Shown: positions 1-64,000 of the stretch, in pieces | How the letters are laid out: every line of letters starts with the position of its first letter | How positions within the stretch are numbered: position 1 is the first letter of the stretch | Notes under the pieces: generated by a model | Seen by the model: the letters and a program-made list of their open reading frames with translations, nothing else | The model's database searches: none | Told to the model about the DNA's origin: nothing | Program-made: the position numbers and the translations under genes | Source: Syntrophomonas sp. DTU018 | Lineage (GTDB): Bacteria; Bacillota; Syntrophomonadia; Syntrophomonadales; Syntrophomonadaceae | DNA: 64,000 nt | Reading direction: 5' to 3' | Assembly (NCBI GenBank): GCA_001513155.1 | Contig: LFSR01000051.1 | Span: forward strand, 1-64,000

Positions 1-98
1 TTCTAAACCAGGGGCCTTGTCTTGGCTCTTCATTTTACACAATTATATGGACTTAACTTCCACCTTTATCTTATACATTCCAAGATATATTATCGTTG

Positions 99-124
99 AC
101 CTCGCCTGGGGGCGAGGTTTTTGT
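99..124 (+). terminator. Rho-independent terminator of an upstream gene
   Basis: A perfect 8-bp GC-rich stem (99-106 with 111-118) with a TGGG loop runs straight into a T-rich tail. It probably ends a gene lying to the left of the window. I see no coding sequence in bases 1-98. Confidence 0.8.
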
Positions 125-149
125 ATAGATGGGAGCAGCGAGGGAATAA

Positions 150-199
150 TTGTAACTGGACCCTAGATAAGATATAATCCTAAATGATAATAATTCTTA
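150..199 (+). promoter_or_regulatory. Promoter with Fur/Zur-family box for the zinc operon
   Basis: A -35 TTGTAA (150-155) and a perfect -10 TATAAT (173-178) are separated by 17 bp. Directly downstream, 185-199 reads TGATAATAATTCTTA, which matches the 7-1-7 Fur/Zur/PerR inverted repeat TGATAATnATTATCA at nearly every position. The box covers the expected transcription start, so a bound repressor would block the polymerase. Because the regulated genes encode a zinc-type ABC importer led by a Fur-family gene, zinc-dependent autoregulation by that protein is the likely logic. Confidence 0.75.
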
Positions 200-213
200 T
201 TTAGGAGGGAGTA

Positions 214-681
214 TTGTTGTCTGCATGGGTAGAAGAACTATCTGCCCGGGGGTACAAAATCACCCCGCAGCGCCGGCTTATCTTAGAGATCCTCAGCAAT
301 ACCCAGCGTCATTTGACGGCCGAAGAAATCGGCCTCAGGATAAGAGAGATTGAGCCCAGCATATCCCTGGCCACTGTATATAGAAACCTTAATCTGCTGC
401 TGGAGCTGAACATGGTATGCCGCCTGGACATGCCCGAGGGTCCGGTGCGCTATGGACTTCACGGCGGGCATGACCATCACTTGGTATGCCTGGAGTGCGG
501 AACCGCTGTTCAGTTAGGGGTATGCCCCATGCAGGGAGAGATAAAGCGTATTGTAGAAGAGAGCGGTTTTGAAATCAACAGTCATCATTTTGAGATTATG
601 GGCTACTGCCCGGAGTGCAGCGCCAAAAGAAAGCAGCAGATATCAGCGGGCAAGGGAGGCACAAGGGTTGAGGATAAATAA
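214..681 (+). CDS. zur: Fur-family metalloregulator, probably the zinc repressor Zur
   Basis: A Fur-superfamily repressor of 155 residues. An N-terminal winged helix (about 5-80, with the typical ATVYRNL recognition segment at 53-59) is followed by a metal-binding dimerisation domain. That domain carries HDHH (86-89) and two CxxC pairs, CLEC (92-95) and CPEC (132-135), which would form the structural zinc site. The start is TTG after AGGAGGG; a second TTG three bases on is equally possible. It is the first gene of an operon with znuA, znuC and znuB and sits behind a Fur-type box, so zinc sensing and autoregulation are inferred. Fur and PerR have similar sequences; context rather than a diagnostic residue favours Zur. 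Confidence 0.8.
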   Translation: MLSAWVEELSARGYKITPQRRLILEILSNTQRHLTAEEIGLRIREIEPSISLATVYRNLNLLLELNMVCRLDMPEGPVRYGLHGGHDHHLVCLECGTAVQLGVCPMQGEIKRIVEESGFEINSHHFEIMGYCPECSAKRKQQISAGKGGTRVEDK

Positions 682-1531
682 AACCCTTCCAGTATTACTC
701 ATATTGGGAGTACTTATGTTGTCAAAGACGGGCTGCTCTTCCCACCAGCCGGCCATGGAAAGCACTGACAGCCGGGTGCAGGTTTTTGTAAGCTTACTGC
801 CCCAGGCATATTTTGCGGAAAAGGTGGGCGGAGAGCATGTGCAAGTGTCAGTACTGATTCCGCCAGGGGCTGATCCCCATACTTACGAGCCTACTCCTCA
901 GCAGATGAAGGACCTGGCCAAAGCCGATTTATATCTGAAAGTAGGCACCATTGAATTCGAGGAAATGTGGATGGACCGCATTGTTGATGTAAATCCGGGA
1001 ATGCTGGTGGTGGATACCTCCCAGTCAATTGATCTCATTGACCAGGATCCTCATATCTGGTTGTCACCGAATCTTGCCCGGCAGCAAGCCCAGAGCATAT
1101 ACCAGGCCTTAATTACCATTGATGCTGCTCACCAGCCGGACTACCAGAGGAACCTGCAAGCGTTTCAGGGGGAGATGGACCAGCTGGACCAGTATATAAA
1201 AGAGCAGCTGAAAAACATTAAGCATCGTGAACTGTTAGTTTTTCACCCGGCCTGGAGATATTTCTGTGCCGATTATGGCCTGGAAGAAATAGCTATTGAG
1301 CAAGAAGGCAAGGAACCTACTGTCCAGGAGATGGTCCGGATAATTAATGATGCCAGGGAAAAAGGAATCCGGGCGGTTATTGTCTCACCCCAGCACAGCA
1401 CCCACCAGGCTGAAGCCATAGCCGGTGATATAGGAGCGGAAATAATAACCCTTGATCCTCTGGCTCGAGATTACACAGCCAACTTGCGCCAAGCCGCTGA
1501 TGAGCTGGCCAGAGCCCTTTCCAGGGACTAA
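668..1531 (+). CDS. znuA: Zinc ABC transporter substrate-binding lipoprotein ZnuA
   Basis: Cluster A-I metal-binding lipoprotein that captures Zn(II) or Mn(II) outside the membrane and hands it to the permease. TTG at 668, 8 bases after GGGAGG, gives 287 residues and overlaps the regulator gene by 14 bp; a longer reading from 569 has no signal peptide at its start. Residues 1-22 form a hydrophobic lipoprotein signal ending in KTGC (Cys23 lipidated; Lys at -3 is atypical). Likely metal ligands are His71 (DPHTYEP), His129 (DPHIW), His193 (FHPAW) and Asp263. It lacks the long His-rich loop of many ZnuA proteins, so manganese specificity cannot be excluded. Confidence 0.85.
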   Translation: MRINKTLPVLLILGVLMLSKTGCSSHQPAMESTDSRVQVFVSLLPQAYFAEKVGGEHVQVSVLIPPGADPHTYEPTPQQMKDLAKADLYLKVGTIEFEEMWMDRIVDVNPGMLVVDTSQSIDLIDQDPHIWLSPNLARQQAQSIYQALITIDAAHQPDYQRNLQAFQGEMDQLDQYIKEQLKNIKHRELLVFHPAWRYFCADYGLEEIAIEQEGKEPTVQEMVRIINDAREKGIRAVIVSPQHSTHQAEAIAGDIGAEIITLDPLARDYTANLRQAADELARALSRD

Positions 1532-1549
1532 TCAGGGAGGATAGACTTT

Positions 1550-2341
1550 ATGCACAATACTGCTATATCCGATACCGCTATACCCGCGATTGAAATAAAC
1601 AATCTATACGTTGCCTTCGATGGCGACCTGGTTTTGGAAGATATTAATTTAACGGTGGAAAAGGGAGATTATCTGGGCATCATTGGACCCAACGGCGGCG
1701 GCAAAAGCACCCTGCTGCGCACCATACTGGGCCTGATTGCTCCGCTGCGAGGATCTATAAAGGTATTAGGGCAGCCGGCTCAGGAGAATCACCAGCAGAT
1801 CGGGTATGTACCCCAGTATATACTGTTTGACAGGTATTTTCCTGTAAAAGTGGGCGAAGTGGTTCTGATGGGGAGACTGGGCAAGAGACAGGGGTTCAGT
1901 TATTCCCGCCGGGACCGGCAGATTGCTGAGCAGGCCTTGCAAAGAGCGGGAGTGGAACACCTGAAAAACCGACAAATTGGCGAACTGTCAGGGGGGGAGC
2001 GCCAGCGGGTTTTGCTGGCCAGGGCGCTGGCCGCGGAACCAAGCATACTCCTGCTGGATGAGCCTACCGCCAGTGTTGATCCTGGTTTTCAGGTTACCTT
2101 TTACGAGCTCCTGGCAGAGTTAAATGAGAACATGACCATAATTCTGGTGTCCCACGATATCTCGGCCGTCTCACGCTATGTGAAAAGAATTGCCTGCCTT
2201 AACCGGCGCATGTTCTGCAGTGATGGTCTGGAGATCACTGCGGAAATAGTGGAAGAAATGTACCACTGCCCGGTGGATCTGATTGCTCATGGTATTCCTC
2301 ACCGGGTCCTTCCTGCCCATGAGGGGGTGGCAGGGCATTGA
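1550..2341 (+). CDS. znuC: Zinc ABC transporter ATP-binding protein ZnuC
   Basis: Cytoplasmic ATPase of the metal importer, 263 residues, the usual size. Walker A GPNGGGKST is at 46-54, the ABC signature LSGGERQR at 146-153, Walker B ILLLDEP around 166-172 and the switch His at 202. It is preceded by a good ribosome binding site (AGGGAGGA). Its stop codon overlaps the TTG start of znuB by 4 bp, so the two are translationally coupled. ATP hydrolysis here drives import of the metal bound by the adjacent lipoprotein through the adjacent permease. Confidence 0.9.
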   Translation: MHNTAISDTAIPAIEINNLYVAFDGDLVLEDINLTVEKGDYLGIIGPNGGGKSTLLRTILGLIAPLRGSIKVLGQPAQENHQQIGYVPQYILFDRYFPVKVGEVVLMGRLGKRQGFSYSRRDRQIAEQALQRAGVEHLKNRQIGELSGGERQRVLLARALAAEPSILLLDEPTASVDPGFQVTFYELLAELNENMTIILVSHDISAVSRYVKRIACLNRRMFCSDGLEITAEIVEEMYHCPVDLIAHGIPHRVLPAHEGVAGH

Positions 2342-3186
2342 GTGAGATCCTGCAGTATGATTTTATGCGCCATGCCCTAATGGTAGGTTTGCTGGTAAGT
2401 ATTGCCTGTGGTATAGTGGGAACTTACGTAGTGGTGAAGAGGATTGCCTTTATCAGCGGGGCCATATCCCATACTGCTTATGGCGGGGTAGGCCTGGGCT
2501 ACTTGCTGGGAATACCGCCCATGGCGGGGGCTACTGTTTTTACCGTGGCAGCAGCTTTGGCAATGGGAGAGGTGAGCCATCGCAGCAAACAACGGGAAGA
2601 TACTATTATCGGCATGATGTGGGCGGTAGGCATGGCTCTAGGGGTAATTTTCGTCAAGCTGTCCCCCGGTTATACCGGGGATTTAATGAGTTACCTGTTC
2701 GGCAGCATTTTGGCGGTCCCTCTGAGGGATCTTTATTTAATACTTGTCCTGGATGCCATTATCGTGCTGGCAGTAGGACTTTACCGGGATCAGTTTACCC
2801 TGGTAGCATTCGACGAGGAGTATGCCCGGGTGATAGGCCTGAAGACCAGGTTTTACAATCAACTGTTGCTGGTGCTGATAGCCTTCACGGTGGTGGTAAT
2901 GATCAGGGCAGTAGGTATTATCCTGGTTATTGCCCTGCTCACCATACCTCCGGCTACGGCAGCATTATTTACCCGCAGTATGAACGGAATGATGGCCTTA
3001 TCCATGGTGCTAAGCGCGGTTTTTACTACCGGAGGGCTTTTGCTGTCCTATTGGTTTGATCTGCCTTCCGGGGCTGCCATTATTATTCTGTCAGCTCTGG
3101 GCTTTATTGGGGCAGGTTTGCTGGAAAAGCTGCGGTCCAGACTGGCGGAAAGCCGTTCCGCCCGGTATTCGTCAGAATCGGTATGA
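2338..3186 (+). CDS. znuB: Zinc ABC transporter membrane permease ZnuB
   Basis: Polytopic inner-membrane protein of the ABC-3 family, 282 residues with about eight hydrophobic segments. The family hallmark segment GGVGLGYLLGIPP follows the first helices, and a conserved polar region with DEEYARVIGL lies near residue 160. It starts at TTG overlapping the znuC stop. It forms the channel of the zinc/manganese importer and is the last gene of the regulator-A-C-B operon. I see no clear terminator before the next gene. Confidence 0.9.
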   Translation: MSEILQYDFMRHALMVGLLVSIACGIVGTYVVVKRIAFISGAISHTAYGGVGLGYLLGIPPMAGATVFTVAAALAMGEVSHRSKQREDTIIGMMWAVGMALGVIFVKLSPGYTGDLMSYLFGSILAVPLRDLYLILVLDAIIVLAVGLYRDQFTLVAFDEEYARVIGLKTRFYNQLLLVLIAFTVVVMIRAVGIILVIALLTIPPATAALFTRSMNGMMALSMVLSAVFTTGGLLLSYWFDLPSGAAIIILSALGFIGAGLLEKLRSRLAESRSARYSSESV

Positions 3187-3247
3187 TTAACCGGCCTGTG
3201 TTATAATATAATTTAAGTATGCACAAACTTGGCAAGGAGGTGTATTT

Positions 3248-3808
3248 ATGGAAACCCGTGAATGCATAAAAACCAGACGCAGTATCAGACGTTTCACGGA
3301 TCAGGATGTTCCAGACGAACTGCTCACTGAGATTCTGGAAGCAGCGCGTTGGGCTCCCTCCTGGGCTAATACTCAATGCTGGGAGATAATTGTGGTCAGG
3401 GATTCCGAAACCAAGCAAAAGCTGGCTGAGCTGTGCGGTACCAACAATCCCGCTACCAAAGGCGTTGCCGCCGCCCCTGTCGTTCTGGTTCTCTGCGGGC
3501 GCAAAGGAGTCTCGGGTTACAAGCAGGGTAAATTGGAAAGTGTCAAAGGCGACTGGTGCATGTTCGATTTAGGTATCGCCGCTCAAAACATATGCCTGGC
3601 TGCCCATGACCTGGGTTTGGGGACAGTTCACGTGGGCTTGATAGATAATGAGGGGATAGATAAACTGTTTGATCTGCCTCCTGGTGTAGAAAGCTATGAG
3701 CTTATTCCCATAGGCTACCCGGCCAAAGAAGGGAAGGCTCCTCCCCGCAAGGAACTGTCCGAATTTGTGCACTGGGAAAAGTTCGGAAACAAGCAAAAAC
3801 CCAATTAA
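3248..3808 (+). CDS. Nitroreductase-family flavoprotein
   Basis: FMN-dependent oxidoreductase of the nitroreductase superfamily, 186 residues. The N-terminal RRSIRRF (10-16) is the usual phosphate/FMN-binding start, and AARWAPSWANTQCWE (about 33-47) is the second FMN contact region. The C-terminal GYPAKEGKAPPRK segment is also typical. The start is ATG after AAGGAGG. The physiological substrate cannot be read from sequence; such enzymes reduce nitro groups, quinones or enones with NAD(P)H. It stands alone between the zinc operon and the serine dehydratase genes, with a TATAAT at 3202-3207 upstream but no convincing -35. Confidence 0.8.
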   Translation: METRECIKTRRSIRRFTDQDVPDELLTEILEAARWAPSWANTQCWEIIVVRDSETKQKLAELCGTNNPATKGVAAAPVVLVLCGRKGVSGYKQGKLESVKGDWCMFDLGIAAQNICLAAHDLGLGTVHVGLIDNEGIDKLFDLPPGVESYELIPIGYPAKEGKAPPRKELSEFVHWEKFGNKQKPN

Positions 3809-3817
3809 TTGCAATCT

Positions 3818-3840
3818 GGGCCGCAAGGCCCTTTGCTTTT
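3818..3840 (+). terminator. Terminator after the nitroreductase gene
   Basis: GGGCC/GGCCC stem (3818-3822 with 3827-3831) closed by a GCAA tetraloop and followed by TTTGCTTTT. An outer AAGCAAA/TTTGCTT pairing could extend it. Confidence 0.6.
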
Positions 3841-3898
3841 ATGGAGTATTCTTAAATGATGCATACTGTTAATGGGTGAACAGATAAGGAGTGATACG

Positions 3899-4570
3899 GT
3901 GGCAGTCAGCCTATTTGATGTGATCGGGCCCGTAATGGTGGGACCCTCTAGTTCCCATACAGCCGGTGCTGTTCGCCTGGGGAACATCGCCCGACGCATT
4001 TGCCAGACTCAGCCGCGCCGGGTTGAGTTTTATCTGCATGGTTCATTTGCCCGTACCTATCTTGGACATGGTACGGGCAAAGCTTTGGTAGGCGGTATCC
4101 TGGGGTTGCTCCCGGATGATGAACGGCTGCGGGACTCTTACCAGTTAGCTTTGCAGAATGGCCTGGAGTATGCTTTTTTTGCTGAGGACCTGGGAGATGT
4201 GCATCCCAATACGGTACGGATAGTGTCTTTTATCCCCGGTGGCAGCCGCAGTGAGATGGTGGGCTCTTCCACCGGGGGAGGAAAAGTCCTGGTTACCAGG
4301 GTAAACGGTATGGACGTGAGATTTACCGGACAGTATCCTACCATAATAACCCGTCACCAGGATCAGCCGGGTATAGTGGCTCATATCAGCGGAATACTGG
4401 CCAAACATATGATAAATATTGCTTTTCTGGAAGTCTTTCGTTCGGCCCGGGGCGGTTTGGCCTCCATGGTTATCGAGACCGACCAGAATGTAAGCCCGGA
4501 GATTGTTCAGGAATTGACCCGGCTGGAAGGAGTACAGGAAGTGCTGTTTATTGACTGCTCTTATATCTAG
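3899..4570 (+). CDS. sdaAB: L-serine dehydratase, iron-sulfur type, beta subunit
   Basis: Small subunit of the oxygen-sensitive two-subunit L-serine dehydratase, which deaminates serine to pyruvate and ammonia. GTG at 3899, 7 bases after AAGGAG, gives 223 residues, the usual length; an ATG at 3872 has no ribosome binding site. The signature GPSSSHTAGAVRLG lies at 15-28 and an ACT regulatory domain occupies about 148-222 (starting ITRHQDQPGIVAHISGILA). The alpha subunit follows 17 bp later. The ACT domain suggests serine-responsive assembly or allostery, as in the Bacillus enzyme. Confidence 0.9.
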   Translation: MAVSLFDVIGPVMVGPSSSHTAGAVRLGNIARRICQTQPRRVEFYLHGSFARTYLGHGTGKALVGGILGLLPDDERLRDSYQLALQNGLEYAFFAEDLGDVHPNTVRIVSFIPGGSRSEMVGSSTGGGKVLVTRVNGMDVRFTGQYPTIITRHQDQPGIVAHISGILAKHMINIAFLEVFRSARGGLASMVIETDQNVSPEIVQELTRLEGVQEVLFIDCSYI

Positions 4571-4587
4571 GAAAGGCAGGGGATTCT

Positions 4588-5466
4588 GTGTACCAGTTTC
4601 ATCGCGGCCAGGATCTGCTTAATATATGCGCCCAGCAGAATATGTCCATTGCCCAGGTCATGCTTAGAGCAGAAGCTGAGGAACGGGGATGGGAAGAGAA
4701 GCAGGTAATGCATCAGCTGGACAGAGCTTTTAGGGTAATGGAAGAATCAGTGAAAAAAGGACTGAACGCAGAGATAAAGTCCATGAGCGGGCTTATCGGC
4801 GGCAACGGCTTCAAACTGTACCAGAGAACAGCCACAGGAGGTATGTGCGGAAACCTGGTACTGAAGGCCGTCAGTTATTCTCTGGCCGTGACGGAAGTAA
4901 ATGCAGCCATGGGCCGTATAGTAGCCGCCCCCACTGCCGGGGCCAGCGGGGTTATTCCCGGTATTATTCTGGCGGTAACCGAGGAGAGAAAAAAGTCCCG
5001 CCAGCAGGCAGTAGAAGCCTTGCTGGTGGCAGGAGCAGTAGGCAAGATTATTGCCGCTAATGCAACTTTGTCGGGAGCAGAGGGCGGATGTCAAGCGGAA
5101 GTGGGATCGGCTTCGGCTATGGCTTCCGCTGCAGCGGTATACCTGGAAGATGGAACACCGGCTATGTCTTTAAATGCTGCCGCTATGGCTTTGAAAGGTT
5201 TGCTGGGTTTGGTATGTGATCCAGTAGCAGGTCTGGTGGAAGTGCCCTGTTCCAAACGCAATGCCACTGGTACAGTCAACGCTTTGATCTGTGCCGAGAT
5301 GGCTTTAGCCGGTATTGAAAGTGTTATCCCCTTTGATGAAATAGTGGATGCCATGTTTCGGGTAGGACGGATGATGTCTCCCGATCTGCGGGAGACCGCC
5401 AGAGGAGGCTGTGCCCTTACCCCTACCGCCCAAACCATTAGCCGGAATATTTTATCTGCTCTTTAA
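4588..5466 (+). CDS. sdaAA: L-serine dehydratase, iron-sulfur type, alpha subunit
   Basis: Catalytic subunit of the [4Fe-4S] L-serine dehydratase, 292 residues, starting at GTG. Iron-sulfur ligands are most likely Cys168 (in GAEGGCQAE), Cys210 (VCDPVAG) and Cys221 (VPCSKRNATG). Cys275 near the C-terminus (RGGCALTPT) fits the cysteine tail that can enter the active site in this family. The PTAGASGVIPG segment (115-125) is the conserved glycine-rich catalytic region. It forms an operon with sdaAB and yields pyruvate from serine, a typical anaerobic amino-acid route. Confidence 0.92.
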   Translation: MYQFHRGQDLLNICAQQNMSIAQVMLRAEAEERGWEEKQVMHQLDRAFRVMEESVKKGLNAEIKSMSGLIGGNGFKLYQRTATGGMCGNLVLKAVSYSLAVTEVNAAMGRIVAAPTAGASGVIPGIILAVTEERKKSRQQAVEALLVAGAVGKIIAANATLSGAEGGCQAEVGSASAMASAAAVYLEDGTPAMSLNAAAMALKGLLGLVCDPVAGLVEVPCSKRNATGTVNALICAEMALAGIESVIPFDEIVDAMFRVGRMMSPDLRETARGGCALTPTAQTISRNILSAL

Positions 5467-5568
5467 TACAATTTATAAGGCGGGTTTTGTCGAGCTTGTC
5501 TTACCTTGCGGATTTTTTGCAGACCCGGGAATATTACAGCTATTTCAGTCCATTGGGAGGTAGGCGGT

Positions 5569-6504
5569 TTGCCCAAGATACTGGTTATCCTTGTTATCCT
5601 GTGTTTTTTGTTTGCCGGAATGGGAGGTAACCTGGCTCTGGGGGCTGTTGTTATTGACCGCACCGATTATCCTGTCCTTTACCCCAGCACTCCCAACCTG
5701 CAGGGGGAAGCAGTGTGGATGCTGCAAGCTCGCCTGAGGGAACTGGGTTATGATGTGGTTCCCAACGGCCAGTACGATGCCAGTACCTGGCGGGCAGTGA
5801 GCATGTACCAGGTAGCCAACGGCTTTGAAGAAAATGCTACTGTTACTCAGCCTATTTGGGAATGTCTCCTGCAGGCGGAACAAGACGAACCTTGTGTCAC
5901 TGAGGAAGTTACTGAACAGAACAAGAAAATGCTGATTGTAATTGACGTGGCCAAACTCAATCTTACTGTTTATGAAAACGACCAAGTTATTGCTACCTTC
6001 CCGGTGGCGGTAGGGAAATCTTCCACTCCCACTCCCCTGGGAGAGTGGAAAGTAATTCACAAATCGATGAACTGGGGCAACGGTTTCGGTACCCGCTGGA
6101 TGGGGTTGAATGTCCCCTGGGGGATATATGGCATCCATGGAACCAATAAACCGGGGTCTATTGGTACTTATGCCTCCCATGGATGCATTCGCATGTTCAA
6201 TCGGGACGTGGAGAAACTGTATCCTTTGATTCCCTGGGGAACTCCGGTGCGCATCGTTAAAAACGGCCGTATTGTTCCCGAAAATTTTACGCCCCCGCCC
6301 AGCATGAAAAAAGGCTCATCGGGCCAAAAAGTAGTTTATGTGCAGAGCCGTCTCAAAGAACTGGGGATAGTATTTGATATGGCCGACGGCAGGTACGGTC
6401 CCATGACTGAATTTGCCGTGAAATACTATCAGGCCTGGCATGGTTTGCCCATTACCGGAGAAATGGATGAAGCTACCTATCGTTCCATGGGTCTGATCAA
6501 ATAG
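5569..6504 (+). CDS. L,D-transpeptidase (YkuD) with two peptidoglycan-binding domains
   Basis: Exported cell-wall enzyme. TTG at 5569, 8 bases after GGGAGG, gives 311 residues; an upstream in-frame TTG (5506) lacks a binding site and hides the signal peptide. Order: signal peptide 1-26, PG_binding_1 domain about 40-100, YkuD catalytic domain 120-231, second PG_binding_1 domain 249-309. The catalytic motif SHGCIRM is at 203-209 with nucleophile Cys206; HGTN at 190-193 supplies the conserved His. Such enzymes form 3-3 crosslinks or attach proteins to peptidoglycan; in spore formers, related proteins act in sporulation or the cortex. Which role applies here is not visible. Confidence 0.87.
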   Translation: MPKILVILVILCFLFAGMGGNLALGAVVIDRTDYPVLYPSTPNLQGEAVWMLQARLRELGYDVVPNGQYDASTWRAVSMYQVANGFEENATVTQPIWECLLQAEQDEPCVTEEVTEQNKKMLIVIDVAKLNLTVYENDQVIATFPVAVGKSSTPTPLGEWKVIHKSMNWGNGFGTRWMGLNVPWGIYGIHGTNKPGSIGTYASHGCIRMFNRDVEKLYPLIPWGTPVRIVKNGRIVPENFTPPPSMKKGSSGQKVVYVQSRLKELGIVFDMADGRYGPMTEFAVKYYQAWHGLPITGEMDEATYRSMGLIK

Positions 6505-6513
6505 ATGGAATGA

Positions 6514-7227
6514 TCAGGCAGGCTGTGGAGATTTGGAACTTATGCCGATTTCAATGTTGTTTATGTGTTCCAGCATCATTCGGCGCGCTAATTCGTGGTC
6601 CCGGTTGCATATAGCTCTGAGGATAGCTTCATGTTCCCGGATGATTTGGCCTTCCTTTTGGGTGCGGGCATATAAATCTTCCCGGTCACTGCGAAACATA
6701 TGATGCATCAGATCTGCCACCGTGTTCATCATACGGAGCAATATGGTATTTTGAGTAGCTTCGGCAATTAAAAAGTGAAAGCGCAGGTCATGCTGTACTG
6801 CTTCAGGCACATTGGGAGCCGTCTTCATATCGTTCAGACTTTTTTCAATTCTGGCCAGCTGTTCCGGAGTGGCCCGCAAAGCGGCCAGGGCAGCACATTC
6901 GGTTTCGATGACCCGGCGTACTTCCATCATCTGCGCCAGGGGATTTCTTTCAACTGCCAGAACCAGAGCTAAAGGTTCAAAAGTCTCGGCGATACTGGTC
7001 TGCTTTACATAAGTACCTTCACCAGGGCGGATATCCAGGATACCTATGGCCTCCAAGGCAGTTAAAGCTTCCCGGACCGATGCCCGGCTTACCCCCAGGG
7101 ATTCAGCCATTTCCCGTTCTGAGGGCAGACGGTCTCCCGGCCTTAATTCCCCGCGGCTGAGCATGTCTTTGAGTTGTTCCACAATCTCTTCGTAAATTTT
7201 CCGAGTCTTGATGGGGCGGAAGCCCAA
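6514..7227 (-). CDS. FadR-subfamily GntR transcriptional regulator
   Basis: DNA-binding regulator with a GntR winged helix at about 8-75 (GDRLPSEREMAESLGVSRAS and the wing RPGEGTYV) and a C-terminal all-helical FCD ligand-binding domain. The FCD metal/ligand residues are visible in HDLRFHFLIAEAT and the later REHEAI. TTG at 7227 follows AGGAG with 6 bases' spacing and gives 237 residues; an ATG at 7278 would add 17 residues without a binding site. Family members sense organic acids such as lactate, pyruvate or malonate. It is convergent with the transpeptidase gene and divergent from the YedF-like gene, but no target is evident. Confidence 0.82.
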   Translation of the reverse strand: MGFRPIKTRKIYEEIVEQLKDMLSRGELRPGDRLPSEREMAESLGVSRASVREALTALEAIGILDIRPGEGTYVKQTSIAETFEPLALVLAVERNPLAQMMEVRRVIETECAALAALRATPEQLARIEKSLNDMKTAPNVPEAVQHDLRFHFLIAEATQNTILLRMMNTVADLMHHMFRSDREDLYARTQKEGQIIREHEAILRAICNRDHELARRMMLEHINNIEIGISSKSPQPA

Positions 7228-7457
7228 ATAGATCTCCTGCCTTCCTGTACTACTGGAAAGTAATGGTGATAATTTCATTTTACCCGATTAGCGGGGAAAC
7301 AACAATTAAAGCTATCGTACTATCCTTTATACGAAGTTTGCGCTGCATGTATAACCCTTTAAGATTAAATTTTTCTGCTATTTTTGTTGCCTCATAGTTT
7401 GCCAGTAAAAGGTTATGATACAATTAGGCTACAATTCTTTAAGAGGGAGCTTCTGGC

Positions 7458-7964
7458 ATGAGTGCTTTAGGATATGGCTGCAAACCAATACCAGGTGAAA
7501 TGCCGGTATTGCTTGCCAAGGAGAAAAGGCAGGGCAGCGGAACGGAAGGCAGTTTAGCCGATCCTCATTATTTTTCCATTCTGGAGGAACATACTGCTCA
7601 TCAAATGGAAGTGACCGCCTCCCTGGCACCCCATACGGCGATACTGATTACCAGCACCGGTATAGGACAAGGTGACCACCAGCTGGGTATAACCTTGATG
7701 AAAAGTTTTATTTACAGCCTGAGCCGGCTGGAAGAGGCTGTAAAGTATATACTGCTGGTTAACGGCGGGGTCTTCCTGGCTACGGAAGGTTCCGAGGTTT
7801 TGCCTTATTTACATATACTGGAGGAACGGGGAGCGGAAATAATCAGCAGTTCTACCTGCCTGGAGCATTACCGTGTGAAAGAAAAACTGTGCATAGGAAC
7901 CACTGCCAACATGTTCACCATCTGCGAGAAACTTATGAGCTGCCTGCGTGTAATCACTCTGTAA
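7458..7964 (+). CDS. YedF-like DsrE-fold protein, TusA domain absent
   Basis: 168 residues. From about residue 58 onward it matches the C-terminal DsrE/DsrF-like half of the YedF family, seen in ILITSTGIGQGDHQLGITLM, the VNGGVFLATEGSEVL stretch and the SSSTCLEHYRVKEKL segment with its conserved Cys. Full-length YedF carries an N-terminal TusA/SirA domain with a CPxP motif; here residues 1-55 hold only CKPIPG and no recognisable TusA fold. Family members are linked to sulfur or selenium transfer, but no selD, selA or sulfur genes are nearby. It has a good binding site (GAGGGAG) and lies between a divergent GntR regulator and mgtE. Confidence 0.65.
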   Translation: MSALGYGCKPIPGEMPVLLAKEKRQGSGTEGSLADPHYFSILEEHTAHQMEVTASLAPHTAILITSTGIGQGDHQLGITLMKSFIYSLSRLEEAVKYILLVNGGVFLATEGSEVLPYLHILEERGAEIISSSTCLEHYRVKEKLCIGTTANMFTICEKLMSCLRVITL

Positions 7965-8010
7965 GTATCTTGATCAGGGAACTAAGGGCTTTGATTTAGG
8001 AGGATACCTA

Positions 8011-9357
8011 ATGCTGGAACGGGATATGGCACAAATTCAGGAATTGATCAATCAACAGCAATGGTCCGAACTTCGCGACCTGTTTTCCCAATACCCGGTA
8101 CCGGATATAGCTGACCTGCTCATGCGCGCCCAGCAAACGGATCGGGTACTGCTATTCCGGTTGCTGCCCCGGGCCATTTCCTCCGATGTATTTTCTTATC
8201 TGGAATCGGAAGATCAAAATGAGATACTGAAAGGCCTGACCCATGAAGAAACCCGCAACCTGCTCCTTAACCTCCGTCCTGATGACCGCACCGTATTATT
8301 TGAGGAATTGCCCGGGCGGGTTACCCAGAAACTGCTCAATCTGTTAACCCCGGAAGAGCTGGAGAAAACCAGACTGCTCCTGGGCTACCCGGAAGAAAGC
8401 GTTGGCCGCTTGATGACTCCCGATTATGTCGCCGTGCGGCCTGAATGGACCGTGGGAGAAGCTTTGGATCATATCCGCAAGAAGGGACGGGACAGTGAAA
8501 CTCTCAATATTATTTATGTAACCGATACCGAATGGAAGCTGATGGATGCAGTAGAGCTGCACCGTTTTATCCTGGCGGATCCCAGGCAAAAAGTAGCGGA
8601 ATTGATGAGTCATTCGGTTATAAGCATATCTGCTTTTGAAGACCGGGAAGAAGCCGTGCATATGATGCTGAGATACGACATATTAGCCCTGCCGGTGGTG
8701 GATTCGGAAGGAGTTCTGCTGGGGGTAGTAACTTTTGACGATGTAATGGATGTAGCTCAAGCCGAAGCCACTGAGGACTTCCACAAGGGAGCAGCTGTTA
8801 CCCCCTTAAAGGGGAGTTACCGGGAAACGGGCATATGGGAATTGTATAAAAGCCGCATTGTGTGGTTGTTGGGACTGGTGGTTGTCAACCTGCTGTCCCT
8901 GGAATTGATGGCTTATTATGAGGAATTGCTGGCCTCCACCATTGCCCTGACCTTTTTCATTCCGCTCCTGCTGGGGAGCGGGGGCAATACTGGTTCTCAA
9001 TCCTCTACCATAATGGTGCGGGGTCTGGCTACTGGTGACATTGAAGTAAGCCAATGGGCAGCTTCCCTGGCTAAGGAACTGATTGTCGGACTGGCATTGG
9101 GCCTCACCATGGGACTGGCTGGGGTTGTGCTGGGAACCTGGAAGGGGGGATTGACAATTGCCCTAATAGTAGGTTTAACCATGCTGTTAATTATCGTAGT
9201 TGCCAATCTGATCGGGGTGATACTGCCCCTGGTTTTAACCAAACTTGATTTAGATCCGGCAGTAGCCAGCAATCCCTTAATCACTTCAATAACCGATGCT
9301 ACTGGTTTGCTAATATTTTTTGCTATTTCCCGATGGATACTGGTCTGGATACATTAG
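8011..9357 (+). CDS. mgtE: Magnesium transporter MgtE
   Basis: Mg2+ channel of the MgtE family, 448 residues, the usual length. An acidic superhelical N domain (about 10-130) is followed by a CBS pair (about 135-255, SVGRLMTPDYVAVRPEWTV and LMSHSVISISAFE) that senses cytoplasmic Mg2+. A plug helix and five C-terminal membrane segments (about 285-448) follow. SGGNTGSQSS around 327-336 is the pore-family motif. ATG follows AGGAGG. The upstream gap is only 46 bp, so there is no room for an M-box riboswitch; gating by the CBS domains is the visible control. Confidence 0.93.
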   Translation: MLERDMAQIQELINQQQWSELRDLFSQYPVPDIADLLMRAQQTDRVLLFRLLPRAISSDVFSYLESEDQNEILKGLTHEETRNLLLNLRPDDRTVLFEELPGRVTQKLLNLLTPEELEKTRLLLGYPEESVGRLMTPDYVAVRPEWTVGEALDHIRKKGRDSETLNIIYVTDTEWKLMDAVELHRFILADPRQKVAELMSHSVISISAFEDREEAVHMMLRYDILALPVVDSEGVLLGVVTFDDVMDVAQAEATEDFHKGAAVTPLKGSYRETGIWELYKSRIVWLLGLVVVNLLSLELMAYYEELLASTIALTFFIPLLLGSGGNTGSQSSTIMVRGLATGDIEVSQWAASLAKELIVGLALGLTMGLAGVVLGTWKGGLTIALIVGLTMLLIIVVANLIGVILPLVLTKLDLDPAVASNPLITSITDATGLLIFFAISRWILVWIH

Positions 9358-9484
9358 GCATTTATTCACATCCTGGCATGGCCAGCGGCAGGAAAAAATC
9401 CTGCTATGAAGAAATATTTCTATAAAATTTATCCGTCAAATTGACTTTTCTTAACACATTTCCTTATTTTGAGGAGGGTATAAT

Positions 9485-9961
9485 ATGGCTGACGAAATCC
9501 AACTGGTGGTCTTTACACTCAAGCAGGGCGATACGGTCTGTGAATACGGAGTTCCCATAACCCAGGTACAGGAAATAATCCCCATGGCTAAACCGACCAG
9601 GCTTCCCCAGGTTCCAGATTTTGTGGAAGGAATTATTAACTTACGCGGCAAGATCATTCCCATAATTGATCTGAAGAAGCGCTTTGACATGGAAGCTACC
9701 GAGATTACCAGCGATACCCGCAGCGTAGTAGTGGAAGTTTCCGGGCAAACAGTAGGTATCATTGTGGATGAGGTTAGTGAAGTATTAAGGCTTTCTAAGG
9801 ACAATATTGAGCCCCCACCAGCAGCCATAGGAGGCATTACCGCTGAGTACTTGACGGGAGTAGGTAAACTGGAAGATAGGCTGCTAATACTTCTGGATAT
9901 GGATAAGATACTTACTGAGCAGGAAAAAGCCGAACTGGTAGGTGTCGGCGAACTTGAATAG
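9485..9961 (+). CDS. cheW: CheW-like chemotaxis coupling protein
   Basis: Single CheW domain, 158 residues, with the typical EYGVPITQVQEII, VEGIINLRGKIIPIIDL and GIIVDEVSEVLRL segments. CheW scaffolds receptors and the kinase CheA at the membrane. No cheA, receptor or flagellar gene occurs in the window, so it is an orphan here and presumably serves an array encoded elsewhere. It starts at ATG after GAGGAGGG and ends at a strong terminator, making it a single-gene unit. Confidence 0.88.
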   Translation: MADEIQLVVFTLKQGDTVCEYGVPITQVQEIIPMAKPTRLPQVPDFVEGIINLRGKIIPIIDLKKRFDMEATEITSDTRSVVVEVSGQTVGIIVDEVSEVLRLSKDNIEPPPAAIGGITAEYLTGVGKLEDRLLILLDMDKILTEQEKAELVGVGELE

Positions 9962-9971
9962 TCAGCAGGCG

Positions 9972-10001
9972 CCCTGAAATCGGTTACGGTTTCAGGGTTT
10001 T
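9972..10001 (+). terminator. Terminator after cheW
   Basis: CCCTGAAA (9972-9979) pairs perfectly with TTTCAGGG (9990-9997), followed by TTTT. The stem ends just before the acpS binding site. Confidence 0.8.
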
Positions 10002-10022
10002 GACTTTTTTGCAGGAGGATCT

Positions 10023-10418
10023 ATGAGGATAGGAATAGATATTGTGGATATAGGCCGCTTCAAAACGGTGGCCCAACGTACACCTCGTTTATTGCAGCGG
10101 GTATTTACTGAAAACGAACTGTCTTACTGCCTGGCCAAAGCTAATCCTTACCCGTCCCTGGCGGCTCGCTTTGCTGCCAAAGAGGCTTTTCGCAAGCTGC
10201 ACCCGGATCTGCGGCGGGGAATACGTTTTCACGATGTGGAAGTTACCGTGGATGAACAGGGCAGGCCGGAAGTAGCCCTGCACGGGGCAGCCCTGGCCAA
10301 CTGCCAGGCAGCAGGTTTACAGTCTCTCAGAATATCCCTTTCCCATAGCAAAATGCAGGCGATTGCCGCCATAATAGCTGAAGGAGGGAATGATACTGAT
10401 GAAGGTAGTTCGGGCTGA
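10023..10418 (+). CDS. acpS: Holo-[acyl-carrier-protein] synthase AcpS
   Basis: Transfers 4'-phosphopantetheine from CoA to the serine of apo-acyl carrier protein, activating fatty-acid synthesis. 131 residues, usual size. The Mg2+-binding motifs are visible: GIDIVDIGRF (4-13, Asp) and RFAAKEAF (about 50-57, Glu), plus SLSHSK near residue 110. ATG follows AGGAGG. It overlaps nnrDE by 20 bp, and acpS-nnr-alr is a common arrangement in Firmicutes. Confidence 0.92.
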   Translation: MRIGIDIVDIGRFKTVAQRTPRLLQRVFTENELSYCLAKANPYPSLAARFAAKEAFRKLHPDLRRGIRFHDVEVTVDEQGRPEVALHGAALANCQAAGLQSLRISLSHSKMQAIAAIIAEGGNDTDEGSSG

Positions 10419-11958
10419 GGAAATGCGGGCTATCGACAACCGGGCTATCAATGAATATGGAATACCTGGTGTGGTACTGATGGAAAATGCCGGCATCAGG
10501 ACCGTGGAGATAATAGAGGAAATCCTGACTGGCTTATCCAACCAGCAGGTGGTAATACTGGCAGGAAGGGGTAACAATGGCGGGGATGGTTTTGTGGTGG
10601 CCCGCCATCTGATGAACGCGGGAATCCCGGTAAGTGTTTTTCTGCTGGGCGAACCGGAGCAGCTGACTCCGGATGCCAAAGTTAACTACCAGATCCTGGA
10701 GCGTATGCGGGCTCCCCTGTACCCGCTGCAAACCGAGGAGGATTTGGACCGGCTGACCCTGGCTTTGCTGAAAGCCGGCTTGATTGTCGATGCTATTTAT
10801 GGTATCGGCTTTAAGGGAAGCCTGAATGAATTCGAGACCCAGGTAGTTAAAATGGTGAACTGGAGCCGGCTTCCCGTAGTAGCCGTAGACATTGCTTCCG
10901 GTATAGAAGCTGACAGCGGGCGGGTCCATGGAATAGCTGTTCAAGCTTCCCATACGGTTACTTTTGGTTTGCCGAAATTAGGCCAGCTATTGGAACCTGG
11001 CCGGTCTTATACCGGAACCCTTACGGTAGCCGATATTTCCCTGCCTCGGGATCTGCTTACTGCTTCTGAATTAAAAACCAATCTTATTACTGATGAACTG
11101 GTTCAGCCTTTCCTGGCTCCCCGCCCTGCGGAATCCCATAAGGGGACTTACGGGCATGCTTTAATCATCGGCGGATCCATCGGCATGACCGGAGCAGTCA
11201 TTATGGCTGCCTATGCGGCTTTACGAGTTGGGGCTGGGCTGGTTACCGCGGCTCTGCCTGAATCCCTGCAGGGGGGAGTGGAAAACGAGATAGTGGAAGT
11301 CATGACAGTGCCTCTGGCGGAAACTGCTCAGGGGACCATTGCCAGAGAAGCTCTCCCGGCTATCGAAAATTTGCTGGGAACCACTTCGGTATGCGCTATT
11401 GGACCGGGCATGTCCCGGTACCAGGAAGCCCCGGCGGTTCTGTATCAGGTATTGCACAGCTCTGGCATTCCCGTGGTAATTGATGCTGATGGGCTTAATG
11501 CCCTCAGCCAGGATATAAGCATGCTGAACAACCGGCAGATACCGGTGGTGTTAACTCCCCATCCCGGTGAGATGGCCAGACTGACCGGATTATCCGTTGA
11601 GGAAATTCAAGCCGACCGCCTGGAAATCGCCCGCAGTTTTGCCCAGAAGTGGGGCGTTACCCTGGTTCTGAAAGGGAATGGCACCGTGGTGGCTTATCCC
11701 AGCGGGGAAGCTTTTTTGAACTTAAGCGGCAACCCGGGAATGGCCACGGCCGGCAGCGGCGATGTGCTCTGCGGAATGATAGCCGGCCTTATAGCTCAGG
11801 GTCTACGGCCTCAGGATGCCGCCATGGCAGCAGTTTACCTGCACGGTCTGGCTGGCGATCATGCTGCCCAAGTCAAAGGCCAGCGGGGTCTGATTGCCGG
11901 AGATCTGATCCAGGCTCTGCCCGAAGTATTGAGAAATTATGAATCAGCTGCCGGCTAG
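10399..11958 (+). CDS. nnrDE: Bifunctional NAD(P)H-hydrate epimerase/dehydratase
   Basis: Metabolite-repair enzyme that restores damaged NAD(P)H hydrates. The N-terminal YjeF_N epimerase domain (about 1-215) contains GRGNNGGDGFVVARHL; the C-terminal ADP-dependent dehydratase of ribokinase fold (about 230-510) ends with the GNPGMATAGSGDVL nucleotide site. ATG 10399 gives 519 residues and lies 11 bases after AAGGAGG; ATG 10390 would be too close to the site. It overlaps acpS, so the pair is translationally coupled. Confidence 0.92.
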   Translation: MKVVRAEEMRAIDNRAINEYGIPGVVLMENAGIRTVEIIEEILTGLSNQQVVILAGRGNNGGDGFVVARHLMNAGIPVSVFLLGEPEQLTPDAKVNYQILERMRAPLYPLQTEEDLDRLTLALLKAGLIVDAIYGIGFKGSLNEFETQVVKMVNWSRLPVVAVDIASGIEADSGRVHGIAVQASHTVTFGLPKLGQLLEPGRSYTGTLTVADISLPRDLLTASELKTNLITDELVQPFLAPRPAESHKGTYGHALIIGGSIGMTGAVIMAAYAALRVGAGLVTAALPESLQGGVENEIVEVMTVPLAETAQGTIAREALPAIENLLGTTSVCAIGPGMSRYQEAPAVLYQVLHSSGIPVVIDADGLNALSQDISMLNNRQIPVVLTPHPGEMARLTGLSVEEIQADRLEIARSFAQKWGVTLVLKGNGTVVAYPSGEAFLNLSGNPGMATAGSGDVLCGMIAGLIAQGLRPQDAAMAAVYLHGLAGDHAAQVKGQRGLIAGDLIQALPEVLRNYESAAG

Positions 11959-12026
11959 TGTATTAATATAATTACAGCAGCAGGATATTACCGGAGTTTA
12001 TTATTTAACCAAAAAGAGGTGGAAAA

Positions 12027-12482
12027 ATGTTAGCCAGGGACATTATGACCCGGGAGGTTATTACGGTAAAACCTAAAGACCGGGTGGACGAAGTGGCTCG
12101 GCTGCTGGTGGACCATAAGATCAGCGGCATTCCCGTGGTGGATGAAGAGAATCACGTGGTGGGAATTATTACGGAAAAGGACCTGATTGTCAAAGCTTCT
12201 GAACTGAGAGTGCCTTTCTATATAACACTTTTTGACAGTATTATTTTTTTAGAAAACCCCATACGTTTTAATAACGATTTGAAGAAATATACCGCTGTTA
12301 ATGTGGAAGATGCCATGACCAAGCAGGTAGTAACGGTAGAAGAAGATACCGAAGTTAGTGAAGTAGCCAAAATAATGCAGAATAAGCGCATCAACCGGGT
12401 CCCGGTAGTTCGCAACGGCAAATTGGTAGGCATTATCACCCGCAATGATGTGCTTAAATCATTGGTAAAACGCAATGGATAA
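12027..12482 (+). CDS. CBS-domain pair protein
   Basis: Stand-alone Bateman module of 151 residues with two CBS repeats (about 4-60 and 93-150), seen in MTREVITVKPKDRVDEVARL and MTKQVVTVEEDTEVSEVAKI. It has no effector domain, so it probably binds adenine nucleotides or a similar ligand and acts through a partner. It overlaps alr by 8 bp and follows nnrDE, suggesting co-transcription. No partner is evident. Confidence 0.85.
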   Translation: MLARDIMTREVITVKPKDRVDEVARLLVDHKISGIPVVDEENHVVGIITEKDLIVKASELRVPFYITLFDSIIFLENPIRFNNDLKKYTAVNVEDAMTKQVVTVEEDTEVSEVAKIMQNKRINRVPVVRNGKLVGIITRNDVLKSLVKRNG

Positions 12483-13596
12483 TATTCGACCGACCTGGGC
12501 AGAAATAGATTTAGCAGTTATACAGCGCAATTTTACCCAGATTCGCAATAAAGCAGGCAAAGCCCGGGTAATGGCTGTGGTAAAGGCCAATGCATATGGT
12601 CATGGCGTGCGGGAAGTGGCTGGAGTTTGTGCTCAGAATGGAGCCGACTTTTTTGGTGTAGCCACCCTGGAAGAAGCTCTGGAACTATACGAGTGTGGGT
12701 TTGGCATCCCTATATTGGTTTTAGGTTACATTCCCCCGGCTTATGCCCGGGAGGTAGTCCGCTGCGGCATAAGGGCAACGGTCTTCAATGAAGAGCTGGC
12801 TCTGGCTATGAGTAAAGAAGCCGGCCGGCAGGGAATCCCGGGATATATCCACCTGAAGATGGATACCGGCATGGGCAGGATAGGATTCAAACCCGGTCCG
12901 GAGGCGCTGGAAACTATCCTGCGCATAAACCGGCTGCCAGGTCTGATACTGGAAGGTATTTATACTCATTTCGCGGTTGCTGATTGGGCTGACAAGACCT
13001 ATACCTTCGAGCAGTTCCATCAGTTCAATCAGTGGATAGCACAGTTGGAGAGAAGGGGGATTAATATTCCCATAAAACACTGTTCCAACAGTGCGGGCCT
13101 GATAGATCTTGCGGAGACAGTCAGCCTGGACATGGTGCGAGCCGGGATTATTCTGTATGGATTGTATCCATCCGCTGAGGTCAAGCGGGAGGAGCTGCCG
13201 ATTACGCCGGCAATGCGGTTAAAAAGCCGCATTGCTTTTATCAAGACCATGGAACCGGGGCAAACGGTCAGCTATGGAAGAACCTACCGGTGTGACCGGG
13301 TTCTCCGGGTAGCCACCGTCCCCATTGGGTATGCTGATGGATACAGCCGCCGGTTGTCCAACCGAACCTGGGGCGTGGTACGAGGCCAAAAAGCGCCGCA
13401 GATCGGAACCATCTGTATGGATCAGTGCATGTTTGATATAACTGGTTTGGAAGGAGTGGAAGAAGGAGACGAAATAATACTGTTTGGCCGACCCGAGGAT
13501 GGAGTAACTGCTGATGATCTGGCTGACATCATGGGTACTATTAATTATGAAGTAATCTGTGCAGTTAGCAGCCGGGTTCCCCGAATATACCTTTAA
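12475..13596 (+). CDS. alr: Alanine racemase
   Basis: PLP-dependent interconversion of L- and D-alanine for peptidoglycan. 373 residues. Lys37 in VVKANAYGHG forms the Schiff base, Tyr267 in VSYGRTY is the second catalytic base, and GYADGYSR (285-292) is the family motif. An N-terminal TIM barrel (to about 240) precedes the beta domain. The ATG start lies inside the end of the CBS gene. In Bacillus subtilis the same order alr-ndoAI-ndoA is seen, matching the next two genes. Confidence 0.95.
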   Translation: MDNIRPTWAEIDLAVIQRNFTQIRNKAGKARVMAVVKANAYGHGVREVAGVCAQNGADFFGVATLEEALELYECGFGIPILVLGYIPPAYAREVVRCGIRATVFNEELALAMSKEAGRQGIPGYIHLKMDTGMGRIGFKPGPEALETILRINRLPGLILEGIYTHFAVADWADKTYTFEQFHQFNQWIAQLERRGINIPIKHCSNSAGLIDLAETVSLDMVRAGIILYGLYPSAEVKREELPITPAMRLKSRIAFIKTMEPGQTVSYGRTYRCDRVLRVATVPIGYADGYSRRLSNRTWGVVRGQKAPQIGTICMDQCMFDITGLEGVEEGDEIILFGRPEDGVTADDLADIMGTINYEVICAVSSRVPRIYL

Positions 13597-13621
13597 GGCA
13601 GAATTGATGCAAATCTTGGAT

Positions 13622-13650
13622 TTGCTAGCTGGCGAGCATATAACTATAAT
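13622..13650 (+). promoter_or_regulatory. Promoter of the mazEF pair with overlapping dyad
   Basis: -35 TTGCTA (13622-13627) and -10 TATAAT (13645-13650) are 17 bp apart. A 7-bp perfect dyad, GCAAATC/GATTTGC (13609-13615 and 13619-13625), overlaps the -35 and could be an operator for the ribbon-helix-helix antitoxin, although this is inference. Confidence 0.6.
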
Positions 13651-13697
13651 GAAACTATCGGGTTAATACTCTGTACATTTTTCTGGAGGTGCTCGCT

Positions 13698-13967
13698 TTG
13701 CCAGCCTCAAAACGTATAATTGTTACTGTTCCCGAAAATCTGCTAGCTGAAATGGATGATGTCACCATAATTGAATGCAAAAACCGCAGCGAGATAGTTC
13801 GAGAAGCAATTCGTTTTTATTTAGGGGAGCGCAAAAGAACCTTGATGATAGAGCAAATGAAAAGAGGATATATAGAAATGGCTGAGATTAACTTACGGCT
13901 TGCCTGTGACGATTCTGGGGTTGAAGACGAAGCGCTGGCCAACTGTATAGAAAAATTGCTGGAGTGA
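13698..13967 (+). CDS. ndoAI: EndoAI/MazE-type ribbon-helix-helix antitoxin
   Basis: 89-residue antitoxin with an N-terminal ribbon-helix-helix fold (residues 3-45: RIIVTVPENLL, then NRSEIVREAIRFYL). The C-terminal part would wrap around and block the toxin. TTG 13698, 7 bases after GGAGGT, is preferred; a GTG at 13689 overlaps the binding site. It immediately precedes the toxin (6 bp gap). Ribbon-helix-helix antitoxins usually repress their own operon. Confidence 0.88.
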   Translation: MPASKRIIVTVPENLLAEMDDVTIIECKNRSEIVREAIRFYLGERKRTLMIEQMKRGYIEMAEINLRLACDDSGVEDEALANCIEKLLE

Positions 13968-13973
13968 TCTCGT

Positions 13974-14321
13974 ATGATAAAACGAGGTGAGATTTATTTC
14001 GCTCAGTTAAACCCAGTTATTGGATCGGAACAAGGTGGAATACGGCCGGTTCTCATTGTCCAAAATGATATCGGCAATCAATATAGCCCCACTACCATCA
14101 TACTGGCTATTACTTCCCAGATTAACAAAGCCAAACTCCCTACCCATGTGGAATTAAAGGCCAAGGAATACGGCCTGGAAAGAGATTCGGTTATCTTGGC
14201 CGAGCAGATTCGGACCATTGATAAAAGCCGGCTCAAGCAACGCATTGCTGTCCTGAAGCAGGAGACCATGCAGCGGGTTGACCAGGCCTTGGCCATTAGT
14301 CTGGGCCTCCAACAACTGTAG
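13974..14321 (+). CDS. ndoA: EndoA/MazF-type mRNA interferase toxin
   Basis: 115-residue PemK/MazF endoribonuclease, very close in length and layout to Bacillus Endo[21 protein letters not shown] starts the SH3-like barrel, RPVLIVQND follows and [15 protein letters not shown] carries the conserved catalytic region. It cuts single-stranded mRNA at short sequence sites (UACAU for the Bacillus enzyme; the site here is unknown). It ends the toxin-antitoxin unit before a strong terminator. Confidence 0.92.
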
Positions 14322-14355
14322 GTACATAACCAACCTAGAATTACCATGGAGCAGG

Positions 14356-14384
14356 AAACAGGTTCTTTCAGAGCCTGTTTTTTT
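14356..14384 (+). terminator. Terminator after ndoA
   Basis: An 11-bp stem (14356-14366 with 14370-14380, one G-T pair), a 3-base loop and seven T residues. Confidence 0.85.
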
Positions 14385-14415
14385 GTCTGTGGACATGGGG
14401 GAGGAGGAATTGGTT

Positions 14416-15102
14416 TTGCGGCCGGTTATAGGGGTCACCGGTAATTATGATGATGAGCAAAACAGTTTCTGGGTAAGAGGTTATTATGTAGAATCCCTGG
14501 CCTCAGCGGGGGCCACCCCCCTGATACTGCCCCCTACGGAAGATATGGAAGTAATTGTGGATTACCTGCAGATATGCCAGGGCTTGCTGTTTTCCGGCGG
14601 CGGGGATGTGGACCCGGTTCATTGGGGAGAGATGGCTCACCCGGGACTGGGGCAGATCAACCCCTTGCGGGATGCGTTCGAATTGGAACTGGCCCGGCAG
14701 GCCCTGAAGGCTGACCTGCCAGTTTTGGGGATCTGCCGGGGCTGCCAGGTACTCAACGTAGCCGCAGGGGGAAGTCTGCTGCAGGACGTCCAGTCTCACC
14801 TGCTGCATGATCAAAATGCTCCGAGGAATTACCCCATTCATGCTATAGTAGTAGAAAAGGGCAGCCTTTTGCATAGGATAGTTGATAGCCGGGAATTCCG
14901 GGTGAACAGCTTTCATCACCAGGCGGTCAAAAACCTGGGCCAGGGTTTCAAGGCCAGTGCCTGGGCTCCCGATGGAGTTATCGAAGCTATAGAAAACCCC
15001 AAGTGCCGGTGGGTATTAGGGGTGCAGTGGCACCCGGAATGTATGACCGATGAGTTTTCCCGGCGTCTTTTTGCAGCCCTGGTCAATGCAAGCCGTTATT
15101 AA
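14416..15102 (+). CDS. Class I glutamine amidotransferase-like hydrolase (peptidase C26)
   Basis: Gamma-glutamyl hydrolase of the PuuD type, 228 residues from TTG 14416 (7 bases after GAGGAGGA). In-frame TTG 14410 and ATG 14395 are less well placed. The catalytic triad is Cys107 in GICRGCQ, with His206 and Glu208 in WHPE. FSGGGDVDP, after the first strands, is typical of the family that hydrolyses gamma-glutamyl-GABA or related amides. No putrescine genes are nearby, so the substrate is open. It precedes an amidohydrolase by 21 bp and may be co-transcribed with it. Confidence 0.85.
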   Translation: MRPVIGVTGNYDDEQNSFWVRGYYVESLASAGATPLILPPTEDMEVIVDYLQICQGLLFSGGGDVDPVHWGEMAHPGLGQINPLRDAFELELARQALKADLPVLGICRGCQVLNVAAGGSLLQDVQSHLLHDQNAPRNYPIHAIVVEKGSLLHRIVDSREFRVNSFHHQAVKNLGQGFKASAWAPDGVIEAIENPKCRWVLGVQWHPECMTDEFSRRLFAALVNASRY

Positions 15103-15123
15103 AATAAAGAAAGGATGATTACT

Positions 15124-16275
15124 ATGCTGGTAATTTCAGGCGGCAAGATTCTCACCATGGGACCGGAAGGAACTCTCCAGTCCAAACAGATTGTTGTAGA
15201 AGGGGAGCGTATCGCAGCAATAACTGATAAGGGCCAGATACCGGAAGACGCTGAACACCTGGATGCCAGCGGCAGCTACATACTGCCAGCTTTTATCGAT
15301 GCCCATACCCATATCGGGCTGGAAGAAGAAATATACCGGGTAGAAGGCAATGACGTCAATGAAACCACGGATCCAGTGACTCCCCAGCTGCAGGCTGTGG
15401 ACGGGATTCATTTTCGTGACCTGGCCTTTCAGGACGCTTTGCGAGGGGGCATTGCCCGGGTTATGTCCATGCCCGGAAGCGCCAACGTTATTGGCGGGCA
15501 GGCAGTATTTTTGAAAACCCTGGCCTCCGATATGAGCGGTATGATATACAAAAATCCCTGGGGATTGAAAGCTGCTCTCGGCGAGAATCCCAAACGGGTT
15601 TACGGGGAACAGCAGAAGAAAGCCCCCCGGACGCGGATGGCCAATGCCAGCCTCTTGCGGGAAGCCTTGTACAAAGCAGCCCGCAACCTGGAGAAAGATT
15701 CCCTGGATCCGGAAGTAGAGTATAAACAGGGCCCCCTTTTCAAAGTGCTCAGGAAAGAGATGCCCTTGTTCCTGCATGCCCACCGCACCGATGATATGCT
15801 GACCGCCTTGCGAATCAAGGAAGAATTTGATATAGATATGATCATCCAGCATGCCACCGAAGGGGTGCTGATTGCCGAGGAACTGAGCCGCAAACAAATT
15901 CCGATATTTATTGGTCCTCTCATGGTAAACCGGGCTAAGGTAGAAATGCAGGAAGTAGCATTTAAAAATGCCCGATTACTGAAGGAGAAGGGAGTCACCT
16001 TCAGTTTGATCAGCGACCATCCGGTAACCCCTGTGGAACACCTGCGGGTATACGCAGCTTTGATGGTACGGGAGGGTCTGGATGAAGAAACTGCCTTGAA
16101 GGCCATGACCCTGCACCCTGCTCAAGCCCTTAAGGTAGACAATGAACTGGGATCTATTGAGGTAGGAAAACGGGCTGATCTGGTCTGCTTTGATGGTCAC
16201 CCCCTGGATTATCGCTCCCGGGTCAAATGGGTAGTAGTGGACGGGCAGGTATGGCATAACCGGGATGAGTACTAA
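15124..16275 (+). CDS. Metal-dependent amidohydrolase
   Basis: Amidohydrolase-superfamily enzyme of 383 residues, close to the imidazolonepropionase-like and dihydroorotase-like groups. The metal-binding HxH is DAHTHIG (His61, His63); further ligands are likely in FLHAHRTDD, IIQHATEG and ISDHPV, the last giving the catalytic Asp. The C-terminal GSIEVGKRADLVCFDG closes the small beta domain. ATG 15124 is 9 bases after AAGG; ATG 15115 abuts it. Substrate unknown; the adjacent gamma-glutamyl hydrolase-like gene hints at amide or cyclic-amide breakdown, by inference only. Confidence 0.8.
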   Translation: MLVISGGKILTMGPEGTLQSKQIVVEGERIAAITDKGQIPEDAEHLDASGSYILPAFIDAHTHIGLEEEIYRVEGNDVNETTDPVTPQLQAVDGIHFRDLAFQDALRGGIARVMSMPGSANVIGGQAVFLKTLASDMSGMIYKNPWGLKAALGENPKRVYGEQQKKAPRTRMANASLLREALYKAARNLEKDSLDPEVEYKQGPLFKVLRKEMPLFLHAHRTDDMLTALRIKEEFDIDMIIQHATEGVLIAEELSRKQIPIFIGPLMVNRAKVEMQEVAFKNARLLKEKGVTFSLISDHPVTPVEHLRVYAALMVREGLDEETALKAMTLHPAQALKVDNELGSIEVGKRADLVCFDGHPLDYRSRVKWVVVDGQVWHNRDEY

Positions 16276-16358
16276 TCTCATATGGATAGACAGGATAAAT
16301 GAGGCAGTCACCATCTGGCAAACTATGCAATAGGATAAGGTGAAAGGGGGAAGGAGAC

Positions 16359-16550
16359 GTGAACAAAGGGGATATTTTTACTATTTATATGGATGGAGTA
16401 GCCATGACCGTATGTGTGCTGGGATTTTACAGTGAGGAGTTCACTGGCGAAGAGATGGTTATTCTAGCCCTGGTGAGTCAGGAGAACCTGGTTCATGTCC
16501 CCCTGGAAGATCTGCAATCTCTGTTTCCCCAGCCGAAATATATAAACTGA
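16359..16550 (+). CDS. Small hypothetical protein
   Basis: 63 residues, GTG start after a very strong GGGGGAAGGAG site, followed by a strong terminator, so it is probably real. It has no signal peptide or membrane helix. The composition is acidic and the ILALVSQENLVHVPLEDL stretch looks like a small beta-rich fold. I do not recognise a family. Confidence 0.6.
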   Translation: MNKGDIFTIYMDGVAMTVCVLGFYSEEFTGEEMVILALVSQENLVHVPLEDLQSLFPQPKYIN

Positions 16551-16581
16551 TACTCTTCCAACCAAGCCCAGATAAACAGCA

Positions 16582-16625
16582 GCGCAAGACAGGGATTTAT
16601 CCCTATCTTGCGCCTGTTTGTTTTT
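16582..16625. terminator. Strong terminator between convergent genes
   Basis: GCGCAAGA (16582-16589) pairs with TCTTGCGC (16606-16613) and an inner GGGA/TCCC extends the stem. The plus strand continues TGTTTGTTTTTTTT. It ends the 63-residue gene and lies at the 3' side of the convergent membrane-protein gene. Confidence 0.85.
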
Positions 16626-16626
16626 T

Positions 16627-17106
16627 TTATAGTTCATCTTCTTCCTTATCTAACTCAGCATTGATACTTTGCTGCTTCTTATTATTCAGGTAATAGATAA
16701 GTGAAAAACCCGCAAAGGCAGCAACCGTTCCACACACAAATGTAATGGACAAAGCTGCCAGCCAGGTGCCCGGAGCAGCATTATCTCCATAGCGTGCATA
16801 ATTAGCTATTCCGGTTACTAAACAGATAGTTAAACCGCTGATCACACTGTATATCAAAACGTTCCTGATCCGGGTGATCTCCCGGCTGAATAAATTGATT
16901 CCTGAGGCTATATTCCTTATTAACAAATAAAAACAGGCCCCAAAAAAGCAGATGAATTCCGCCGCATAATTGGCAAAGGGGACGTTTAATACATACTGCT
17001 GGACTAATATGGCAACCATCAGTGCCAGTAGCAGCAAGCTGCAGGTTTCACTGGCAATTTTGCGCCTTTGGGCAGTGGTTCGCTCGTCCTGAATTAAGTC
17101 TCTCAT
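16627..17106 (-). CDS. Four-helix membrane protein paired with an XRE regulator
   Basis: 159 residues from ATG 17106, which has GGGAGGA 5 bases upstream. Four hydrophobic stretches are visible: [42 protein letters not shown] and the final [20 protein letters not shown] charged cytoplasmic tail ends in KEEDEL. It resembles the DUF6773-type proteins that follow small XRE regulators in Firmicutes (from memory). Its start overlaps the regulator stop as ATGA, so the two are translationally coupled. Function unknown. Confidence 0.7.
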
Positions 17107-17303
17107 GGTGTTTCCTCCCAAAATAATTCATCCAGGGTCTTTCCCAGTGCTTTGCATATGGCAATGCAGAGTTTTAAAGAAGGATTGTATTTTCCTGCCT
17201 CAATTAACCCTATGGTCTGACGGGTAACACCTACTGCCCGCGCCAGATCCTCTTGTTTCATATTCCGCTCAATACGGGCTACCTTCATCTTTATGTTTTT
17301 CAT
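17103..17303 (-). CDS. Small XRE-family transcriptional regulator
   Basis: 66 residues from ATG 17303 after GGAGG; an ATG at 17318 lies upstream of that site. Nearly the whole protein is one helix-turn-helix: [20 protein letters not shown] followed by [19 protein letters not shown] and the LDELFW end typical of stand-alone Cro-like regulators. It is co-transcribed with the membrane protein. The AT-rich dyad just upstream (17329-17361) is the obvious candidate operator for self-control. Confidence 0.85.
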
Positions 17304-17328
17304 ATGCAACCTCCACATTGCCTATTGT

Positions 17329-17361
17329 AATATATAAATTACTAAATGTAAATTATATATT
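17329..17361. promoter_or_regulatory. Operator-like inverted repeat upstream of the XRE gene
   Basis: Two 14-bp arms, AATATATAAATTAC (17329-17342) and GTAAATTATATATT (17348-17361), are inverted copies with one mismatch and a 5-bp spacer. The site begins 26 bp upstream of the XRE start codon, where it would overlap the promoter. Confidence 0.6.
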
Positions 17362-17491
17362 GCATTTAATTTTCGACGGCAATGCTGGCTGAGGAAATGG
17401 CAGCACAACCATTATTTACATCAAGGTAAAAGGGAGCGCCGGTAGAATCTTGATCAATAGGTCACAATTAGAAACATTCGAGGTGATGCTG

Positions 17492-18844
17492 TTGATTAAG
17501 TGGTTGCAGCAATTGGCTGCAGTGATGATCTTGGTTCTCTTTCCGGTTACATATGGGGCTCAGGCCGCCAGCATTGTAAACATAAGCATTGACGGGAAAG
17601 AACGTAATTTAAATCCGCCGGCGCAAATAGTCAATGACCGCACGATGGTTCCTCTGCGCTTTATTGTCGAGGACCCTGCTTTACAGGGCCAGGTCTATTG
17701 GGATGAGAGCCAGCAGAAGGTGGCTATGGACTGCCGGGGTCATTACATTGAGCTGTATATCGGCAACAAACAGGCCACCGTAGACGGGCAAATCCACACC
17801 CTGGATGCTTCTCCCTATATCTATCAGGGACGTACTTATGTGCCCCTGCGGTTTTTAACGGAAAGCTTAGGTGCCCGGGTAGAATGGAAGGCAGGCCAGC
17901 GCCGGGTTGATATTAAATTTGCCCAGTCCCAGCCCCGGGTGTTCGCCTATTATTACTATTCTCCCCGGGAGGAGTTGGAGAAAAACGCTCATCTGTTCAC
18001 GGATATAGCTTTTCGCTGGTTTGCCACCAACAGCCAAGGAGAGCTTTACTACGAGTACCAAGCGGATTATGCCAAAACCCTGGCCTGGGCAAAATCCAAG
18101 GGAATACGCACCCATGCCAGTGTTGTATTAATGGGCAGCGACCCTCTCCATACCCTCTTGTCCAACCAGCAAAACCGAACCCGGCTAATCAATGCTTTGG
18201 TTCAGGAAGTCAAGAAAAGCGGGTATGACGGGGTGAATATTGATTTCGAACTTATCGCTGCCAGTGATGCTGACTACTTTACTGCATTTTTAAGAGAATT
18301 GAAACAAGCTCTGGGCAGCGATACCGAACTGTCGGTAGCCGTTTTTGCCCGCACCGGCAAAGAAAAATGGGCTACTCCTTACCAGTATGACAAAATCGGC
18401 CAAATAGCAGACAGTGTAGTGGTTATGGCCTATGATTATCACTACACCACCACCGCTCCCGGGGCGATTGCTCCCCTGGGGTGGGTCAAGGAAGTAGCCC
18501 AGTATATGAGTAAAGTTATGCCGGCAGAAAAGGTGCTGCTGGGTATGGCTACTTATGGGTATGACTGGCCGCAGAACAGCAAGGGGACCTCAGTAACCGC
18601 CGCCAAGCTGGCCCAGCTCCAGAGCAAATACCAGGTGCAAAGTCACTGGGACGAAGCCAGCTACAGTCCTTATTATACCTACTGGGATGAAAAAGGACGC
18701 TATCATGAGGTGTGGCTGGAAAACTATCAGAGCCTGACAGCCAAATGGCAGGTAGCCGATGATTACGGCTTAGGCGGAGTGTCCTTCTGGCGTATAGGTA
18801 CCGGTTTTACCGATCTGTACCGGGTGCTGGAGGAAAGACTCTAA
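17492..18844 (+). CDS. Secreted GH18 glycoside hydrolase with copper-amine-oxidase-like stalk domain
   Basis: 450 residues from TTG 17492 (6 bases after GAGGTG). A signal peptide spans about 1-25. The stalk domain (31-143) holds two copies of the VPLRF repeat, each preceded by an aromatic or basic strand. The C-terminal GH18 TIM barrel (150-450) carries DGVNIDFE at 246-253 with catalytic Glu253, so it should be active on N-acetylglucosamine polymers such as peptidoglycan or chitin. Related proteins (YaaH/SleL type) act on spore cortex or cell wall. Combined with the spore genes in this window, a wall or spore role is plausible but not shown. Confidence 0.85.
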   Translation: MIKWLQQLAAVMILVLFPVTYGAQAASIVNISIDGKERNLNPPAQIVNDRTMVPLRFIVEDPALQGQVYWDESQQKVAMDCRGHYIELYIGNKQATVDGQIHTLDASPYIYQGRTYVPLRFLTESLGARVEWKAGQRRVDIKFAQSQPRVFAYYYYSPREELEKNAHLFTDIAFRWFATNSQGELYYEYQADYAKTLAWAKSKGIRTHASVVLMGSDPLHTLLSNQQNRTRLINALVQEVKKSGYDGVNIDFELIAASDADYFTAFLRELKQALGSDTELSVAVFARTGKEKWATPYQYDKIGQIADSVVVMAYDYHYTTTAPGAIAPLGWVKEVAQYMSKVMPAEKVLLGMATYGYDWPQNSKGTSVTAAKLAQLQSKYQVQSHWDEASYSPYYTYWDEKGRYHEVWLENYQSLTAKWQVADDYGLGGVSFWRIGTGFTDLYRVLEERL

Positions 18845-19308
18845 CCACTCTTTCTCTCCGAAAATGGTGCGCAGTTTATTGTGGCCAGAAGGTTTACCTA
18901 AGCACCTTGGTGCAGGAGTCTGATATAGTCGGCGAAGATGGGCAGACGAAGGGGAGAGAGGGACAGGATGTCCTTAAGAGGCTATCAAACAGGATGTTTG
19001 TTTAGCCCGGTACCCCCCAAGTCGCACATCGAGCCGTTACTATATCGTGACGACGGAACAGGTGCGAAGGGCAAACCCAAATTAAGAATTCCTTTCATAG
19101 CGATGATAGACTTAAGTTTTCGTTTATCGTGGCCTGTTATTCAGGTGATAATTGCGATGTTCCTCATCCTCGTCCACTGCTCATTTCAACTAATCCCCCA
19201 CATTAATCGCCAACCCATTCCGGTTAGGATATAATTATAATCATCAACTGGTCAATTATTCCTGATAAAAGTCAGGTTATAGTTATAAAAGGGGCAGGAG
19301 GGGAGACA
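18845..19308. other. 464-bp intergenic region with a dispersed repeat copy
   Basis: No convincing gene. A 98-codon open frame (18938-19234) has no ribosome binding site, and its C-terminal third lies over a repeat found elsewhere, so I reject it. Bases 19080-19156 are a copy of a repeat at 47381-47458. A CCTGA/TCAGG hairpin lies at about 19261-19277. I could not identify the remaining sequence. Confidence 0.5.
19080..19156 (+). repeat. 77-bp dispersed repeat, copy 1
   Basis: This segment matches 47381-47458 with only about three substitutions. It starts AATTAAGAATTCCTTTCATA and ends GTGATAATTGCGA. The second copy lies between two REP-like hairpins in the purN-purH spacer; this copy stands alone, and similarity stops just after ATTGCGA. 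Confidence 0.85.
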
Positions 19309-20007
19309 ATGTCAACAGAACAGCCTTCTCTATTTGGTGATATAGAACCGGAGCCTGAAGCAGCGACATCATCCCAGAACCAGGTGAACATTGTGCCTGC
19401 TGCCGCCAATGAACCCTTTTTGCCTGGCGTGGAACTGAAAGCAGCTTATCCGGATATACATGATCACCAGAAATTATGGGATCTGGCTTTAAAATGTGAC
19501 CGCTGCCGTTTGCGGGAAACCTGCCAGCAGGTAGTGTTTTGTGACGGGCCCTGGACGTCGAAAATAATGTTTGTCGGGGAAGGTCCGGGAAAAGATGAGG
19601 ATATTCAGGGACGTCCTTTTGTGGGACGGGCCGGGCAGCTTCTGGACAAGATACTGGCGGCGGCTGGCTTTGACCGCCGGCAGGTTTACATAACCAATGT
19701 GGTTAAGTGCCGGCCTCCGGGAAATCGCCTGCCTAACCCGGATGAAGTCAACCAGTGCAGGGGCTATTTGGAAGCCCAGATACGTATAATTCGCCCCGCT
19801 ATTATAGTTTGCTTGGGTTCCCTGGCCAGCCAGGTGATCATAGATCCTAAGGCGCGCATTACCAAAATCAGGGGACAATGGCTGCAAAGGCAGGGCATCA
19901 AGATAATGGCCACTTTTCATCCCGCTGCCCTGCTGAGAAACGAAGGGTATAAACGACCCACCTGGGAAGACTTTAAGAAGATCCGGGACGAATACCAGCG
20001 TTTGTAG
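19309..20007 (+). CDS. Type-4 (iron-sulfur) uracil-DNA glycosylase
   Basis: Removes uracil from DNA at the start of base-excision repair. 232 residues. The [4Fe-4S] ligands are Cys63 and Cys66 (KCDRC), Cys134 (VKCRPPGNR) and Cys150 (NQCRGYL). The active-site motif is GEGPG (90-94), and ATFHPAALL near residue 204 is the family's second motif. The first 55 residues are a low-complexity extension longer than in most family members. ATG follows a GGAGGGGAG site. It is close to the tsaEB-rimI-tsaD group and may be co-transcribed. Confidence 0.9.
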   Translation: MSTEQPSLFGDIEPEPEAATSSQNQVNIVPAAANEPFLPGVELKAAYPDIHDHQKLWDLALKCDRCRLRETCQQVVFCDGPWTSKIMFVGEGPGKDEDIQGRPFVGRAGQLLDKILAAAGFDRRQVYITNVVKCRPPGNRLPNPDEVNQCRGYLEAQIRIIRPAIIVCLGSLASQVIIDPKARITKIRGQWLQRQGIKIMATFHPAALLRNEGYKRPTWEDFKKIRDEYQRL

Positions 20008-20020
20008 GAGTGAGGACCTG

Positions 20021-20497
20021 ATGCAGCTGTGTATACCCCATGAGGAAAATATGATAAGATTGGGAATGTCCCTGGCAAAACTTTTAAAGGGGGACGAAAT
20101 TATTTACCTGCGGGGAGAACTGGGGGCGGGCAAGACCACTCTGGTTCGCGGCATATTAAAGGGTTTAGGTTTTAAGGGAAGGGTAACCAGCCCTACTTTT
20201 ACCTTAATGAATATCTATGATTCCCAGCCGCCGGTTTATCATTTTGATTTTTACCGGTTGGAGGGAGCCGACTTGACTGATCTGGGACTGGAGGATTATC
20301 TCGGCAAAAAGGGGATAACTATTATTGAATGGCCGGAAATTGGCGCCTCTGATTTGCCCCAGGATGCCCTGGTAATCAACATAGAACTGGCAGATGGAGA
20401 CTATGACCGGGAGAGAATAGTACACATCAGTGCATCGGGTCCGGATCACAGCAAGCTTTTGGAGGAGCTGACCACACATGTACATACTGGCCATTGA
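20021..20497 (+). CDS. tsaE: tRNA threonylcarbamoyladenosine synthesis ATPase TsaE
   Basis: ATPase of the t6A37 tRNA-modification machinery that activates the TsaB-TsaD complex. 158 residues, with Walker A GELGAGKT at 32-39 and the conserved SPTFTLMNIY and HFDFYRLE segments. It overlaps tsaB by 20 bp. The cluster tsaE-tsaB-rimI-tsaD is the standard Firmicute arrangement. Confidence 0.93.
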   Translation: MQLCIPHEENMIRLGMSLAKLLKGDEIIYLRGELGAGKTTLVRGILKGLGFKGRVTSPTFTLMNIYDSQPPVYHFDFYRLEGADLTDLGLEDYLGKKGITIIEWPEIGASDLPQDALVINIELADGDYDRERIVHISASGPDHSKLLEELTTHVHTGH

Positions 20498-21194
20498 CAG
20501 CGCCACACCGGTAGCCGGCGCAGCCTTGCTGCGGGACGAGGTTTTGATAGCCGAGGCCTTTGCCAATGTGGGCTTAACTCATTCGGAGACCTTAATGCCT
20601 ATGGTTGACAGGATATTGAAGGATACCTCCCTGAAGGCAAGGGATGTGGACGTTTTTGCCGTTACCATCGGGCCAGGTTCTTTTACCGGTTTGCGTATAG
20701 GGCTGGCCGCGGCCAAAGGCCTGGCCTTGGCAGCGGACAAACCTTTGATAGGTATATCAACTCTTGAGGTTTTGGCTCACAACTTAAGCTTCAGCCCCCT
20801 TTTGGTGGGGACGGTTTTGGATGCCCGCAAGGGGGAAATCTACGGAGCCTGTTTTGATGTAAGCCAGGCCTATCCCCAGCGTCTGGGAGAGGAAATGGCC
20901 TGTTCACCGGAAAGCTTTTGTCATCATATGGACAGCCTGTTAGAGGCCACCGGACGATCGGACTTGGTTTTACTTGGGGATGGATTCATTACCTACAGAC
21001 AGCAGTTTGCGCAGCACTGGGGACCCAAACTCAAAACCGTGCCTTTGCACCAGCAATTGCCCCGGGCGGCTTCTTTGGCCAGCCTGGCCAGGCAAAGGGC
21101 CCTGCAGGATGACTATGATGACCGGTTGTTGCTGCGCCCGACTTATATACGCCTTTCAGAAGCGCAAAACCGTTTGGGAGTAGGAGATCTGTAA
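20478..21194 (+). CDS. tsaB: tRNA t6A modification scaffold protein TsaB
   Basis: ASKHA-fold partner of TsaD in t6A37 formation, 238 residues. The N-terminus ILAIDSATPVAGAALL and the GPGSFTGLRIGLAAAKGLA stretch are family signatures. It is structurally similar to TsaD but lacks the metal-binding histidines. It overlaps tsaE by 20 bp and rimI by one base, so the genes are co-translated. Confidence 0.93.
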   Translation: MYILAIDSATPVAGAALLRDEVLIAEAFANVGLTHSETLMPMVDRILKDTSLKARDVDVFAVTIGPGSFTGLRIGLAAAKGLALAADKPLIGISTLEVLAHNLSFSPLLVGTVLDARKGEIYGACFDVSQAYPQRLGEEMACSPESFCHHMDSLLEATGRSDLVLLGDGFITYRQQFAQHWGPKLKTVPLHQQLPRAASLASLARQRALQDDYDDRLLLRPTYIRLSEAQNRLGVGDL

Positions 21195-21646
21195 TGGGTG
21201 TTTCCAATTACTTAATACGCCGCATGACGGTGCGGGATTTGGATGAAGTAATGGCTATTGAAGCGCAGGTTTTTTCCCTGCCCTGGTCCAAGCAGTCCTA
21301 TATGGGTGAATTGAAAAACCAGTTTGCCACTTATCTGGTCTGTGACAAAGAGGCTGAGGTAGCAGGTTACGTGGGTATATGGGTGGTATTTGAAGAAGCC
21401 CACATTACCAATGTAGCGGTTGCTCCTAAATGGCAAGGCCAGGGTTTGGGAAGGGTTTTGATGGAAGAAGCAGAAAAGGTGGCCCGCAGCAAAAACGCCC
21501 TGCGTATCCTGTTGGAAGTCCGGCCTTCCAATCATGCGGCATTATCCCTGTATAAAAGTTTGGGCTATATGGAAACCGGCCGCCGCAAAGAGTACTATTC
21601 CGACAATGGTGAGGATGCCATTGTCATGACGAAATTGCTTTTTTAG
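21194..21646 (+). CDS. rimI: Ribosomal protein S18 alanine N-acetyltransferase RimI
   Basis: GNAT-family acetyltransferase of 150 residues that acetylates the N-terminus of ribosomal protein S18 (and possibly other proteins). VAPKWQGQGLGRVLM (about 76-90) is the acetyl-CoA-binding motif A, and the LLEVRPSNHAALSLYKSLGY stretch is motif B. The ATG shares its A with the tsaB stop codon. Its location between tsaB and tsaD is the conserved order. Confidence 0.92.
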   Translation: MGVSNYLIRRMTVRDLDEVMAIEAQVFSLPWSKQSYMGELKNQFATYLVCDKEAEVAGYVGIWVVFEEAHITNVAVAPKWQGQGLGRVLMEEAEKVARSKNALRILLEVRPSNHAALSLYKSLGYMETGRRKEYYSDNGEDAIVMTKLLF

Positions 21647-21657
21647 GAGATAGGGAA

Positions 21658-22656
21658 ATGACGGTCAATATTCTGGGAATAGAAACCTCCTGTGATGAGA
21701 CTGCTGCGGCAGTAGTGCAGAACGGGCGGCATATTTTGTCCAATGTGGTCAATTCACAGATTGACATCCACCGGCTCTTCGGCGGGGTAGTACCGGAAGT
21801 GGCTTCCCGCAAACATGTGGAAAACATCGGCCTGGTGGTGGAGCAGGCTATAAAGGACAGCGGTTTGAGCTATGCCGATTTGGACGCGGTGGCGGTAACT
21901 AACCGCCCTGGTCTGATCGGGGCCTTGCTGGTGGGCTTGTCCTTTGCCAAGGCCTTTGCTTTCACCTTGGATAAACCCCTTATTACTGTGAACCATCTCT
22001 ATGGTCACATATACGCCAACCTGCTGGAGCATCCCCAACTAGAGTTCCCAGTTGTCTGTTTGGTGGTATCTGGAGGACATACCAGTTTGCTGCTGATGCA
22101 CAGCGAAAGTGAGTATGAATTGATTGGGGAAACTCTGGATGATGCAGCGGGGGAAGCTTTTGACAAGGTTGCCCGGTTTCTGGGACTGGGGTATCCGGGA
22201 GGTCCCGCTGTTCAAAAAGCTGCTGCTGCAGGACAGCCCGGACGCTTTTCCCTGCCCCGGGTATTTTTACATCGTGATGATTTTGACTTTAGTTTCAGCG
22301 GCCTGAAGACCGCGGTGATGAATGAATGGCGCAAAGCCCAGCAGCAGGGGGAAGCCAATGTGTATGACATGGCCGCTGAGTTTCAGAACGCCCTGGTAGA
22401 GGTTCTGGTGGGCAAGACTATGCAGGCTGCAGAAAAGTATAACGCCCGCAGTGTTATTATGGCCGGAGGTGTTGCTGCCAACAGCCTCCTGCGGGAATTA
22501 ATGACCCGGCGCGGCCAGGAGTTGGGAAAACCAGTTTACTATCCCTCCCTGCCATTGTGTACTGATAATGCGGCCATGATCGCAGCGGCTGCTTATCCCT
22601 TATATTTGCAGGGACAATTTGCTCCTTTGAATGTGAATGCACAAGCAAGTCTATAG
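21658..22656 (+). CDS. tsaD: tRNA N6-threonylcarbamoyltransferase TsaD
   Basis: Catalytic subunit that transfers threonylcarbamoyl to A37 of ANN-decoding tRNAs. 332 residues. The metal-binding histidines are His113 and His117 in VNHLYGHIYA, and GIETSCDETAAAVV (7-20) is the N-terminal signature. The conserved VSGGHTSLLLM and IMAGGVAANSLLR segments follow. It completes the t6A cluster and is followed by a DnaA-box-rich spacer. Confidence 0.94.
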   Translation: MTVNILGIETSCDETAAAVVQNGRHILSNVVNSQIDIHRLFGGVVPEVASRKHVENIGLVVEQAIKDSGLSYADLDAVAVTNRPGLIGALLVGLSFAKAFAFTLDKPLITVNHLYGHIYANLLEHPQLEFPVVCLVVSGGHTSLLLMHSESEYELIGETLDDAAGEAFDKVARFLGLGYPGGPAVQKAAAAGQPGRFSLPRVFLHRDDFDFSFSGLKTAVMNEWRKAQQQGEANVYDMAAEFQNALVEVLVGKTMQAAEKYNARSVIMAGGVAANSLLRELMTRRGQELGKPVYYPSLPLCTDNAAMIAAAAYPLYLQGQFAPLNVNAQASL

Positions 22657-22660
22657 TCCC

Positions 22661-22800
22661 TGTGAACAATATCTGTGGATAATGTGGATAAGTCTGTTGA
22701 TAATTATCATTCCAACACTTTGTCGCTCTTACTCATGATCAATCAGGTCCTAGGTTTGAGCAAAGGAGCCGATTTCTCAACCTAGTTCCGCTGTGGATAA
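22661..22800 (+). promoter_or_regulatory. Cluster of DnaA boxes between tsaD and lgt
   Basis: Three perfect TGTGGATAA boxes (reverse of TTATCCACA) lie at 22674-22682, 22683-22691 and 22792-22800. A one-mismatch box, TGTTGATAA, is at 22695-22703 and a weaker TGTGAACAA at 22661-22669. All are in the same orientation. An 11-bp imperfect inverted repeat (22750-22760 with 22776-22785) lies between the groups. This could be a DnaA titration or regulatory site. Confidence 0.6.
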
Positions 22801-22824
22801 CCATCACTTTAAGGAGGAAATAAG

Positions 22825-23583
22825 GTGTATCCAGTGCTGTTTGAATTTGGGAGTCTGCGCTTGTACTCCTGGGGATTTATGCTGGCAGTGGCCGTACTGA
22901 TTGCCATCTGGGGAATAGGACGTCTGTTTGAACGAGAAGGCTACGATCGGGACTCGGTTTTCGAAATGATAATCCTGATGGTTATCTGCGGCTTAATTGG
23001 ATCTCATTTGGCCTATATCCTGGTATACCAATGGGAAGAGTTTCTGGCTGACCCTTTGATATTCTTCAATATTAAAAACGGGATAGAAGGCATGATCTGG
23101 TATGGTGCATTTATCGGAGGATTAATACCTTTCATAATCTATATATACAGAATGGGTCTGTCCTTTTGGAAAATGGCCGACATATTCTCTCCCTATCTGG
23201 CCCTGGGATATGCTTTGGTGAGGATAGGCTGCTTTCTGCGAGGCTGCTGTTATGGGGAGATTACCACCTCACCCTGGGGGGTAGTTTTCCCGGTTGTGGA
23301 TGAATTTGCCCGTCACCCCACCCAATTGTACAGTTCGGCTCTGAATTTCCTGTTATTTCTATTCTTGATATGGTTTTACCCCCGGCGCAGGTTCCATGGT
23401 CAGGTATTCCTGTTCTACTTGATAGGGTACAGTATTTACCGCTTTATTGTGGAATTCTTCCGGGAAACGGTTATCTTCTATGGGTTTTTATCCATGGGTC
23501 AGGTATATACTCTGGGTCTGCTGGTGATAGCCATCTTGCTGTATTTCTGGCAGCGTTCCCGCTCTGCCCGGTATTGGTTTTGA
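22825..23583 (+). CDS. lgt: Prolipoprotein diacylglyceryl transferase Lgt
   Basis: Integral membrane enzyme that attaches diacylglycerol to the lipobox cysteine of prolipoproteins such as the ZnuA homologue in this window. 252 residues, GTG start after AAGGAGG, about seven membrane segments. The signature region RIGCFLRGCCYGEITTSPWG and the later HPTQLY are typical of Gram-positive Lgt proteins. Confidence 0.93.
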   Translation: MYPVLFEFGSLRLYSWGFMLAVAVLIAIWGIGRLFEREGYDRDSVFEMIILMVICGLIGSHLAYILVYQWEEFLADPLIFFNIKNGIEGMIWYGAFIGGLIPFIIYIYRMGLSFWKMADIFSPYLALGYALVRIGCFLRGCCYGEITTSPWGVVFPVVDEFARHPTQLYSSALNFLLFLFLIWFYPRRRFHGQVFLFYLIGYSIYRFIVEFFRETVIFYGFLSMGQVYTLGLLVIAILLYFWQRSRSARYWF

Positions 23584-23601
23584 TTATGACGGGGGATGGA
23601 T

Positions 23602-24186
23602 ATGCAGGATATATTGGCCTGGAAAAAACAGATCAGAAATGAGATGAAAGAGCGGCGCCAGCAGTTATCTCCCGCTGAGGTGGAGCAGTTAAGCCAGCAG
23701 ATCAGGCAAAGGATAGAGGAATTGTATCCCATCCAGAAAGCCGGCCGCATCATGGCCTATGCCAGCATTGGCAATGAAGTGAACCTGGTGCCCCTATTAG
23801 AAAAATGGCGCCGGGAAGGGCGGACCATCCTGCTGCCCCGGGTGGAAAGGGGCGGTAGGATGGAAGCGGTTGTATGGACCGGCTGGGATCAGGTACAATC
23901 AGGACCTTTCGGCATACGGGAACCGTTGGGGGAGCCCTTTGATCCCGCTGCCATTGACGCGGTCCTGACCCCAGGATTGGTTTTTGACTATAAGGGTTAT
24001 CGGCTGGGATACGGAAAGGGATATTATGACCGGTTTCTCCCCCGGCTGCGCTCTTCTGCCTTTATCTGCGGCATATGCTACGAATTTCAGGTAGTTGAGA
24101 ATGTGTTTCCCCATGAGGGAGATATCCCCATGCACTGGATAGTAACCGATCGCTCCGAGCTGGTTATCAGCTGGGATTATTTTTAG
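23602..24186 (+). CDS. 5-formyltetrahydrofolate cyclo-ligase
   Basis: ATP-dependent conversion of 5-formyl-THF to 5,10-methenyl-THF, which salvages a folate storage form. 194 residues from ATG 23602, 7 bases after GGGGG; ATG 23596 is too close to the site. The basic N-terminal helix region (KKQIRNEMKERRQQL) and the C-terminal RLGYGKGYYDRFLPR motif are diagnostic. It follows lgt by 18 bp and is probably co-transcribed. Confidence 0.9.
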   Translation: MQDILAWKKQIRNEMKERRQQLSPAEVEQLSQQIRQRIEELYPIQKAGRIMAYASIGNEVNLVPLLEKWRREGRTILLPRVERGGRMEAVVWTGWDQVQSGPFGIREPLGEPFDPAAIDAVLTPGLVFDYKGYRLGYGKGYYDRFLPRLRSSAFICGICYEFQVVENVFPHEGDIPMHWIVTDRSELVISWDYF

Positions 24187-24263
24187 ATCTTTCACAAAGG
24201 GGCTGCACCGGATTGCCGCGCAGCATCAGCTACTGCCCTTGTTAAGGCTTGGGTTGCACGAAG

Positions 24264-24295
24264 AAGCCACGGGTCCCGTTGGAGCCGTGGCTTTG
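24264..24295. terminator. Hairpin between convergent genes, likely terminator
   Basis: A 9-bp stem (24264-24272 with 24285-24293, arms AAGCCACGG/CCGTGGCTT) lies between the cyclo-ligase gene and the convergent SPFH gene. The T-tract is weak on both strands. Confidence 0.5.
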
Positions 24296-24334
24296 GGTTG
24301 GTTTATAAGGGATTATAGGATTGGTTGGTACGGC

Positions 24335-25267
24335 TTATTCGGCCGGATTGGTGCTGGCTTCCTTGAGGGCAGCAAACACGCCGGCCAGACCGGCTAGATC
24401 ACTGGGGATAATCAGTTTGGTGGCCTGACCTTCAGCCAGGTCCTTAATCGCTTCCAGGGATTTTAAGGCCAGCACTTTGTTGTCAGCCTGGGCTTCTTTG
24501 ATCATAACCAAACTGTCAGCAAAAGCCTTCTGAACAGTGAGAATGGCCTGGGCTTCACCCTCGGCTTTCAAAATCTGAGCCTGGCGAAGACCTTCTGCCT
24601 CACGGATAGCAGCTTCCCTGACTGCTTCCGCATTTAATATGGCTGCCTGTTTGCGGCCTTCCGCTTCCAGGATGGCGGCCGTCTTTTGACCTTCCGCTCT
24701 CAGGATAGCTTCCCGCTTTTCCCGCTCAGCCCGCATCTGTTTTTCCATGGCATTCTGAATATCCTGGGGAGGAAGAATGTTTTTCAGCTCTACCCGGTTT
24801 ACCTTGATTCCCCACTTGTCAGTAGCTTCATCCAAAATAGAGCGCAGTTTTGCATTTACCAGATCTCGGGAAGTCAGAGTTTCGTCCAATTCCAGGTCAC
24901 CCACTATATTGCGGAGGGTAGTAGCGGTCAGGTTTTCAATAGCCACAATAGCGTTGGCTATTTCGTACGTGACCTTAAAGGGGTCGGTTATCTGGTAGAA
25001 GACTACAGTATCAATCATCATGGTGACGTTATCTTTGGTAATAACCGGTTGGGGAGGGAAGTCCACCACCTGTTCCCGCAAATCTATGATGGCCCGGAAA
25101 CGGTCTATAAAAGGGATAATTACATTAATGCCCTGTTCGGCGGTTTTGTGATATTTGCCCAAGCGCTCCACAATACCTACTGTGGACTGTCTTATAATTT
25201 TAATTGACGACAGGGCAATAATAATTACGAACAGGACCAAAATGATATTAACAAATACGCTCAACAC
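24335..25267 (-). CDS. SPFH/band-7 (stomatin-like) membrane protein
   Basis: 310 residues. An N-terminal membrane anchor (about 4-25) is followed by the SPFH domain (25-185: VGIVERLGKYHKTAEQGINV). A long Ala/Glu-rich coiled coil (about 190-265) repeats EAE/AEG units and drives oligomerisation. It resembles slipin-2/QmcA, which makes membrane microdomain scaffolds. The GTG start lies 9 bases after AAGGAG. It is co-transcribed with the upstream NfeD gene, a classic partner that anchors such scaffolds. Confidence 0.9.
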   Translation of the reverse strand: MLSVFVNIILVLFVIIIALSSIKIIRQSTVGIVERLGKYHKTAEQGINVIIPFIDRFRAIIDLREQVVDFPPQPVITKDNVTMMIDTVVFYQITDPFKVTYEIANAIVAIENLTATTLRNIVGDLELDETLTSRDLVNAKLRSILDEATDKWGIKVNRVELKNILPPQDIQNAMEKQMRAEREKREAILRAEGQKTAAILEAEGRKQAAILNAEAVREAAIREAEGLRQAQILKAEGEAQAILTVQKAFADSLVMIKEAQADNKVLALKSLEAIKDLAEGQATKLIIPSDLAGLAGVFAALKEASTNPAE

Positions 25268-25283
25268 CTAATTCCGCTCCTTT

Positions 25284-25712
25284 CTAGGTAGACGCCTTTT
25301 TCACTAATAGTTTCACACCATCTATACCGATAACCTCTATACGTGTATTCTCTTCCAATTCTTCTTCAGATATAGCAGTCCAGATTTCTCCGTTTACTTT
25401 TACCTGACCGAACTGCATAGGTACTATCCGGGATATAGTTATGCCATGCTGCCCAATCAGGGCTTTCACATTGCTCACAGCATCATTGGACTTTACAAAC
25501 TTCATAACCAGAGGGCGGGTGAAGATAATCAACAGCAGGGTAATTAAGGCAAAAATAAGCAATTGCAGTTCCAAGGACGGCAGCAGGCCGAACTGAACCA
25601 GCAACGCCACGACAACTCCGGCTATGGCTAACCACAAGAACCAAAAACCGGCGGTAAATATTTCTATAGCGCCGCATACGATAGCCACCAGGATCCATTC
25701 CAGGAAGGTCAC
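25284..25712 (-). CDS. NfeD-family membrane protein (short, protease-less form)
   Basis: 142 residues: three membrane segments (about 5-25, 28-44, 50-66) and a C-terminal OB-fold (80-140: GQHGITISRIVPMQFGQVKV). It is the short NfeD1b type without the serine protease domain. The gap to the SPFH gene is only 16 bp. Pairing of NfeD with SPFH proteins is a conserved gene neighbourhood implicated in membrane quality control. Confidence 0.88.
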   Translation of the reverse strand: MTFLEWILVAIVCGAIEIFTAGFWFLWLAIAGVVVALLVQFGLLPSLELQLLIFALITLLLIIFTRPLVMKFVKSNDAVSNVKALIGQHGITISRIVPMQFGQVKVNGEIWTAISEEELEENTRIEVIGIDGVKLLVKKAST

Positions 25713-25821
25713 AGGCTAACCTCCTTTCATGCTGCAAATTTAACGACAGTCTAATCATAACATACCTGTTCTTTAGATTGACCAGCAATAAAGCCATAAT
25801 TCATGTGCATAATGCAATTAT

Positions 25822-25851
25822 TTGTTGAATTTATATGCCTTGGTGTATAAT
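25822..25851 (+). promoter_or_regulatory. Promoter of the molybdenum cofactor operon
   Basis: -35 TTGTTG (25822-25827), 18-bp spacer, -10 TATAAT (25846-25851). Transcription would start about 15-20 bases before the riboswitch aptamer. Confidence 0.6.
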
Positions 25852-25872
25852 TTTAGATACGGAACAAATCTA

Positions 25873-25980
25873 TAGACTCCGATTCAAACTGCCTAAGGCT
25901 GCGGCTAGGGCGGTTGGAACGCAGGGTGTACCGGGAAACTGGTGCGCCTCCCATTTGGAAAGGAGTTTAGTGCATGACTG
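25873..25980 (+). promoter_or_regulatory. Moco (molybdenum cofactor) riboswitch
   Basis: A structured leader before moaA. The closing stem pairs ACTCC (25876-25880) with GGAGT (25962-25966). The core contains GTACCGGGAAACTGGTGCGC and CCTCCCATTTGGAAAGGAG, which I recognise as the conserved heart of the Moco RNA motif, together with an AGGCTGCGGCTAGGGC arm. It lies in the 312-bp gap between the divergent NfeD gene and the Moco genes and presumably senses molybdenum or tungsten cofactor. Confidence 0.85.
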
Positions 25981-25982
25981 AG

Positions 25983-26010
25983 ATACCCTTTTCCAGGGTA
26001 TTTATTTATT
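25983..26010 (+). terminator. Possible riboswitch terminator
   Basis: TACCCT/AGGGTA stem (7 bp including the outer A-T pair, 25983-25989 with 25995-26001), loop TTTCC, then TTATTTATT. It sits right after the aptamer and before a GGGGAGG ribosome binding site, so it could be the expression platform. The short stem makes this tentative. Confidence 0.5.
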
Positions 26011-26024
26011 GGGGAGGTTGACCT

Positions 26025-26201
26025 ATGCCAGATAATGCTCAGATCCTAGAAAAACTGCGTAAATTGGCACCGGAAGGCAGGATATCCTGTACCGATGCCC
26101 GCAAGCTGGCAGAAGAGCTGAAAGTTCATCCCAGCGTAGTTGGGAAATTGTGCGATGAGGCAAAAATTAAAATAACAGGTTGTGAACTGGGGTGTTTTTA
26201 G
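26025..26201 (+). CDS. Conserved-looking 58-residue protein leading the Moco operon
   Basis: An ORF of 58 codons starts at ATG after GGGGAGG and begins MPDNAQILEKLRKLAPEG. It continues through a short helical region, ISCTDARKLAEELKVHPSVV, and ends in ITGCELGCF. The middle part looks like a small winged-helix or helix-turn-helix (ARKLAEELKVHPSVVGKLCD). Four cysteines (residues 22, 44, 53 and 57) include a C-terminal CELGC pair that could bind metal. It lies between the Moco riboswitch and moaA, so cofactor-dependent control should act on it first. I recall similar small proteins near moaA in other Clostridia, but no function is known to me. Confidence 0.75.
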   Translation: MPDNAQILEKLRKLAPEGRISCTDARKLAEELKVHPSVVGKLCDEAKIKITGCELGCF

Positions 26202-26241
26202 TCTAATAACACCCAGCCATCCGGGGAAGGGGGGAATTTTA

Positions 26242-27219
26242 ATGGACTCCTTTGGACGCCACATAAATTATATGCGTATTTCCGTAACTGATCGCTGCAA
26301 TTTGCGCTGCCGCTACTGCATGCCCGAAGATGGAGTCCAGGACCTGGGACACGGAAAAATACTGAGCCTGGAAGACATAGCCCGGTTGACCCGCATTGGT
26401 GCTCAGATAGGAATCCGCAAAGTGCGCTTGACCGGAGGAGAGCCGCTGGTGCGCAAGAATATTACCGGACTCATTCAATGTATAGCTGATATTCCTGAAA
26501 TTGATGATATTGCCTTAACTACCAACGGGATTCTCTTTCCCGCGATGGCTGAAGATTTAAAGGCAGCAGGATTAAAACGGGTTAACATCAGTATGGATAC
26601 CCTTCAGGAAGAGCGCTTTCTTTATATAACCCGCCGGGGAGGATTAAATCTGGTGTGGGAGGCGGTCTTTAAGGCTTTGGAGTTGGACATGCATCCGGTG
26701 AAAATAAATGTGGTAGTGATTCGCGGTTTTAATGATGATGAGATAGGTGATTTTGTCCGTTTGGCTTATATTTATCCCTTGCACATCCGTTTCATTGAGT
26801 ATATGCCGGTGGGAGATTTGCAGTTTTGGGATCCGGACCGTATGGTGAGCAGTGCGGAGATCCTAAATAAGCTGCAAGCAGATTATGAATTGACCCCGGA
26901 AAAAATCGTAGCAGGCAACGGTCCCGCCCGTTATTATCACATTGCCGGGGGAGCTGGCTCCATAGGTTTTATCAGTCCTATGAGCCACCAGTTCTGCTCG
27001 GAATGTAACCGGATACGTTTAACCGCCGATGGCAAGCTTAGAGGCTGCCTTTATGCCAAGCAGGAAGTTGACCTGAAAGCAGCCCTGGAACAAGGGGCAT
27101 CCGATGAGGAACTGCAGGAGTTATTCTTTGCAGCTATTAAAGCTAAGCCTGCTCACCATGATATGGGTTCTGGTTGGGGTGAGCAAAACTTCCGCAAAAT
27201 GTATCAAATCGGAGGTTAA
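26242..27219 (+). CDS. moaA: GTP 3',8-cyclase MoaA
   Basis: Radical-SAM enzyme that with MoaC turns GTP into cyclic pyranopterin monophosphate, the first step of molybdopterin synthesis. ATG 26242 follows a purine-rich GGGGAAGGGGGG site and gives 325 residues; upstream in-frame codons overlap the 58-residue gene. The SAM cluster is Cys19, Cys23 and Cys26 (CNLRCRYC). The second cluster is in [20 protein letters not shown] near the C-terminus. The chain ends in GG, as required for MoaA activity. Confidence 0.95.
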
Positions 27220-27221
27220 TC

Positions 27222-27704
27222 ATGGATTTTACTCATATCAATGATGAGGGCCGTGCCCGTATGGTTGATGTTTCCGGAAAAGCTGACACGGAACGGGTAG
27301 CTGAAGCCCGGGCCGCGGTGCGCATGCAGCCGGAGACCCTGGAAGCAATTCGCAGCGGGGGAGTGAAAAAAGGAGATGTACTAGCCGTTGCCCAGGTGGC
27401 AGGTATTATGGCCGCCAAGCAGACCTCCAGCCTGATACCCATGTGCCATCCCCTCATGCTGACCTCCGTGGACATCAGCTTTAGTTTTGATACAGATAAT
27501 AATAGGATAGTAATTCATTCCCAGGTCAAAACTACCGGGAAAACGGGAGTGGAAATGGAAGCCATGACCGCTGCTGCTGTAGCGGCCTTGACTATATACG
27601 ATATGGCCAAGGCTATTGACCGGTGGATGGTAATCGAAGAGGTGCTCCTGTTGGAAAAGAGCGGCGGCAAGAGCGGGCATGTCAGGCGCTCCGCATCAAA
27701 ATAA
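27222..27704 (+). CDS. moaC: Cyclic pyranopterin monophosphate synthase MoaC
   Basis: Second enzyme of molybdopterin synthesis, converting the MoaA product to cPMP. 160 residues. [16 protein letters not shown] and [20 protein letters not shown] are the signature regions. It starts 2 bp after moaA. Confidence 0.95.
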
Positions 27705-27778
27705 TTGCCTAGCATGGAAACCTACTGTCTGCCGCGAGTTAGTCAAGAGGTATTTGCAAGCAATGAGGAGAGATGCTT

Positions 27779-28216
27779 ATGGAACGAGGAGTATTGTACT
27801 CCATATGCATCAGCCCGGAAAGAGGACAGTTGAAGAAGCAAGTCTCCGAAGCAAAAGTAATAACCAACTATGGTATTGAGAATGACGGTCATGCCGGTGA
27901 TTGGGATCGGCAGGTGACCTGCTTGAACTATGCCAGCGTGCAGAAGATAAACCAGGAAAAGGGCTTAAATGCCGGGCCGGGTGATTTTGCTGAAAACCTG
28001 CTTATCCAAGGTATCGATTTAGTGAAAGTGGGTGTGGGGGGACAGTTACGCATAGGAAATGATGTAATTCTAAAAGTCTCCCAGATCGGCAAAGAAGATC
28101 ATCCCAGTGTAGTTACTCGTACTCTGGGGGTAACCCTGCTGCCTTATGAGGGATTGTTTTGTCGCGTAGTGCAGGGCGGAACCATACGCCCCGGGGATAT
28201 AGTTGAGGTGATTTGA
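27779..28216 (+). CDS. MOSC-domain protein
   Basis: 145 residues forming a single MOSC beta-barrel. ATG 27779, 8 bases after GAGGAG, is better placed than ATG 27773. Conserved segments are GIENDGHAGDWDRQVTCLN, with the Cys that could carry sulfur, and PGDFAENLLIQGIDL. MOSC domains bind molybdopterin or transfer sulfur to the cofactor. Its stop overlaps the start of the MogA-like gene. Confidence 0.88.
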   Translation: MERGVLYSICISPERGQLKKQVSEAKVITNYGIENDGHAGDWDRQVTCLNYASVQKINQEKGLNAGPGDFAENLLIQGIDLVKVGVGGQLRIGNDVILKVSQIGKEDHPSVVTRTLGVTLLPYEGLFCRVVQGGTIRPGDIVEVI

Positions 28217-28704
28217 TGTATAAAGTCGGCATATTGATACTGAGCGACAAGGGCTTCCGGGGTGAGCGGGAAGATTTGAGCGGGGAGCAGATTCGCCAAT
28301 CCCTGGGACCTAACTATAGTGTGGAATACTACCAGATAATACCTGATGAAAAGGAACTGATCATTGAGCAGCTTAAACATGCCTGTGACCAGCTGGGGCT
28401 GGATCTGTTGCTGACTTCCGGAGGAACGGGATTTTCCCTGCGGGATGTCACTCCAGAGGCTACCAAAGCAGTGATTGAAAAAGAAGTACCGGGCATACCG
28501 GAAGCTATCCGCTATTATGGGCTGCAAAAGACTCCCAAGGCCATGCTGTCCCGGGGCATAGCCGGTATCAGGGGAAAGACTCTGATTATAAATTTGCCGG
28601 GCAGTGTCAAAGGAGTCAGGGAATCATTGGAAGCGATCATGCCGGCTTTAGACCACGGGCTGGATATATTGATTGGCTCCGCTGCGGAATGCGGGCAGAT
28701 TTGA
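28216..28704 (+). CDS. mog: Molybdopterin adenylyltransferase, MogA/MoaB family
   Basis: 162 residues of the MogA/MoaB fold, which adenylylates molybdopterin before molybdate insertion. TSGGTGFSLRDVTPEAT (about 74-90) is the nucleotide-binding motif, and NLPGSVKGVRESLEAIMPAL is the C-terminal signature. The ATG overlaps the MOSC stop. MoeA, MoaE and MoaD are not in this window. Confidence 0.9.
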   Translation: MYKVGILILSDKGFRGEREDLSGEQIRQSLGPNYSVEYYQIIPDEKELIIEQLKHACDQLGLDLLLTSGGTGFSLRDVTPEATKAVIEKEVPGIPEAIRYYGLQKTPKAMLSRGIAGIRGKTLIINLPGSVKGVRESLEAIMPALDHGLDILIGSAAECGQI

Positions 28705-28800
28705 GAGACGAAATTAAGTGTAATTTAAAGGTATAAAAAGAAAAGCACCGAACCATAATATAAATCGATGATATTAGGCAGATTCAGATCCATTTGTAGA

Positions 28801-28869
28801 TTGAAACCAACTGAGCTCTTGCCTATATTTATTACAGTGATGTTAGCACTCGCAGTTATCGAGTGCTAA
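28801..28869 (+). promoter_or_regulatory. groE promoter with CIRCE operator
   Basis: -35 TTGAAA (28801-28806), 17-bp spacer, -10 TATATT (28824-28829). Just downstream is a perfect CIRCE: TTAGCACTC (28843-28851), nine bases, GAGTGCTAA (28861-28869). HrcA repressor binding here gives heat-shock control of groESL. The 210-bp gap before groES otherwise holds nothing. Confidence 0.95.
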
Positions 28870-28914
28870 TAATAATACATAACCTAATATTTAAATTATA
28901 AAGGGGGTATACCT

Positions 28915-29214
28915 TTGAGGATTCAACCTTTAGGAGACCGTTTGGTGGTAAAAGTAGCAGAAATCGCTGAAGAGAAGACCAAGAGTGGTCTGTATGTACC
29001 CGATACCGCCAAAGAGAAGCCTCAAGAAGGAGAAGTACTGGCCGTAGGACCAGGTGCCCGCGATGAGAAGGGTGAGCGCATCCCTATGGACGTTAAAGTT
29101 GGGGATAGAGTGATTTTCTCCAAGTACTCTGGAACTGAGGTTAAAGTTGATGGGGAAGAATACCTGATCCTATCGGAAAGTAATGTTTTAGCCATTTTAA
29201 AACCAGCGGAATAA
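28915..29214 (+). CDS. groES: Co-chaperonin GroES
   Basis: Heptameric lid of the GroEL chamber, 99 residues, TTG start after AAGGGGG. The mobile loop is about residues 16-33 ([20 protein letters not shown]), followed by the conserved GEVLAVGPG. First gene of the CIRCE-controlled operon. Confidence 0.97.
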
Positions 29215-29227
29215 GGGAGGTACATAG

Positions 29228-30847
<1,620 letters not shown>

Positions 30848-30862
30848 TTCCTGCATATAACC

Positions 30863-30886
30863 AGGCGCCATCTGCGGATGGCGCCT
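30863..30886 (+). repeat. Duplicated terminator hairpin, left copy (groEL)
   Basis: 24-bp hairpin (stem AGGCGCCATC/GATGGCGCCT) after groEL. It is identical to 31039-31062. The left copy has no T-tract because the 152-bp element follows it; the right copy keeps the TTTGTTTT tail. Confidence 0.85.
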
Positions 30887-31038
30887 GATAGTGTTAAAAA
30901 AGTTGCTAAAAGAGATCGCCACGTCGCTACGCTCCTCGCGATGACATACCAAAAGGCCATCTTATGTGTCATTGCGAGCCCCGGAGGGGCGTGGCAATCT
31001 CGAATGTCTAACCGCTAATATACTTCTTTGACAGTCTG
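30887..31038 (+). mobile_element. MITE-like element with two REP hairpins, copy 1
   Basis: 152 bp, about 95% identical to 33499-33649. Two REP-like hairpins in opposite orientation occupy 30912-30946 and 30967-31001. The ends form an imperfect inverted repeat: the right end read in reverse, CAGACTGTCAAAGAAG, resembles the left end GATAGTGTTAAAAAAG. The element is flanked on both sides by a perfect copy of the groEL terminator hairpin. No coding capacity. Confidence 0.8.
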
Positions 31039-31068
31039 AGGCGCCATCTGCGGATGGCGCCTTTTGTT
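31039..31068 (+). terminator. groEL terminator (right copy of duplicated hairpin)
   Basis: Same 24-bp hairpin as 30863-30886, followed by TTTGTTTT. This is the functional-looking terminator. The 288-bp gap from groEL to the convergent glnA holds only the two hairpins, the element and the glnA terminator. Confidence 0.85.
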
Positions 31069-31074
31069 TTCCGC

Positions 31075-31108
31075 AAAAAATCCCTGGTGAAGGAACACCA
31101 GGGATTTT
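31075..31108 (-). terminator. glnA terminator (bidirectional)
   Basis: TCCCTGGTG (31081-31089) pairs perfectly with CACCAGGGA (31096-31104). Six A residues on the plus strand to its left give a T6 tail on the glnA strand, and TTTT follows on the plus strand. Confidence 0.85.
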
Positions 31109-31135
31109 CTCTATTACTCTACAGTATAAGTACTC

Positions 31136-32569
31136 TTATAGGTCATAGTATAATTCAAACTCCAGGGGATGGGGCTGATCCAGCACTCGCCGGGATTCCT
31201 TGCGTTTGGCCTCCAGCCAAACTTCGATCAATCGCTGGGGGAATACCCCTCCCGCCAGCAAAAAGTCATGGTCTTTTTCCAGGGCATCCAGGGCTTCATC
31301 CAGGGTACGGGGCAGGCTCTTGATCTTGGCTTGCTCCTCGGGAGGCAGGTTGTATAGATTAACGTCATAAGGCCCGAATCCTTCGGCAACAGGGTCGATT
31401 TTGTTCTGAATACCGTCCAGGCCGGCCATCAGCATAGCCGAATAAGCCAGGTACGGGTTGCAGGTAGCATCGGAGGAGCGGAATTCAAAGCGTTTGTGTT
31501 CAGGAGCCTTGGCATAGGCGGGAATTCTGATAACAGCACTGCGGTTAGCGGTAGCAAAGCATATGCTCACCGGTGCTTCATAGCCAGGTACCAGGCGTTT
31601 GTAGGAATTGGTGCTGGGATTGGTAAAAGCCAGCAAGGCAGGTGCGTGTTTCAACATGCCGCCTATGAAGTAAAGAGCAGTTTGGCTTAGGCACGAGTAA
31701 CCGTTGGGATCATAAAAAACCGGCTGGCCGTTTTTGAACATATGGATATGAACGTGCATACCGCTGCCGGCTTCCCCGTACAAGGGTTTAGGCATAAAAG
31801 TAGCCGTTTTGCCCTCTTGGAAAGCCAAATTTTTAACCAGATACTTAAGGAGCATGGTTTTGTCGGCCATTTCCCGCATACCGCCAAACTCAACCTCTAT
31901 CTCTATCTGTCCCGGACCTCCCACTTCGTGATGATGATATTTCACCGCGATGTTGTTTTCTTCCAACAGGGTGCACATGCGGGAGCGCAAATCATACAGG
32001 ACATCATGGGGCGGAGTGATATGATAGCCGCCTTTGAGGGGCACTTTATAGCCCAGGTTCTGGTACCCGCTCTCCCCGCTGTTCCAAATGGCCTGCTCGG
32101 CATCAATGGAAAAGCCGCTTTTATGGGGCAAACACTGGTAATCCACATGATCAAATACATAGAACTCGAACTCCGGGCCTATCCGGATTTCATCGGCGAC
32201 CTGCAGGTCCTGCATATATTTTTCAGCCTTATTGGCAATATTGCGAGGGTACTGATCAAATGGGTAATTATGAGGCTCGGCGATTACGAAGACATCTCCA
32301 ATCATGCTTAAGGTAGGAACTTTGGAAAAAGGATCATGAACAGCAGTAGTTATATCAGGTATGAAGACCATATCGCTCTTCTCTATGGGGGCATATCCGT
32401 AATTGGATCCGTCGAACCCGATTCCGTATTCAAGGGTTTCAGGGGTGAAACGTTTCACAGGAAGGGTAAGGTGGCGCCACCTGCCCAGCAGATCAATCAT
32501 CTTAAAATCGATCATCTCGATCTGCTCATCTCGGCAGTACTCCATAACTTCGTCGTAGGTGCTAAACAC
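31136..32569 (-). CDS. glnA: Glutamine synthetase, type I
   Basis: ATP-dependent synthesis of glutamine from glutamate and ammonia. 477 residues. The catalytic regions are visible: GPEFEFYVFD, the EVGGPGQIEIEVEFGGM stretch, NPSTNSYKRLVPGYEAP and NRSAVIRIP. Near residue 400 it has NLYNLPPEE, the form of the adenylylated-tyrosine loop of GSI-beta enzymes, rather than the short GSI-alpha loop of Bacillus. No adenylyltransferase gene is in the window. GTG start 9 bases after GGAGG. It is divergent from the LolA-like gene. Confidence 0.92.
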   Translation of the reverse strand: MFSTYDEVMEYCRDEQIEMIDFKMIDLLGRWRHLTLPVKRFTPETLEYGIGFDGSNYGYAPIEKSDMVFIPDITTAVHDPFSKVPTLSMIGDVFVIAEPHNYPFDQYPRNIANKAEKYMQDLQVADEIRIGPEFEFYVFDHVDYQCLPHKSGFSIDAEQAIWNSGESGYQNLGYKVPLKGGYHITPPHDVLYDLRSRMCTLLEENNIAVKYHHHEVGGPGQIEIEVEFGGMREMADKTMLLKYLVKNLAFQEGKTATFMPKPLYGEAGSGMHVHIHMFKNGQPVFYDPNGYSCLSQTALYFIGGMLKHAPALLAFTNPSTNSYKRLVPGYEAPVSICFATANRSAVIRIPAYAKAPEHKRFEFRSSDATCNPYLAYSAMLMAGLDGIQNKIDPVAEGFGPYDVNLYNLPPEEQAKIKSLPRTLDEALDALEKDHDFLLAGGVFPQRLIEVWLEAKRKESRRVLDQPHPLEFELYYDL

Positions 32570-32761
32570 AAGTATAAGCCTCCTTTGCCTTATACAAAAT
32601 ACGTGGAAATTATAGCAGATGCCTGTTTTGAAATAAAGTATTTTGAATTAGGTATGCTGTATCCATGGAATAATATTCTAGCAGCTTTACGGTAATATCC
32701 CCCCACCCCATCTAATAATAATGTATTACTTGAGACTCCAGACAGGTGTCAACCTTAAGGG

Positions 32762-33475
32762 GTGAGAGTTATAAACAGGAAGCGCTGGATTGCTTTAGCT
32801 GTTATCGCTTTGCTGGCATTGGGAGCAGCCCTGGCTTATCAGCCTGCTAAGGATTATTATGTAAAATCCAAGCTGGACCCGCAGGTCGAGCTTGACAACT
32901 CTATTAAAAAGATGGCACAGGTACAGAGCTACCGTTATGTGCTCAAATCAGGATTTACCGTCGAGGGAAGGGAGGAGGTGATAAGTCAGGTAGAAGGTGA
33001 GAAAGAGCAGGGAAATACTCATTTAAAGGGGGAGATGGTACACACACCGGTTGATATTTATTATATTGACCGTACCATTTACAATTATGACTCCTTCTCC
33101 AAAAGATGGCTGGTGATCGACAGCGGCACTGCCAATTCGGAAGAACTGCTGATATCAGAACTAAATCCTCTGTCCAACTTCAGGTTTAAGAATGTTACAG
33201 CAGTCAAAAAAGTAGGGTTTGAACCGGTAGATGGTACGGAATGTTTGGTGGTAAGCTGTCAGCCTTCTGTAGAGAGTCAACTGTTAGAAAGCCTTTGGCA
33301 GGACTTTGATTACCAGATATGGATCGACTATAAGCAGCAGGTTATCCGCAAAGCTACTCTGAAGGCAGTAAACAAGCAGAACCCTACCACCCGTTTGAGC
33401 ATAGCCGTGGAATTCTATGATATCGACCAGCCTATTAAAATCAAACCGCCGGATATTACGCAAGCAGTTAATTGA
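32762..33475 (+). CDS. Exported LolA-like protein of unknown function
   Basis: 237 residues with an N-terminal signal anchor (about 7-25, WIALAVIALLALGAALAY). The remainder is beta-rich with the outline of a LolA/LppX-like half-barrel: the MAQVQSYRYVLKSGFTVEG opening, IYYIDRTIYNYDSFSKRWLV in the middle, and YQIWIDYKQQVIRKATLKA. Such domains bind lipids. GTG 32762 is the only in-frame start, but it lies one base from the AAGG site, so the true start is uncertain. It stands alone. Confidence 0.6.
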   Translation: MRVINRKRWIALAVIALLALGAALAYQPAKDYYVKSKLDPQVELDNSIKKMAQVQSYRYVLKSGFTVEGREEVISQVEGEKEQGNTHLKGEMVHTPVDIYYIDRTIYNYDSFSKRWLVIDSGTANSEELLISELNPLSNFRFKNVTAVKKVGFEPVDGTECLVVSCQPSVESQLLESLWQDFDYQIWIDYKQQVIRKATLKAVNKQNPTTRLSIAVEFYDIDQPIKIKPPDITQAVN

Positions 33476-33476
33476 C

Positions 33477-33498
33477 CGCCGGGGTGAAAGCCCCGGCT
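33477..33498 (+). repeat. Duplicated terminator hairpin, left copy
   Basis: 22-bp hairpin with arms GCCGGGG/CCCCGGC and loop TGAAAG. It is identical to 33650-33671 and separated from it by the 151-bp element. Confidence 0.85.
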
Positions 33499-33649
33499 AG
33501 ATTGTAAAAAAGGTTGCTAAAAGAGATCGCCACGTCACTACGCTCCTCGCGATGACATACCAAAAGGCCATCTTATGTGTCATTGCGAGCCCCGGAGGGG
33601 CGTGGCAATCTCGAACGTCTAACCGCTAATAGACTTCTTTGACAGTCTG
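33499..33649 (+). mobile_element. MITE-like element with two REP hairpins, copy 2
   Basis: 151 bp, about 95% identical to the copy after groEL. REP hairpins lie at 33523-33557 and 33578-33612. The left end AGATTGTAAAAAAGG and the reversed right end AGACTGTCAAAGAAG match at 12 of 15-16 positions. The element lies between perfect 22-bp copies of a different terminator hairpin. Confidence 0.8.
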
Positions 33650-33675
33650 CGCCGGGGTGAAAGCCCCGGCTTTTA
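33650..33675 (+). terminator. Terminator of the LolA-like gene (right hairpin copy)
   Basis: GC-rich 22-bp hairpin followed by TTTT. It is the same hairpin as 33477-33498. Confidence 0.75.
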
Positions 33676-33686
33676 ATATTATTGCC

Positions 33687-33727
33687 GCCTTCGATAAGCC
33701 TAACCATGGCCGGTCGAAGGCTTTTTT
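33687..33727 (+). terminator. Second terminator
   Basis: GCCTTCGA (33687-33694) pairs with TCGAAGGC (33714-33721), followed by six T residues. Between it and cotJA (33728-33898) I see only a hairpin of arms TTATGGAA/TTCCATAA (33832-33862). Confidence 0.75.
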
Positions 33728-33898
33728 ATGGGATATAAACTCACAAAAAGCATTACATAGGAGGGACAAGACCTATCTAAGAACAGCTCCAGCAACAGGC
33801 AATGTAAGGCGATTTGTGCATCAATGCCATATTATGGAACCAGATCCACCTGGATTCCATAAGATGTAGTGTAATTCCTATAAAAGGAGTGAAAGCAA

Positions 33899-34081
33899 TT
33901 GGATAGGTGCGACGATAGAAAAAAGGAATTAGAGTTGGCCCGCGCCTTTGTTCCCTTCCAGCCGTTCTGTGATGTGCTTCCCCTGGAGGTTGCTCTTGCC
34001 AAGGGTACCATCTGGACCTGCCTCCTAGACTACCCGCCCAGGGAAAAAGGCAGAGAAAAGGGGGATGACCGGTATGAGTAA
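33899..34081 (+). CDS. cotJA: Spore coat associated protein CotJA
   Basis: 60 residues, TTG start 9 bases after AAAGGAG. ARAFVPFQPFCDVLPLEVAL and AKGTIWTCLLDYP are the CotJA family core. It is part of the mother-cell-expressed coat operon cotJABC, which marks a sporulating organism. It overlaps cotJB by 8 bp. Confidence 0.88.
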   Translation: MDRCDDRKKELELARAFVPFQPFCDVLPLEVALAKGTIWTCLLDYPPREKGREKGDDRYE

Positions 34082-34346
34082 CGATCGTGGGAAAGCAAAC
34101 CGGGAAAAGCTTATCCGGGCGATTCAAGAATACGAGTTCGCAGCGGTAGAACTCAATTTGTACCTGGATAATTTCCCCCGCTGCAGAGAAGCTCTGGAAG
34201 ACTACAACTATATAACCAGGGAATTAAACAAACTAAAAGCAGAGTACGTGAAAAATTTTGGCCCTTTGCGTAATTTCGGCGAAGATCCGAGCAGTTTTCC
34301 ATGGCAGTGGGTGGATGAACCCTGGCCCTGGGAACGCGGCTATTAA
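34074..34346 (+). CDS. cotJB: Spore coat protein CotJB
   Basis: 90 residues from ATG 34074; ATG 34065 abuts the GGGG site. LIRAIQEYEFAAVELNLYLD is the family opening, and DPSSFPWQWVDEPWPWE the Trp/Pro-rich end. It is a coat protein of unknown biochemical role, the middle gene of cotJABC. Confidence 0.9.
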   Translation: MSNDRGKANREKLIRAIQEYEFAAVELNLYLDNFPRCREALEDYNYITRELNKLKAEYVKNFGPLRNFGEDPSSFPWQWVDEPWPWERGY

Positions 34347-34358
34347 GGGGGGAATAAC

Positions 34359-34952
34359 ATGTGGATTTATGAAAAGAAATTGGAGATACCGGTCAATATT
34401 CGCAGCAAGGACCTGAAGATGGCTAAAGCCCTGTTTTCCCAGTACGGCGGGCCTGACGGGGAATTAAGCGCTTCCTTGCGTTATCTGACCCAGAGATATA
34501 ATATGCCTACCGGCAAAACCAAAGCCCTGCTCACCGATATTGGTACCGAGGAAATGGCTCATGTTGAGATAATTGCCACCATGATTCACCAGATGATTAG
34601 AGATGCCACTCCGGAAGAACTTAAAGAAGCCGGATTAGGCGGATATTACGCCCAGAATGGCAAAGACTTGTACTGGGTGGATTCGGAAGGAGTGCCCTGG
34701 ACAGCGGCTTATATAAGAGCCCTGGGAGATCCGGTGGCCAACTTGATGGAAGACATGGCCGCAGAGCAGAAAGCCCGGGCGGTTTATGAACACCTGATGA
34801 GTATGACCCGGGAACCGGATATAATCAGGCCCCTGAGATTCCTGTGGCAGAGGGAGATTGTTCACTTCCAGCGCTTTGGGGAAGCCCTGCAGCACATATA
34901 TGACTTTTTGGATAAGCCTCATTATTTCCATATGGGGAAGGATCATCCCTAA
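34359..34952 (+). CDS. cotJC: CotJC, manganese-catalase-like spore coat protein
   Basis: 197 residues of the di-manganese catalase fold. Metal ligands lie in TDIGTEEMAHVEIIATMIHQ (Glu and His), and later Glu/His residues lie in EDMAAEQKARAVYEH and REIVHFQRFGEAL. The N-terminal MWIYEKKLEIPVNI is characteristic of CotJC. It could disproportionate peroxide in the spore coat. It ends the cotJ operon before a strong terminator. Confidence 0.92.
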   Translation: MWIYEKKLEIPVNIRSKDLKMAKALFSQYGGPDGELSASLRYLTQRYNMPTGKTKALLTDIGTEEMAHVEIIATMIHQMIRDATPEELKEAGLGGYYAQNGKDLYWVDSEGVPWTAAYIRALGDPVANLMEDMAAEQKARAVYEHLMSMTREPDIIRPLRFLWQREIVHFQRFGEALQHIYDFLDKPHYFHMGKDHP

Positions 34953-34997
34953 AAGTAACTGCCAGTTTGGTATGAATACCATTTTTGTAACTGGATC

Positions 34998-35030
34998 GGG
35001 AGGAGTAACTGGGTAACTCCTCCCCTTTTT
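34998..35030 (+). terminator. Terminator after cotJC
   Basis: GGGAGGAGT (34998-35006) pairs with ACTCCTCCC (35016-35024), then CTTTTT. Confidence 0.85.
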
Positions 35031-35060
35031 ACTCCGGGCCATAGTTTTCAGCAGCTTTAA

Positions 35061-35089
35061 TTGCGCTGCTTTTTGGTTGTTGCTATAAT
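35061..35089 (+). promoter_or_regulatory. Promoter of hpt-guaA
   Basis: -35 TTGCGC (35061-35066), 17-bp spacer, -10 TATAAT (35084-35089), shortly before the AAGGAGGG site of hpt. I see no purine riboswitch here. Confidence 0.6.
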
Positions 35090-35112
35090 CCTGTCTATAA
35101 GGAGGGATCGGC

Positions 35113-35652
35113 TTGAATTTAGAAGAAGTAGAAGTATTATTTGACCGGGAACAAGTGATGGCTCGGGTAAAAGAACTGGGACAGCAAATAACCCAGGATT
35201 ATCAGGGAAAAAACCTGCTGGTAGTAGGCATTTTAAAAGGCGCTTTTATTTTTATGGCTGATCTTGTCAGGGAAATTGATCTGCCCTTGGAAATAGATTT
35301 TATGGATGTATCCAGCTATGGGGTATCCACAGTTTCCTCCGGCGAGGTTCGCATTATAAAGGATCTGGACTATTCTATCCGCGAAAAAGACGTGCTGATA
35401 ATTGAAGATATTGTGGATACCGGTCTTACTCTGAAATACATCAAAGATATTCTGACTAAACGTCACCCCCGCAGTATTAGAATTTGCTGCCTGCTGGACA
35501 AACCTTCCCGGCGCAAGGCCGACATTGCTCCTGAGTATGTTGGCTTCGTTATTCCCGATAAATTTATCGTAGGCTATGGATTGGATTATGCGGAACAATA
35601 CCGGAATTACCCGGCAGTGTGTGTTCTGAAACCATCAGTTTATGAGAAATAG
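35113..35652 (+). CDS. hpt: Hypoxanthine phosphoribosyltransferase
   Basis: Salvages hypoxanthine and guanine to IMP and GMP using PRPP. 179 residues, TTG start 7 bases after AAGGAGGG. The PRPP loop is [17 protein letters not shown] (about 95-111), and [20 protein letters not shown] is the N-terminal signature. The [20 protein letters not shown] segment binds the base. It is followed 10 bp later by guaA. Confidence 0.95.
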
Positions 35653-35662
35653 AGGTGTGGCA

Positions 35663-37195
35663 ATGGACAGAGAGACCGTTTTGGTTCTGGACTTTGGAGG
35701 ACAGTACAATCAATTGATTGCCCGTCGGGTACGAGAGCTGTCCGTTTACAGTGAAATGGTTCCTTTTGATATCAGCTATGAGGAGATCCAGGCTTTTAAG
35801 CCCCGGGGAATGATCTTGACGGGAGGACCGGCCAGTGTCCACGAGGAAGGTGCTCCCCAGTGTGACCCTCGCATATTGGAAATGGGCATTCCGGTACTGG
35901 GAATATGTTATGGCATGCAGCTTATAGCCCAGTACCTGGGTGGAGAAGTAGGCCCCAGCCAGGTGCGGGAATATGGCCGTACCATTCTCCATGTCAGACA
36001 GGACAACCTGCTCTTTGCTGATCTGGAGAAGGACATGCAGGTATGGATGAGTCATGGGGATGCCATTCACCGTCTTCCTGAAGGTTTTGAAGTTATAGCT
36101 GATACTGATAGCTGTTCCTTTGCGGCTATCTATCATCCCCAGCGCCAACTTTACGGAGTGCAGTTCCACCCCGAGGTGCGTCATACCCTGCGGGGCATGG
36201 ATATCCTTCGGAACTTCCTGTTTAAGGTATGCGGGTGTACCGGCAACTGGGATATAGAAGATTTTATCAGCGAGACGGTGGCCGACATCCGGGCCAAAGT
36301 AGGAGACAAAAGGGTGTTGTGCGCCTTGAGCGGGGGCGTAGATTCGTCAGTAGCGGCCACTTTGGTTCACAAGGCCGTAGGTGACCAACTGGTGTGCGTA
36401 TATGTGGACACCGGTTTGATGCGTAAGGGAGAATCGGAACAGGTTATTGAAACCTTCCGCAATCATATGGGAATGAATTTGATATTTGTCCAGGCCCAGG
36501 AGCGCTTCCTGCAAAAACTCGCCGGGGTTACCGATCCGGAAAAGAAACGTAAAATTATCGGCGAGGAATTTATCCGGGTCTTCGAAGAAGAAAAAGCCAA
36601 GCTGGGGGAAATAGACTTCCTGGTCCAGGGAACCATTTATCCCGACGTAATTGAAAGCGGTACCAGGACCGCCCAGACCATCAAGAGCCATCATAATGTG
36701 GGCGGGCTTCCCGAAGATATGGATTTTCAGCTAATCGAGCCCTTGCGCATGCTGTTCAAGGATGAAGTGCGCATCGTAGGGAAAAAACTGGGCATACCCG
36801 ACGAGATACTGTGGAGACAGCCGTTCCCCGGTCCCGGTCTGGGAGTCAGGGTGCTGGAGGAGGTTACCCGGGAGAAACTGGAAATCCTCAGAGAAGCCGA
36901 TGCCATAGTACGGGAGGAAATAGCCAAAGCCGGTCTGGACCGGGAGATCTGGCAGGCTTTTGCGGTGCTTCCCCCCATTCGCAGCGTCGGAGTTATGGGT
37001 GATGCCCGCACCTATGCTTATCTTATTATAATAAGAGCGGTGATCAGCGAGGATGCCATGACAGCAGAAGTAGCCCGGCTTCCCTGGGAACTGCTGGACG
37101 TTATGGCCCGCCGCATCGTCAATGAGGTGCAGGGAGTAAACCGGGTAGCTTATGACATAACCAGCAAACCCCCCGGAACCATTGAGTGGGAATAG
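35663..37195 (+). CDS. guaA: GMP synthase (glutamine-hydrolysing)
   Basis: Aminates XMP to GMP. 510 residues from ATG 35663 after GAGGTG; an upstream ATG (35642) lies within hpt. The glutaminase triad is Cys82 in GICYGMQ, His169 and Glu171 in FHPEV. The ATP pyrophosphatase P-loop SGGVDSS is at 223-229, and the C-terminal dimerisation domain ends in KPPGTIEWE. It is grouped with hpt, just upstream of the purine biosynthesis operon. Confidence 0.96.
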
Positions 37196-37203
37196 CAGCC
37201 ACG

Positions 37204-37239
37204 CCCGCAAACCTGGTTATTAGGTTGGCGGGTTTTTTT
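37204..37239 (+). terminator. Terminator after guaA
   Basis: CCCGC and AACCT pair with AGGTT and GCGGG (37204-37232, one internal mismatch), followed by seven T residues. Confidence 0.85.
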
Positions 37240-37317
37240 ATTTTTTGCACCGAGCTGCTAATTCCTCCCAACTATTGTTATAATTTATAATAGTGGGTAT
37301 CTGTGGGGGGGGTTTGT

Positions 37318-37608
37318 TTGAAAGAAGCATTTCGCCGGATGAACACCATGGCCTACCAGCTGGAACAGGCTTATGCAGAAGGAATCTTAGACAAAGAGGT
37401 TTTGAGGAAGATTCTTGATGTATTGGAGGATTATATCGATTGGTACATACAATATGAACAATACCGGCAGCTGCAGGATTATTACAAGATGATAGAGCGA
37501 GAAACCCAGGGCAGTGTTATACAGCAGGTTATGGTTATCCTGCAGGAGGAATCCGAGGAGGATGTGATGTACCGGGAGTATATAAAAAGTCTGCCTGAGG
37601 GACTATGA
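37318..37608 (+). CDS. Small helical hypothetical protein
   Basis: 96 residues from TTG 37318, 6 bases after a G8 run; GTG 37303 lies before that run. It is predicted all-helical, rich in Glu, Gln and Tyr (EDYIDWYIQYEQYRQLQDYY), with no signal or membrane segment. Two TATAAT hexamers (37279-37284, 37286-37291) lie upstream without a clear -35. I do not recognise a family. Confidence 0.6.
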   Translation: MKEAFRRMNTMAYQLEQAYAEGILDKEVLRKILDVLEDYIDWYIQYEQYRQLQDYYKMIERETQGSVIQQVMVILQEESEEDVMYREYIKSLPEGL

Positions 37609-37687
37609 TATCAGGTAAAGAGCTGGAAGTATAATTGCAGCGGGGAAAAGGCAATAATCTCGGAAAAAGCAGAACAGGAGTGGAGGT

Positions 37688-37936
37688 ATGCAACCAGAGG
37701 TTCCCAATTCTGCGGAGAGGTTAAATTGTTATTTCCCCCAGCGAAGTTCTCAGCATAATTCCCTGGATGACTTGATTCAGACCTTGGCGGAAACATTGAT
37801 AGAACGGTTGGACAATATATGCAGCAGTGAAATCCTGGAGCGGCTGAGCAGAATACCTGATCCGGAATTACAGCAGGAAACCATGCTGCTCCAACAGGAA
37901 ATACAGCGGCTCAAAGACCGTCTCAGCCAAATTTAA
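37688..37936 (+). CDS. Small hypothetical protein with C-terminal coiled coil
   Basis: 82 residues, ATG after GGAGG. The C-terminal half (ILERLSRIPDPELQQETMLL and QQEIQRLKDRLSQI) has heptad-like spacing of a coiled coil. It lies between a helical hypothetical gene and the purine leader. Function unknown. Confidence 0.55.
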   Translation: MQPEVPNSAERLNCYFPQRSSQHNSLDDLIQTLAETLIERLDNICSSEILERLSRIPDPELQQETMLLQQEIQRLKDRLSQI

Positions 37937-37974
37937 ATGAATACAGAATATTTGGAGAGATGCCAACGGTTTGA

Positions 37975-38003
37975 TTGACACCCGCCCTTGGCTTTGCTAC
38001 TAT
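37975..38003 (+). promoter_or_regulatory. Promoter of the pur operon
   Basis: A consensus -35 TTGACA (37975-37980), 17-bp spacer and -10 TACTAT (37998-38003), about 25 bases before the riboswitch. Confidence 0.8.
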
Positions 38004-38027
38004 CAGGATGTAAACATATATACGAGA

Positions 38028-38145
38028 AACTCGAAAGTGTGTCTAGGGTTCCGCATCGGCAGATGGACTGGTCCGAGTGACACAGGCACCAATTATGGGA
38101 GGTGCTACACCGTATAGGGATAAAAGCCCAGGCGGATAGGTTTCG
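38028..38145 (+). promoter_or_regulatory. ykkC-class riboswitch, probably PRPP-sensing (subtype 2b)
   Basis: The leader contains the ykkC hallmarks GTCTAGGGTTCCG, GGACTGGTCCGAG and AGGGATAAAAGCCC in order. Between the last two is an extra hairpin (GGCACC pairing with GGTGCT, 38085-38106) followed by ACACC. That insertion, plus the purine genes downstream, fits the PRPP subtype rather than guanidine or ppGpp. Subtype is inference from layout; class membership is secure. Confidence 0.85.
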
Positions 38146-38178
38146 GTTAAAGAGCCTGTCCATCTGGGCTTATTATTT
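38125..38178 (+). terminator. Riboswitch-controlled terminator before purE
   Basis: AGCCCAG (38125-38131) pairs with CTGGGCT (38164-38170) and the inner arms GGATAGG/CCTGTCC extend the stem, followed by TATTATTT. The left arm is the conserved AAAAGCCC end of the aptamer, so ligand binding and termination compete for the same bases. Confidence 0.75.
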
Positions 38179-38212
38179 AAGGGCATAATAGTTATCAAGG
38201 AGGTAGGCTGAT

Positions 38213-38737
38213 ATGCCCCGAGTGGGAATTATTATGGGCAGCGATTCCGATCTGCCGGTTATGAAAGAAGCCGGGGACATTCTGTCTCAATTCCAAGTGG
38301 ATTATGAGATGGTGATTTGCTCTGCTCATCGTTTACCTGAGGAAACGGCTCGTTATGCCTCTCAGGCTGAACAGCGAGGAATACAGGTTATTATTGCCGG
38401 TGCTGGCGGAGCTGCACATCTGCCGGGAGTAATTGCCGCCTATACAGTTCTGCCGGTAATAGGAGTGCCGATGAAGACCAGTTCCCTGGGGGGAGTTGAT
38501 TCACTTTATTCCATTGTCCAGATGCCCCGGGGCATACCGGTGGCCACTGTGGCTATAAACGGGGCGGCCAATGCCGGCCTGCTGGCAGTACAGATTTTGG
38601 CGCTGCAGGATGAGACCCTGCGCCAGGCTCTGGTGGACTACCGCCGGAAAATGGCGGAGGAAGTAAGAGCCAAGGATAAGCGCCTGCAAGAAAAAGGAGC
38701 CGAAGGATATCTCAAGGAGAAGGAGGGCAATAGATGA
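38213..38737 (+). CDS. purE: N5-carboxyaminoimidazole ribonucleotide mutase PurE
   Basis: Converts N5-CAIR to CAIR in purine synthesis. 174 residues, class I. GIIMGSDSDLPVMKEA (5-20) and ICSAHRLPEET (about 41-51) carry the active-site Ser and His residues. The C-terminal extension is lysine-rich. First gene of the pur operon; ATG after AAGGAGG. No purK is in the window, so the class and substrate form rest on the family only. Confidence 0.94.
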   Translation: MPRVGIIMGSDSDLPVMKEAGDILSQFQVDYEMVICSAHRLPEETARYASQAEQRGIQVIIAGAGGAAHLPGVIAAYTVLPVIGVPMKTSSLGGVDSLYSIVQMPRGIPVATVAINGAANAGLLAVQILALQDETLRQALVDYRRKMAEEVRAKDKRLQEKGAEGYLKEKEGNR

Positions 38738-40029
38738 TTGATCGCTACACTCTCCCGGAAATGGGCGCTATTTGGTCTGAAGAGAACAAGCTCAATAACT
38801 GGCTGCAAATTGAAATTGCTGCTTGTGAAGCCTGGGCGAAGCTGGGGAGAATTCCGGAAGAGGCTGTTGAAGTTATTAAAGCGAAAGCCCGTTTTGACGT
38901 GCAGCGGGTTAAAGAAATTGAAAAGGAAGTACGCCATGATGTGATCGCTTTCCTGACCAATGTGGCGGAAAACGTAGGTGAAGAGTCCAAATACATTCAT
39001 CTGGGCATGACCTCTTCCGATATTTTAGATACCGGTCTGGCTATGCAGATGCGAGATGCGGCCGACCTTATTCTGCAAAAACTGGAAAGCCTGCAGGCAG
39101 TTGTGGGTGAAAAAGCACACCAGTATAAATATACCCTGAACATCGGCCGTACCCACGGAGTACATGGGGAACCCACCACTTTCGGGTTAAAGATGGCTTT
39201 ATGGTATACCGAAATCCAGCGCAATATAGAGCGCCTTAAAGAAGCCCGCCGGGTCATTGCCTATGGAGCCATATCCGGGGCGATGGGCAACTTTGCTCAC
39301 CTGGAGCCCCAGGTGGAGGAATATGTCTGCCGCAAGCTAGGCCTGGAGCCCTGTCCGGTTTCTACCCAGATTATTCAGCGGGATCGCCACGCCCAGTTCC
39401 TGACCACCCTGGCAGTGATCGGCAGTTCCCTGGAAAAAATGGCCACGGAGATACGTAACCTGCAGCGTACTGAGATACTGGAAGTGGAAGAACCCTTTGC
39501 CAAGGGGCAGAAGGGCTCTTCAGCCATGCCCCATAAACGCAATCCCATGATGAGCGAAAGAGTAGCGGGCCTGTCCCGGGTCTTAAGGGGGAATGCCCTG
39601 GCGGCCCTGGAGAATGTGGCCCTGTGGCATGAAAGAGACCTGACCCATTCCTCTGTGGAACGGGTTATTATTCCCGACAGCTGTATAGTTCTGCACTATA
39701 TGCTGGATAAGTTTACCGACATTATAAAGGGCCTGATTGTTTATGAAGACAATATGTATCGAAACATTGAGATTACCCGGGGATTGATCTTTTCCCAGGA
39801 GCTTATGCTGGCTCTGGTGGGTAAGGGCATGCTGAGAGAAGATGCTTATCGCATTGTCCAGAAACATGCTATGGAGAGCTGGGCCAAGGGCCTTAATTTC
39901 AAGAAACTGGTTCTCCAGGACCAGGAGATAAACGGACGGCTTACACCTGAGGAATTGGAGAAAGTATTCTCATATGACATTTACAGAGAGAAAGTGGACT
40001 ATATTTTCCGACGCTGTGGGTTGGAGTAA
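38734..40029 (+). CDS. purB: Adenylosuccinate lyase
   Basis: Splits succinate from SAICAR and from adenylosuccinate, acting twice in purine synthesis. 431 residues. The fumarase/aspartase signature GSSAMPHKRNP is near residue 262, and the catalytic His is in GRTHGVHGEPTTFG. The start overlaps the purE stop by 4 bp. Confidence 0.96.
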   Translation: MIDRYTLPEMGAIWSEENKLNNWLQIEIAACEAWAKLGRIPEEAVEVIKAKARFDVQRVKEIEKEVRHDVIAFLTNVAENVGEESKYIHLGMTSSDILDTGLAMQMRDAADLILQKLESLQAVVGEKAHQYKYTLNIGRTHGVHGEPTTFGLKMALWYTEIQRNIERLKEARRVIAYGAISGAMGNFAHLEPQVEEYVCRKLGLEPCPVSTQIIQRDRHAQFLTTLAVIGSSLEKMATEIRNLQRTEILEVEEPFAKGQKGSSAMPHKRNPMMSERVAGLSRVLRGNALAALENVALWHERDLTHSSVERVIIPDSCIVLHYMLDKFTDIIKGLIVYEDNMYRNIEITRGLIFSQELMLALVGKGMLREDAYRIVQKHAMESWAKGLNFKKLVLQDQEINGRLTPEELEKVFSYDIYREKVDYIFRRCGLE

Positions 40030-40043
40030 AGGGGGACGCGATC

Positions 40044-40757
40044 GTGAAAATCCTGGACATGCTCTACGAAGGCAAGGCTAAAAGAATTTATGCTACCGAA
40101 GACCCCAACCTTTTAGTAATGAATTATAAGGATGAAGCTACCGCCTTTGACGGAGCCAAGAAGGGCATTATTGCCAGCAAAGGTATAGTCAATAACCGGG
40201 TTTCCTGCCTGCTGTTTAATCTTCTGGAAAAACACGGTGTGGCCACTCATCTGGTGAAACAGCTGGATGAACGCAATGTTCTGGTAAGGCGGATGGAGAT
40301 GATTCCCCTGGAAGTTGTGGTGCGCAATGTAGTAGCGGGCAGCCTGGCTAAAAGGCTGGGCCGGGAAGAAGGCCAGGTTTTGCCGGTGCCGGTTGTTGAG
40401 CTGTACTACAAAAGTGACGAACTCCATGATCCCATGGTAAACGAATCCCATGCCCAGGCTTTTGGCTGGGCTACCAAAGAACAGCTGACTGTCATGCAGC
40501 AAAAGGCCCTGCAGGTAAACCAGGTCCTGCAGCCCTTTTTTGACAGCATCGGTATCATCCTGGTGGATTTCAAACTGGAATTTGGCCTGGCGGACGGGGA
40601 AATCCTGTTGGGAGACGAGATATCCCCTGATTCCTGCCGCCTCTGGGACAAAGAAACTATGGACAAGCTGGACAAAGACAGATTCCGGCGAGACCTGGGA
40701 CAGGAGGCAGAAGCCTACCAGGAAGTGGTCCGGCGGATTGAGGCTGCGCTGGGGTAG
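40044..40757 (+). CDS. purC: SAICAR synthetase
   Basis: Joins aspartate to CAIR with ATP. 237 residues, GTG start after AAAGGGGG. LYEGKAKRIYAT (8-19) binds ATP, and LVDFKLEFGLADGEILLGDE is the second signature. It is followed by a 196-bp spacer rich in REP-like repeats before purS. Confidence 0.96.
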   Translation: MKILDMLYEGKAKRIYATEDPNLLVMNYKDEATAFDGAKKGIIASKGIVNNRVSCLLFNLLEKHGVATHLVKQLDERNVLVRRMEMIPLEVVVRNVVAGSLAKRLGREEGQVLPVPVVELYYKSDELHDPMVNESHAQAFGWATKEQLTVMQQKALQVNQVLQPFFDSIGIILVDFKLEFGLADGEILLGDEISPDSCRLWDKETMDKLDKDRFRRDLGQEAEAYQEVVRRIEAALG

Positions 40758-40953
40758 ATAATTTCTGCTTTATTACTCTGCTGCGGCTAATACTCCTGCA
40801 AAGCAGTGGTTAGCGGAAGTCGACATAGAGATCGCCACGGCACTTCGTGCCTCGCGATGACACAGTGCAGAACATTTTCACAGCGCCACGGTTTTCCTCC
40901 TGGTGATGACACCAGGTGGAGCGTCATTGATTTCAGCGAGGAGGAGTTATGTA
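40758..40953 (+). repeat. Repeat-bearing spacer between purC and purS
   Basis: Contains a REP hairpin of the same family as the MITE-like elements (40828-40862). It also has a 15-bp copy of the end motif GGCTAATACTCCTGC (40785-40799) shared with the palindromic element after hisIE. The rest (to 40938) is degenerate REP-like sequence. No gene. Confidence 0.7.
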
Positions 40954-41205
40954 ATGATACGGGCTAATATCTACGTCACCCTGAAAAAGGGCGTGCTTGA
41001 TCCCCAGGGGGAAGCCGTCAGCCGTTCCCTGCAGGTGATGGGATACCAGGGGGTACAGGAGGTTCGCATCGGCAAGTTTATCCAGATTGTCCTGGACAGT
41101 GATGACCCGGAAGCCGCTGGCCGGCAATTGGAGGAGATGAGTGACAAGCTCCTGGCCAATCCGGTTATTGAGGACTTTCGCATAGAAATAGTGGCAGGTG
41201 AATAA
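40954..41205 (+). CDS. purS: FGAM synthase subunit PurS
   Basis: Small subunit of formylglycinamidine ribonucleotide synthase, which bridges PurL and PurQ. 83 residues from ATG 40954, 7 bases after AGGAGG; a longer reading upstream runs into repeat sequence. [20 protein letters not shown] is the family opening. Confidence 0.93.
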
Positions 41206-41206
41206 A

Positions 41207-41911
41207 GTGAAGTTTGGAGTAGTGGTTTTTCCAGGGTCCAACTGTGATGCGGATTGTTACCATGTCATACGAAATGTTGCCCAACAGGATGTTGAATATA
41301 TCTGGCACCAACAGCATGACGTAAAGGGTTTTGATGCCCTCGTCCTGCCGGGGGGATTTTCCTACGGGGATTACTTGCGCACTGGAGCTATCGCCCGATT
41401 TTCCCCGGTCATGCCGGCAGTAATAGAGTTTGCCCGGCGGGGCGGACCGGTTATCGGCATATGCAATGGATTTCAGATTCTGTTGGAAGCCGGGCTTCTG
41501 CCGGGTGCCATGCTCCGCAACCGGAGTCTTACCTTTATCTGTGAAACGGTCAACCTGAGAGTTAACCGGACGGATACCATGTTCACCAATCGATATGCAA
41601 AAGACCAGATACTGCAGATCCCCATTGCTCATGGGGAAGGCAATTATTACTGCGATAACGATACCTTGAAAAGACTGCAGGATAATCAACAGATCCTTTT
41701 CACCTATTGTGACAGCGAAGGCCGGGAAACCGAGGAAGCCAATCCCAATGGATCAGTGGCCAATATTGCCGGTATCATCAACGAACAAGGCAATGTACTG
41801 GGGATGATGCCCCACCCCGAGCGCTGCTCGGAACCCATCCTGGGGGGCAGTGACGGGCTGGGCATATTCCTGTCGGTAATAGATTGGTGCCAGGGGGTGA
41901 GCAGGAAATGA
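41207..41911 (+). CDS. purQ: FGAM synthase subunit PurQ (glutaminase)
   Basis: Supplies ammonia from glutamine to PurL. 234 residues from GTG 41207, 5 bases after AGGTGA; GTG 41198 lies inside purS. It has the class I amidotransferase fold with [20 protein letters not shown] (nucleophilic Cys) and [10 protein letters not shown] (His, Glu). It overlaps purL by 4 bp. Confidence 0.95.
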
Positions 41912-44109
41912 AGGAACTGACTTATCGCCAGATGGGACTGCTGGACGAGGAATACCAGCAGATCAAAGCCATTTTAGGCCGGGAACCCAATTACCTGGAA
42001 ACCGGAATGTTTGCCGTTATGTGGTCCGAGCACTGCGGCTACAAAAATTCCCGTCCCTTGCTGAAGATGTTTCCTACGGAAGGCCCCCAGGTTATTCAGG
42101 GTCCGGGAGAAAACGCCGGAATAGTAGATATTGGTGATAATCAGGCCTTAGTGTTCAAAATCGAGAGCCATAACCACCCCTGTGCCATTGAGCCCTATCA
42201 AGGTGCCGCCACCGGTGTAGGCGGGATCGTGCGGGACATTTTCACCATGGGTGCCCGCCCCATTGCTCTCCTGAATTCCCTGCGTTTTGGTGACCTGGAA
42301 AATGCCCGGGTACGCCAGTTATTTAGAGGAGTAGTGGCAGGAATTGCCGGTTATGGGAATTGCCTGGGGATTCCTACAGTGGGGGGCGAGGTATATTTCC
42401 ATCCTTCCTACCAGGAGAATCCGCTGGTCAACGCCATGTGTGTAGGATTAGTAAACCGGGATGAAATTGCCCTGGCGGTAGCCAGCGAAGTAGGAAGTCC
42501 CATTATGCTGGTAGGAGCCAAAACCGGACGGGATGGTATTCATGGTGCGACCTTTGCCTCCGAGGAACTAACGGACAGTTCTGCGGAAAAGCGTCCTTCA
42601 GTACAGGTAGGGGATCCTTTTATGGAAAAACTGCTGATCGAAGCCTGTCTGGAGTTGATCCGGGAAGACCTGGTGGCAGGGATGCAGGATTTGGGTGCAG
42701 CCGGACTAACCAGTTCTATAGCGGAAACTGCCAGTAAAAAAGGCTTGGGAGTTATGGTGGATGTAACCAAAGTACCCCTGCGGGAAGAAGGTATGACCCC
42801 TTATGAAATCATGCTTTCCGAGTCCCAGGAGCGTATGCTGATTGTTCCCCGCCCGGGCAAGGAAGAGCGCATTGCTGAGATATTTGCCAAATGGGGTTTG
42901 GATGCAGTAGTAATAGGCAAAGTGACCGGTGACGGCATGTTCAAAGTCTATGAAGGAGAGGTTCTGGTGGGGGAAGTGCCGGTAACAGCACTTACGGAAG
43001 GCTGCCCGGTATATGTCCGGCAGGGAATTGAACCTCCCTATTACCAAGAGCTCAAAGCCTATGATATTGACAATTTGCCGGATTACGACCTGCAGGAAGC
43101 CCTGCTCCAATTGCTGTCATCCCCTAATATAGCCAGCAAAAAGTGGGTTTATCGCCAGTATGATCACCAGGTGATGACCAATACCGTAATAGTACCGGGT
43201 GACGGGGATGCAGCAGTACTGAGAATTAAAAGTACGGATAAAGGAGTGGCTCTGACCACTGACTGTAACAGCCGTATGGTATACCTGGACCCCTACCGGG
43301 GCGGAAAGCTGGCCGTTTGCGAAGCCGCCCGCAACCTGGCATGCTGCGGAGCCCGTCCCCTGGCTTTGACCAACTGCCTTAACTTCGGCAATCCGGAAAA
43401 ACCTCATATCTACTGGCAGATGCAGAATGCTATCCGGGGAATGGCCGATGCCGCCCGGGTCCTTAACACTCCTGTAGTAAGCGGGAATGTAAGCCTCTAC
43501 AATGAAAGTACAACTGCCGCCGTGTTTCCCACTCCGGTAGTGGGCATGGTGGGACTCCTGCAGGATATAAACCAGCGCTGTACCATGTCCTTCCAGGATG
43601 AGGGGGACATGATAGTGCTCCTGGGCCAGATACGAACCGAACTGGGAGGCTCCGAATACCTAGCAGTCTGTCACCGGATCGAAGCCGGGGAAGTCCCTGA
43701 CGCAGATTTGGACGAAGAAAGCCGGTTAATAGAGATGCTGTTGGAATTATGTGCCAAGGGCTTGATCAAGTCAGCCCATGATATATCCGAAGGCGGCCTG
43801 GCGGTGGCCCTGACCGAGTCAGCCATTAAAGGGCAGATGGGATTTAGGGCAGAATTGCCGGGAACCGCTGAGCAGGTAACGCAGGTATTGTTTTCCGAAG
43901 CACCCACGCGAGTGGTTATGAGCCTGGCAGCGGAAAATCTTGAGGCAGTTGAAGAGATTGCGTCCCGGTATCAGCTGCCGTTGACGATTTTGGGACGAGT
44001 GGGAGGCAGGCGCCTGATGATTAGTAATGGTGGTCATATGTTAATTGATTTGGACCTGGACCAAGCAGCTAAAACTTGGGGGGAGGCACTGACATGTATT
44101 ATGAAGTAG
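41908..44109 (+). CDS. purL: FGAM synthase subunit PurL (small type)
   Basis: ATP-dependent synthetase subunit of 733 residues, the small form that works with PurS and PurQ. The conserved [20 protein letters not shown] and the [14 protein letters not shown] segment lie in the two halves of the duplicated AIRS-like fold. Its start overlaps the purQ stop as ATGA, and its end overlaps purF. Confidence 0.96.
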
Positions 44110-45488
44110 AGGAAAAGTTCAAAGAGGAATGCGGGGTATTCGGCATATACATCAACAACCCGGAAAACATGACCGATGCGGCCCGCTCAGCTTTTTACGG
44201 CCTTTACGCCCTACAACATCGCGGCCAGGAGAGTGCAGGCATTGCCGTTTCCAATGGCCGGAACATTCAGATTCACAAAGGGGTAGGCCTGGTATCTGAT
44301 GTTTTCACGCCGGAACAGATTGATAACATGAAAGGTCATATCGCTATCGGGCATGTACGGTATTCCACCACCGGTGAGAGCGGATTGATCAACGCTCAAC
44401 CCCTGGTATTTCACTATTTGCAGGGCACGGTGGCCTTGGCCCACAATGGCAACCTGACCAACAATACGGTGATGAGAAGAAGACTAGCTACCTATGGGTC
44501 CATTTTTCAGACCACTACCGATACAGAAATAATAGCCAACCTTTTAGCTCGCTACTCCCTGGATAAAATGGAAGACGCTCTGGCTAAATGCATGATCGAC
44601 CTGAAGGGAGCCTTTGCCCTGGTAATAATGACCGAGGATACCCTGGTGGGAGTACGGGACCCTATGGGAATAAGACCCCTGTGCCTGGGTGAAATAAACG
44701 GCAATTATGTGCTGGCTTCCGAATCCGCGGCTCTGGATACCATAGGAGCTGAGCTGATCCGGGATGTCAACCCGGGCGAAATTATAGTAATCAATAAGGA
44801 TGGGCTAAAGACCCAGCAGGTGGTCAACTCTCCCGGCCGAGCCCACTGTATTTTTGAATATATCTATTTTGCCCGGCCGGACAGCACCATTGACGGCATC
44901 AACGTATACCGCAGCCGGAGGCAGATGGGCCGCCAGCTGGCCAGGGAATGCCGGGACCTGGATGTAGATTTGGTTATATCAGTTCCTGACTCAGGAACGG
45001 CAGCAGCCCTGGGCTTTGCAGAGGAAGCCGGGATTCCCTTCGAAGAAGGGCTGATGAAGAATCGCTATGTGGGGCGGACCTTTATCCAGCCCACCCAGAA
45101 GATGCGGGAATTGGGAGTTAGATTGAAATTAAACGCCATTGCTGAGATTGTCCAGGGCAAACGTATCGTGATGGTGGATGATTCTATCGTACGGGGAACT
45201 ACCAGCAAAAAAATTATCCAAATGCTGCGTATGGCTGGAGCTACCGAAGTGCATATGGCGGTGGCTTCACCTCCCACCAGACACCCATGCTATTATGGGA
45301 TCGATACTTCCCGGCGGGAAGAACTAATAGCCAGCACTATGGAACCTGATGAAATAAGGGATTTTATCGGTGCTGACAGTCTGCACTATCTCACTATGGA
45401 GGGCATGCTGCAGGCATTGCAGCAGGGCGAACCCTGTTTTTGTAAGGCCTGCTTCGACGGGTGTTATCCGGTGCCTTATGAAGAATAG
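44094..45488 (+). CDS. purF: Amidophosphoribosyltransferase PurF
   Basis: First committed step of purine synthesis, PRPP to phosphoribosylamine. 464 residues from ATG 44094 after GGGAGG. A propeptide of 12 residues precedes Cys13 (EECGVFG), the N-terminal nucleophile after cleavage. Iron-sulfur ligands typical of the Bacillus type are visible as [19 protein letters not shown] and the C-terminal [26 protein letters not shown] is the PRPP-binding loop. Confidence 0.96.
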
Positions 45489-45516
45489 AAGGCTGGCCTT
45501 TTGGGGCCGGCCTTTA
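45489..45516 (+). terminator. Hairpin between purF and purM
   Basis: GGCTGGCC (45491-45498) pairs with GGCCGGCC (45505-45512), then TTTA. It resembles a weak terminator or an mRNA-processing site; the operon appears to continue, so it may set expression of the distal genes. Confidence 0.45.
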
Positions 45517-45559
45517 CGCTATAAACATTGCAGCAATGGAGAGGCAAAGGAGGTATATA

Positions 45560-46597
45560 ATGAGCAACGATGGCCTGGATTACAAACAGGCAGGAGTGGA
45601 CATTGATGCGGCTAACCGCTCGGTGGAACTGATCAGGAAGTGGACAGAACAAACCCGTCGCCCGGAAGTTTTATCGGGAATTGGCAGCTTTGGCGGCTTT
45701 TTCGCTCTGGATACCAGCCGTTATCCCAATCCGGTGCTGGTTTCCGGCACTGATGGAGTGGGAACCAAGCTGAAGATTGCTCAGATGCTGGATATTCATA
45801 ATACGGTGGGTATAGACCTGGTGGCTATGTGTGTCAATGACATTTTGGTCCACGGTGCTGAACCCCTTTTCTTTCTGGATTACATTGCCGTGGGCAAACT
45901 AAAGCCCCACTTGGTGGAACAACTGGTACAGGGAATAAGCCAGGGATGCCTGCAAGCTGGTTGTTCCCTGATCGGAGGAGAAACTGCTGAAATGCCGGGT
46001 TTCTATGCCGAGGACGAATATGACCTGGCTGGCTTTACCGTTGGTGTAGCGGAACGGTCCCGCCTGCTGACCGGTGAAAATGTGGCCGAAGGGGATGTTT
46101 TGATCGGCCTGCCTTCCTCGGGGGTTCATTCCAACGGTTATTCCCTGGTGCGTAAAGTCCTCCTGGAGCGGGCTGGTTATAAGCTGGACCAGTATATCGG
46201 GGAACTGGGGAAGACTTTGGGGGAGGAACTGCTGACTCCTACCCGTATTTATGTAAAGCCGGTTCTAAAACTGCTGGAGAATATCGAGATTAAAGCCATG
46301 GCTCATATTACCGGCGGAGGAATAGTCGAGAACCTGCAGCGCAGTTTGCCCTCCGGTCTGGGAGCCCAGGTTGATGCTGCGGCCATACCTGATTTGCCTG
46401 TCTTCGATTTAATAGCTCAGACCGGCAAAGTTGAAAAGAAGGAGATGTACCGTACCTTTAATATGGGAATCGGATTTATAATCATCGCTTCACCACATTA
46501 TTTAGATAACGCGTTAAAGTGCTTGCGTGATGAAGGAGAAAAACCTATAGTAATAGGAAGAGTATGCCAGCAAGATGAAGGGGTTGTGATCAAATGA
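45560..46597 (+). CDS. purM: AIR synthase PurM
   Basis: Cyclises FGAM to aminoimidazole ribonucleotide with ATP. 345 residues from ATG 45560 after AAAGGAGG; an in-frame ATG at 45536 lies before the site. [15 protein letters not shown] and the [11 protein letters not shown] segment are signatures. It overlaps purN by 4 bp. Confidence 0.96.
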
Positions 46598-47223
46598 TCC
46601 AGATTCATCCTGCCGGCCGACTCAAGCTGGCCGTCCTGGCTTCAGGACGGGGCAGCAATTTTGATGCCATTTATATTGCCGCCCAGGAAGGGCGCCTGGA
46701 TGCTGACATAAAAGTACTGATCAGTGACAAAGCTGAGTCACTGGCTTTGCAGAAGGCCCGTCAGCGGCAAATCCCAGCCTATTTTCTGGACCCGAAGGCT
46801 TATGGCAGCAAATCAGCTTATGAAACCGAAGTGGTCAGCCTGCTGCGCCGGCACCAGGCAGAAGTGGTGGCCCTGGCCGGATACATGCGCTTGGTAGGCA
46901 AAGTAATGCTGGAAGAGTACAAACATCGTATTGTCAATATCCATCCGGCTCTGCTGCCGGCTTTTCCCGGTCTCAATGCCCAGCGCCAAGCTTTGGAATA
47001 TGGCGTGAAGTTCAGCGGCTGTACCGTGCATTTAGTAGATGAAGGCATGGATACCGGACCGATCATTATGCAGAGGGTAGTTCCGGTTTATGACGACGAT
47101 GACGAAGATAGTTTAAGCGCCCGGATTCTGGAGCAGGAGCACCAGATTTACTGGCAGTCTCTGCAGCTGATGGCAGAAGGCAGACTGTATCTTGACGGCC
47201 GCCGGGTGATTGTTAAAGCATGA
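46594..47223 (+). CDS. purN: GAR transformylase PurN
   Basis: Formyl-THF-dependent formylation of glycinamide ribonucleotide. 209 residues. [20 protein letters not shown] carries the catalytic Asn/His, and [17 protein letters not shown] the catalytic Asp. It is followed by a 382-bp repeat-filled spacer before purH. Confidence 0.95.
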
Positions 47224-47605
47224 AAATAAACCCTTTGTGTCATTGCTGTGAAAATGGCTTTCATGTCAGTAAAAAGGCAACCATTGTGTCATCGCGAGCG
47301 CGTAGCGCGTGGCGATCTCCAACGGTAAGCCCGGCTGATTATGAATGAGATTGCCACGCCCCGCCGGGGCTCGCAATGACAATTAAGAATTCCTTTCATA
47401 GCGATGACAGACTTAAGTTTTTGTTTATCGTGGCTTGTTATTCAGGTGATAATTGCGAGCGCAGCGAAGCAATCTCAAAAGAGGCTCGCAGGCTGCGAAA
47501 AAGGGATCGCCACGGCACTTCGTGCCTCGCGATGACACAAAAGAAAGATATTTTCACATCAATCGATTTAACAAGGAGCCAAAAGAGCCCAAGGAGGTAA
47601 TACTT
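47224..47605 (+). repeat. 382-bp spacer packed with REP-like hairpins
   Basis: Within the pur operon between purN and purH. REP hairpins of one family lie at 47287-47319, 47347-47381, 47452-47476 (short) and 47503-47537, in alternating orientation. A 77-bp repeat (47381-47458), also found at 19080-19156, lies between the second and third. No gene; the purH binding site AAGGAGG closes the region. Confidence 0.8.
47381..47458 (+). repeat. 77-bp dispersed repeat, copy 2
   Basis: Matches 19080-19156 with about three substitutions. Here it is joined on both sides to REP hairpins; at the other site it is not. Confidence 0.85.
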
Positions 47606-49123
47606 ATGAAACGTGCACTGATAAGCGTATCCAATAAGGATGGGGTAGTAGAATTCAGCCGTGGTTTGGTTGATCTGGGTTATGAGATTATTTCCACCGG
47701 CGGCACCTACCAGACGATTAAAGATGCGGGAATACCGGTGCGTAAAGTCTCTGATATCACCGGGTTTCCCGAAATCCTGGACGGCCGGGTCAAGACCCTG
47801 CACCCGAAAATTCACGGGGGTATACTGGCTTGCCGCACCCCGGAGCATCTGGCCCAGCTGGAAGCTAACCAGATTGCTCCCATCGACATTGTGGTCGTCA
47901 ATCTTTATCCTTTTCGCGAAACGGTAGCCAAGCCGGGAGTTACCCTGGAAGAAGCTATTGAAAATATAGATATCGGCGGGCCGACCATGGTGCGGGCCGC
48001 AGCTAAAAATCACCAGTATGTGGTGGTCATAGTCAATCCCGCCCGTTATAACACTGTACTGGAGGAACTGCGCACAACCGGCACTGTAAGTCAGGAGACC
48101 AGGTTTAAGCTGGCCTGTGAGGCCTTTACCCACACGGCAGCTTACGACAGCATGATATCAGCCTATTTGTCCAGCCTTACCGGGGAAAGATTTGGAGATA
48201 CGGTAGTAATTGGGGGAGAAAAGGTTTATGATCTGCGCTATGGTGAGAATCCCCACCAGCAGGCAGCTTTTTATAGATTTCTCACCCCGGGGCATGGTTT
48301 GCCCGATGCCCGGCAGCTCAATGGCAAAGAGCTTTCATATAACAACATCCTGGATACCCAGGCAGCCTGGGATCTGGTTGGTGAGTTCGACCAGCCGGCC
48401 TGTGTTATTATAAAACACAACAACCCCTGTGGAGCTGCAGTGGCGGCCAATCTGGAAGAAGCCTTTGACAAAGCTTTTGCCGCGGATTCCCTTTCCGCCT
48501 TCGGAGGAATAATTGCCCTGAACCGCAAGGTGGATGCCAGCACTGCCAGGAAAATGGCGGAACCTTTCATGGAAGTAATTATTGCTCCCGATTATGAGGA
48601 TGAAGCCCTGGAGATTTTAAGAACCAAGAAGAATCTCAGAGTACTGAGCATGCCATTGGCTAGTAAGAGCACCTGGCGCCTGCGTACCGTGACCGGCGGG
48701 TTTGTAATTCAGGAAGAGGATAATGATCCCCAGGAACTGCCCATGCAGGTAGTTACCACGGTTTCCCCCAAACCCGAACAGGTGGATGACCTGATTTTTG
48801 CCTGGAAAGTTGTCAAACATGTGAAATCCAACGCCATAGTAGTGGTTAAAGATGGCGTCACCCTTGGGGTAGGTGCCGGGCAGATGAACCGGGTCGGTGC
48901 CGCCCGGATTGCCCTGGAACAAGCTGGGGAAAAGGCCAGGGGTGCGGTACTGGCATCGGATGCTTTCTTCCCCTTCAAGGATACCGTAGAACTGGCTGCC
49001 CAATATGGGATTACGGCTATCGTTCAGCCGGGGGGATCAGTACGGGATGAAGAAAGCATCGAGGCCTGCAATCAGAACGGTATAGCCATGATCTTCACCG
49101 GAATTAGGCACTTCCGGCACTAA
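47606..49123 (+). CDS. purH: Bifunctional AICAR transformylase/IMP cyclohydrolase PurH
   Basis: Last two steps to IMP. 505 residues from ATG 47606 after AAGGAGG; upstream in-frame codons fall in repeat sequence. The cyclohydrolase domain (1-195) contains [15 protein letters not shown], and the transformylase domain contains [18 protein letters not shown] and [12 protein letters not shown]. It is separated from purN by the repeat spacer and followed by purD. Confidence 0.96.
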
Positions 49124-49144
49124 AAAGAAATACAGGAGGCCACA

Positions 49145-50431
49145 ATGGGAAAGAAGATACTGGTAGTTGGTCAGGGCGGCAGGGAACATGCTCTGGTGTG
49201 GAAGCTGTCCCAAAGCCCCCAGGCGGACAAAATCTATGCTGCACCGGGTAATCCGGGTATAGCTCAGCTGGCCCAGTGTGTTGATATAGCGGCTTCTGAT
49301 GTATCCGGGCTGCTGGACTTCGCCAGGAAGGAAAAGATAGATCTTACCGTGGTTGGACCCGAAGATCCCTTGATGGCAGGTATAGTCGATGCCTTTAAGG
49401 AACAGGGTTTGAGGATATTCGGCCCTACAGCTAAAGCGGCTCAGTTGGAAGGCAGTAAAGTCTTCGCCAAAGAGCTGATGCGTAAATATAATATTCCTAC
49501 AGCAGAATATAGAGTTTTTGATGAGCCAGAAGCTGCGATAGCTTTTGCCTGTTCCTTTACGGACCGGGGCCAGCCGGTGGTTATCAAAGCTGATGGCCTG
49601 GCAGCAGGCAAGGGAGTGATAATTGCCGCCGGCAGTCAGGAAGCCCGCCAGGCAGTGAATGAGATAATGCAGGAAAGAGTATTCGGCGACGCTGGCCGGC
49701 GTGTAGTTGTAGAGGAATTTTTAGAGGGAGAAGAAGTCAGCGTATTTGCCCTGGCCGATGGCCAGCGGGCGGTATTCCTGGTAGCCGCTCAAGATCACAA
49801 ACGAGTTTTTGATAATGATCAGGGACCCAATACCGGGGGCATGGGAGCCTACACTCATCCTCCCATATACACCCAGGCAGTGCATGAGCAGGTGGACCGG
49901 CTGATCCTGCAGCCTACGGTACGGGCGATGGCCCAGGAAGGCTGTCCCTACCAAGGTGTCTTGTATGCAGGTCTGATGATTACTCCCAGTGGACCCAAGG
50001 TTCTGGAGTTTAATGCTCGTTTCGGGGATCCGGAGACCCAGGTGATAATGCCAGTTATCGAAGGTGATCTGCTGCCCCTTTTGGAAGCTGCAGTCGATGG
50101 GGACTTAAGTTCGGTGGACATTAAGGTGCGCCCCGATTATTGTGTCTGTGTAATATTAGCCTCCGGGGGCTATCCGGGAACTTATCAAAAAGGCTATCCC
50201 ATAAAAGGCCTGGAGAACCTGGCGGAAAATACCCTGGTTTTCCATGCCGGGACGGCTCTGCAAAACGGTCAGCTGGTAACCGGCGGGGGCAGAGTAATGG
50301 CTCTGGTTACCCGGGCTGGATCCATGGAGGAGGCTTTGACTGCCGTCTATAGCCAGATAAAGCATGTGCATTTTACCGGTATGCATTACCGGACCGACAT
50401 TGGCCGGCGGGCCTTCAACAGGAGGAGTTAG
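49145..50431 (+). CDS. purD: Phosphoribosylamine-glycine ligase PurD
   Basis: ATP-grasp enzyme that makes glycinamide ribonucleotide. 428 residues. VVIKADGLAAGKGVI (ATP-grasp), DQGPNTGGMGAY and EFNARFGDPETQ (metal ligands) are clear. It ends the pur gene series; the next gene starts 3 bp downstream and is probably co-transcribed. Confidence 0.96.
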   Translation: MGKKILVVGQGGREHALVWKLSQSPQADKIYAAPGNPGIAQLAQCVDIAASDVSGLLDFARKEKIDLTVVGPEDPLMAGIVDAFKEQGLRIFGPTAKAAQLEGSKVFAKELMRKYNIPTAEYRVFDEPEAAIAFACSFTDRGQPVVIKADGLAAGKGVIIAAGSQEARQAVNEIMQERVFGDAGRRVVVEEFLEGEEVSVFALADGQRAVFLVAAQDHKRVFDNDQGPNTGGMGAYTHPPIYTQAVHEQVDRLILQPTVRAMAQEGCPYQGVLYAGLMITPSGPKVLEFNARFGDPETQVIMPVIEGDLLPLLEAAVDGDLSSVDIKVRPDYCVCVILASGGYPGTYQKGYPIKGLENLAENTLVFHAGTALQNGQLVTGGGRVMALVTRAGSMEEALTAVYSQIKHVHFTGMHYRTDIGRRAFNRRS

Positions 50432-50433
50432 CG

Positions 50434-50976
50434 TTGCCGGTTTGGCATAATCCTTTTTTTCGCCTGATAGCTTTCGCTGCGGCAGTAGCAGCCCTGCTCT
50501 ACATGCCCACGCGGGAGTTTCTGAAAATAACCTTTATAATGGGTATTCCTTTCATACTGCTGCTGGGGTTCAACCGGCGCCAGCAGCCTTGGGGAATCAA
50601 GTGGTGCCTGTCCGCAGTGCTGCTTTTTGCTGTGGTCGCTGCCTATGGTTATTTTTTAACCGAACTGCCGGAACGTATTGAAATACGGCGCATTGTAAGT
50701 GAGGGCGGAGCATTAGTCGCCGAAGGGCGTTATGACGAGGCTATTAATGAATACCGCAAACTTGGCGAACTGGGCAGGCAAGACAAAATGCAAGAGAAAA
50801 TTGCCCAGGCTGAGGAAGAAAAGCAGGCTGCTTTAAATCTGGAGAGAGGGAAACAACTGTTGTCTCAAGGGAACAAAGAAGCAGCTCTTCAAGTGCTGGA
50901 GAGTATACCGGAGCATACCCGGGCCGGGCATGAAGCTGTTAAACTGATAGCAGCCATAAATAGGGGGGATTCATAG
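50434..50976 (+). CDS. Membrane protein with TPR-like C-terminal region
   Basis: 180 residues, TTG start after AGGAGGAG. Two or three hydrophobic segments (about 8-23, 31-45, 57-74) are followed by a helical, TPR-like region: GALVAEGRYDEAINEYRKLG, then GKQLLSQGNKEAALQVLESI. It starts 3 bp after purD and ends 1 bp before the HD gene. No specific function recognised. Confidence 0.7.
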   Translation: MPVWHNPFFRLIAFAAAVAALLYMPTREFLKITFIMGIPFILLLGFNRRQQPWGIKWCLSAVLLFAVVAAYGYFLTELPERIEIRRIVSEGGALVAEGRYDEAINEYRKLGELGRQDKMQEKIAQAEEEKQAALNLERGKQLLSQGNKEAALQVLESIPEHTRAGHEAVKLIAAINRGDS

Positions 50977-50977
50977 T

Positions 50978-51640
50978 ATGGTTACATTGGAGCAGGTTAA
51001 AGCCAGTGAAATAGTACAGCAATATCTGAAAATGGGCAACCAGTTTATAGGCAATATAGGAGCCATTGAACACAATATCCAGCATGCGGAGCAGACCTCT
51101 CAGCTGTGCCGCCATATACTTACTACCCTTGGTTACTCGGAAAAAGAAGCCGAACTGGGCGCTATTGCCGGTTATTTGCATGACATAGGCAACCTGGTTA
51201 ATCGTTATGGGCATGGAATGTCCGGAGCCTTAATGGCCTTTAAAATACTGCTGGATTTAAATATGGATCCCGAGGATATTGCCACCATTATGGGAGCTAT
51301 AGGCAATCATGAGGAGCAGGCCGGGGGGCATTGTGTCAACAATGTTGCTGCGGCTCTGATTTTAGCGGATAAATCTGATGTGCATCGTTCCCGGGTCCGC
51401 AAACAGGATTTCGCGGTATTTACTTCCCGGGACCGGGTAAACTACGCGGTTACTCATTCGGGTCTGAATGTGGATCCCCAGCAGAAGAAAATAACCTTAT
51501 GTATTAATATTGATACCAGTGTCTGCTCGGTGATGGAGTATTTTGAAATCTTTCTGACCAAAATGCTGATGAGCCGGCGCGCTGCCCAGTATTTAGGCTG
51601 TGAGTTCGAGCTGCTCATAAATGATTATAAGCTGCTGTAA
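50978..51640 (+). CDS. HD-domain metal-dependent phosphohydrolase
   Basis: 220 residues with a single HD domain. The motif is LHDIGN with upstream His in AIEHNIQHAEQT and downstream GNHEEQAGG; AALILADKSDVHRSR supplies the last Asp. The C-terminal 70 residues are a beta-rich extension seen in some Clostridia HD proteins. The substrate cannot be read from sequence; nucleotides or phosphates are typical. It lies between the pur and his genes. Confidence 0.78.
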   Translation: MVTLEQVKASEIVQQYLKMGNQFIGNIGAIEHNIQHAEQTSQLCRHILTTLGYSEKEAELGAIAGYLHDIGNLVNRYGHGMSGALMAFKILLDLNMDPEDIATIMGAIGNHEEQAGGHCVNNVAAALILADKSDVHRSRVRKQDFAVFTSRDRVNYAVTHSGLNVDPQQKKITLCINIDTSVCSVMEYFEIFLTKMLMSRRAAQYLGCEFELLINDYKLL

Positions 51641-51659
51641 CTAGAGGGGAGGAAAGATA

Positions 51660-51959
51660 ATGAGCTTTGCACCCCATTGGAGAGACGAAAATACTGACTA
51701 CCTGGTAGAAGCCCTGCTCTGTCTGGAAAACCAGGACGATGCCTACCGGCTGCTGGACGATTTGTGTACCATCAGTGAAATCAAAGCTCTGGCACAGCGC
51801 CTGCAGGTAGCGCGTATGCTGTCCAAAGATGTGACCTACAACACTATCGCTGCTACCACCGGGGCCAGTACCGCTACCATCAGCCGGGTCAAGCGCTGTC
51901 TTCACTACGGAGCAGAAGGCTACCGGAGAGTTCTGCAGCGGTTGGAAAAGGAGAAATAA
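51660..51959 (+). CDS. yerC: YerC/YecD-type TrpR-related regulator
   Basis: 99 residues of the TrpR superfamily helix-turn-helix fold. LCTISEIKALAQRLQVARML and YNTIAATTGASTATISRVKR are the two DNA-binding helices' regions. In Firmicutes this gene often sits at the head of the his operon, as here, and is presumed to regulate it. It ends 1 bp before hisZ. Confidence 0.88.
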   Translation: MSFAPHWRDENTDYLVEALLCLENQDDAYRLLDDLCTISEIKALAQRLQVARMLSKDVTYNTIAATTGASTATISRVKRCLHYGAEGYRRVLQRLEKEK

Positions 51960-51960
51960 C

Positions 51961-53145
51961 ATGAAAAACCGGGAAATACCTAAAGGACTGCGGGACCTTC
52001 TGCCTGAGGAAGTAGCGGTACATAGGGATATGCAGCAGAAGGCGGCTCGTCTCTTTACCAGTTACGGTTACCGGGAAGTGGTAACTCCCACCTTTGAATT
52101 TCTGGAGGTAGTGGAGTCCGGTACCGGGGGAGATATCCGCAAGGATTTATTTCTCTTTATGGACCGGGAGGGTGGTATTCTCTGCCTGCGCCCGGAGATG
52201 ACGGTGTCAATAGCCCGCTTGGCTGCCACCCATATGCATGATCTGGATTTTCCCCAAAGACTATATTATATGTGCAATGTTTTCCGCCATGTTCAGCCCC
52301 AGCGGGCTCAGTACCGGGAGTTCTGGCAGTTGGGGATTGAATTGCTGGGTGCATCGGGGGTCTGGGCTGATGCGGAAGTAATAACCATTGCCGCCAAGAC
52401 CTTGAAGGAGCTGGGCTTAAGGGATTTTAAGATAAGTCTCAACCAGATAGCCATTTTTAACAGCCTGCTCCAGGAAAGCGGCCTTAATGAAGAAGACCAG
52501 AGCCAGATCCGCCATCTGGTGGAACGAAAAGATCTGGTGGAACTGTCCCGCAGGTTGGAAAGAATGGACCTTAATGACGAGGTTAAGGAAAGCATTGCTT
52601 TAATGCCGGTATTGCACGGGGGACTGGAAATATTAAACCGGATACCTTATGCGGAACACAACCGGCAGGCCAGCGAAGCCATACAAGAACTGGACAGAAT
52701 ATATGAGGCCCTGAAAATTTGCGGAGTCATCGATCATATTGTGATAGATCTGGGAGTATTACGCGGCCTGGATTATTATACCGGAGTAGTGTTCGAAGGC
52801 TATTCTCCCGATTTGGGATATGGCCTGCTGGGAGGCGGGCGCTATGACAACCTGATGGGCCATTTTGGTTTGGATAGGCCGGCTACCGGATTTGCCCTGG
52901 GTTTGGACCGGTTAGCCCTGGTAGTTGGACAGCGGCAGGAACTGCCCCGCCGCTTTCTGGTAGGAGGAAAAAACTTTGCCGCTGTCGTAGCGGAAGCTGA
53001 TCGGCTGCGTCAGCAGGGATGCATTGTGGAAATGGATGTGGAAGGCTGTAGCAAGGAGCAGCTGCAGTGCAAGCTGCAGGGGCGCAGTGAATACCATCTT
53101 ATCTACCTGGAAGAGGAGCCGGAGGTGAACCAGTGTGGCCAGTGA
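51961..53145 (+). CDS. hisZ: ATP phosphoribosyltransferase regulatory subunit HisZ
   Basis: Catalytically inactive HisRS-like protein that activates the short HisG and gives histidine feedback. 394 residues. GLRDLLPEEVAVHRDMQQ and LRPEMTVSIARLAATHM match class II synthetase motifs, with GGRYDNLMGHFG. It has no anticodon-binding domain. It overlaps hisG by 11 bp. Confidence 0.95.
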   Translation: MKNREIPKGLRDLLPEEVAVHRDMQQKAARLFTSYGYREVVTPTFEFLEVVESGTGGDIRKDLFLFMDREGGILCLRPEMTVSIARLAATHMHDLDFPQRLYYMCNVFRHVQPQRAQYREFWQLGIELLGASGVWADAEVITIAAKTLKELGLRDFKISLNQIAIFNSLLQESGLNEEDQSQIRHLVERKDLVELSRRLERMDLNDEVKESIALMPVLHGGLEILNRIPYAEHNRQASEAIQELDRIYEALKICGVIDHIVIDLGVLRGLDYYTGVVFEGYSPDLGYGLLGGGRYDNLMGHFGLDRPATGFALGLDRLALVVGQRQELPRRFLVGGKNFAAVVAEADRLRQQGCIVEMDVEGCSKEQLQCKLQGRSEYHLIYLEEEPEVNQCGQ

Positions 53146-53791
53146 TTTCTTAACCATTGCTCTGTCCAAAGGCAACCTGCTGAAACCCACCGTAAAAATG
53201 CTGTCCCTGGTGGGACTGCCAGTTGAGGGAGTGGATGAGGACAGCCGCAATATGGTGTTTACCTTTGCCGAACCGGCGGTGAAATATATCATGTGCCGGC
53301 CTACCGATGTGCCCACCTATGTGGAACAAGGCGCTGCTGATCTGGGCATTGTAGGCAAGGATGTAATCGAGGAACAGTCCAAGGATGTATTCGAACTGGC
53401 TGACCTGGGATACGGTTATTGCCGTTTTGTGGTGGCAGGTCCTCAGGAGCTGCAGGGTACTCCTTTGAAGGGGCTGAACTATAAGCGGGCCGCTACCAAG
53501 TTTCCCAATGTGGCAGAGCGCTTTTTCCGCAGTCAAGGACTGCAGGTGGAAATAATCAAACTCCATGGCAACATTGAACTGGCTCCTATTATGGGCCTGT
53601 CGGATATAATAGTTGATATTGTATCTACAGGAAGGACTTTAAGGGAAAATAACCTGGTGGAACTGTTCAATATTATGGAATCTACCACCCGGCTGATCTG
53701 CAACCGGGTCAGCTACCGCACCAAGCATAAGCAGATTCAGCCCCTGGTGGAATTAATGCAAAATACGGTGAGAAGCGGGAGGATGTCATGA
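53135..53791 (+). CDS. hisG: ATP phosphoribosyltransferase, short form HisG
   Basis: First enzyme of histidine synthesis (ATP + PRPP). 218 residues, GTG start; the length shows it lacks the C-terminal regulatory domain and so needs HisZ. EQGAADLGIVGKDVI and LSDIIVDIVSTGRTLRENNL (PRPP-binding) are signatures. Confidence 0.96.
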   Translation: MASDFLTIALSKGNLLKPTVKMLSLVGLPVEGVDEDSRNMVFTFAEPAVKYIMCRPTDVPTYVEQGAADLGIVGKDVIEEQSKDVFELADLGYGYCRFVVAGPQELQGTPLKGLNYKRAATKFPNVAERFFRSQGLQVEIIKLHGNIELAPIMGLSDIIVDIVSTGRTLRENNLVELFNIMESTTRLICNRVSYRTKHKQIQPLVELMQNTVRSGRMS

Positions 53792-55083
53792 GATTAAGAA
53801 GAATTAAGGCTGACAGTCCGGAAATGGAGCAATTTCTCAAGAGCCATTATGCCGACCTGCAACTGTTTCAGGAGCGGGTGGAAAGCATTGCCGCTGATGT
53901 AAAGCAGCGGGGTGATCAAGCCTTATTTGAACTGACCCGCAAATTTGACGGAGCCCCAATCGACCACGGCAATTTTCGAGTATCCGACGAGGAAATAGAT
54001 AAAGCCTATGATCTGGTGGATGATGAATATCTGAGCGCTTTGCGCCATGCTATAGATAATATTTACGAATTTCACCTGCGGCAGCTGCGCAATTCCTGGA
54101 TGGAGCCCGATGAGAACGGCAACATCCTGGGGCAAGTGTTCCGGCCATTGGAGCGAGTGGGCATATATGTCCCGGGGGGAACCGCTGCCTATCCTTCTTC
54201 CGTCCTGATGAATGCCATTCCCGCCCAGGTAGCCGGGGTGAAAGAAATAGCCATGGTCAGCCCGCCGGCTAAGGATGGTTCCCTTAATCCCTATACTCTG
54301 GTGGCAGCTGCGGAACTGGGACTGGAGGAAATATACAAAATGGGGGGAGCCCAGGCCGTATTTGCCCTGGCCTGGGGTACGGAAACTGTTCCCAAGGTTG
54401 ATTTGATCAGCGGACCGGGTAACATATATGTAACCCTGGCCAAGAAAATGGTCTACGGGGATGTAAACATTGATATGCTGGCCGGTCCCAGCGAGATTCT
54501 CATAATTGCCGACGGCAGTGCTGATCCGGCCTATATTGCCGCTGATCTAATGTCCCAGGCAGAACACGATGTGCTGGCCCGCAGTATTCTGGTTACCCAC
54601 CATGAGAGCTTGGCAGAGCAGGTGGAAGCAGAACTGCAGCGTCAGATAGCTGCCCTGTCCCGCCGGGATATTATAGAGAAAGCCCTTACTGAACAAGGGG
54701 CAGTAATTCTTACCGGAGATCTGGAGCAGAGTTGTCAGGTAGCCAATCTGGTGGCCCCTGAGCACCTGGAACTCCTGGTGGATAAACCCTTTGAAATTTT
54801 GCATCTAATTGAAAATGCCGGCGCCATCTTTATGGGCGCTTATACTCCGGAACCGGTAGGGGACTACTTTGCCGGTCCCAATCACATTCTGCCTACCGGC
54901 GGTACAGCCCGGTTTTATTCCCCCGTAACGGTGGATACCTTCCGCAAAGCCTCCAGTATTATCTGCTATTCCAAGGCAGGACTGCTGGAAAGCGCTGATG
55001 AGATCATTAAACTGGCGACGGTAGAAGGGCTGACTGCCCATGCCAATTCTATTAAAGTAAGAAAGGAGAAAGCCAATGGGTGA
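53788..55083 (+). CDS. hisD: Histidinol dehydrogenase
   Basis: Two NAD-dependent oxidations of histidinol to histidine. 431 residues. The zinc/substrate regions are visible in DLMSQAEHDVLARSILVTHH, LVAPEHLELLVDKP and PTGGTARFYSPVTVDTF. GPGNIYVTLAKKMVYG binds NAD. Overlaps hisG and hisB. Confidence 0.96.
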   Translation: MRLRRIKADSPEMEQFLKSHYADLQLFQERVESIAADVKQRGDQALFELTRKFDGAPIDHGNFRVSDEEIDKAYDLVDDEYLSALRHAIDNIYEFHLRQLRNSWMEPDENGNILGQVFRPLERVGIYVPGGTAAYPSSVLMNAIPAQVAGVKEIAMVSPPAKDGSLNPYTLVAAAELGLEEIYKMGGAQAVFALAWGTETVPKVDLISGPGNIYVTLAKKMVYGDVNIDMLAGPSEILIIADGSADPAYIAADLMSQAEHDVLARSILVTHHESLAEQVEAELQRQIAALSRRDIIEKALTEQGAVILTGDLEQSCQVANLVAPEHLELLVDKPFEILHLIENAGAIFMGAYTPEPVGDYFAGPNHILPTGGTARFYSPVTVDTFRKASSIICYSKAGLLESADEIIKLATVEGLTAHANSIKVRKEKANG

Positions 55084-55672
55084 CGAGATCAGAAGTGCGG
55101 AGATCCAAAGGAAAACCGCGGAAACAGAAATACTGCTCCAAATAGGACTGGATGGCACTGGCCGTCATCAAATCGATACGGAAATTCCCTTTTTAGGTCA
55201 TATGCTCACCCTGTTTTCCGTACACAGCCTGTGTGACTTGAAAATCGCCGCCCGAGGTGACATTGAGGTGGATGATCACCACAGTGTGGAAGATATAGGC
55301 ATCTGCCTGGGGCAGGGCATTAAACAGGCTCTTGGGGATAAACGCGGTATAAAGCGCTATGGTGAAGCCACCGTGCCTATGGACGAGGCTTTGGTAAGAG
55401 CAGTAATTGATCTGTCAGGACGGCCCTATTTGGTTTTTAATGCCGATCTTCCCCAGGAGAAAATCGGCGGCTTGTCCCTGGAGAATGTACCGGAGTTCTT
55501 TTATGCCCTGGTATCAGCTGCGGGCATGAATTTGCATATAGATGTAATTCGCGGCCGTAATTCGCATCACATTATTGAGGCTATGTTCAAAGCCTTTGCC
55601 CGGGCTTTCAAGGAAGCCGTTTCTATAGAACCGCAGATAGAAGGAGTATGGTCTTCCAAAGGCATCCTGTAA
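55076..55672 (+). CDS. hisB: Imidazoleglycerol-phosphate dehydratase
   Basis: Dehydrates IGP to imidazole acetol-phosphate. 198 residues, the stand-alone form without a phosphatase domain. Manganese-binding histidines lie in DDHHSVEDIGICLGQ and RNSHHIIEAMFKA. It overlaps hisD by 8 bp. Confidence 0.96.
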   Translation: MGDEIRSAEIQRKTAETEILLQIGLDGTGRHQIDTEIPFLGHMLTLFSVHSLCDLKIAARGDIEVDDHHSVEDIGICLGQGIKQALGDKRGIKRYGEATVPMDEALVRAVIDLSGRPYLVFNADLPQEKIGGLSLENVPEFFYALVSAAGMNLHIDVIRGRNSHHIIEAMFKAFARAFKEAVSIEPQIEGVWSSKGIL

Positions 55673-55697
55673 TCTAGCAGGGAGGTCAAGAATTTAC

Positions 55698-56309
55698 TTG
55701 ATTGTTATAATTGATTACGGAGTAGGAAACTTGGCCAGCGTTCAAAATGCCTTTCGCCAAGCAGGTTTTTCCAGTGTGATAACCAGTGAGCCCGAACAGA
55801 TTCTGAAAGCCAGGAGAATAGTATTGCCGGGAGTAGGAGCTTTTGCCGACGGGATGAGCAGTCTTGAGAAAATGGGGCTGACCGGGGTCATATTTGAAGC
55901 GGTACAGAAGGAGATACCATTATTGGGCATATGCCTGGGAATGCAGATGCTCTTTTCCACCAGTGAAGAAGCTGGATTGCACCGGGGACTGGATTTAATA
56001 CCCGGGAAGGTTAGGCGGTTTCAGCTGCCCGCTTCCTACAAGGTTCCCCACATGGGCTGGAACAGTATCAGGGTGGCTGACAACAGCAGATTGTTCAAGG
56101 ATATCCCCTCGGGCAGCTACGTGTATTTCGTGCATTCCTTTTATACTGAACCGGAGGATCCGCAGGTGAGTACAGCGGTTTCTGCTTACGGTATAGAGTT
56201 TACCTGTGCTGTAGAAAAGGGCAATATCTTTGGCACCCAATTCCATCCGGAAAAATCCGGTCAGGTAGGGCTCAGAGTACTTCGCAATTTTGGGGAGCTG
56301 AAAGCATGA
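55698..56309 (+). CDS. hisH: Imidazole glycerol phosphate synthase glutaminase subunit HisH
   Basis: Delivers ammonia to HisF. 203 residues, TTG start about 11 bases after GGAGGT. GICLGMQML carries the nucleophilic Cys, and GTQFHPEKSGQVGL the His and Glu. It overlaps hisA by 4 bp. Confidence 0.95.
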   Translation: MIVIIDYGVGNLASVQNAFRQAGFSSVITSEPEQILKARRIVLPGVGAFADGMSSLEKMGLTGVIFEAVQKEIPLLGICLGMQMLFSTSEEAGLHRGLDLIPGKVRRFQLPASYKVPHMGWNSIRVADNSRLFKDIPSGSYVYFVHSFYTEPEDPQVSTAVSAYGIEFTCAVEKGNIFGTQFHPEKSGQVGLRVLRNFGELKA

Positions 56310-57040
56310 CTATCTATCCAGCCATAGATCTTAAGGATGGCCATTGTGTAAGACTGGTGCAGGGCAAATTGACCAATCAGACCGTATACTCCAGTGCTCC
56401 CGCCGACGTGGCACGCCGTTTTCAGCAGCAGGGAGCCCGCTGGCTGCATATTGTGGATCTGGATGGAGCCTTTACCGGCACGCCCGCTAACCTCAAAGCC
56501 ATCGAAGCTATTGCCGATGCGGTTACCATCCCCTTCCAGGTAGGCGGGGGACTGCGCAGGATCAGTGATGTTGAACAAATGCTGCAGGCAGGAGCCAGCC
56601 GGGTAATAATCGGGACCAGGGCGGTGGAAGGCCCTGATTTTATCAAACAGCTGCTGGATGAGTTCGGCAATGAAAGGATAGTTTTAGGTCTTGATGCCCG
56701 GGACGGGAAAGTAGCTGTGCAGGGTTGGGTGGAAACAGTGGAGATGACCGCCATTGAATTGGGAAAACAGATGCAGCAGCTGGGAATAAAGACCGCCGTA
56801 TATACCGACGTTTCCCGGGATGGACTTCTGAGCGGGCCCAATCTGGAGGCCATCCGGCAGGTAGCTATTAACACCGGGCTGTCAATTATCGCTTCCGGGG
56901 GGATTTCCTCTGTAGAGCATATTAATGCTCTGCGGGATATGGAAGCAGACGGTGTAGTGGGAGCAATTATAGGCAAGGCCCTGTATGAAGGCAAGCTAAC
57001 CATGGCTCAGGCTTTAGCGGCAGCCAAAACCAAAAAATGA
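56306..57040 (+). CDS. hisA: ProFAR isomerase HisA
   Basis: Isomerises 5'-ProFAR, a (beta/alpha)8 barrel of 244 residues. Asp8 in [14 protein letters not shown] and the second Asp in [14 protein letters not shown] are catalytic. [10 protein letters not shown] and [12 protein letters not shown] bind phosphate. Confidence 0.96.
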
Positions 57041-57050
57041 GGTTGATAAT

Positions 57051-57806
57051 ATGTTTACCAAGCGCATTATACCCTGTCTGGATGTACATAACGGGCGGGT
57101 AGTCAAGGGTGTAAACTTTGTAAACTTAAAAGACGCCGGTGACCCGGTGGAGTTGGCTTCCTTCTATGACAAGGAAGGGGCTGACGAACTGGTGTTTTTG
57201 GATATAAGTGCCTCCCATGAAGGGCGTAAGACCATGGTTGATGTGGTGCGCCGTACCGCGGAGCAGGTGTTCATACCCCTGGCAGTTGGAGGCGGGATCA
57301 GCACTATTGACGATATACGCAGCCTCCTGGCAGCCGGAGCGGACAAGGTATCCATCAATTCCGCAGCCATAAAAGACCCGGCCTTGATCACTGAGGGGGC
57401 TCGCAAGTTCGGCAGCCAGTGCATTGTAGTGGCTATAGATGCCCGCAAAGATGGTTCGTCTTACCAGGTTTACATTAACGGCGGCCGGATTCCCACTGGC
57501 AAAGATGCCCTGGAATGGGCCAAGGAAGCCGAGCGCCGGGGAGCGGGGGAAATACTGCTTACCAGTATGGATAAGGACGGAACCAAAGATGGGTATGACC
57601 TGGAGCTTACCGCCATGATCAGCCAGGAAGTAGGCATTCCCGTAATAGCCTCAGGAGGAGCCGGCAATCTGGAACACCTTTATGAGGCAGTTACTACCGG
57701 CCAGGCTGATGCGGTATTATGCGCTTCCATTTTTCATTACCGGGAATACACCATTAAAGAGGCAAAGGAATACTTGCGTGATAAAGGAGTTTCAGTGCGT
57801 TTATGA
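57051..57806 (+). CDS. hisF: Imidazole glycerol phosphate synthase cyclase subunit HisF
   Basis: Cyclises PRFAR with ammonia from HisH to IGP and AICAR, the latter feeding the purine pathway encoded nearby. 251 residues. Asp11 in [15 protein letters not shown] and the later [15 protein letters not shown] supply the catalytic Asps. Confidence 0.96.
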
Positions 57807-58447
57807 AGGAATTAAAATTTGATGATCAAGGACTTATTCCCGCCATTATTCAGGATGTTAATTCCGGGCAGGTTTTAATGATGGCTTATATGAACCGGGA
57901 AGCTTTGGAAAAGACTCTGGCTACCGGGTGCACCTGGTTTTATTCCCGCAGCCGGCAGAGCCTGTGGATGAAGGGGGAGACCTCGGGTAATATCCAAACC
58001 GTTAAAGAGGTTCGCTATGACTGTGATCAGGACACTCTGCTGGTACTGGTGGAACAAACCGGAGTAGCCTGTCATACCGGGCATTATTCCTGCTTTTACC
58101 GCAACCTGGAGGGACAGGAGCTGGAACCGGTGCGGTTTGATGCCGGGTCTGTCTACCAGGCTAAAGAGGGGCCGGCTATTCTGCTGGAACTGATGAATGT
58201 GATACGCCAGCGCCAAAAGGACCGGCCGGAAGGTTCCTATACCGCCTATTTATTTGACAAAGGACTGGATAAAATTCTGAAAAAAGTAGGAGAGGAAACG
58301 GCAGAAGTAATAATTGCCGCCAAAAACCCCGATAATTCTGAGCTGATCTATGAAGCTGCGGATCTGATCTACCACCTGCTGGTGCTGCTGGTGGAAAAGG
58401 GTGTTGATATAACCGATATCTTTGCAGAACTGCGCTCCCGCAGGTAG
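57803..58447 (+). CDS. hisIE: Bifunctional PR-AMP cyclohydrolase/PR-ATP pyrophosphatase HisIE
   Basis: Steps 2 and 3 of histidine synthesis in one chain of 214 residues. The HisI half (about 1-115) has [16 protein letters not shown] and [11 protein letters not shown]; the HisE half (about 125-210) has [16 protein letters not shown]. Last gene of the his operon. It overlaps hisF by 4 bp. Confidence 0.95.
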
Positions 58448-58463
58448 CTAAGAATATGTCAAC

Positions 58464-58521
58464 GCAAGACGGGACGGTTCTTTCTGCCATTTTAATGGCA
58501 GAAAGAACCGTCCCGTCTTGC
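58464..58521. repeat. 58-bp near-perfect palindrome
   Basis: Two 28-bp arms (58464-58491 and 58494-58521) are perfect inverted copies around a 2-base centre. The arm starts GCAAGACGGGACGGTTCTTT. It lies 16 bp after hisIE with no T-tract, so it is not an ordinary terminator. I recall GGGACGGTTCT-type palindromes as common dispersed repeats in Clostridia, but could not check. Confidence 0.85.
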
Positions 58522-58575
58522 TTGATCGAGATACCGATTTGTGCTCACCACGTGTTGGCAGAAGTTAGCCGGAAG

Positions 58576-58785
58576 GCAGGAGTATTAGCCGGCTCGCTCC
58601 GGGACTCCTCGCCTGCAACCCATCGGCTTACTTCGGTGCAAAGGGGACCGCTCGTAATTCGGCATCCATGCACTCAGTACTCGCTGCTCGAAACATCCTG
58701 TTTCTCGCTCCCCTTTGCAGCCCTCAGTTTCGCCGTGGGTTGCAACGGCTCGTTCGTACGTCGCTCCCCTGGCTAATACTCCTGC
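58576..58785. mobile_element. ~210-bp inverted-repeat element, MITE-like
   Basis: The ends are perfect 15-bp inverted repeats, GCAGGAGTATTAGCC (58576-58590) and GGCTAATACTCCTGC (58771-58785). Inner nested pairs are TGCAACCCA/TGGGTTGCA (58614-58622, 58736-58744) and GCAAAGGGG/CCCCTTTGC (58638-58646, 58710-58718), so the whole folds as one long hairpin. The end motif recurs at 40785-40799. Confidence 0.65.
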
Positions 58786-58872
58786 TTAAGCCATGCAGTA
58801 GAGGAGCGTTTATATTGAATGAGATTGCTGCGGCACTTTGAGCAGCGTAAATACACGTTGTAAACTATTTAA

Positions 58873-60804
58873 TTAAAATGACAGACTGCCCAGGAATTCA
58901 AGGTCATCTATCCGGTGGGCTTGAATCATACTGTCTGACAGGGTGTACAGGACATCGCCAATATACAGGATGCGGTGAATATTTCTGTCGCTCCTGCCCC
59001 AGTAGTCACCGGCTTTCAGGTAATCATCATTGGTCAGGTGAGTGATGCGTCCCTTGAAGGTAAAGCCCTGATCATTCACCTGGTATATATAAGCCCCCTG
59101 GAAGGCAAAGCTCCGATAATTCAGCCTGGTGCCTGCATCGTTAACCGCTTCCATTACCGTTACTGGAAAACCCAGCAGGTTCTTCTCCCGGGAGAATAAA
59201 AGAGCCCGGTGATTATTAAGCAGTTCAGATTCAGTACCGCGAGTACCGATTATTTCCCGGTCTTTCTCTACCGGGGATGCTACATTGCTCACGTCGAACA
59301 TGGCTATTTTCATGCCCTGGTAATAAGCCTGGGTACCCCAGGGTTCTTTCAATTCAATGGTGTCCTTGCCAAATCCCATAATATTATTTTCGTCGTAAGG
59401 ATGGAGGTAGTTGCTGTACCCCGGTATTTTAAGCTTCCCAAGAACTTTGGGTGACTTGGGGTTGCTGACGTCAATGACAAAGAAAGGATCCACCGTTCTA
59501 AAAGTAACCATATAGGCTCTGGGCCCCATGAACCGTGTGGAGTAGATCAGTTCACCGGGGGCAATATTCTCTACTTTCCCCAGGATTTTAAGTTCCTTAT
59601 CCAAAGTGTAAAGGTTGTTGCTGGATTCAGGCTGATCCCGCCACCATTCCTGGCCGGAAGTGGTGGCTATACGCAAAACCCCCTGGTATTCATCCATGGA
59701 AAACTGGTTCAGAGTATGGCCAGGTACCTCACCCCGGGCCGAGTAAGTAAAGCTGCCGTTGTTGAGCCGGAAATAAAAGATCTGGGTTTTGTCTTCATAG
59801 CGCCGGACTAGTTCCCGGTCATTAGGAACCAGCCGGGGCGTATGAATGTAATGCGGGGTGGCTATATAGAGACCTGTTTCTGAAGCGTAAACATTGTCAG
59901 CACTGCCCAGTATGGTTTCCAGTTGGGCCTCCTGCTGGGGCTGGTCCAGCCTCAATCCAGCCATAATGATGTAAGAGGAGTAAACACTGTCAGGAAAGTA
60001 AGCAATCCGGTCAAGCGGAATAACATTAAACAGGCTGCCAATAGCCGAATCCCGGTAGCGGGGCAGAAGGTTATCCTCCTTTAAGCTGTGATAAGTAGAT
60101 TGATTGCTTATTACATAGAGAGCATTATCAATACGCCGGGAGGTAAGATAACTGCCTTCCAGTTCCAGTTCCCGGACTTTTACCGGATTGGTGCGGTTGG
60201 TTATATCGTAAACGACTACCTGGGTGGTAGGCCGGTAACGGTAATCAGGGGGCAGGATACGTATTTTTCCCTCAAGAGGGTAATCAATGGGTCTGATGTT
60301 AATACTGGAATTACAAATTACCACCAACTGGTTGTCAGCTACATACATTTCACAGGGGACCGAATTGGACTGGTCAAATTTAATGCGGGCTGCTACTTTC
60401 ATCTGGGAAGCAGGCAAGGCCTGTATGATCAGCACTTCCCCTATATCTTTCTTAACTTGATAAATATAGCGCCCATCAGTCTTCACTAAATCCGCCTCAT
60501 CGACTCCCTCCACCTGTACATTTGTAGCTGAATAATCTGCGGTGCTCTTTGCCATGGCTTGGGCACCCGCAACAGCATCCATAGCGACTGCTACTCTGCC
60601 TCTGATGATTATATCACTATCGTAGTTTTGAACCTCCAGCAATTCTTTCAAGTGCTGCAGGGACTGAACCCTGGGCAGAGGATCCACCTTTGAATTTTCC
60701 TGTTCCCGGACTGCCACGGCATTAGCAGGCCAAAAACTCAATCCGGCCAGTAAAACTCCAGCCAATACCAAGACAGCTAGTTTTCTGTGCCAGAATCTGC
60801 TCAT
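58873..60804 (-). CDS. Secreted beta-propeller domain protein
   Basis: 643 residues with a signal peptide (about 1-28, KLAVLVLAGVLLAGLSF). It matches the secreted beta-propeller family PF09826 (from memory): YSATNVQVEGVDEADLVKTD marks the entry to the propeller, and repeated blades follow (VVYDITNRTNPVKVRELELE, then PFFVIDVSNPKSPKVLGKLK, IAMFDVSNVASPV). The family occurs in archaea and Firmicutes and has no known biochemical role. It is monocistronic, divergent from the Mrr-like gene. Confidence 0.8.
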   Translation of the reverse strand: MSRFWHRKLAVLVLAGVLLAGLSFWPANAVAVREQENSKVDPLPRVQSLQHLKELLEVQNYDSDIIIRGRVAVAMDAVAGAQAMAKSTADYSATNVQVEGVDEADLVKTDGRYIYQVKKDIGEVLIIQALPASQMKVAARIKFDQSNSVPCEMYVADNQLVVICNSSINIRPIDYPLEGKIRILPPDYRYRPTTQVVVYDITNRTNPVKVRELELEGSYLTSRRIDNALYVISNQSTYHSLKEDNLLPRYRDSAIGSLFNVIPLDRIAYFPDSVYSSYIIMAGLRLDQPQQEAQLETILGSADNVYASETGLYIATPHYIHTPRLVPNDRELVRRYEDKTQIFYFRLNNGSFTYSARGEVPGHTLNQFSMDEYQGVLRIATTSGQEWWRDQPESSNNLYTLDKELKILGKVENIAPGELIYSTRFMGPRAYMVTFRTVDPFFVIDVSNPKSPKVLGKLKIPGYSNYLHPYDENNIMGFGKDTIELKEPWGTQAYYQGMKIAMFDVSNVASPVEKDREIIGTRGTESELLNNHRALLFSREKNLLGFPVTVMEAVNDAGTRLNYRSFAFQGAYIYQVNDQGFTFKGRITHLTNDDYLKAGDYWGRSDRNIHRILYIGDVLYTLSDSMIQAHRIDDLEFLGSLSF

Positions 60805-60976
60805 CTTTTCTCCCCCTATTTACTGGTCTTTACTGCCTTTACGCTCTGCCGGGCAATTCTCTTGCAGCAATATATGGCAGAAAATGCGACTTAATATTAC
60901 ACAGGGGCGGAACGGCAAAGGAATATTGCCAGGGCATCAATATGGTAAAATAAGTATGGGGGAGGATGAGCGGGGA

Positions 60977-61480
60977 ATGATTAGTGATCAGACGCTGATG
61001 CTGTTGCTGCTGGCACTGGCGCTGGTGCTGTCAGTTATTTTTTTGCTGGTTCGAGGGCGAATGCGGCTCAGCAACCGCCGCCGGGCTCTGGGTGCAGAGT
61101 TGGATGAAATGGATGAAGCGGTCTTTGAACGTTATCTGGCTATGTTGTTTACCCGGATGGGATATCAGGTAAGACGAATCAATTACGTAGATAATGTCAG
61201 TACCCTGGTGGCTACCGGTCATGGTATGAGTTATGTTATACAAGCCAGGCGCAACCGCCGTAAAGTGGGTATAAAAGCTATTAAGGAGGTCATCGCTACC
61301 CGCAAGTACTTGAAATGTGAACGGGCCATTGTGGTTACCAACCATTTCTTCAGCAATAAAGCCAGGCAGATGGCCAAAGCTAACCAGGTTATAACCCTGG
61401 ATCGCCATGATCTTATCAAGGAACTGGGTCGCATCAAAAGCAGCGGGGCAAAGATTAATAATCCTGACAATTTAAATTAG
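60977..61480 (+). CDS. Membrane-anchored Mrr-like protein with degenerate catalytic motif
   Basis: 167 residues from ATG 60977, about 11 bases after GGGGGAGG; earlier in-frame ATGs (60956, 60884) lack a site. One N-terminal membrane helix (about 7-25) precedes an Mrr_cat-like restriction-endonuclease fold (about 45-150). FERYLAMLFTRMGYQVRRI opens it, and IVVTNHFFSNKARQMAKANQ closes it. The usual GxD...QxK nuclease core is replaced: no Asp at the first position and QAR instead of QCK (YVIQARRNRRKVGIKAI). It is probably not an active nuclease. Confidence 0.65.
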   Translation: MISDQTLMLLLLALALVLSVIFLLVRGRMRLSNRRRALGAELDEMDEAVFERYLAMLFTRMGYQVRRINYVDNVSTLVATGHGMSYVIQARRNRRKVGIKAIKEVIATRKYLKCERAIVVTNHFFSNKARQMAKANQVITLDRHDLIKELGRIKSSGAKINNPDNLN

Positions 61481-61483
61481 AGC

Positions 61484-61509
61484 AAAAAAAAAGAGCCCTT
61501 CCGGCCTCT
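61484..61509 (-). terminator. Terminator of tRNA-Leu
   Basis: On the minus strand, arms AGAGGCC and GGGCTCT (one mismatch) with a GGAA loop are followed by a long T-run (A-run at 61484-61492 on the plus strand). Confidence 0.7.
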
Positions 61510-61517
61510 AATTTTTA

Positions 61518-61602
61518 TGGTGCGGATGAAGGGACTCGAACCCCCACGCCTTGCGGCAATAGATCCTAAGTCTACCGCGTCTGCCAGTTCCGCCACATCC
61601 GC
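61518..61602 (-). tRNA. tRNA-Leu (anticodon TAG)
   Basis: Read on the minus strand, it starts GCGGATGTGGCGGAACTGG and ends CATCCGCACCA, giving a 7-bp acceptor stem and an encoded CCA. The anticodon loop CTTAGGA has anticodon TAG (leucine CUA and related codons). A long variable arm (TTGCCGCAAGGCG) is typical of leucine tRNA, and the T arm is GGGGGTTCGAGTCCC. Confidence 0.95.
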
Positions 61603-61616
61603 ACGATACAAAAGTT

Positions 61617-61645
61617 ATTATACTTACTTCCTTCTTGCTTTTCAA
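61617..61645 (-). promoter_or_regulatory. Promoter of tRNA-Leu
   Basis: On the minus strand: -35 TTGAAA (61640-61645), 17-bp spacer, -10 TATAAT (61617-61622), about 15 bases before the tRNA 5' end. Confidence 0.8.
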
Positions 61646-61675
61646 CCTGATAAACTAACCAGCTTCCAGGCACCC

Positions 61676-62653
61676 CTAATTCTTATTATGCCGCTTCTGC
61701 AGGTACATTCTGCTGTCTGCCAGATTTACCAGTTCCTCAGCGGTCTGAGCTTCATCCGGATAATAGGCAGACCCGATAGAAACATGATCAAAGTATCCTA
61801 AATCAACAATAGAGGCTGACAGCCTCTCTATTACTGAACGACAGGTTTGATAACTTATACCGGGCAATATTATGGCAAATTCATCCCCGCCATAGCGGGC
61901 CACTATATCGCTGTCCCGCACGCTGGCCTTAATAGTTTCAGCTATTTCCCTGAGAACTCTATCTCCCTCCAGGTGACCGTGTTCATCATTAAGTTTTTTA
62001 AACTCATCCAGGTCAATCATAATAAGGCTGAAGGTCTTGAAATCATTGCTCGGCTTCAGCATGGAGTGCAGCTGATCCCAGAAGTACTGGTGGGTATATA
62101 AGCCGGTTAAACCGTCATAAACAGCGTAAGTAGGGAAAACACGTATGCCGTTAAACACCAAAATATTGATAAATACTGCCGTCAGGAGCAGACATGAAGC
62201 AAGATAAGCTACCAGTTGCCAGTTCATGGTGTTAACCAGGCCAATGATCACAAGATTGCCGATGGTTACCAGGGCTACTACCAGCAGCTTTATGGATATT
62301 GGGGATATGGAGTGAGCCATAAGAGGAAGAAACAAGGCTAATATGTACGGAGAATCCAGCCCTCCCGTATAAAAGCAGGTTGCGAAAATGAATGCTTGAT
62401 CTATCAGAAGTTCTATATACTTATGATCAGCCAGCCAACGGCTTATGGGCTTATTATAATAGATTAAAGCTGATAATAGCAGAGCAGAAGCCAGCACGAT
62501 TAATAATTCCCTATTCTGATGGCGATGAATCAGGAAGTGGGAGAGAATAACCACGCTGACTACCAGCAGTCTCAATAGCGCCACAGTGCGATGGTTACGC
62601 TCGCCTCGGTAGCTATACCCAAATTTGGTTTTAGGGAAATATCTGTAAATCAA
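61676..62653 (-). CDS. Membrane-bound GGDEF diguanylate cyclase
   Basis: 325 residues from TTG 62653, 4 bases after AAGGA; an upstream in-frame TTG (62716) has no site. Five to six membrane segments (about 20-165) are followed by a GGDEF domain (170-325). ARYGGDEFAIILPG holds the intact active-site motif and DELKKLNDEHGH-type sequence appears as DEFKKLNDEHGHLEGD. No receptor I-site or EAL domain is evident. It makes c-di-GMP in response to an unknown membrane signal. Confidence 0.85.
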   Translation of the reverse strand: MIYRYFPKTKFGYSYRGERNHRTVALLRLLVVSVVILSHFLIHRHQNRELLIVLASALLLSALIYYNKPISRWLADHKYIELLIDQAFIFATCFYTGGLDSPYILALFLPLMAHSISPISIKLLVVALVTIGNLVIIGLVNTMNWQLVAYLASCLLLTAVFINILVFNGIRVFPTYAVYDGLTGLYTHQYFWDQLHSMLKPSNDFKTFSLIMIDLDEFKKLNDEHGHLEGDRVLREIAETIKASVRDSDIVARYGGDEFAIILPGISYQTCRSVIERLSASIVDLGYFDHVSIGSAYYPDEAQTAEELVNLADSRMYLQKRHNKN

Positions 62654-62770
62654 ATGGTCCTTATTTCCTTTCCTTTTTTCATTACCTATTGTATACGTGA
62701 TGATGGCAGGGGACAATCATAATTTATCTGAAGGTCCTGTATAAAATAGGACTATTTTATCGAATCATGA

Positions 62771-63949
62771 CTAATTGCGTCCTTCCCTGAAATGACCGGG
62801 CGAGTGCATAAGAACAGCCCTTTTTACGGCTCCTGGTGCATACTTTTGATTTAAACCATCTATAAGGGAATCAATACCCTTGTCTTTGCTGAATTCCTCA
62901 AAAAGGCTGGGCTGTTCATACTCCCTATCCTGGAATCGACTGGCGGTTAATCCTATCAGGCGCAGGGGCTTCCCTTCCAGGCCGGACTGCTGGTAAAGCA
63001 TCCAAGCGGTGTCAAATAAAGTGCGCTGGTCATCCACAGCGGTGGGACTGGTTATACTGCGGCTAAAGGTTTGAAAATCAGGGGTGCGCATTTTTATAGT
63101 AATGGTCTGGCACTTGCGCTGAGCCATGCGGAGACGGTGGGCAACTTTTTCGGCCAGTTCCAGGAGTACCTGTTCAATCACCTGCTTCTCGTTGATATCT
63201 TCAGGGAAGGTAATCTCATTGCCTATGGATTTTACTTCTTCATAGGGAGTTACCGGTCGGTAATCTATACCCCGAGCCAAATCCAGGCAAAAATCGGTGC
63301 TGCTGCCCAGCAAAGTCTCCAGAAGCTGCCGGGGAGCCTCCAGTAAATCCTGGATAGTGTATATGCCGCTTCGGTTTAAGCGCCGGGTGCTTACCGTACC
63401 TATTCCCCACAAATGGTCTACCGTCAGGGTAGGCAGCAGATTTTTCACCATGTCTTCGGTAAACTCCATGATGCCATCAGGTTTGCACAGGTTAGTGGCC
63501 AATTTGGCCAAAAACTTGTTGGCACCAATGCCCACCGAAATGTTCAAACCCAGTTCGGTTTTTACCCGGCGGCGTATTTGGGTGCCGATTTCCATAGAAC
63601 TGCCGAAAATCCCGTGACTGCCGGAGAGATCCAGAAAAGCCTCATCTATAGACAGGGCTTCTATTACCGGGGTATATTCAGCCAGGATAGCAAAAACCTG
63701 GTTGGAGGCCTCCCGGTAGCGTTTCATGTCCACGGGCAGGAAGACCGCCTGAGGGCAAAGACGGTAAGCCTGACTGGAGGGCATGGCTGACCTGACCCCA
63801 AACGCTCTGGCTTCATAGGAGCAGGTGGATACCACGCCCCGGCTGTTGGGGGGAGCACCTACAATAACTGGTTTACCTCGCAATTCAGGATGGTCCCTCT
63901 GTTCTACCGAAGCAAAAAAGGCATCCAGGTCACAGTGCAGGATATCCAT
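62771..63949 (-). CDS. dinB: DNA polymerase IV (Y-family)
   Basis: Error-prone translesion polymerase. 392 residues from ATG 63949 after GGAG; an earlier start at 63967 precedes the site. DILHCDLDAFFASVEQ (Mg-binding Asp), SIDEAFLDLSG (catalytic Asp/Glu) and the little-finger domain (about 235-350) are present. An SOS box overlaps its promoter. Confidence 0.94.
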   Translation of the reverse strand: MDILHCDLDAFFASVEQRDHPELRGKPVIVGAPPNSRGVVSTCSYEARAFGVRSAMPSSQAYRLCPQAVFLPVDMKRYREASNQVFAILAEYTPVIEALSIDEAFLDLSGSHGIFGSSMEIGTQIRRRVKTELGLNISVGIGANKFLAKLATNLCKPDGIMEFTEDMVKNLLPTLTVDHLWGIGTVSTRRLNRSGIYTIQDLLEAPRQLLETLLGSSTDFCLDLARGIDYRPVTPYEEVKSIGNEITFPEDINEKQVIEQVLLELAEKVAHRLRMAQRKCQTITIKMRTPDFQTFSRSITSPTAVDDQRTLFDTAWMLYQQSGLEGKPLRLIGLTASRFQDREYEQPSLFEEFSKDKGIDSLIDGLNQKYAPGAVKRAVLMHSPGHFREGRN

Positions 63950-63960
63950 TATGTCATCTC

Positions 63961-63985
63961 CGAACATCTGTTTGTATATATTATA
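63961..63985 (-). promoter_or_regulatory. dinB promoter with LexA (SOS) box
   Basis: CGAACATCTGTTTG (63961-63974) matches the Firmicute SOS box CGAAC-N4-GTTCG with one mismatch. On the minus strand the -10 TATAAT is at 63980-63985, so the box covers the expected transcription start. LexA control of dinB is well known in other bacteria. Confidence 0.75.
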
Positions 63986-64000
63986 TTAAATCCTGCCTGC

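Follow-up and report, generated by a model that had tools for sequence, protein, structure and literature searches.

The short reading frame between a Moco riboswitch and moaA in Syntrophomonas sp. DTU018 is a real gene under strong protein-level purifying selection, and its 58-residue product represents a new protein family ("CxLGCF") in a known pathway; this novelty refers to the libraries and open papers searched, and an earlier notice elsewhere is possible. With a probability of roughly 0.62, the protein acts as an accessory factor that assists MoeA and a MobB-like NTPase when the tungsten/molybdenum cofactor matures; the biochemical step is one that we infer. The window, i.e., the whole stretch of 64,000 nucleotides that was analysed, contains the following features around this gene:

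25865–25981, + strand: Moco/Tuco riboswitch aptamer (RF01055) without stem P3 (cmscan, 80 bits, E = 9.4e-18)
25982–26009, + strand: terminator-like hairpin GAUACCCU/AGGGUAUU (hairpin 25982–26002) plus a U-rich stretch (RNA folding)
26011–26017, + strand: Shine-Dalgarno sequence GGGGAGG, 7 nt 5' of the ATG (from sequence)
26025–26201, + strand: small-protein gene, 58 aa, ATG start, TAG stop
26088–26090, + strand: Cys22 codon, invariant across 104 members and retained in fusions
26181–26198, + strand: codons of the C-terminal CELGCF, in which C53, L55, G56, C57 and F58 are invariant in stand-alone members
26242–27219, + strand: moaA, ATG at 26242 (translation; homologues lie beside the small gene at the majority of related loci)
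27222–27704, + strand: moaC (translation and related loci)
27773–28216, + strand: MOSC-domain protein gene (translation; Pfam PF03473 on the L020 homologue)
28216–28704, + strand: mogA-like gene, the last of the Moco operon (translation and related loci)

A preliminary description of this DNA had placed a 58-residue frame with a good ribosome binding site between the riboswitch and moaA, as the first gene of the operon, and had pointed to a distinctive CELGCF ending; all of these elements are present. The protein (MPDNAQILEKLRKLAPEGRISCTDARKLAEELKVHPSVVGKLCDEAKIKITGCELGCF) contains four cysteines (C22, C43, C53, and C57) and closes in GCELGCF, and its gene is followed by moaA, moaC, the MOSC gene, the mogA-like gene, and then groES. 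The RF01055 match covers model positions 1–135 with the P3 columns deleted and, at 80 bits compared with a gathering threshold of 36, belongs to the riboswitch family. Regulski et al. (2008, PMC2408646) link P3-lacking RF01055 RNAs to the tungsten cofactor (Tuco) and name Syntrophomonas with at least 15 copies of the Moco/Tuco riboswitch, and in the searched passages no mention of a small protein 3' of the riboswitch was found. The hairpin occurs in both the minimum-free-energy and centroid structures, its short stretch by itself having a z of only −0.74, and together with the U-rich stretch it is likely the expression platform of the riboswitch. The hairpin and the U-rich run both lie 3' of the aptamer and 5' of the Shine-Dalgarno sequence, which suggests that the riboswitch controls transcription. 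Across 40 scanned loci of the small gene, an RF01055-family riboswitch was detected in 27; the gene is thus also kept at loci where the scan found no such RNA.

The evidence that the frame is a gene comes from its relatives. A protein search found them in 46 of 61 related genomes, at identities down to about 40%, and their frames are free of internal stops with one weak exception; conservation of the frame, on which the preliminary description had made its proposal depend, is therefore borne out in these 46 genomes. Between the window gene and its nearest relative, changes affect 18 of 39.5 synonymous sites but 5 of 134.5 non-synonymous ones, which gives a dN/dS of 0.054, and the ratio lies between 0.054 and 0.13 among the nearest relatives in which synonymous change is unsaturated. 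The comparison of synonymous and non-synonymous change that had been recommended thus reveals constraint at the protein level. A profile search detected relatives in 114 of 300 genomes sampled across the window's phylum, and the domain was also found in 43 of 98 Nitrospirota genomes. The search for LGCF-ending relatives elsewhere, likewise recommended, was successful: a back-translation of the C-terminal motif matched species genomes at 449 places, 427 of which encode relatives, with a bias toward members that have CELGCF or CQLGCF ends. Two divergent matches without the LGCF tail (L142 and L143) were left out of the member counts. An apparent "Actinobacteria" relative (L128) was rejected as a sign of wider spread, as it belongs to the window's own phylum group; the corresponding phylum search gave matches at places identical to those in the window-phylum sample.

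Searches for a known family were negative within their respective scopes. No family at or above its curated cut-off was found for the stand-alone protein in Pfam-A or NCBIfam, and single-sequence searches of Pfam, NCBIfam, the PDB, and viral contigs returned nothing real, the NifU match (E = 0.065) being at chance level. A profile search of the PDB gave no relative (best match YjeQ, E = 0.96), and Foldseek comparison of the AlphaFold2 model with the PDB gave no significant fold match (best E = 1.2). DUF7645 matched 19 of 43 members (best E = 1.5e-5, in one member) but not the window protein, and these matches, being weak, were not taken as membership. Literature searches, covering mainly open papers, found no description of the family.

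Among 104 distinct stand-alone members, C22, C53, L55, G56, C57, and F58 are invariant, and K/R19, A25, R/H26, A29, G40, K49, and I50 are each conserved in more than 90%. Although the motif with which named genomes were scanned includes C57, this residue is invariant in members found without the motif as well. Position 43 is Cys in 74 members and Ala in 26, i.e., in a quarter, and the chain terminates at F58 in 93 of the 104 members and one residue further in the remaining ones. The AlphaFold2 model (mean pLDDT 88) has helices at 4–14, 22–31, and 36–45 and strands at 19–21 and 49–51 (order H-E-H-H-E), so that the protein is predicted with confidence to be a helix-turn-helix (HTH)-like mini-domain, in agreement with the HTH-like middle noticed beforehand. 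The predicted strands would bring C22 and C53 near each other.

The family is found mainly beside genes of the Mo/W pathway. A moaA, moeA, or MOSC gene starts at most 400 nt downstream on the same strand in 85 of the 104 distinct members (moeA in 45, moaA in 39, MOSC in 1; median gap 33 nt), and L011 and L015, outside these 85, also have a moaA that was missed by automatic ORF picking. An association with moaA only had been expected; however, moeA was found next to the small gene at least as often. When the seven nearest genes are considered, 93 of the 104 members have a Mo/W-pathway gene among them, or 95 with the addition of two contig-edge or mis-called cases, and such a neighbour is missing for a few members (L119, L123, and L145). 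Gene names read from translations, except where Pfam was run, show fdhD and mobB followed by tupA-type tungstate ABC transporter genes in L118, the order modE-tupB-moaA-small gene-moeA-moeA-PBP in L189, fdhD next to the small gene in L106, L107, L117, and L130, and formate dehydrogenase next to it in L090.

Other surroundings were also observed. The member in L123 (4171–4344) overlaps Mrp/MinD-type ATPase genes and adjoins a NifX-like gene, not Moco genes. In the Nitrospirota loci L204, L205, L206, L209, L211, L215, L217, and L222, the gene precedes hemX/ccsA-hemA-hemC; these hem-linked genes encode the MobB-like fusion described below, or a stand-alone protein in L222, and their ends often touch or overlap. 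This conserved heme-operon link is a non-Moco context for which the Mo/W reading offers no explanation.

The domain also occurs as a part of larger proteins. In 27 of 38 Halanaerobia-type genomes (a label assigned from gene content), it is the C-terminal part of a roughly 200-aa protein with a MobB-like P-loop domain at the N-terminus, and 16 Nitrospirota loci examined encode MobB-like fusions as well, with full CELGCF or CDLGCF ends. The MobB-like part matches PF03205 with E values from 1.5e-8 to 1.5e-5 and TIGR00176 with an E value of 5e-10, a match that scores below the cut-off of that family. Several Halanaerobia-type loci were examined, and in L137, L139, and L140 the fusion gene lies directly 5' of moeA; in L124, the MobB-like half and the small-domain half are separate, overlapping genes. 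In the tree, a long branch with full support divides the fusion NTPases from canonical MobB, while the Halanaerobia-type and Nitrospirota NTPases stand apart with moderate support under midpoint rooting only, which is compatible with one or two fusion origins. Most fusions retain the basic residue 49, C22, C53, and LG, and C57 is lost, usually to Leu, in most of the Halanaerobia-type ones.

Rarer architectures were seen in addition. A DUF1847 protein (PF08901, E = 3e-60) in L184 (799–1668) carries the CxLGCF domain at its C-terminus, a fusion that may connect DUF1847 to Mo/W metabolism. In L031 (3530–4267) and L185 (1501–2265), the N-terminal fusion partner is an unrecognised domain of about 190 aa, and neither gene lies in an obvious Moco neighbourhood; in L141 (3502–3888), the CxLGCF domain is tandemly duplicated within one protein (CALGLF ... 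CALGCFG) encoded directly 5' of moeA.

Carriers of the gene almost always have MoeA, and tungsten AOR enzymes are strongly enriched among them. In the 300-genome sample of the window's phylum, 112 of the 114 carriers have MoeA (p = 3.5e-20) and 107 have AOR-family (tungsten) enzymes (p = 5e-25), the odds ratio for AOR being 14.7 among MoeA-positive genomes. Because shared ancestry inflates genome-level p-values, a test collapsed to families is fairer; restricted to MoeA-positive ones, it gave AOR ratios of 41:2 versus 18:21 (p = 7.6e-7). The gene is not generally needed, since 99 of 211 MoeA-positive genomes of this phylum lack it. In Nitrospirota, MoeA is present in all 43 carriers, and an open frame for MoeA that is 600 aa or longer occurs in 43 of 43 carriers versus 6 of 55 non-carriers (p = 2e-21). 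This long frame is probably the MoeA plus PBP-like form, an architecture confirmed by Pfam in L049, and the near-perfect phyletic match points to the form of at least 600 aa as the partner; the MoeA–PBP link is not general, as many genomes of the window's phylum have PBP-like domains without the gene. AOR enzymes occur in 24 of 43 Nitrospirota carriers versus 3 of 55 non-carriers, and the 19 carriers without AOR indicate that the gene is not tungsten-exclusive.

What could such a protein do? In Methylorubrum, MoeA1–MobB is a tungsten-specific insertion platform associated with a moeA1-mobB-tupBCA cluster (PMC13197769). Given this platform, and since the CxLGCF domain is fused to or located beside relatives of MoeA and MobB, a Mo/W accessory factor is the best supported reading; because the family adjoins or is fused to W/Mo cofactor genes, its members probably help to load or handle the cofactor. 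Genomic linkage to the pathway and co-occurrence with it are as expected for an accessory factor of the Mo/W cofactor, the exception being the hem context in Nitrospirota. Three roles had been offered in the preliminary description, and the MobB-like fusions and the vicinity of moeA, moaA, and tupA appear to favour metal or cofactor handling most, whereas a regulator is unlikely and a leader was rejected.

Judging from conservation and predicted secondary structure, a cluster of K/R19, C22, R26, K49, and C53 may bind tungstate/molybdate or a metal-pterin intermediate, and the predicted strands 19–21 and 49–51 would position this basic/thiol cluster. The conserved LGCF tail might dock into a partner, as MoaD inserts its tail into partners. 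In the window, the P3-lacking riboswitch would shut off the protein together with MoaA/MoaC when the tungsten cofactor accumulates. A narrower proposal, which we make tentatively, is a dedicated small tungsten-assembly protein that passes tungstate or tungsten-pterin to MoeA with the MobB-like NTPase, fused or free according to lineage.

Such a function would be of interest, as little is understood of how MoeA selects and inserts the metal or of the role of MobB, and still less of tungsten-cofactor assembly in strict anaerobes. A small protein present in about 40% of the genomes sampled from the window's phylum and from Nitrospirota, encoded by a gene short enough for annotation to skip, is a concrete candidate for the missing part, with MoeA and the MobB-like NTPase as candidate partners and K19, C22, R26, K49, C53, and the tail as candidate residues. 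If true, a dedicated tungsten-handling protein would help to explain how anaerobes come to select tungsten rather than molybdenum.

The main rival to a Mo/W accessory factor is a partner domain of MobB-like or other NTPases of the SIMIBI class whose task would extend beyond Mo/W, to heme/cytochrome, Fe-S, or metal delivery. The conserved hemX-hemA-hemC context of the Nitrospirota fusion, the Mrp/NifX-type cluster around the L123 member, and the variety of fusion partners (MobB-like, DUF1847, and the unrecognised domain in L031/L185) are what this reading would account for; however, adjacency to moaA or moeA is nearly exclusive in the window's phylum, and co-occurrence with MoeA is strict in Nitrospirota too (43/43), which leaves it a small though appreciable chance.

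A minimal DNA-binding regulator, in which the HTH-like domain would sit on Mo/W operators and the cysteines would sense metal, cofactor, or redox state, seems unlikely to us. Its attraction lies in the HTH-like H-E-H-H-E order of the AlphaFold2 model, in the identity of the best, non-significant Foldseek matches (homeodomains, DeoR, and the metal regulator MntR), and in scattered weak HTH matches below cut-off, e.g., GntR in L141 (E = 2.8e-4). Yet neither a known HTH family nor a solved HTH fold was recovered, with no Pfam HTH above cut-off and nothing better than E = 1.2 in Foldseek; moreover, the would-be recognition helix (36–45, the third helix) is net acidic, the net charge of whole members averages 0, the domain is the C-terminal part of its fusions with NTPases and with a DUF1847 protein, and many of the operons are already under riboswitch control.

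It is still less probable that the protein is a sulfur carrier or sulfurtransferase subunit that serves molybdopterin/FdhD sulfuration through its CxxxC tail: although C53 and C57 are invariant near a fixed C-terminus and some members abut fdhD (L106, L107, and L117), a GG tail of the MoaD/ThiS kind is missing, most Halanaerobia-type fusions lose C57 while keeping C22/C53, and fdhD is a rare neighbour in comparison with moaA/moeA. Finally, the small size, the first place 3' of the riboswitch, and the median 33 nt to the next gene might suggest that the ORF encodes a leader peptide or serves translational coupling in the riboswitch operon, its product having no function as a protein. This reading is refuted by the fusions of the domain to other proteins and by strong amino-acid constraint despite saturated synonymous change, and it also disagrees with the loci without a detected riboswitch and with the position of the ORF downstream of the terminator-like hairpin.

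Several known systems resemble the Mo/W accessory factor proposed here. FeoC and the DNA-binding domains of ModE and MntR are small HTH/winged-helix proteins of metal operons. The window family shares with them a small HTH-like scaffold in metal operons, and its Cys content recalls FeoC; it differs in having an acidic third helix, no wing hairpin, and no Pfam or significant structural match. The sulfur carriers MoaD and ThiS are also small and pathway-encoded, with a conserved fixed C-terminus that, by analogy, may insert into partners. However, they have a Gly-Gly end and a beta-grasp fold, whereas the window family has an LGCF end (93 of 104 members, the rest with one additional residue), a mostly helical HTH-like fold of predicted order H-E-H-H-E, and invariant cysteines.

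MobB (PF03205/TIGR00176), the adaptor NTPase of molybdopterin-guanine dinucleotide biosynthesis, is related by association: where the small domain is fused, its partner is usually a MobB-like P-loop domain; a MobB-like gene overlaps the small gene in L124; and MobB and MoeA1 act together in assembling the tungsten cofactor (PMC13197769). In contrast, the 58-aa protein itself lacks the Walker A P-loop, which is present only in the fused partners, and these partner NTPases form a distinct subfamily below the TIGR00176 cut-off. As for the Moco/Tuco riboswitch operons, the window operon likewise stands under a P3-lacking RF01055 RNA, as in other tungsten users (PMC2408646).

Follow-up and report, generated by a model that had tools for sequence, protein, structure and literature searches.

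The two nearly identical repeats located downstream of groEL and of a nearby 237-aa gene in the window (the whole 64,000-nucleotide stretch of DNA analyzed here) are most probably MITEs derived from, or mobilized by, a clade of IS1182 elements that uses a hairpin of almost any sequence as its target, a reading to which we assign a probability of roughly 0.87. Sequence comparisons show ends shared with IS1182 elements, a whole-hairpin duplication of variable length in MITEs and autonomous copies alike, and single hairpins at empty sites.

Two elements between duplicated hairpins

The features of the two loci, with coordinates in the window, are as follows.

29228–30847, + strand: groEL, 5′ of MITE copy 1 (Cpn60_TCP1, 1e-75)
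30863–30886, + strand: groEL terminator hairpin, left copy; 24 bp, without T-tract; identical to 31039–31062; single in sister genomes
30887–31038, + strand: MITE copy 1; 152 bp; imperfect TIRs; REP-like palindromic modules in the interior
31039–31062, + strand: groEL hairpin, right copy; T-tract follows; predicted working groEL terminator; terminator-like call at 31038–31063
31136–32569, − strand: glutamine synthetase gene, convergent with groEL (Gln-synt_C, 2.1e-117)
32762–33475, + strand: 237-aa gene, 5′ of MITE copy 2; no Pfam match; orthologues in 9 of 10 relatives searched
33477–33498, + strand: locus-2 hairpin, left copy; 22 bp, without T-tract; identical to 33650–33671
33499–33649, + strand: MITE copy 2; 151 bp; left end decayed (TAGATTGTAAAAAAGG); 96.6% identity to copy 1
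33650–33671, + strand: locus-2 hairpin, right copy, with T-tract; terminator-like call at 33651–33670

The first-pass annotation had placed two near-identical elements between identical hairpins at these positions, and this is confirmed: both hairpins at the groEL locus are the same 24 bp (AGGCGCCATCTGCGGATGGCGCCT), both at locus 2 are the same 22 bp (CGCCGGGGTGAAAGCCCCGGCT), and the identity between the two MITE copies extends across 147 bp. The TIRs are imperfect, as had been noted, with GATAGTGTTAAAAAAGT and CAGACTGTCAAAGAAGT agreeing at 12 of 17 positions. The T-tract does stay with the right hairpin copy at each locus, also as described, and a terminator scan calls the right copies, and not the left, terminator-like. 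The 209-nt stretch preceding the T-tract is predicted to fold as a single long hairpin (−109.5 kcal/mol, z −9.8); since each hairpin is a palindrome, its left and right copies are able to pair with each other as well. There is no Rfam match to a known structured RNA at the window locus.

The interior of the MITE consists of palindromic modules of ~35 bp (30910–30946 and 30966–31003; GAGATCGCCACG...CGATGACA and TGTCATTGCGAG...GGCAATCTC), and these are found singly, in many places, in other genera of the family (L097–L101 and related loci). Because the modules stand alone elsewhere, they seem to represent an independent REP-like repeat captured by the MITE.

Copies in the genome and their flanks

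The genome containing the window (G000) is a 2.56-Mb draft in 59 contigs with 99.9% completeness, and about 50 related elements are present in it, mostly of 152 bp with some of 114–450 bp. A BLAST search of this genome with the 152-bp element gives 43 matches, and the end motif GASTGTCRAARAA has 85 matches compared with one for the reversed control; it was the end-motif search that revealed the additional members of 114–450 bp, which share the same ends. The element has the attributes of a MITE, namely a length of 152 bp, about 50 copies without a transposase gene, TIRs and target duplication, with an autonomous relative present only in other genomes. Its earlier description as a non-autonomous mobile element holds.

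We aligned the 45 bases on each side of 48 automatically found end-pairs, and in 42 of them a duplicate adjoins the element, either flush with it or no more than 5 bases away. The control at shifted positions has a median of 5.5 and a 99th percentile of 16, its upper tail being contaminated by adjacent elements. One of the six misses is a false pairing, and the other five are decayed or rearranged MITEs without a clear duplicate. With 43 BLAST matches, end-motif counts of 85 against 1, and duplicates at 42 of 48 end-pairs, the element-plus-hairpin pattern is far beyond chance. The flanks of further copies were a check proposed in the first-pass annotation, and most carry the hairpin duplicate, in agreement with its claim that the whole hairpin is duplicated.

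The duplicates have several features in common. First, in all but a few of the 42 the duplicated sequence is a locus-specific hairpin, different at each site. Second, the duplication is 15–35 bp long (median 25 among 40 scored copies) and its length tracks that of the hairpin. Third, it is centered on the dyad, such that the number of unpaired 5′ bases minus unpaired 3′ bases is zero in 30 of 42, and it stops approximately at the start of the A/T tracts, which stay single even where pairing is possible; the first base is A in 23 and the last base T in 31 of the 40. Fourth, the two hairpins of a pair are still identical at 22 of 40 sites, and no inverted right-hand copies were found among the 40 MITEs in which these were sought. 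Finally, in none of the 40 cases does the element disrupt a spanning ORF of 100 codons.

A T-tract on the right and/or an A-tract on the left is present at 35 of 40 sites, and neither is clear at the remaining five, so that insertion is directed to hairpins and does not depend on a T-tract. The earlier proposal of a terminator hairpin as target therefore stands as regards the hairpin, which is usually that of a terminator, but not as regards the terminator as such. We infer that termination probably continues to work and that insertion is probably neutral. The 40 scored copies also have an orientation bias, with the T-tract next to the right end of the element in 20 and opposite in six.

Empty sites in sister genomes

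In two genomes of the same genus (G001 and G003, with groEL orthologues 95% and 92% identical, respectively), the groEL locus has a single hairpin, AAGCGCCATCTGCGGATGGCGCTTTTT in G001 and AAAGCGCCATCGCAAGATGGTGCTTTTT in G003, and the element is absent (L157, L158). Locus 2 of G003 (L188) is likewise free of the element and has one hairpin; G001 carries an element at the same hairpin, but the contig stops within it. In the comparison with sister species recommended in the first-pass annotation, each of the two window loci thus has an element-free counterpart with one hairpin, from which it follows that insertion makes the duplicate and that the hairpin pairs were not pre-existing. Nor does the pattern agree with IS1272-type insertion, in which the stem-loop is removed and not duplicated: empty sites have one hairpin and filled sites two. 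That nearly every copy is flanked by two hairpins might suggest that tandemly duplicated terminators came first and that the element inserted or recombined between them, but this is extremely improbable given the single hairpins of the sister species at both window loci, the unlikelihood that some 40 unrelated hairpins were duplicated beforehand, and the fact that duplicated hairpins without an element were not seen at the two loci examined.

At locus 2 (33477–33671 compared with L187 and L188) the hairpin loops differ between G000 and G001, and the two G000 copies are identical to each other; this could reflect either separate re-insertion in the two genomes or concerted evolution of the hairpin copies.

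Relationship to IS1182 elements

There are no matches to PF01609 (DDE_Tnp_1) or PF13751 in the window's own genome, and no homologue of the transposase of the clade described below was found in its 59 contigs. The MITE is therefore now either an orphan or driven from outside; with a genome in 59 contigs, the driver transposase may be missing, lost or unassembled. A search for a transposase with matching ends, as the first-pass annotation had advised, succeeded in other genomes, where it is of the IS1182 family, and failed in the element's own.

Among the PF13751 elements of relatives that were examined is a 1.5-kb element in G050, a genome of the same phylum and another family, with the ends CAGACTGTAGACAAATGGCC and CAGCTTGTCGACAAAG. 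A 24-bp palindrome (AGCAGAAGTGAAATCACTTCTGCT) stands on both sides of it, and around a second copy the hairpin is 20 bp long. The transposases of G050 and G045 contain PF05598 (DUF772) and PF13751 (DDE_Tnp_1_6) domains and score 474 and 450 bits, respectively, against NCBIfam NF033551 (IS1182; cut-off 270). With the G050 transposase as query against 399 genomes of the phylum, close relatives were found in 15, and 18 intact IS1182 copies in seven genomes (G050, G081, G377, G329, G244, G065 and G181) have exact hairpin duplicates of 17–34 bp. Hairpin duplicates also flank plasmid IS1182 copies of Sutcliffiella horikoshii (30 bp), Peribacillus pB (24 bp) and Cytobacillus firmus (35 bp), and a copy on an Enterococcus faecium linear plasmid (L276, ~25 bp); another E. 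faecium copy (L277) lacks one.

The ends of these elements are shared with the MITEs. The MITE right end CAGACTGTCAAAGAAGT agrees at 15 bases with an IS end in G244 (CAGACTGTCAAAGAACC), and the MITE ends CAGACTGTCAAAGAA and CAGACTGTCGAAAAA are matched in the autonomous IS1182 elements of G244 (L203, L213, L220) and G112 and in a fragment in G005. A second MITE type starts with CAGACTGTCGAAAAA, which is also the start of the G112 IS and of the G005 IS1182 fragment (L247); in G005, which belongs to the window's own family, a hairpin adjoins this end, and the transposase of the fragment starts immediately downstream. G019, of the same family, has a decayed IS1182 ending in CAGAGTGTCAAAGAACCC next to a hairpin, and this end matches the CAGAGTGTCAAAGAAGTC end of several MITEs. 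Scanning GTDB genomes with CAGACTGTCGAAAAAGGCC identified, in MAGs of Oscillospiraceae and of other Bacillota, elements of 193–222 bp flanked by 20–28-bp hairpin duplicates, and MITEs with one shared end and 20–28-bp hairpin duplicates are present in other Clostridia (L141, L142, L144, L147 and L151). Because its ends are shared with IS1182 elements and autonomous copies make the same hairpin duplication, the window element is assigned to the MITEs of a hairpin-duplicating IS1182 clade.

The first-pass annotation had looked instead to IS1549/IS1634, IS4-like transposons that make long and variable target duplications regardless of structure. The duplications here are indeed long and variable, but they coincide with hairpins, the element's own genome lacks a PF01609 match, and the autonomous partners score 24.7 bits against the IS1634 model (cut-off 100) compared with 474 for IS1182. 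Coincidence with hairpins is not known for IS1634-type duplications. This reading is accordingly among the least probable, and membership of IS1549/IS1634 is ruled out by Pfam, NCBIfam and the shared IS1182 ends.

Scarcely more probable is that a single-strand HUH transposase (of the TnpA-REP or IS200/IS605 type) moves the element as a REP/BIME-like unit. The interior ~35-bp modules, which are REP-like and occur alone in other genera, would fit such an origin, but the TIRs match those of DDE elements, and the host hairpin is duplicated at both ends of the element, with the empty and filled sites documenting the duplication. HUH transposition is not known to leave a target duplication of this kind; nor is one expected of a REP/BIME unit with a RAYT, and here it is present. 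An IS200/IS605-type mover is rejected on the anatomy of the element.

Not all copies are bounded by matching hairpins. MITE copy L027 has unlike hairpins at its two ends, as do the IS copies L197 and L200 and that of Peribacillus pA; the two different hairpins that bound L197, L200, L273 and the MITE copies L027 and L037 probably result from recombination between copies at separate loci. In the G112 IS (L204) the loops of the left and right hairpins are reverse complements of each other, which looks like a flip of the palindrome.

Phylogeny and target habits

In a tree of 23 IS1182-type transposases, which does not include IS1272 itself, six proven duplicators lie on one side of a single branch (support 87/96) with three elements of other target habits opposite. 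The separation of duplicators from other target habits is only suggestive, as some of the joins are on long branches. The IS1182 copies of G023 and of G027 (a third type) have different ends and no hairpin duplication, and the target mode thus varies within the family. Another IS1182 type in G027 (L259–L262) is bordered on its two sides by the arms of a GGGGACGGTTCTTTTGCC repeat in inverted orientation, an arrangement that resembles interruption or replacement of a stem-loop. The IS1182 elements of the same genus as the window (G001, G002 and G003) are unlikely drivers; they do not share the MITE ends and are placed elsewhere on the tree.

A possible mechanism of insertion

The stagger of the cut made by a DDE transposase is normally constant, and so is the length of the resulting target duplication. 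On linear DNA, such a cut cannot yield duplications of 17–35 bp that track the length of the hairpin. We propose that an IS1182 DDE transposase takes a DNA hairpin of nearly any sequence as its target, and that the element is placed at one foot of the hairpin with a complete hairpin left on either side. In supercoiled DNA the palindrome may be extruded as a cruciform, the transposase would join the element ends to both 5′ feet, and gap filling would copy the entire hairpin arm. Since the 5′ feet of the cruciform arms are close together at any arm length, the length of the hairpin would set that of the duplication. Strong hairpins are probably most often those of intrinsic terminators, which may be why the element piles up behind genes, and because the T-tract is outside the duplication one complete terminator would survive.

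The same element and family could act on a hairpin in single-stranded DNA, formed at replication forks or in the course of transcription, and not on a cruciform. The orientation bias (20 to 6) suggests that the two feet of the hairpin are not equivalent, and a transposase acting at the replication fork would give the same product. However, for both strands to be joined around one hairpin they must be close, which a cruciform provides directly, and both orientations of insertion occur; the single-stranded substrate is a real but unlikely alternative to the cruciform. It is an evenly balanced proposition that a broad IS1182 clade targets the four-way junction of an extruded cruciform, with the hairpin determining the duplication length and terminators serving as a universal safe harbor, and that MITEs which duplicate terminator hairpins have arisen from this clade across Clostridia.

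Tens of MITEs, together with autonomous elements from several bacterial families, have duplications whose length follows the hairpin, and this is natural evidence for structure-guided transposition. Landing in terminators with one left whole shows a route to about 50 copies at little apparent harm, and the pattern suggests a way to sequence-independent insertion at terminators.

Comparison with known systems

Group IIC introns, retroelements with an RNA ribozyme, also insert at intrinsic terminator hairpins; they share the safe-site strategy, but the hairpin is not duplicated and the enzyme is unrelated. ISfinder reportedly gives 0–60 bp for the direct repeats of IS1182 elements, and the 15–35 bp observed here would fit. 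One study of IS1272/TnSha1 (PMC4923244) cites Siguier (2015) for the choice of palindromes and terminators by IS1182 elements.

That choice is already described for ISCbo5 (PMC3098183) and for IS1272/TnSha1 (PMC5678879, PMC4923244). ISCbo5/ISBma2 of Clostridium botulinum group III and C. novyi belongs to the IS1182 family, as does the source of the window MITE, but it is autonomous, and the main text of that study describes no MITE and states no hairpin duplication (PMC3098183). The staphylococcal IS1272/TnSha1 resembles the window MITE in that hairpins, often terminators, are recognized by structure and not sequence and in that the target inverted repeats vary in size, but the stem-loop is deleted or replaced without duplication, whereas the MITE duplicates it (PMC5678879, PMC4923244). 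Duplication of the whole stem-loop does appear in the model figure of Wan et al. (2017; PMC5678879) as a hypothetical pathway b, an alternative to IS1272 replacement, and the cruciform joining and fill-in proposed here would correspond to it. With duplication lengths that follow the hairpin in natural copies, the unproven pathway b becomes a testable rule for which the substrates are ready-made.

The ISEfa7-type IS1182 of E. faecium has a transposase 54% identical to that of G050 and, unlike the MITE, is autonomous. Its plasmid copy L276, with the ends CAGACTGTAGACAAA, duplicates its hairpin as the MITE does, in contrast to L277. In the open-licence literature we found no papers naming ISEfa7 with IS1182, none on duplicated terminators, and no description of the MITE form, of exact whole-hairpin duplication as a rule of the clade, or of its spread, although the novelty would be smaller if ISfinder entries already note whole hairpins. 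Naville and Gautheret (PMC2965389) took the terminators upstream of ISBma2 transposases to be part of the IS; it is possible that these are copies of the host hairpin.
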